Shown piece after piece: positions 1 to 10,853 of a stretch of DNA of 10,853 nucleotides (its first letter is position 1; each line of letters begins with the position of its first letter). A model generated the notes under the pieces. That model saw only the letters and a program-made list of their open reading frames with translations. It had not been told where the DNA came from and searched no databases. Source of the DNA: Deltaproteobacteria bacterium (GTDB taxonomy: Bacteria; Desulfobacterota; Desulfobacteria; C00003060); the NCBI GenBank assembly GCA_030667105.1, contig DAOUWN010000043.1, positions 1 to 10,853 on the forward strand. The letters run 5' to 3'. The translations under genes were made by a program, and so were the position numbers.

Positions 1-2
1 TC

Positions 3-104
3 GTCACTCCGGTGAAAACCGGAGTCCAGAGCCTTTGTAACTAGCTGAATAAACTGGATTCCGGCGCCTGCCCCGGACCACGATCCGGGGTTCGCCGGAA
101 TGAC
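3..104. repeat. Head-to-head pair of REP-like palindromic elements
   Basis: Two copies of the pattern GTCAYTCCGG...CCGGARTCCAG lie in opposite orientation. The short copy (3-29) folds through ACTCCGG (6-12) and CCGGAGT (19-25). The long copy (54-104) has outer arms ATTCCGGCG (58-66) and CGCCGGAAT (93-101) and inner arms CCCCGGA (71-77) and TCCGGGG (84-90). Opposed pairs of this kind resemble REP/BIME elements dispersed between genes. No coding frame crosses the region. It lies downstream of the minus-strand unit ending at 296, so folding in its mRNA is possible, but there is no T-run that would make it a classical terminator. Confidence 0.7.
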
Positions 105-123
105 AGAGAGAGGTGTTTTTCGA

Positions 124-141
124 CTTTTTACGAGACCGTCA
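124..141. repeat. Dispersed 18-bp word, copy 1
   Basis: CTTTTTACGAGACCGTCA matches CTTTTTACGAAACCGTCA at 6963-6980 at 17 of 18 positions. Both copies sit between genes and next to other palindromic repeats, so this is probably a conserved piece of a dispersed intergenic element. From here to 295 I see no convincing gene: only a short GC-rich hairpin (151-164) without a T-run, and the 10-mer TTTGCCACTG twice (204-213 and 223-232). Confidence 0.55.
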
Positions 142-295
142 ATATTGAATCCCGCGGACGCGGGAAATGCTGAAGCAAATGACAAAGAAGAAACTGGCAA
201 ATCTTTGCCACTGTGAAAAAATTTTGCCACTGACAAGAAAATCGAGGGATTACGCATTTCTTCCTTATCATGCCAAGGAGGGCAGAGGTCTCTCA

Positions 296-466
296 TCAGG
301 CAAAGAGAAAGAAAACAACGATTCCCACCAGTGTGTGCACGATAATGCCGAATATGGTAAAGCCTAAGGCCCCCCATATCCATGGGGATCTGTTCTTTGT
401 CTTGGCAATATATCCGGTTGCTATACCCATAAGAAGACAGGTGCCAAGGATCTGCCATATGTCCAT
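296..466 (-). CDS. Small two-helix membrane protein, function unknown
   Basis: This is a 56-residue frame, ATG at 466 and TGA at 296-298. A Shine-Dalgarno-like AAGAGGA lies about 9 nt upstream of the ATG. Residues 3-21 form a hydrophobic segment ending ATGYIA. A short basic loop (KTKNR, 22-26) follows, and then a second hydrophobic segment (about 29-55) with WIWGALGF and several small-residue pairs. The predicted form is a helical hairpin in the inner membrane. The layout helix, K-x-K/G-N-R, W, helix is seen in many tiny uncharacterised membrane proteins; no function can be assigned. It starts 21 nt after the stop of the DUF3859-like gene on the same strand, so it is probably the last gene of that unit. 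Its length puts it below common gene-calling cut-offs. Confidence 0.65.
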   Translation of the reverse strand: MDIWQILGTCLLMGIATGYIAKTKNRSPWIWGALGFTIFGIIVHTLVGIVVFFLFA

Positions 467-487
467 ATCAGGATTTCCTCTTTCGCC

Positions 488-1000
488 CTAAGGCTTGTAA
501 ACCTCAAAGGATATCTCGCCCAATATCTTGCCTTCATAAAGGAGTTGAAAAACCCATTCTCCGGGGACTAACTCCCAGTCATGGTCAAACCCGTATCCGG
601 TGCCGTAGACTTCACCTATCTCGTGTTTTTTTACATATTCATGGCTGTAAAGCAACTTGTCATTTCTCGGGTCTTTGAGGCCGGGATATATTTTTCTTAC
701 TTTTATGCAGACCTTTTCTTCTTTTGGAATTCCGTTGACCACATATCTAAACCCAAAGCGGGTTCCAAGGACAGCCGGTATCCTCGTGGTTTCCTCCAAG
801 AATCTTGTCTTTGTGACGATTCTTCGTCTACCCCCGGGCGAATGTGCAATATCTTCCATCTGCTGGATTGCAGCGCTGTACGTTCCGAAGTTGATGACAT
901 CCACACCCCATACTTCCACGGTCCCGGAGGCAAGTGAAGCGTCCGTCCAGCAAGAAACGGCAAGTACCAGTGTGATAAGCCCAAAGAGTCCCTTTTTCAT
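488..1000 (-). CDS. Exported DUF3859-like protein
   Basis: The 170-residue product starts with a Lys-Lys N-terminus and a hydrophobic stretch (5-16). It could be cut after Ala24 (ASLA) by signal peptidase I, or lipidated at Cys17 (LAVSC), so it should act in the periplasm or on a membrane. The body carries the pattern I associate with DUF3859: an FGTYSA start (39-44), IPAVLGTRFGFRY (74-86), a short polar strand section with IYPGLKDP (104-111), and a C-terminal DWELVPGEWVFQLLYEGK (141-158). The family is of unknown function and looks like a beta-sandwich; the assignment is from memory of the motif. The ATG overlaps the upstream stop as ATGA (997-1000), which suggests translational coupling. 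It is followed after 21 nt by the small membrane-protein gene. Confidence 0.8.
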   Translation of the reverse strand: MKKGLFGLITLVLAVSCWTDASLASGTVEVWGVDVINFGTYSAAIQQMEDIAHSPGGRRRIVTKTRFLEETTRIPAVLGTRFGFRYVVNGIPKEEKVCIKVRKIYPGLKDPRNDKLLYSHEYVKKHEIGEVYGTGYGFDHDWELVPGEWVFQLLYEGKILGEISFEVYKP

Positions 1001-1554
1001 TCCTGTGCCTGTTCGGGGTTAACCGCCAGGTAAGCATCGATAAATCTCTGGACCATCTTTTTAACCTTGCCCCCGATGCGGGGTATGCTATTGGTGATAC
1101 CCAGATAGGAGGTTGACCAGGTGCGGCAAAGCGCTTGTGTGGCTGTATCGCGGACAAGAACAACGTCCTGATTGAATTCAACGGTGACTTCAAAGGCGTA
1201 AAGGTCGAAGTCCAGAACATCTGCCAAAGCGACGTCGCTGACAATGCTCACTTCCACATAGCATACAGGTCCGCCCTTTGTTTTGACCCATTCCTTTTTA
1301 GAGAGCACCTTGATTCCAGCCATGCGAAGCTGTAGCTCCGTGTCTGCCTTTAAGGCGGCTGTTGAGATTCCGTGCCCTTCAATCTCAGGATTCAGTGTCC
1401 CGACTACCACATAGACGCCATGAAGACCGCCAAGGGTCGTTCGAGTGTATTGACTATCCGCGACTGCCGAAGCACAGGAAACCGAACCTAAGGCAGCCAA
1501 GGACAATAAAACTACAAGCCCTGGAACAGTTGCCATACGATAATTTGGGGTCAT
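997..1554 (-). CDS. Putative exported protein or lipoprotein of unknown function
   Basis: The 185-residue product has a signal sequence (hydrophobic 9-23). SVSC with Cys27 fits a permissive lipobox, and SCASA followed by Val31 would fit signal peptidase I. The mature part includes LGGLHGVYVVVGTLNPEIEG (41-60, a probable beta-strand) and a helix with ELQLRMAGIKVL (73-84), then two predicted strands (97-108 and 117-135) and an amphipathic C-terminal helix (164-177). The LRxAGI block recurs in uncharacterised envelope proteins of sulfate reducers as I remember them; I know no function. The ATG at 1554 is supported by GAGAGGAAT about 8 nt upstream; an in-frame ATG seven codons in is the alternative. 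It is the first gene of the unit 1554-296, with a palindromic repeat about 30 bp upstream. Confidence 0.75.
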   Translation of the reverse strand: MTPNYRMATVPGLVVLLSLAALGSVSCASAVADSQYTRTTLGGLHGVYVVVGTLNPEIEGHGISTAALKADTELQLRMAGIKVLSKKEWVKTKGGPVCYVEVSIVSDVALADVLDFDLYAFEVTVEFNQDVVLVRDTATQALCRTWSTSYLGITNSIPRIGGKVKKMVQRFIDAYLAVNPEQAQE

Positions 1555-1582
1555 GAGTTATTCCTCTCGATCCAGGCAGTCG

Positions 1583-1673
1583 AAATGCCAAAAATGCCAA
1601 AAGTGCCTAACGTTAATAACAGAACGTGCAACCCCAATTTTAGGCATTCTAGGCATTTTTTTCTTAGGCATTC
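1583..1673. repeat. AAATGCC/GGCATT inverted repeat, copy 1
   Basis: The left side (1583-1610) is a run of AAATGCC-type words ending AAGTGCCTAA. The right side (1640-1672) carries three GGCATT words in the opposite sense. The arms 1592-1610 and 1640-1658 pair at 16 of 19 positions across a 29-nt loop. A related direct repeat lies at 6866-6904. It sits just upstream of the start of the minus-strand unit (ATG at 1554) and may contribute to its promoter region or leader. No transposase is present. Confidence 0.65.
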
Positions 1674-1780
1674 ATGAGTTTGATAAGCGCCCGGCCCGCT
1701 TCAAGGGCACAGATCAAAGCCACGTCCTCGGCGTGGATATTTACTTTGTAATCGAAGAATAATCAACCCCCTTATTTTTG

Positions 1781-1809
1781 TTGACAGGAGCCGGGAATCT
1801 TTGTATGCA
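1781..1809 (+). promoter_or_regulatory. Candidate sigma70 promoter of the liv leader
   Basis: A consensus -35 TTGACA (1781-1786) is followed after 17 nt by TATGCA (1804-1809), which matches only the TAT of the -10 consensus. Transcription would start near 1816, about 25 nt before the leader-peptide ATG at 1841, a distance typical of attenuator leaders. The -10 box is weak and its location is inferred. If a promoter further upstream were used instead, the leader peptide could start at the ATG at 1805. Confidence 0.4.
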
Positions 1810-1840
1810 TTCTAAAAGCTTTGCAGAAAGATTTTTCCCC

Positions 1841-1909
1841 ATGCCGAGAGTGTACTGGGCCGACTATTACTATTACGCCAGCGTTGCTGTCGGCCCATGT
1901 CTTGGTTGA
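1841..1909 (+). CDS. Tyr-rich leader peptide of the attenuator
   Basis: A 22-residue peptide begins MPRVYWAD, continues YYYYASVAVG and ends PCLG before TGA (1907-1909). Five of its first twelve residues are Tyr and one is Trp. The four consecutive Tyr codons (TAT TAC TAT TAC, 1865-1876) lie immediately after the first arm of a hairpin (1856-1864) and before its second arm (1889-1897). Peptides of this composition and position are the sensing part of ribosome-mediated attenuators. The same frame is open back to ATG at 1805, giving 34 residues and adding a Phe-Phe pair; AGGAG at 1786-1790 could serve that start but is 14 nt away. The ribosome-binding site for the 1841 start is weak (AGAAAGA about 8-10 nt upstream). 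The peptide probably has no role after synthesis. Confidence 0.6.
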   Translation: MPRVYWADYYYYASVAVGPCLG

Positions 1910-1967
1910 GCTTGCACGTTTGGAAAGACAATCAGAAGCCGTGAGCCGAAAGGCTTGCGGCTTTTTT
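1856..1967 (+). promoter_or_regulatory. Ribosome-mediated transcription attenuator (four-strand leader)
   Basis: Four RNA segments can pair in exclusive ways. Strand 1 (TGGGCCGAC, 1856-1864) pairs perfectly with strand 2 (GTCGGCCCA, 1889-1897) around the Tyr codons. An extended strand 2 (1890-1903) pairs with strand 3 (1936-1949) at 12 of 14 positions: 1890-1894 with 1945-1949, 1896-1899 with 1940-1943 (one G-U), and 1901-1903 with 1936-1938. Strand 3 otherwise pairs with strand 4 (1952-1963) as the terminator. A ribosome stalled on the Tyr run would cover strand 1 and favour the 2:3 antiterminator. A ribosome reaching the stop at 1907 would cover strand 2 and favour termination. The pairings are seen in the sequence and the mechanism is inferred by analogy with trp/phe attenuators. 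It would control the livKHM genes that start at 2059. Confidence 0.65.
1936..1967 (+). terminator. Intrinsic terminator in the liv leader
   Basis: AAGCCGTGAGCC (1936-1947) and GGCTTGCGGCTT (1952-1963) form a 12-bp stem with two G-U pairs around a GAAA loop. Six T residues (1962-1967) end the stem and follow it. It lies 95 nt before the start of the substrate-binding protein gene and 26 nt after the leader-peptide stop, where an attenuator's terminator would be placed. Confidence 0.85.
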
Positions 1968-2058
1968 CGTATGAAAGGAGGTGAAGGGGCGATATAGGGA
2001 GTTTTTGTCACTGGCGCTTAAATATCTGCAAAACAGAATTTGATTGGAGGAGACTGCT

Positions 2059-3240
2059 ATGGATAAGAGAAAGAATAGCTTGGTGATTGTGCTCTGGGTT
2101 GGCATTTTTATGTTTTTGTCCGCGGCCTTGACGCTTTCCTGTGCCAAGAAGGCCGAGGTAAAGGAGCCATACAAGATTGGGGCGATCTTTTCTGTGACAG
2201 GCCGGGCCTCATTTTTGGGTGAACCGGAAAAAAAGACGGCCGAGATGATTGCCGAGCGGATAAATGCGGCCGGCGGCATTAACGGCCACCCGCTTGAATT
2301 GATCGTATATGACGATGAAGGTGACGCCACCAAGTGCAATGTGGCGATGAAGAAACTTATCAATCAGGACAACGTAGCTGTGGTCATCGGCCCGTCAACC
2401 AGCGGCACATCCCTGGCTATTGTGAGTGTTGCGGAAAGCGCCAAGATACCCATGATCTCGTGCGCTGCCAGCAAGAAAATTGTCATGCCCGTGGAAAAGC
2501 GCCACTGGGTATTCAAGGTGGCCGGCTCGGATATTCACGTTTCACAACGGATTCTTGCCCACATGAAGGGCAAGGGGATTACCAAGGTGGCCATCATGAC
2601 AGGTACCACCGGATTCGGGGCAAGCGGACGAGAAGAACTCCTTGCCTTTGCACCCCAATTTGACATTAGTATTGTGGCAGATGAGCGATATGGCCCCAAG
2701 GACACGGACCTGACAGCGCAGTTGACCAAGATAAGGGGAACAGGTGCCCAGGCTATCGTGAACTGGTCTATCGGCCCCACGCAGGTCTTGGCCGTGAAGA
2801 ACTGGCGGGCCCTTGGCATGGACAATCTGCCTTTCTATCAGAGCCACGGCTTTGGAAGCCACAAAAACATTGAGCTGTGTGGCAAGGACGCGGAAGGCGT
2901 GCTCTGTCCCCTGGCACGGGTCAATATCGGACGTCTTCTTCCTGACAGCCATGTCCAGAAAGAGGTCGTCATGAAATACACGGATGCCTATGAGAAAAAA
3001 TACAAGGAACCCATATCTTCCTTTGGCGGACATGCCTGGGACTCCATAAACGTTGCTGTCAAGGCATTGGAGACAGTAGGTCCGGATCGTGCTAAGATCC
3101 GCGATTTTATTGAGCAGTTGACCGGCTTTGTGGGGCAGCACGGTGTATTCAATTTCTCGGCCACCGACCACAATGGCCTGTCCAAAGATGACCTGGAGAT
3201 GGTGGTTGTCAAAAACGGAGACTGGGCATTGGCCGATTAG
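2059..3240 (+). CDS. livK: ABC transporter substrate-binding lipoprotein, LivK type
   Basis: The 393-residue product captures an amino acid outside the inner membrane and delivers it to LivH/LivM-type permeases. Residues 8-27 form a hydrophobic signal ending LTLS before Cys28, a probable lipidation site. The rest is a type I periplasmic-binding fold: YKIGAIFSVTGRASFLG (38-54), then AERINAAGGINGHPLEL followed by YDDEGD in lobe 1, then IGPSTSGTSLA and PMISCAAS, which in this family contact the ligand's amino acid head group. Length is usual for the family. ATG at 2059 is chosen over an upstream in-frame TTG (2044) because GGAGGAGA ends about 5 nt before it and it starts the basic signal region (MDKRK). 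It stands first in a livK-livH-livM set behind a Tyr-type attenuator, so tyrosine or another aromatic amino acid is the inferred ligand; sequence family alone would say branched-chain amino acids or another hydrophobic substrate. Confidence 0.9.
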   Translation: MDKRKNSLVIVLWVGIFMFLSAALTLSCAKKAEVKEPYKIGAIFSVTGRASFLGEPEKKTAEMIAERINAAGGINGHPLELIVYDDEGDATKCNVAMKKLINQDNVAVVIGPSTSGTSLAIVSVAESAKIPMISCAASKKIVMPVEKRHWVFKVAGSDIHVSQRILAHMKGKGITKVAIMTGTTGFGASGREELLAFAPQFDISIVADERYGPKDTDLTAQLTKIRGTGAQAIVNWSIGPTQVLAVKNWRALGMDNLPFYQSHGFGSHKNIELCGKDAEGVLCPLARVNIGRLLPDSHVQKEVVMKYTDAYEKKYKEPISSFGGHAWDSINVAVKALETVGPDRAKIRDFIEQLTGFVGQHGVFNFSATDHNGLSKDDLEMVVVKNGDWALAD

Positions 3241-3247
3241 TCGTATT

Positions 3248-4150
3248 ATGGAAGGAATCTCTTTTTCAAGCCAGCTTATTCAGTACGCGATAACCGGTGT
3301 CACCGTCGGGAGCATCTACGCCCTGGTTGCCATTGGCTTTAACATCATTTACAATGTTACCACAATCATCAACTTCGCGCAGGGGGAGTTTGTAATGCTC
3401 GGTGGGCTTTTTATGGTTTTTTTTGCCACCGTCGTGCAGATCCCCCTTCCGCTGGCCTTTTTTCTTACTCTCACCGTGGTGATTGCCATTGGGGTCATGA
3501 TGGAGCGGTTTGCCATCTTTCCTGCAAAGAACGCTTCGGTGCTCACCATGATCATAATAACCATTGCCTGCTCCATACTTCTGAAGGGGGCGGCCATGTA
3601 CGGATGGGGCAAGGACCCCTTCATGCTAGCTCCGTTTTCTGATCGAAAGGCCTTTGTTTTCATGGGGGCCGCGGTTTTTCCACAGTCCCTATGGGTCCTG
3701 GGAACGACCCTTATCGTTGTTTTTCTCCTGACGTTTTTTTACAAGCGCACAAGGTTTGGCAGGGCAATGATCGCAAGCTCCGACAACCCGGATGCTGCTC
3801 AACTCATGGGGATTGACGTAAAGACTATGGTCATGGTCTCTTTTGGTTTAAGCGCGGCTGTGGGCGCTGTGGCAGGCATCGTGATTACGCCCATATCCTT
3901 AATGGAATATGACCGCGGGGCGCTTCTGGGCCTCAAAGGCTTTGGCGCCGCTGTCTTGGGAGGATTGGGTCATTTCTACGGAGCAGTGGTTGCCGGATTC
4001 ATGGTGGGGCTCATGGAGTCGTTTTGTGCAGGGCTCATATCGTCGGGTTATAAAGACGCGGCAGCGTTGTTGGTCTTGCTCTTTGTATTGTTTCTAAGGC
4101 CAAACGGTCTTTTTGGAAGCAAGGAAGTAATGAAGATGAAGGAATTCTGA
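3248..4150 (+). CDS. livH: ABC transporter permease, LivH type
   Basis: This 300-residue integral membrane protein is one of the two permeases of a hydrophobic amino acid (HAAT family) importer. It has about eight hydrophobic segments. Near the N-terminus is GVTVGSIYALVAIGFNIIYN followed by the family signature INFAQGEFVMLGG (41-53). Near the C-terminus is GLKGFGAAVLGGLGHFYGAV, the LivH region that couples to the ATPase. Length is close to E. coli LivH (308). The ATG at 3248 lies 7 nt after the livK stop without a good Shine-Dalgarno sequence, so translation probably depends on coupling. The frame is open upstream inside livK, but that part lacks permease-like sequence. Next comes livM, after 8 nt. 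Confidence 0.9.
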   Translation: MEGISFSSQLIQYAITGVTVGSIYALVAIGFNIIYNVTTIINFAQGEFVMLGGLFMVFFATVVQIPLPLAFFLTLTVVIAIGVMMERFAIFPAKNASVLTMIIITIACSILLKGAAMYGWGKDPFMLAPFSDRKAFVFMGAAVFPQSLWVLGTTLIVVFLLTFFYKRTRFGRAMIASSDNPDAAQLMGIDVKTMVMVSFGLSAAVGAVAGIVITPISLMEYDRGALLGLKGFGAAVLGGLGHFYGAVVAGFMVGLMESFCAGLISSGYKDAAALLVLLFVLFLRPNGLFGSKEVMKMKEF

Positions 4151-4158
4151 CAACCGAT

Positions 4159-5106
4159 ATGACCACCACTGCTGGCAAGAAAGACATTCGTGTTTTGATA
4201 TGGCTTGTGGCCGGCATTGCGATTTTCCCGGTCCTGGTATTGAACGTCCCGAGTTTTAGACATTATGTTGACATCATGGTTTTTGTGGGGATATTTTCCC
4301 TGGTCAATATTGGCCTTAGTCTTGTAATGGGCTATACTGGGCAGGTGTCCCTGGGCCAGGCCGCGTTTTTTGGGCTGGGGGCCTATGTTTCAGGTATATT
4401 GACTACAAAATTTGGATGGTCGCCGTGGGCTGCCATACCTGTCGGAGTGGTCCTGACAGGTATGGTGGCTTTTGTGGTGGGGGTTCCATCTCTGAAACTC
4501 AAGGGTCACTATCTGGCCATGGCCACCCTTGGCTTTGGAGTCATTCTTTATGTTGTGTTCAACGAAGAAGTTGCCTTGACAGGAGGCCCTTCAGGGCTTG
4601 CCGATATTCCGGGCATTGCGATTGGTCCATGGGAAATAGACACGTCGCTCAAATATTACTATTTGGTGTGGGCCTTTGTTTTTGCTGTTCTTCTTTTTTC
4701 AATCAACGTCATACATTCCAGGGTGGGCAGAGCCCTTCGCTCTATCCACGGCAGTGAGATAGCAGCCAATGCCATGGGGGTACCCACGTCATCCTACAAG
4801 ACACGGATCTTTGTGCTAAGCGCAGTTTATGCCTCTTTGGGAGGCGCCCTTTATACGCATTACATGACGTTTCTTAGCCCCAGTTCTTTTGACCTCTTCT
4901 GGTCGATTAAATTCCTCATGATGGTTGTCGTAGGGGGCATGTCAAGCATCTGGGGCGCGCTTCTGGGCACCTGCCTCCTGACATATCTCTCCAATGAATG
5001 GCTCCACATGTTTCACGATTTTGATGTCCTGATCTATGGCCTTGTGCTCCTTTTGATTATTATGTTTCTGCCAAAGGGACTTGTGAGCCTGGCTAGGAAA
5101 GGCTAG
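4159..5106 (+). CDS. livM: ABC transporter permease, LivM type
   Basis: This 315-residue polytopic membrane protein is the second permease of the importer. Typical LivM blocks are visible: GYTGQVSLGQAAFFGLGAY (58-76), LKGHYLAMATLGFG (114-127), TGGPSGL (141-147), then SRVGRALRSIHGSEIAANAMG, which corresponds to the cytoplasmic coupling loop, and VVGGMSSIWGALLGT near the end. The C-terminus is FLPKGLVSLARKG. The 3' end carries a perfect 10-bp tandem duplication (5091-5110), and the stop codon is formed in its second copy. No LivG/LivF ATPase gene follows: the next gene is convergent and starts within 50 bp. The ATPases must be encoded elsewhere, or the operon is truncated. Confidence 0.92.
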   Translation: MTTTAGKKDIRVLIWLVAGIAIFPVLVLNVPSFRHYVDIMVFVGIFSLVNIGLSLVMGYTGQVSLGQAAFFGLGAYVSGILTTKFGWSPWAAIPVGVVLTGMVAFVVGVPSLKLKGHYLAMATLGFGVILYVVFNEEVALTGGPSGLADIPGIAIGPWEIDTSLKYYYLVWAFVFAVLLFSINVIHSRVGRALRSIHGSEIAANAMGVPTSSYKTRIFVLSAVYASLGGALYTHYMTFLSPSSFDLFWSIKFLMMVVVGGMSSIWGALLGTCLLTYLSNEWLHMFHDFDVLIYGLVLLLIIMFLPKGLVSLARKG

Positions 5107-5110
5107 GAAA
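5091..5110 (+). repeat. 10-bp tandem duplication at the livM stop
   Basis: GGCTAGGAAA occurs twice back to back (5091-5100, 5101-5110), followed by GGACGTCG. The TAG stop of livM (5104-5106) lies in the second copy. With a single copy the frame would run on three codons (GRR) into TAA. This looks like a recent slippage event that shortened the protein by two residues. Confidence 0.85.
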
Positions 5111-5149
5111 GGACGTCGTTAAGGCACAAGTTATTTAAGCCTCAGTGAT

Positions 5150-5503
5150 TCATTCATTCCTGAATTCCGTTATGAACTTCTTTAAGATCTTGCGCGCTGA
5201 TTTATCAGTTTCAATGAACTGAATTCCTGTCAAGAACCTTCCGTCTTTACCTGTTTTATTGTGAATTACTTTCCCTTTTATGTCTATCAGTTCATTTTCC
5301 ATGGCTATGACAAGCGAGACTGTGTGCTGTGGATCGATAGGCGTATGCGTTTCCAACAGGATTCCGCCTTCACTGACATTTAAGGTTCTTCCTGCTCCCT
5401 GTGCCAGTATCTCATCGTTTTCATCTATACAAAAATACGACAGAAGGTTCAGTGAACTGATTCTGGAATGCTTTCGCCTCTCTTTTTTATGCACATCTTT
5501 CAC
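5150..5503 (-). CDS. Stand-alone PilZ-domain protein
   Basis: The 117-residue soluble protein is essentially one PilZ domain, the usual cytoplasmic receptor for cyclic di-GMP. The N-terminal binding motif RxxxR is R10-KHS-R14, preceded by a basic stretch. The second motif is N42-V-S44-E-G-G47, a conservative form of D/NxSxxG. Beta-strand-rich sequence follows (ILLETHTPI, VSLVIAMENELIDIKGKVIH, GRFLTGIQFI) and then a short C-terminal helix (101-114). Both nucleotide-binding motifs are intact, so binding is likely. No output domain is attached, so the partner is unknown. The start is GTG at 5503 with no clear ribosome-binding site and is uncertain by a few codons. It is convergent with livM and separated from the cysteine desulfurase by 231 bp, so probably not in its operon. 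Confidence 0.85.
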   Translation of the reverse strand: MKDVHKKERRKHSRISSLNLLSYFCIDENDEILAQGAGRTLNVSEGGILLETHTPIDPQHTVSLVIAMENELIDIKGKVIHNKTGKDGRFLTGIQFIETDKSARKILKKFITEFRNE

Positions 5504-5734
5504 CCAAGTTAAGGGTTTGTCACGAAATCAGTATCGCAAGATTCGTAGGATGCTGAAAAGATTAGTTTTGTTCCTGTGTCGAAATGACACATTCGTTCAA
5601 TCCGACCTTTTTTGAAATTTTCATAAACGATTCTTCAGGAAATGTCAATGGATAGCTTGGCTGGCTCAGGGCTGCGTCAAACTCAAATTATGAAAAAATC
5701 CATAAAGTACCTTGACGTGTTATTCGCAGAGAAT
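5504..5734. other. Intergenic gap between cysteine desulfurase and PilZ genes
   Basis: No gene is supported here. A small palindrome TGTGTC-GAAAT-GACACA (5575-5591) resembles degenerate TTTCGA/TCGAAA-type intergenic repeats. On the minus strand 5687-5562 is an open stretch of 41 codons ending in TAA without a start near its beginning. The gap presumably holds the PilZ gene's promoter, but I do not see a clear -35/-10 pair. Confidence 0.4.
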
Positions 5735-6859
5735 TCAGAGTAGGTCTTTGTAAGCTCCTATGATCATTTGGGCGGCTGAATGGATCTCGGCCTCAGTGTT
5801 TTCCCTGCCAAGAGTCAACCGCAGGGCGCCGCGTCCTATCTCTTTTGTGACTCCCATGGCTGCCAGGACGTGGGAAAGACGCACGGAACGGTCGTGACAA
5901 GCCGCGCCTGTGGAGGCGCAGATTTCAGGTATGCAATCGAGCAGCCTTCCACCCTCCACGCGGGGCAGGGAATCGTTGAGCGTATTGGGCAGGCGGGCTT
6001 CTTGATGTCCATTCAGTGCAAGGTCTGGTATCGCTTTGACAAGAAGTCCATGAAGCAGGTCTCGAAGTTCGCGCAGGCGCTTTGCTTCTGTTGACATCCG
6101 CTCTCGGGCCAGAACACAGGCCTTCCCAAGGGCAACTGCAAACATCACATTTTCTGTGCCGGCCCTGCGCCCCGATTCCTGACCGGCTCCGTGCATGAAC
6201 GGCTCTATCTTTAAGCCGTCCTTCATAAAAAGGGCGCCTACTCCTTTTGGCGCATACATCTTGTGACCTGCAAGAGAGAGAAAGTCCACGTTCAGCCTGG
6301 AGACATCAATGGGGACCTTGCCCGCTGATTGAGCCGCGTCAGTATGAAAAAAGATGCCTGCCTCCTGTGCCAGAGCTCCGATCTCTTCAATGGGCTCTAT
6401 TGTTCCGGTTTCGTTATTGGCATGCATGACGGAGATCAATACGGTCGTGGGCCGGACGGCTTCCTTTACTGTCGCAGGATCCACCAGTCCGGTTGAATCA
6501 ACCGGCAGGAAAGTCACATCATAGCCATGATACATCAAGAAAAGGCAGGGATTTGTCACGGCCGGATGTTCTATAGCCGTGGTGATAATGTGGCGACCTT
6601 TCTCTAAAAGGCTGTGGGCTACCCCTTTGATCACCATATTGTTTGACTCAGTGCCGCCGCTCGTAAAAACGATCTCCTGCGGCAAGCAACTAATAAGTTC
6701 TGCCACCTGCGCTCTAGCTTTTTCCAGGTCCTCTTTGGCAAGGCGACCCGGGGCATGGCTGCTACTGGGGTTCCCGTACTTTTCTCCCCAGTATGGCTTC
6801 ATGGCCTCTGCCACCTCCGGATCAACAGGGGTGGTTGCATTGTGGTCGAGGTAGATCAT
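5735..6859 (-). CDS. Cysteine desulfurase, NifS/IscS family (class V aminotransferase fold)
   Basis: The 374-residue PLP enzyme takes sulfur from L-cysteine as an enzyme persulfide, releasing alanine, for Fe-S clusters, thiolated tRNA or similar acceptors. Visible landmarks are YLDHNATTP (3-11), GNPSSSH (29-35), TSGGTESNN (66-74, phosphate binding), EHPA with His98 stacking on PLP, TDAAQSAGK with Asp174, AGHK with the PLP Lys200, RRAGTEN (231-237), and the persulfide cysteine C321 in ASTGAACHD. The active-site loop is short and reads GAACHD rather than the SGSACTS of IscS, pointing to the NifS-like/group I relatives; whether it serves Fe-S assembly or another sulfur or selenium pathway cannot be told. 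No iscU/nifU lies beside it. The ATG at 6859 has no Shine-Dalgarno sequence, and a repeat begins 7 bp upstream of it. Confidence 0.93.
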   Translation of the reverse strand: MIYLDHNATTPVDPEVAEAMKPYWGEKYGNPSSSHAPGRLAKEDLEKARAQVAELISCLPQEIVFTSGGTESNNMVIKGVAHSLLEKGRHIITTAIEHPAVTNPCLFLMYHGYDVTFLPVDSTGLVDPATVKEAVRPTTVLISVMHANNETGTIEPIEEIGALAQEAGIFFHTDAAQSAGKVPIDVSRLNVDFLSLAGHKMYAPKGVGALFMKDGLKIEPFMHGAGQESGRRAGTENVMFAVALGKACVLARERMSTEAKRLRELRDLLHGLLVKAIPDLALNGHQEARLPNTLNDSLPRVEGGRLLDCIPEICASTGAACHDRSVRLSHVLAAMGVTKEIGRGALRLTLGRENTEAEIHSAAQMIIGAYKDLL

Positions 6860-6865
6860 GGGTGT

Positions 6866-6904
6866 AAATGCCTAAAGTGAGCTAAAATGCCTAAAGTGCC
6901 TAAA
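6866..6904. repeat. AAATGCC direct repeat, copy 2
   Basis: AAATGCCTAAAGTG occurs at 6866-6879 and again at 6885-6898 (19-bp period), followed by CCTAAATG. The words match the left arm of the element at 1583-1610. The element ends 6 bp before the cysteine desulfurase ATG, in the place where a ribosome-binding site would be. Confidence 0.6.
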
Positions 6905-6934
6905 TGTAGACGACGGGGGAGAAGCACAGATGTA

Positions 6935-6980
6935 GGGGCGGGCTTTATGCCCGCCCGAATTGCTTTTTACGAAACCGTCA
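6935..6980. repeat. GC-rich palindrome plus dispersed 18-bp word, copy 2
   Basis: GGGCGGGC (6936-6943) and GCCCGCCC (6949-6956) form a perfect 8-bp hairpin with a TTTAT loop. It is followed by CTTTTTACGAAACCGTCA (6963-6980), the second copy of the word at 124-141. No T-run follows the hairpin on either strand, so it is not a classical terminator. Palindromes of the form GTAGGGGCGGG...CCCGCCC are common intergenic repeats. Confidence 0.6.
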
Positions 6981-6995
6981 TGCGAAAAAAAAAAG

Positions 6996-9713
6996 CTACT
7001 TCTTATCAGCCAGGACTGCATGGGCGGCCGCCAGCCTTGCAATGGGCACACGGAATGGAGAACAGCTCACGTAATCGAGGCCGATCCGATGACAGAATAT
7101 CACCGAACTAGGTTCTCCGCCATGCTCCCCGCAGATCCCGATTTTGAGATTTTTGCGTGTGGCACGGCCCCTTTTTACGCCAATCTCCATGAGTTGCCCA
7201 ACGCCCGGCTGATCAATAACCTGAAAGGGGTCATCGGGAAGTATCTTTCTCTGGACGTAGTCGGGTAGAAAAGTGCCTGCATCGTCGCGGGAATACCCAA
7301 AGGCCATTTGCGTCATATCGTTGGTGCCGAATGAGAAGAACTCGGCCTCTTGAGCAATCTCATCTGCCGCAAGAGCTGCCCGTGGCACCTCGATCATAGT
7401 ACCGACCATATATTTGAACTTCGCCCTGCTTTTTTTCATAACCTCATTGGCCACCCTGTCGATTATAGCCTTCTGATCGTTGAATTCTGCCGCTGTTCCC
7501 ACCAGGGGGACCATGATTTCCGGCAAGACGTTGATCTTTTCTTTGCGGCACTTGACAACTGCTTCAAAGATCGCCCGGGCCTGCATGGCTGTAATTTCAG
7601 GATGGGTAATCCCGAGCCGGCAACCCCGGTGGCCGAGCATGGGATTGAACTCAAACAGAAAATCGACCTTGGCAGCCACGACCTTTACAGGAACGCCGAG
7701 GCGAGCGGCCAGCTCCTTTTGTGCAGACTTTTCATGGGGGACAAATTCGTGCAAAGGCGGGTCCAGCAGCCTGATGGTTACAGGACGGCCTTTCATGGCC
7801 TTAAAGATACCATAGAAATCCTTGCGCTGCATGGGCAGCAACTTGGCCAGGGCCTTTTCACGGCCCTGGATATCCTCGGCCATAATCATTTCGCGCATGG
7901 CCCAGATACGCTCGCCAAAAAACATGTGTTCCGTTCTTGTAAGACCGATCCCCTCTGCGCCCAGTTTAATGGCGACCTTTGAGTCTTCAGGGGTGTCGGC
8001 ATTGGCGCGAACCCCGAGGCGTCGAATCTCATCCGCCCAGACTATGAGTTTCTTGTAAGCAGGGTTCTTTTCCGGGCCTGTGGCCACCAGCGGCAGCGTG
8101 CCTTTGTATATGACTCCTTTGCTCCCGTTCATGGTGATCCAGTCGCCTTCCTTCATGACCTTGCCATTGAAATCCACAGTTTTCTTCTTGAGATCAATAC
8201 TAGTGATGTCGCCGCAGCCCACAATGCAACACTTGCCCCAGCCCCTTGCAACCAGGGCAGCATGGCTCGTCATGCCTCCCTTGGATGTCAAAATGGCCTG
8301 GGCAGGTTTCATGCCGTGGACATCCTCCGGCGAGGTTTCTTCCCGGACCAGGATCACCTTTTCGCCCTTCGTGCCCAGTTCTTCGGCCTTGTCTGCTGTA
8401 AGGACAATCTGGCCAACGCCGGCACCAGGCCCGGCCGGAAGCCCGGCGCCGAGCTTGGCTGCTGTTTTTTCTGCATTGATATCTATCATGGGATGGAGAA
8501 GTTCTTCGAGTTGCTCGGGTCTTACGCGGGAAACAGCCGTCTTCTTTGAGATGAGCCGTTCCTTTACCATGTCAACAGCCATTTTAATGGCAGCCGGACC
8601 GTTTCGTTTCCCGACACGCGTCTGAAGCATATAAAGCACGCCACCTTGAATGGTGAACTCGATGTCTTGCATATCCGTGTAATGAGTGTCGAGCTTGTGC
8701 CTGATGTCATCAAGCTCCTTGTAAAGACCTGGCATGGTTTTTTGAAGCGTTGGCAGGTGGCGGTTTGTGGCCACCTTGGAAATATTGTTAATAGCAAAAG
8801 GGGTCCGTATGCCGGCCACCACATCTTCTCCCTGGGCATTGATGAGCCATTCTCCGTAGAAGTGGTTGTCGCCTGTCGCCGGGTTGCGGGTGAAGGCCAC
8901 GCCTGTTGCGCAATCATCTCCCATGTTTCCGAATACCATGGTCTGGACATTCACTGCCGTTCCCCAATCATCAGGGAGTTTTTCGATACGCCGGTAGGCC
9001 ACGGCTCGCTTGCCAAACCATGAGAGAAAGACCGCGTCAATAGATCCCCAAAGCTGTTTCATGGGATCATCCGGAAAAGGCTTGCCAAGAACTTTCTTGA
9101 CGGTTTTCTTAAACTGGACAGTGAGAGACTTCCAGTCGTCTGCCGTGATGTCCAGGTCTGTTTCGTATCCCTTCTTTTCTTTTACCTTATCTATGAGGCC
9201 CTCGAGTTGAGCCCTGATCCCTTTGCCTTCTTCCGGTTGAATACCTGCGGCTTTTTCCATGACCACGTCCGAGTACATGGCAATCAGACGACGGTAAGCG
9301 TCATAAACAAAACGCGGGTTACTCGTTTTTTTGATCAGGACAGGTATGGTCTTGGTAGTCAGTCCTATGTTAAGCACAGTTTCCATCATGCCGGGCATGG
9401 AAGCCCGGGCGCCGGAGCGGACGCTGAGAAGGAGCGGGTTTTGCGTATCTCCGAAGTTTTGTTTCATCAGTTTTTCGACCCTGGCAAGGCTGGCGTTAAC
9501 TTCTTTCTCGACGCCCGGCGGGTACTTCTGTTTCCGCGCGTAGAACTCGTTACATGCTTCTGTGGTAATCGTGAATCCGGGCGGCACGGGCATGCGAAGG
9601 TTGACCATCTCGGCAATGTTGGCGCCTTTTCCACCGAGAAGGCTCTTCATGGTCGCGTTGCCGTCTGCCTTGCCACCACCAAAAAAATAGACATATTTGC
9701 GTTTAGTCTTCAT
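6996..9713 (-). CDS. ppdK: Pyruvate, phosphate dikinase
   Basis: The 905-residue enzyme interconverts pyruvate + ATP + Pi and PEP + AMP + PPi, linking pyruvate to gluconeogenesis or, in reverse, yielding ATP from PEP and PPi in anaerobes. The N-terminal nucleotide-binding part holds FFGGGKADGN (10-19), GGKGANIAEM, LLSVRSGARASMPGMM (95-110) and FTRNPATG. The central swivelling domain has GGMTSHAALVARG, with the phosphorylated His484 and the regulatory-type Thr482. The C-terminal PEP-binding barrel has GIGLTRTEHMF (588-598), LGHRGCRLG (693-701), FSFGTNDMTQ (793-802) and the catalytic Cys861 in GICGEHGGEP. Length is typical. The ATG at 9713 is chosen because AAAGGAG lies 8 nt upstream; the frame is open to 9788 but that extension overlaps the end of the upstream gene. 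It lies 56 bp after adenosylhomocysteinase on the same strand and is probably cotranscribed. A run of ten T (minus-strand sense, 6985-6994) follows the stop, with only a 3-bp stem before it. Confidence 0.97.
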   Translation of the reverse strand: MKTKRKYVYFFGGGKADGNATMKSLLGGKGANIAEMVNLRMPVPPGFTITTEACNEFYARKQKYPPGVEKEVNASLARVEKLMKQNFGDTQNPLLLSVRSGARASMPGMMETVLNIGLTTKTIPVLIKKTSNPRFVYDAYRRLIAMYSDVVMEKAAGIQPEEGKGIRAQLEGLIDKVKEKKGYETDLDITADDWKSLTVQFKKTVKKVLGKPFPDDPMKQLWGSIDAVFLSWFGKRAVAYRRIEKLPDDWGTAVNVQTMVFGNMGDDCATGVAFTRNPATGDNHFYGEWLINAQGEDVVAGIRTPFAINNISKVATNRHLPTLQKTMPGLYKELDDIRHKLDTHYTDMQDIEFTIQGGVLYMLQTRVGKRNGPAAIKMAVDMVKERLISKKTAVSRVRPEQLEELLHPMIDINAEKTAAKLGAGLPAGPGAGVGQIVLTADKAEELGTKGEKVILVREETSPEDVHGMKPAQAILTSKGGMTSHAALVARGWGKCCIVGCGDITSIDLKKKTVDFNGKVMKEGDWITMNGSKGVIYKGTLPLVATGPEKNPAYKKLIVWADEIRRLGVRANADTPEDSKVAIKLGAEGIGLTRTEHMFFGERIWAMREMIMAEDIQGREKALAKLLPMQRKDFYGIFKAMKGRPVTIRLLDPPLHEFVPHEKSAQKELAARLGVPVKVVAAKVDFLFEFNPMLGHRGCRLGITHPEITAMQARAIFEAVVKCRKEKINVLPEIMVPLVGTAAEFNDQKAIIDRVANEVMKKSRAKFKYMVGTMIEVPRAALAADEIAQEAEFFSFGTNDMTQMAFGYSRDDAGTFLPDYVQRKILPDDPFQVIDQPGVGQLMEIGVKRGRATRKNLKIGICGEHGGEPSSVIFCHRIGLDYVSCSPFRVPIARLAAAHAVLADKK

Positions 9714-9769
9714 TTTCCAAACTCCTTTCTGCGAAAGTTTTTTGCCCACGCACTTAGGGTTACTGTCTC

Positions 9770-10853
<1,084 letters not shown>

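Follow-up and report, generated by a model that had tools for sequence, protein, structure and literature searches.

A putative tyrosine-codon attenuator upstream of a Liv-type importer operon, with tandem-terminator relatives in Desulfobacterota

Classical trp and phe attenuators are built from four RNA strands and a leader peptide that carries a run of codons for the regulated amino acid. Strands 1 and 2 form a hairpin, strands 2 and 3 the antiterminator, and strands 3 and 4 an intrinsic terminator. We know of no tyrosine version of this switch. T-box elements bind uncharged tRNA directly and do not use a leader peptide. In pseudomonads, a conserved RNA, the livK RNA motif, is found upstream of livK; to our knowledge it has not been described as a leader-peptide attenuator. 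Predicted leader peptides in Actinobacteria include Trp, Leu, Cys and Ilv types (PMC1262725), and Tyr T-boxes precede NhaC-type transporters in Firmicutes (PMC2494555). The original prediction for the locus studied here, a tyrosine-sensing attenuator ahead of a HAAT-family importer, was put forward as one not known to have been described. Searches of the open-licence literature likewise yielded neither a Tyr-codon attenuator nor any attenuator before a Liv-type importer, a provisional result.

The window is the whole stretch of DNA that was analysed, 10,853 nucleotides from a Deltaproteobacteria bacterium. Its leader region and importer genes comprise the following features.

1781..1809, plus strand: promoter-like site, TTGACA at 1781-1786, a 17-nt spacer and TATGCA at 1804-1809 (consensus match only, 6/6 and 3/6)
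1841..1909, plus strand: leader peptide ORF of 22 codons, MPRVYWADYYYYASVAVGPCLG, from ATG 1841 to the stop codon TGA at 1907-1909
1856..1864, plus strand: leader hairpin strand 1, forming a perfect 9-bp helix with 1889-1897
1865..1876, plus strand: four consecutive Tyr codons, TAT TAC TAT TAC (putative regulatory codons)
1889..1903, plus strand: strand 2, pairing through 1889-1897 with strand 1 or through 1890-1903 with the terminator left arm
1934..1967, plus strand: intrinsic terminator (strands 3 and 4), stem 1934-1947/1952-1965, GAAA loop, U-run 1962-1967
2059..3240, plus strand: livK-type periplasmic binding protein (Peripla_BP_6)
3248..4150, plus strand: livH-type permease (BPD_transp_2)
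4159..5106, plus strand: livM-type permease (BPD_transp_2)

The layout that had been claimed can be observed at 1841-1967: a short ORF whose four consecutive Tyr codons are flanked by the arms of a perfect 9-bp hairpin, followed by a terminator. Strand 2 can instead pair, through 1890-1903, with the terminator left arm (1936-1949) at 12/14 positions, as predicted. The GAAA-loop terminator has a stem of 14 bp, or the claimed 12 bp without the two outer pairs, which draw on the U-run. Its stem begins 24-26 nt 3' of the stop codon, and 91 nt separate the end of the U-run from the livK ATG at 2059. The terminator lies between the leader ORF and livK. The ribosome-binding site of the leader ORF is weak (AGAAAG, 4/6, 10 nt 5' of the ATG). 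Every part of an attenuator is present as claimed. The version in the window is weaker than the original prediction assumed: its 2:3 pairing is imperfect, and it contains one strong terminator only, the second, tandem terminator of its relatives being absent.

The upstream neighbours are two likely genes, 488-1000 and 997-1554, both on the minus strand, and the terminator should therefore belong to a transcript starting somewhere from about 1555 to 1934. The TTGACA-17-TATGCA site at 1781-1809 is a candidate promoter. A second in-frame ATG at 1805 would lengthen the ORF to 34 codons, but with TTGACA at 1781 as the -35 box, this ATG would precede the point where transcription is expected to begin. 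Further upstream, about 150 nt with AGGCA-type repeats (1587-1733) are absent from the equivalent place in the nearest genome, G001; the repeat text resembles that near 6880-6905 of the window. The stretch 1700-1753 has copies with 80-89% identity elsewhere in G001, and five further genomes of the genus also contain it. One of its minus-strand frames reads KVNIHAEDVALICALEAGRALI, perhaps the tail of a decayed gene.

The evidence from the single sequence is mixed: the Tyr run exceeds chance, while the pairings do not. A YYYY run is found once across the six reading frames of the window, compared with 0.01 per shuffle (100 shuffles), and the 14 codons that precede strand 2 include five for Tyr (p 0.002 against shuffles). 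The leader fold has a z-score of -2.89 against dinucleotide shuffles, 2/200 of which are as good. The 12/14 alternative pairing is not better than chance (P 0.10), nor is the 9-bp hairpin when compared with shuffled ORFs, G-U pairs allowed (P 0.21), nor the energy of the duplex that the strand-2 region can form with the terminator arm (P 0.14).

G001, the only near relative compared, has 24% of sampled 31-mers in common with the window. Its LivK, LivH and LivM are 95%, 97% and 99% identical to those of the window, and the leader is 89% identical. The promoter block (1775-1815) and the terminator (1934-1968) show no differences (0/41 and 0/35 positions), the Tyr codons (1865-1876) differ at 3/12 positions, and the interval from the terminator to livK differs at 23/90, gaps included. 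The leader ORF has 8/69 differences; its frame is preserved, and five of the seven altered codons are non-synonymous. The sequence Tyr-His-Cys-Tyr (YHCY) stands in place of YYYY. Orthologues that keep the terminator and lose the Tyr codons had been named as evidence against the original prediction, and this closest orthologue, with its identical terminator and YHCY, goes part of the way; yet three Tyr in eight codons remain (YRADYHCY, p 0.0105). The 1:2 helix keeps 8/9 pairs, one of them as G-U, and there is one strong terminator, like in the window. No other evidence speaks as strongly as YHCY and the non-synonymous changes against conservation of a tyrosine sensor in the window lineage. Plain DNA similarity searches matched the leader in G001 only among 60 relatives, five other genomes matching just the repeat at about 1700-1753, and in 1/22 within the genus.

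More distant relatives were approached by scanning the upstream regions of 72 livK genes (42 + 30 loci) and of the window for terminators and Tyr-containing short ORFs. The upstream regions of 70/72 genes were fully usable, the exceptions being L070, where the contig begins almost directly before the gene, and the partial L024. A layout of this kind is found upstream of 21/72 livK relatives, with peptides such as IGYYYYGYLRRSAL, AYYYYYYDRGESVR and LYYYYYYTYFGRSAPVPL, each ending at a stop codon, that begin about 200-360 nt 5' of livK. A scan that ignores Tyr and requires nothing but a terminator whose left arm has a complementary stretch further upstream flagged 13/21 of these leaders, along with some non-leader pairs. 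The other eight (L049, L052, L054, L055, L062, L066, L074, L084) were added by inspection and motif search, the latter missing L062 and L074, and the pair counts below therefore lean towards the proposed structure.

A perfect TTGACA is located 107-147 nt 5' of strand 2 in 19/21 leaders (108 nt in the window; 0.048 expected per 140 nt). At least three Tyr codons precede strand 2 in 20/21 relatives, whose LivK identity is 61-71%. Upstream of strand 2, the best frames of the 21 leaders contain 97 Tyr codons in total; 2000 shuffles averaged 47.7 and never exceeded 58. Individually, 16/21 leaders lie beyond their own shuffles at p<0.05, the exceptions being L051, L059, L065, L083 and L084; L065 is richer in Phe (5) than in Tyr (3), and L083 has a single Tyr. 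Divergent relatives repeat the pattern of Tyr codons in a single frame and a stop codon shortly 3' of strand 2. At L065, two livK genes are arranged in tandem with an attenuator before each (1379-1508 and 2857-2977), and the first peptide ends in MKNYYYYYYV.

Strand 2 is typically GCGGTCTGCCC and pairs with strand 3, typically GGGCAGACCGC, which is the left arm of the first terminator. The right arm of this terminator (CCACGGCTT) can pair with the left arm (AAGCCGTGG) of a second terminator-like hairpin. The alignment of the 21 leaders bears out the pairings expected ahead of livK relatives: the 2:3 helix is 96.5% paired, with double changes in 3/11 pairs, and the 3:4 helix is 96.1% paired. 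The read-through fold (2:3 + 4:5) is paired in 95.5% of 420 cells, with double changes in 5/20 pairs (11 cells), and the termination fold (3:4 + 5:6) in 95.5% of 378 cells; slid versions reach 36-43% and 33-52%, respectively. None of 500 shuffles reaches the observed covariation score, the number of paired cells or the number of cells with double changes. The count of pairs with double changes is within the shuffle range, being reached by 125/500 (read-through) and 35/500 (termination), and so is that of further pair types (107/500 and 143/500). It is possible that the 4:5 complementarity simply follows from the GCCGTGG/CCACGGC common to both terminators.

A covariance model built from the leaders, R1, matches in 188/395 genomes of the phylum at E<=0.001 (E-values are rough). 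Its ten best matches are just 5' of livK in the ten genomes with the closest LivK, G001 aside. Six of these ten genomes were already in the alignment, and the other four (L092, L095, L096, L098) have Tyr-rich leaders. Codons were counted at 70 inspected loci in a frame chosen by aromatic content, so that the numbers are valid only for Y versus F versus W.

TrpE leaders, 9 loci: 25 W of 135 codons
TrpB-like leaders, 3 loci: 14 W of 45 codons
DAHP synthase leaders, 15 loci: 43 Y, 43 F and 21 W of 225 codons
2-amino-3,7-dideoxy-D-threo-hept-6-ulosonate synthase leaders, 17 loci: 76 Y, 50 F and 11 W of 255 codons
Aminotransferase-type leaders (type read from sequence), 5 loci: 14 Y and 22 F of 75 codons
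livK2 leaders, 5 loci: 2 Y and 32 F of 75 codons
livK leaders, 12 loci: 47 Y, 16 F and 0 W of 180 codons
CaiB-type CoA transferase leader, 1 locus: 6 F of 15 codons
Acetolactate synthase leader, 1 locus: V/I/L-rich peptide
Loci without gene assignment, 2 loci

The leader codons track the downstream gene, with Trp for trpE and trpB-like genes, Phe for livK2, which is a second type of livK, and mostly Tyr for livK. The agreement between codon and function holds for the trpE and trpB-like genes found with R1. The livK2 gene (L099) has no NCBIfam match at 1e-15 and was named from its sequence. Since R1 finds Trp, Phe and Tyr leaders, it is a general leader-peptide attenuator model, within which the Tyr-livK leaders are one type. 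In G001 itself, trpE is preceded by a Trp leader (L119), and the paaK of the other liv operon by a Phe leader (MKQYGFFADFVKAFFGGFLFFFRKPAHGSS, L160). Searches of the window and nine related loci against 4227 Rfam families, T-box included, gave no match at the gathering score; one of the sub-threshold matches, to sot2652, overlaps a leader (L064 5158-5324, 24.5 bits versus 61).

Several other leaders were observed along the way. Phe-codon leaders with the same layout are found before the phenylacetate-CoA ligase-like gene of a liv operon at L072, L077, L085, L087, L160, L163 and L164. At L126 (1877-2022), a Phe-codon leader precedes a CaiB-type CoA transferase, a target that belongs neither to the synthesis nor to the transport of amino acids. 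A second model match at L119 of G001 (2142-2274) is divergent from the trpE leader and contains a short ORF ending FVFWRFFFAFRSVHLDV before a gene without assignment.

The window was not found at E<=1 in the 73-source R1 search. With filters off and 501 nt searched, it scores 7.7 bits (E 0.012), a marginal match in which the Tyr codons and the terminator are aligned; G001 scores 8.0 bits (E 0.0094). In a quick LivK tree of 84 rows, the two share a long branch (length 0.48). Among the larger well-supported sets that include the pair, the smallest contains 34 rows, 19 with a Tyr leader and four without a leader label. With a support of only 85, the pair is drawn beside 50 rows, of which five have Tyr leaders (L053, L056, L062, L074, L098) and 45 have no label. 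In our reading, the window leader may go back to a shared Tyr leader that was lost in other lineages. It is plausible that the window holds a real but eroded, one-terminator member of a tyrosine-sensing attenuator type that precedes Liv-type (HAAT) importers. The interpretation as a Tyr-codon attenuator was right in kind and is supported by the relatives, which make a stronger case for it than the window does.

In folding models in which the upstream part of the transcript is covered and the transcript ends before strand 4, 2:3 is fully formed in 21/21 relatives. When a ribosome sits on the Tyr codons and the transcript ends at 1951, the expected number of 2:3 base pairs is 12.6 for the window and 12.0 for G001, while a ribosome at the stop codon leaves 0 bp in both. 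Without a ribosome, the window is expected to form 8.8 bp of 1:2 and 0.84 of 2:3. For the full window transcript at equilibrium, the terminator forms in every state modelled, and the antiterminator appears only in the truncated, ribosome-stalled model. A domino switch by equilibrium folding is not supported in the relatives: a stalled ribosome gives 2:3 of at least 0.5 in just 8/21, the second terminator still reaches at least 0.76 in 18/21, and only L053 and L056 switch fully. The truncated-transcript model covers 2:3, which it supports.

A livG query matches neither the window nor 7 kb examined at the G001 locus, while a livG-like gene is present within the examined stretch of 17/21 aligned relatives; the ATPases for the window importer may come from another operon. 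By sequence, the solved structures nearest to LivK are 3sg0, 4dqd, 3ukj (with 4eyo and 4eyq), 3uk0 and 3tx6 (with 4f8j and 4fb4), a group that we take to be Rhodopseudomonas proteins whose ligands are aromatic acids, for example phenylpyruvate, hydroxyphenylpyruvate or p-coumarate. A paaK-like gene adjoins livK in 26/72 loci within the stretches examined (one at 41% identity), and in 0/21 of those with aligned Tyr leaders. One such gene scores 626.2 bits with TIGR02155, just under the cut-off of 646.3. According to one study, very few of 22 R. palustris COG0683 proteins responded to Leu, Ile, Val or short amides, and other compounds, including aromatic acids, were bound (PMC3223731). On these grounds, a 'branched-chain' label for this importer is doubtful. 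We infer that its substrate is tyrosine or a related aromatic compound.

Taken together, we think it likely that 1781-1967 is a leader-peptide transcription attenuator that ties livKHM expression to charged tRNA-Tyr. Transcription would start near 1815, and a ribosome would translate the 22-codon leader peptide. When tyrosine is plentiful, the ribosome would reach the stop codon over strand 2, allowing the terminator at 1934-1967 to form and to end transcription before livK. When Tyr-tRNA is scarce, it would stall on the four Tyr codons, covering strand 1 and freeing strand 2. The free strand 2 could then pair with the terminator left arm before the right arm is made, and the polymerase would read through.

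The main competing explanation is that an ancestral tandem-terminator Tyr attenuator has decayed in the window lineage, leaving a constitutive terminator and a leftover Tyr run. The missing second terminator, the imperfect 2:3 pairing, the loss of two of the four Tyr codons in G001 with five of seven changed codons non-synonymous, and an equilibrium model that never opens the terminator all fit such decay. We nevertheless regard it as unlikely. If the terminator before livK had no switch, the operon would be silent, yet between the window and G001 the identity is 95% for LivK, 97% for LivH and 99% for LivM. The promoter and the terminator are unchanged between the two, the window keeps YYYY and the 1:2 hairpin, and G001 keeps three Tyr in eight codons (p 0.0105).

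The self-contained promoter-terminator unit and the weak ribosome-binding site would also suit a separate small transcript (sRNA) of about 150 nt, in which the short ORF is untranslated. This is very improbable, given that one-frame Tyr codons with a stop soon after strand 2 recur in divergent relatives and that codon identity follows the downstream gene; nor did any Rfam match reach the gathering score. Control by another RNA sensor, such as a T-box or riboswitch, or by a protein-bound leader appears still more remote. T-boxes before amino-acid transporters are common in Firmicutes (PMC2494555), but none of the 4227 Rfam families reached the gathering score in the window or in nine related loci, and the leader codons track the downstream gene.

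Beyond this locus, the data raise a broader proposal, which we consider as likely as not: that Desulfobacterota and kin use one attenuator chassis with swapped leader codons (Trp, Phe, Tyr and mixtures), serving aromatic uptake besides biosynthesis. Its full form would be a six-strand domino that throws two tandem terminators together, with 2:3 + 4:5 for read-through and 3:4 + 5:6 for a double stop, and the window would be a one-terminator tyrosine derivative. A tyrosine attenuator of the importer would carry classical attenuation beyond the biosynthetic operons in which it is known, to tyrosine and to import, and the tandem-terminator form in the relatives would be a double-locked switch. The leader codons, by naming an amino acid, would provide a sequence-based handle on the cargo of the common, poorly assigned Liv-type (HAAT) importers. 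The leader type in the relatives suggests that the importer is made when tyrosine for protein synthesis runs short.

Among known systems, the livK RNA motif is alike in its position upstream of livK, but the window and nine related loci have no Rfam match at the gathering score. Tyr T-boxes before NhaC-family transporters likewise place a transporter under the control of tyrosine supply through tRNA-Tyr (PMC2494555), whereas the window and nine related loci lack a T-box match at the gathering score. In the same phylum, the Phe-codon leaders of paaK-liv operons and of livK2 are similar in RNA layout and in the kind of transporter; they differ in using Phe rather than Tyr codons and, in the paaK-liv kind, in having paaK (phenylacetate-CoA ligase) as the first gene. 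The trp and phe attenuators have the codon-run peptide, 1:2 hairpin, 3:4 terminator and, less clearly in the window, the 2:3 antiterminator in common with the present leader, and the same phylum contains Trp versions before trpE and trpB-like genes. In contrast to them, the leader described here carries Tyr codons and precedes an importer rather than a biosynthetic operon, and its relatives add a second terminator whose left arm is able to pair with strand 4.
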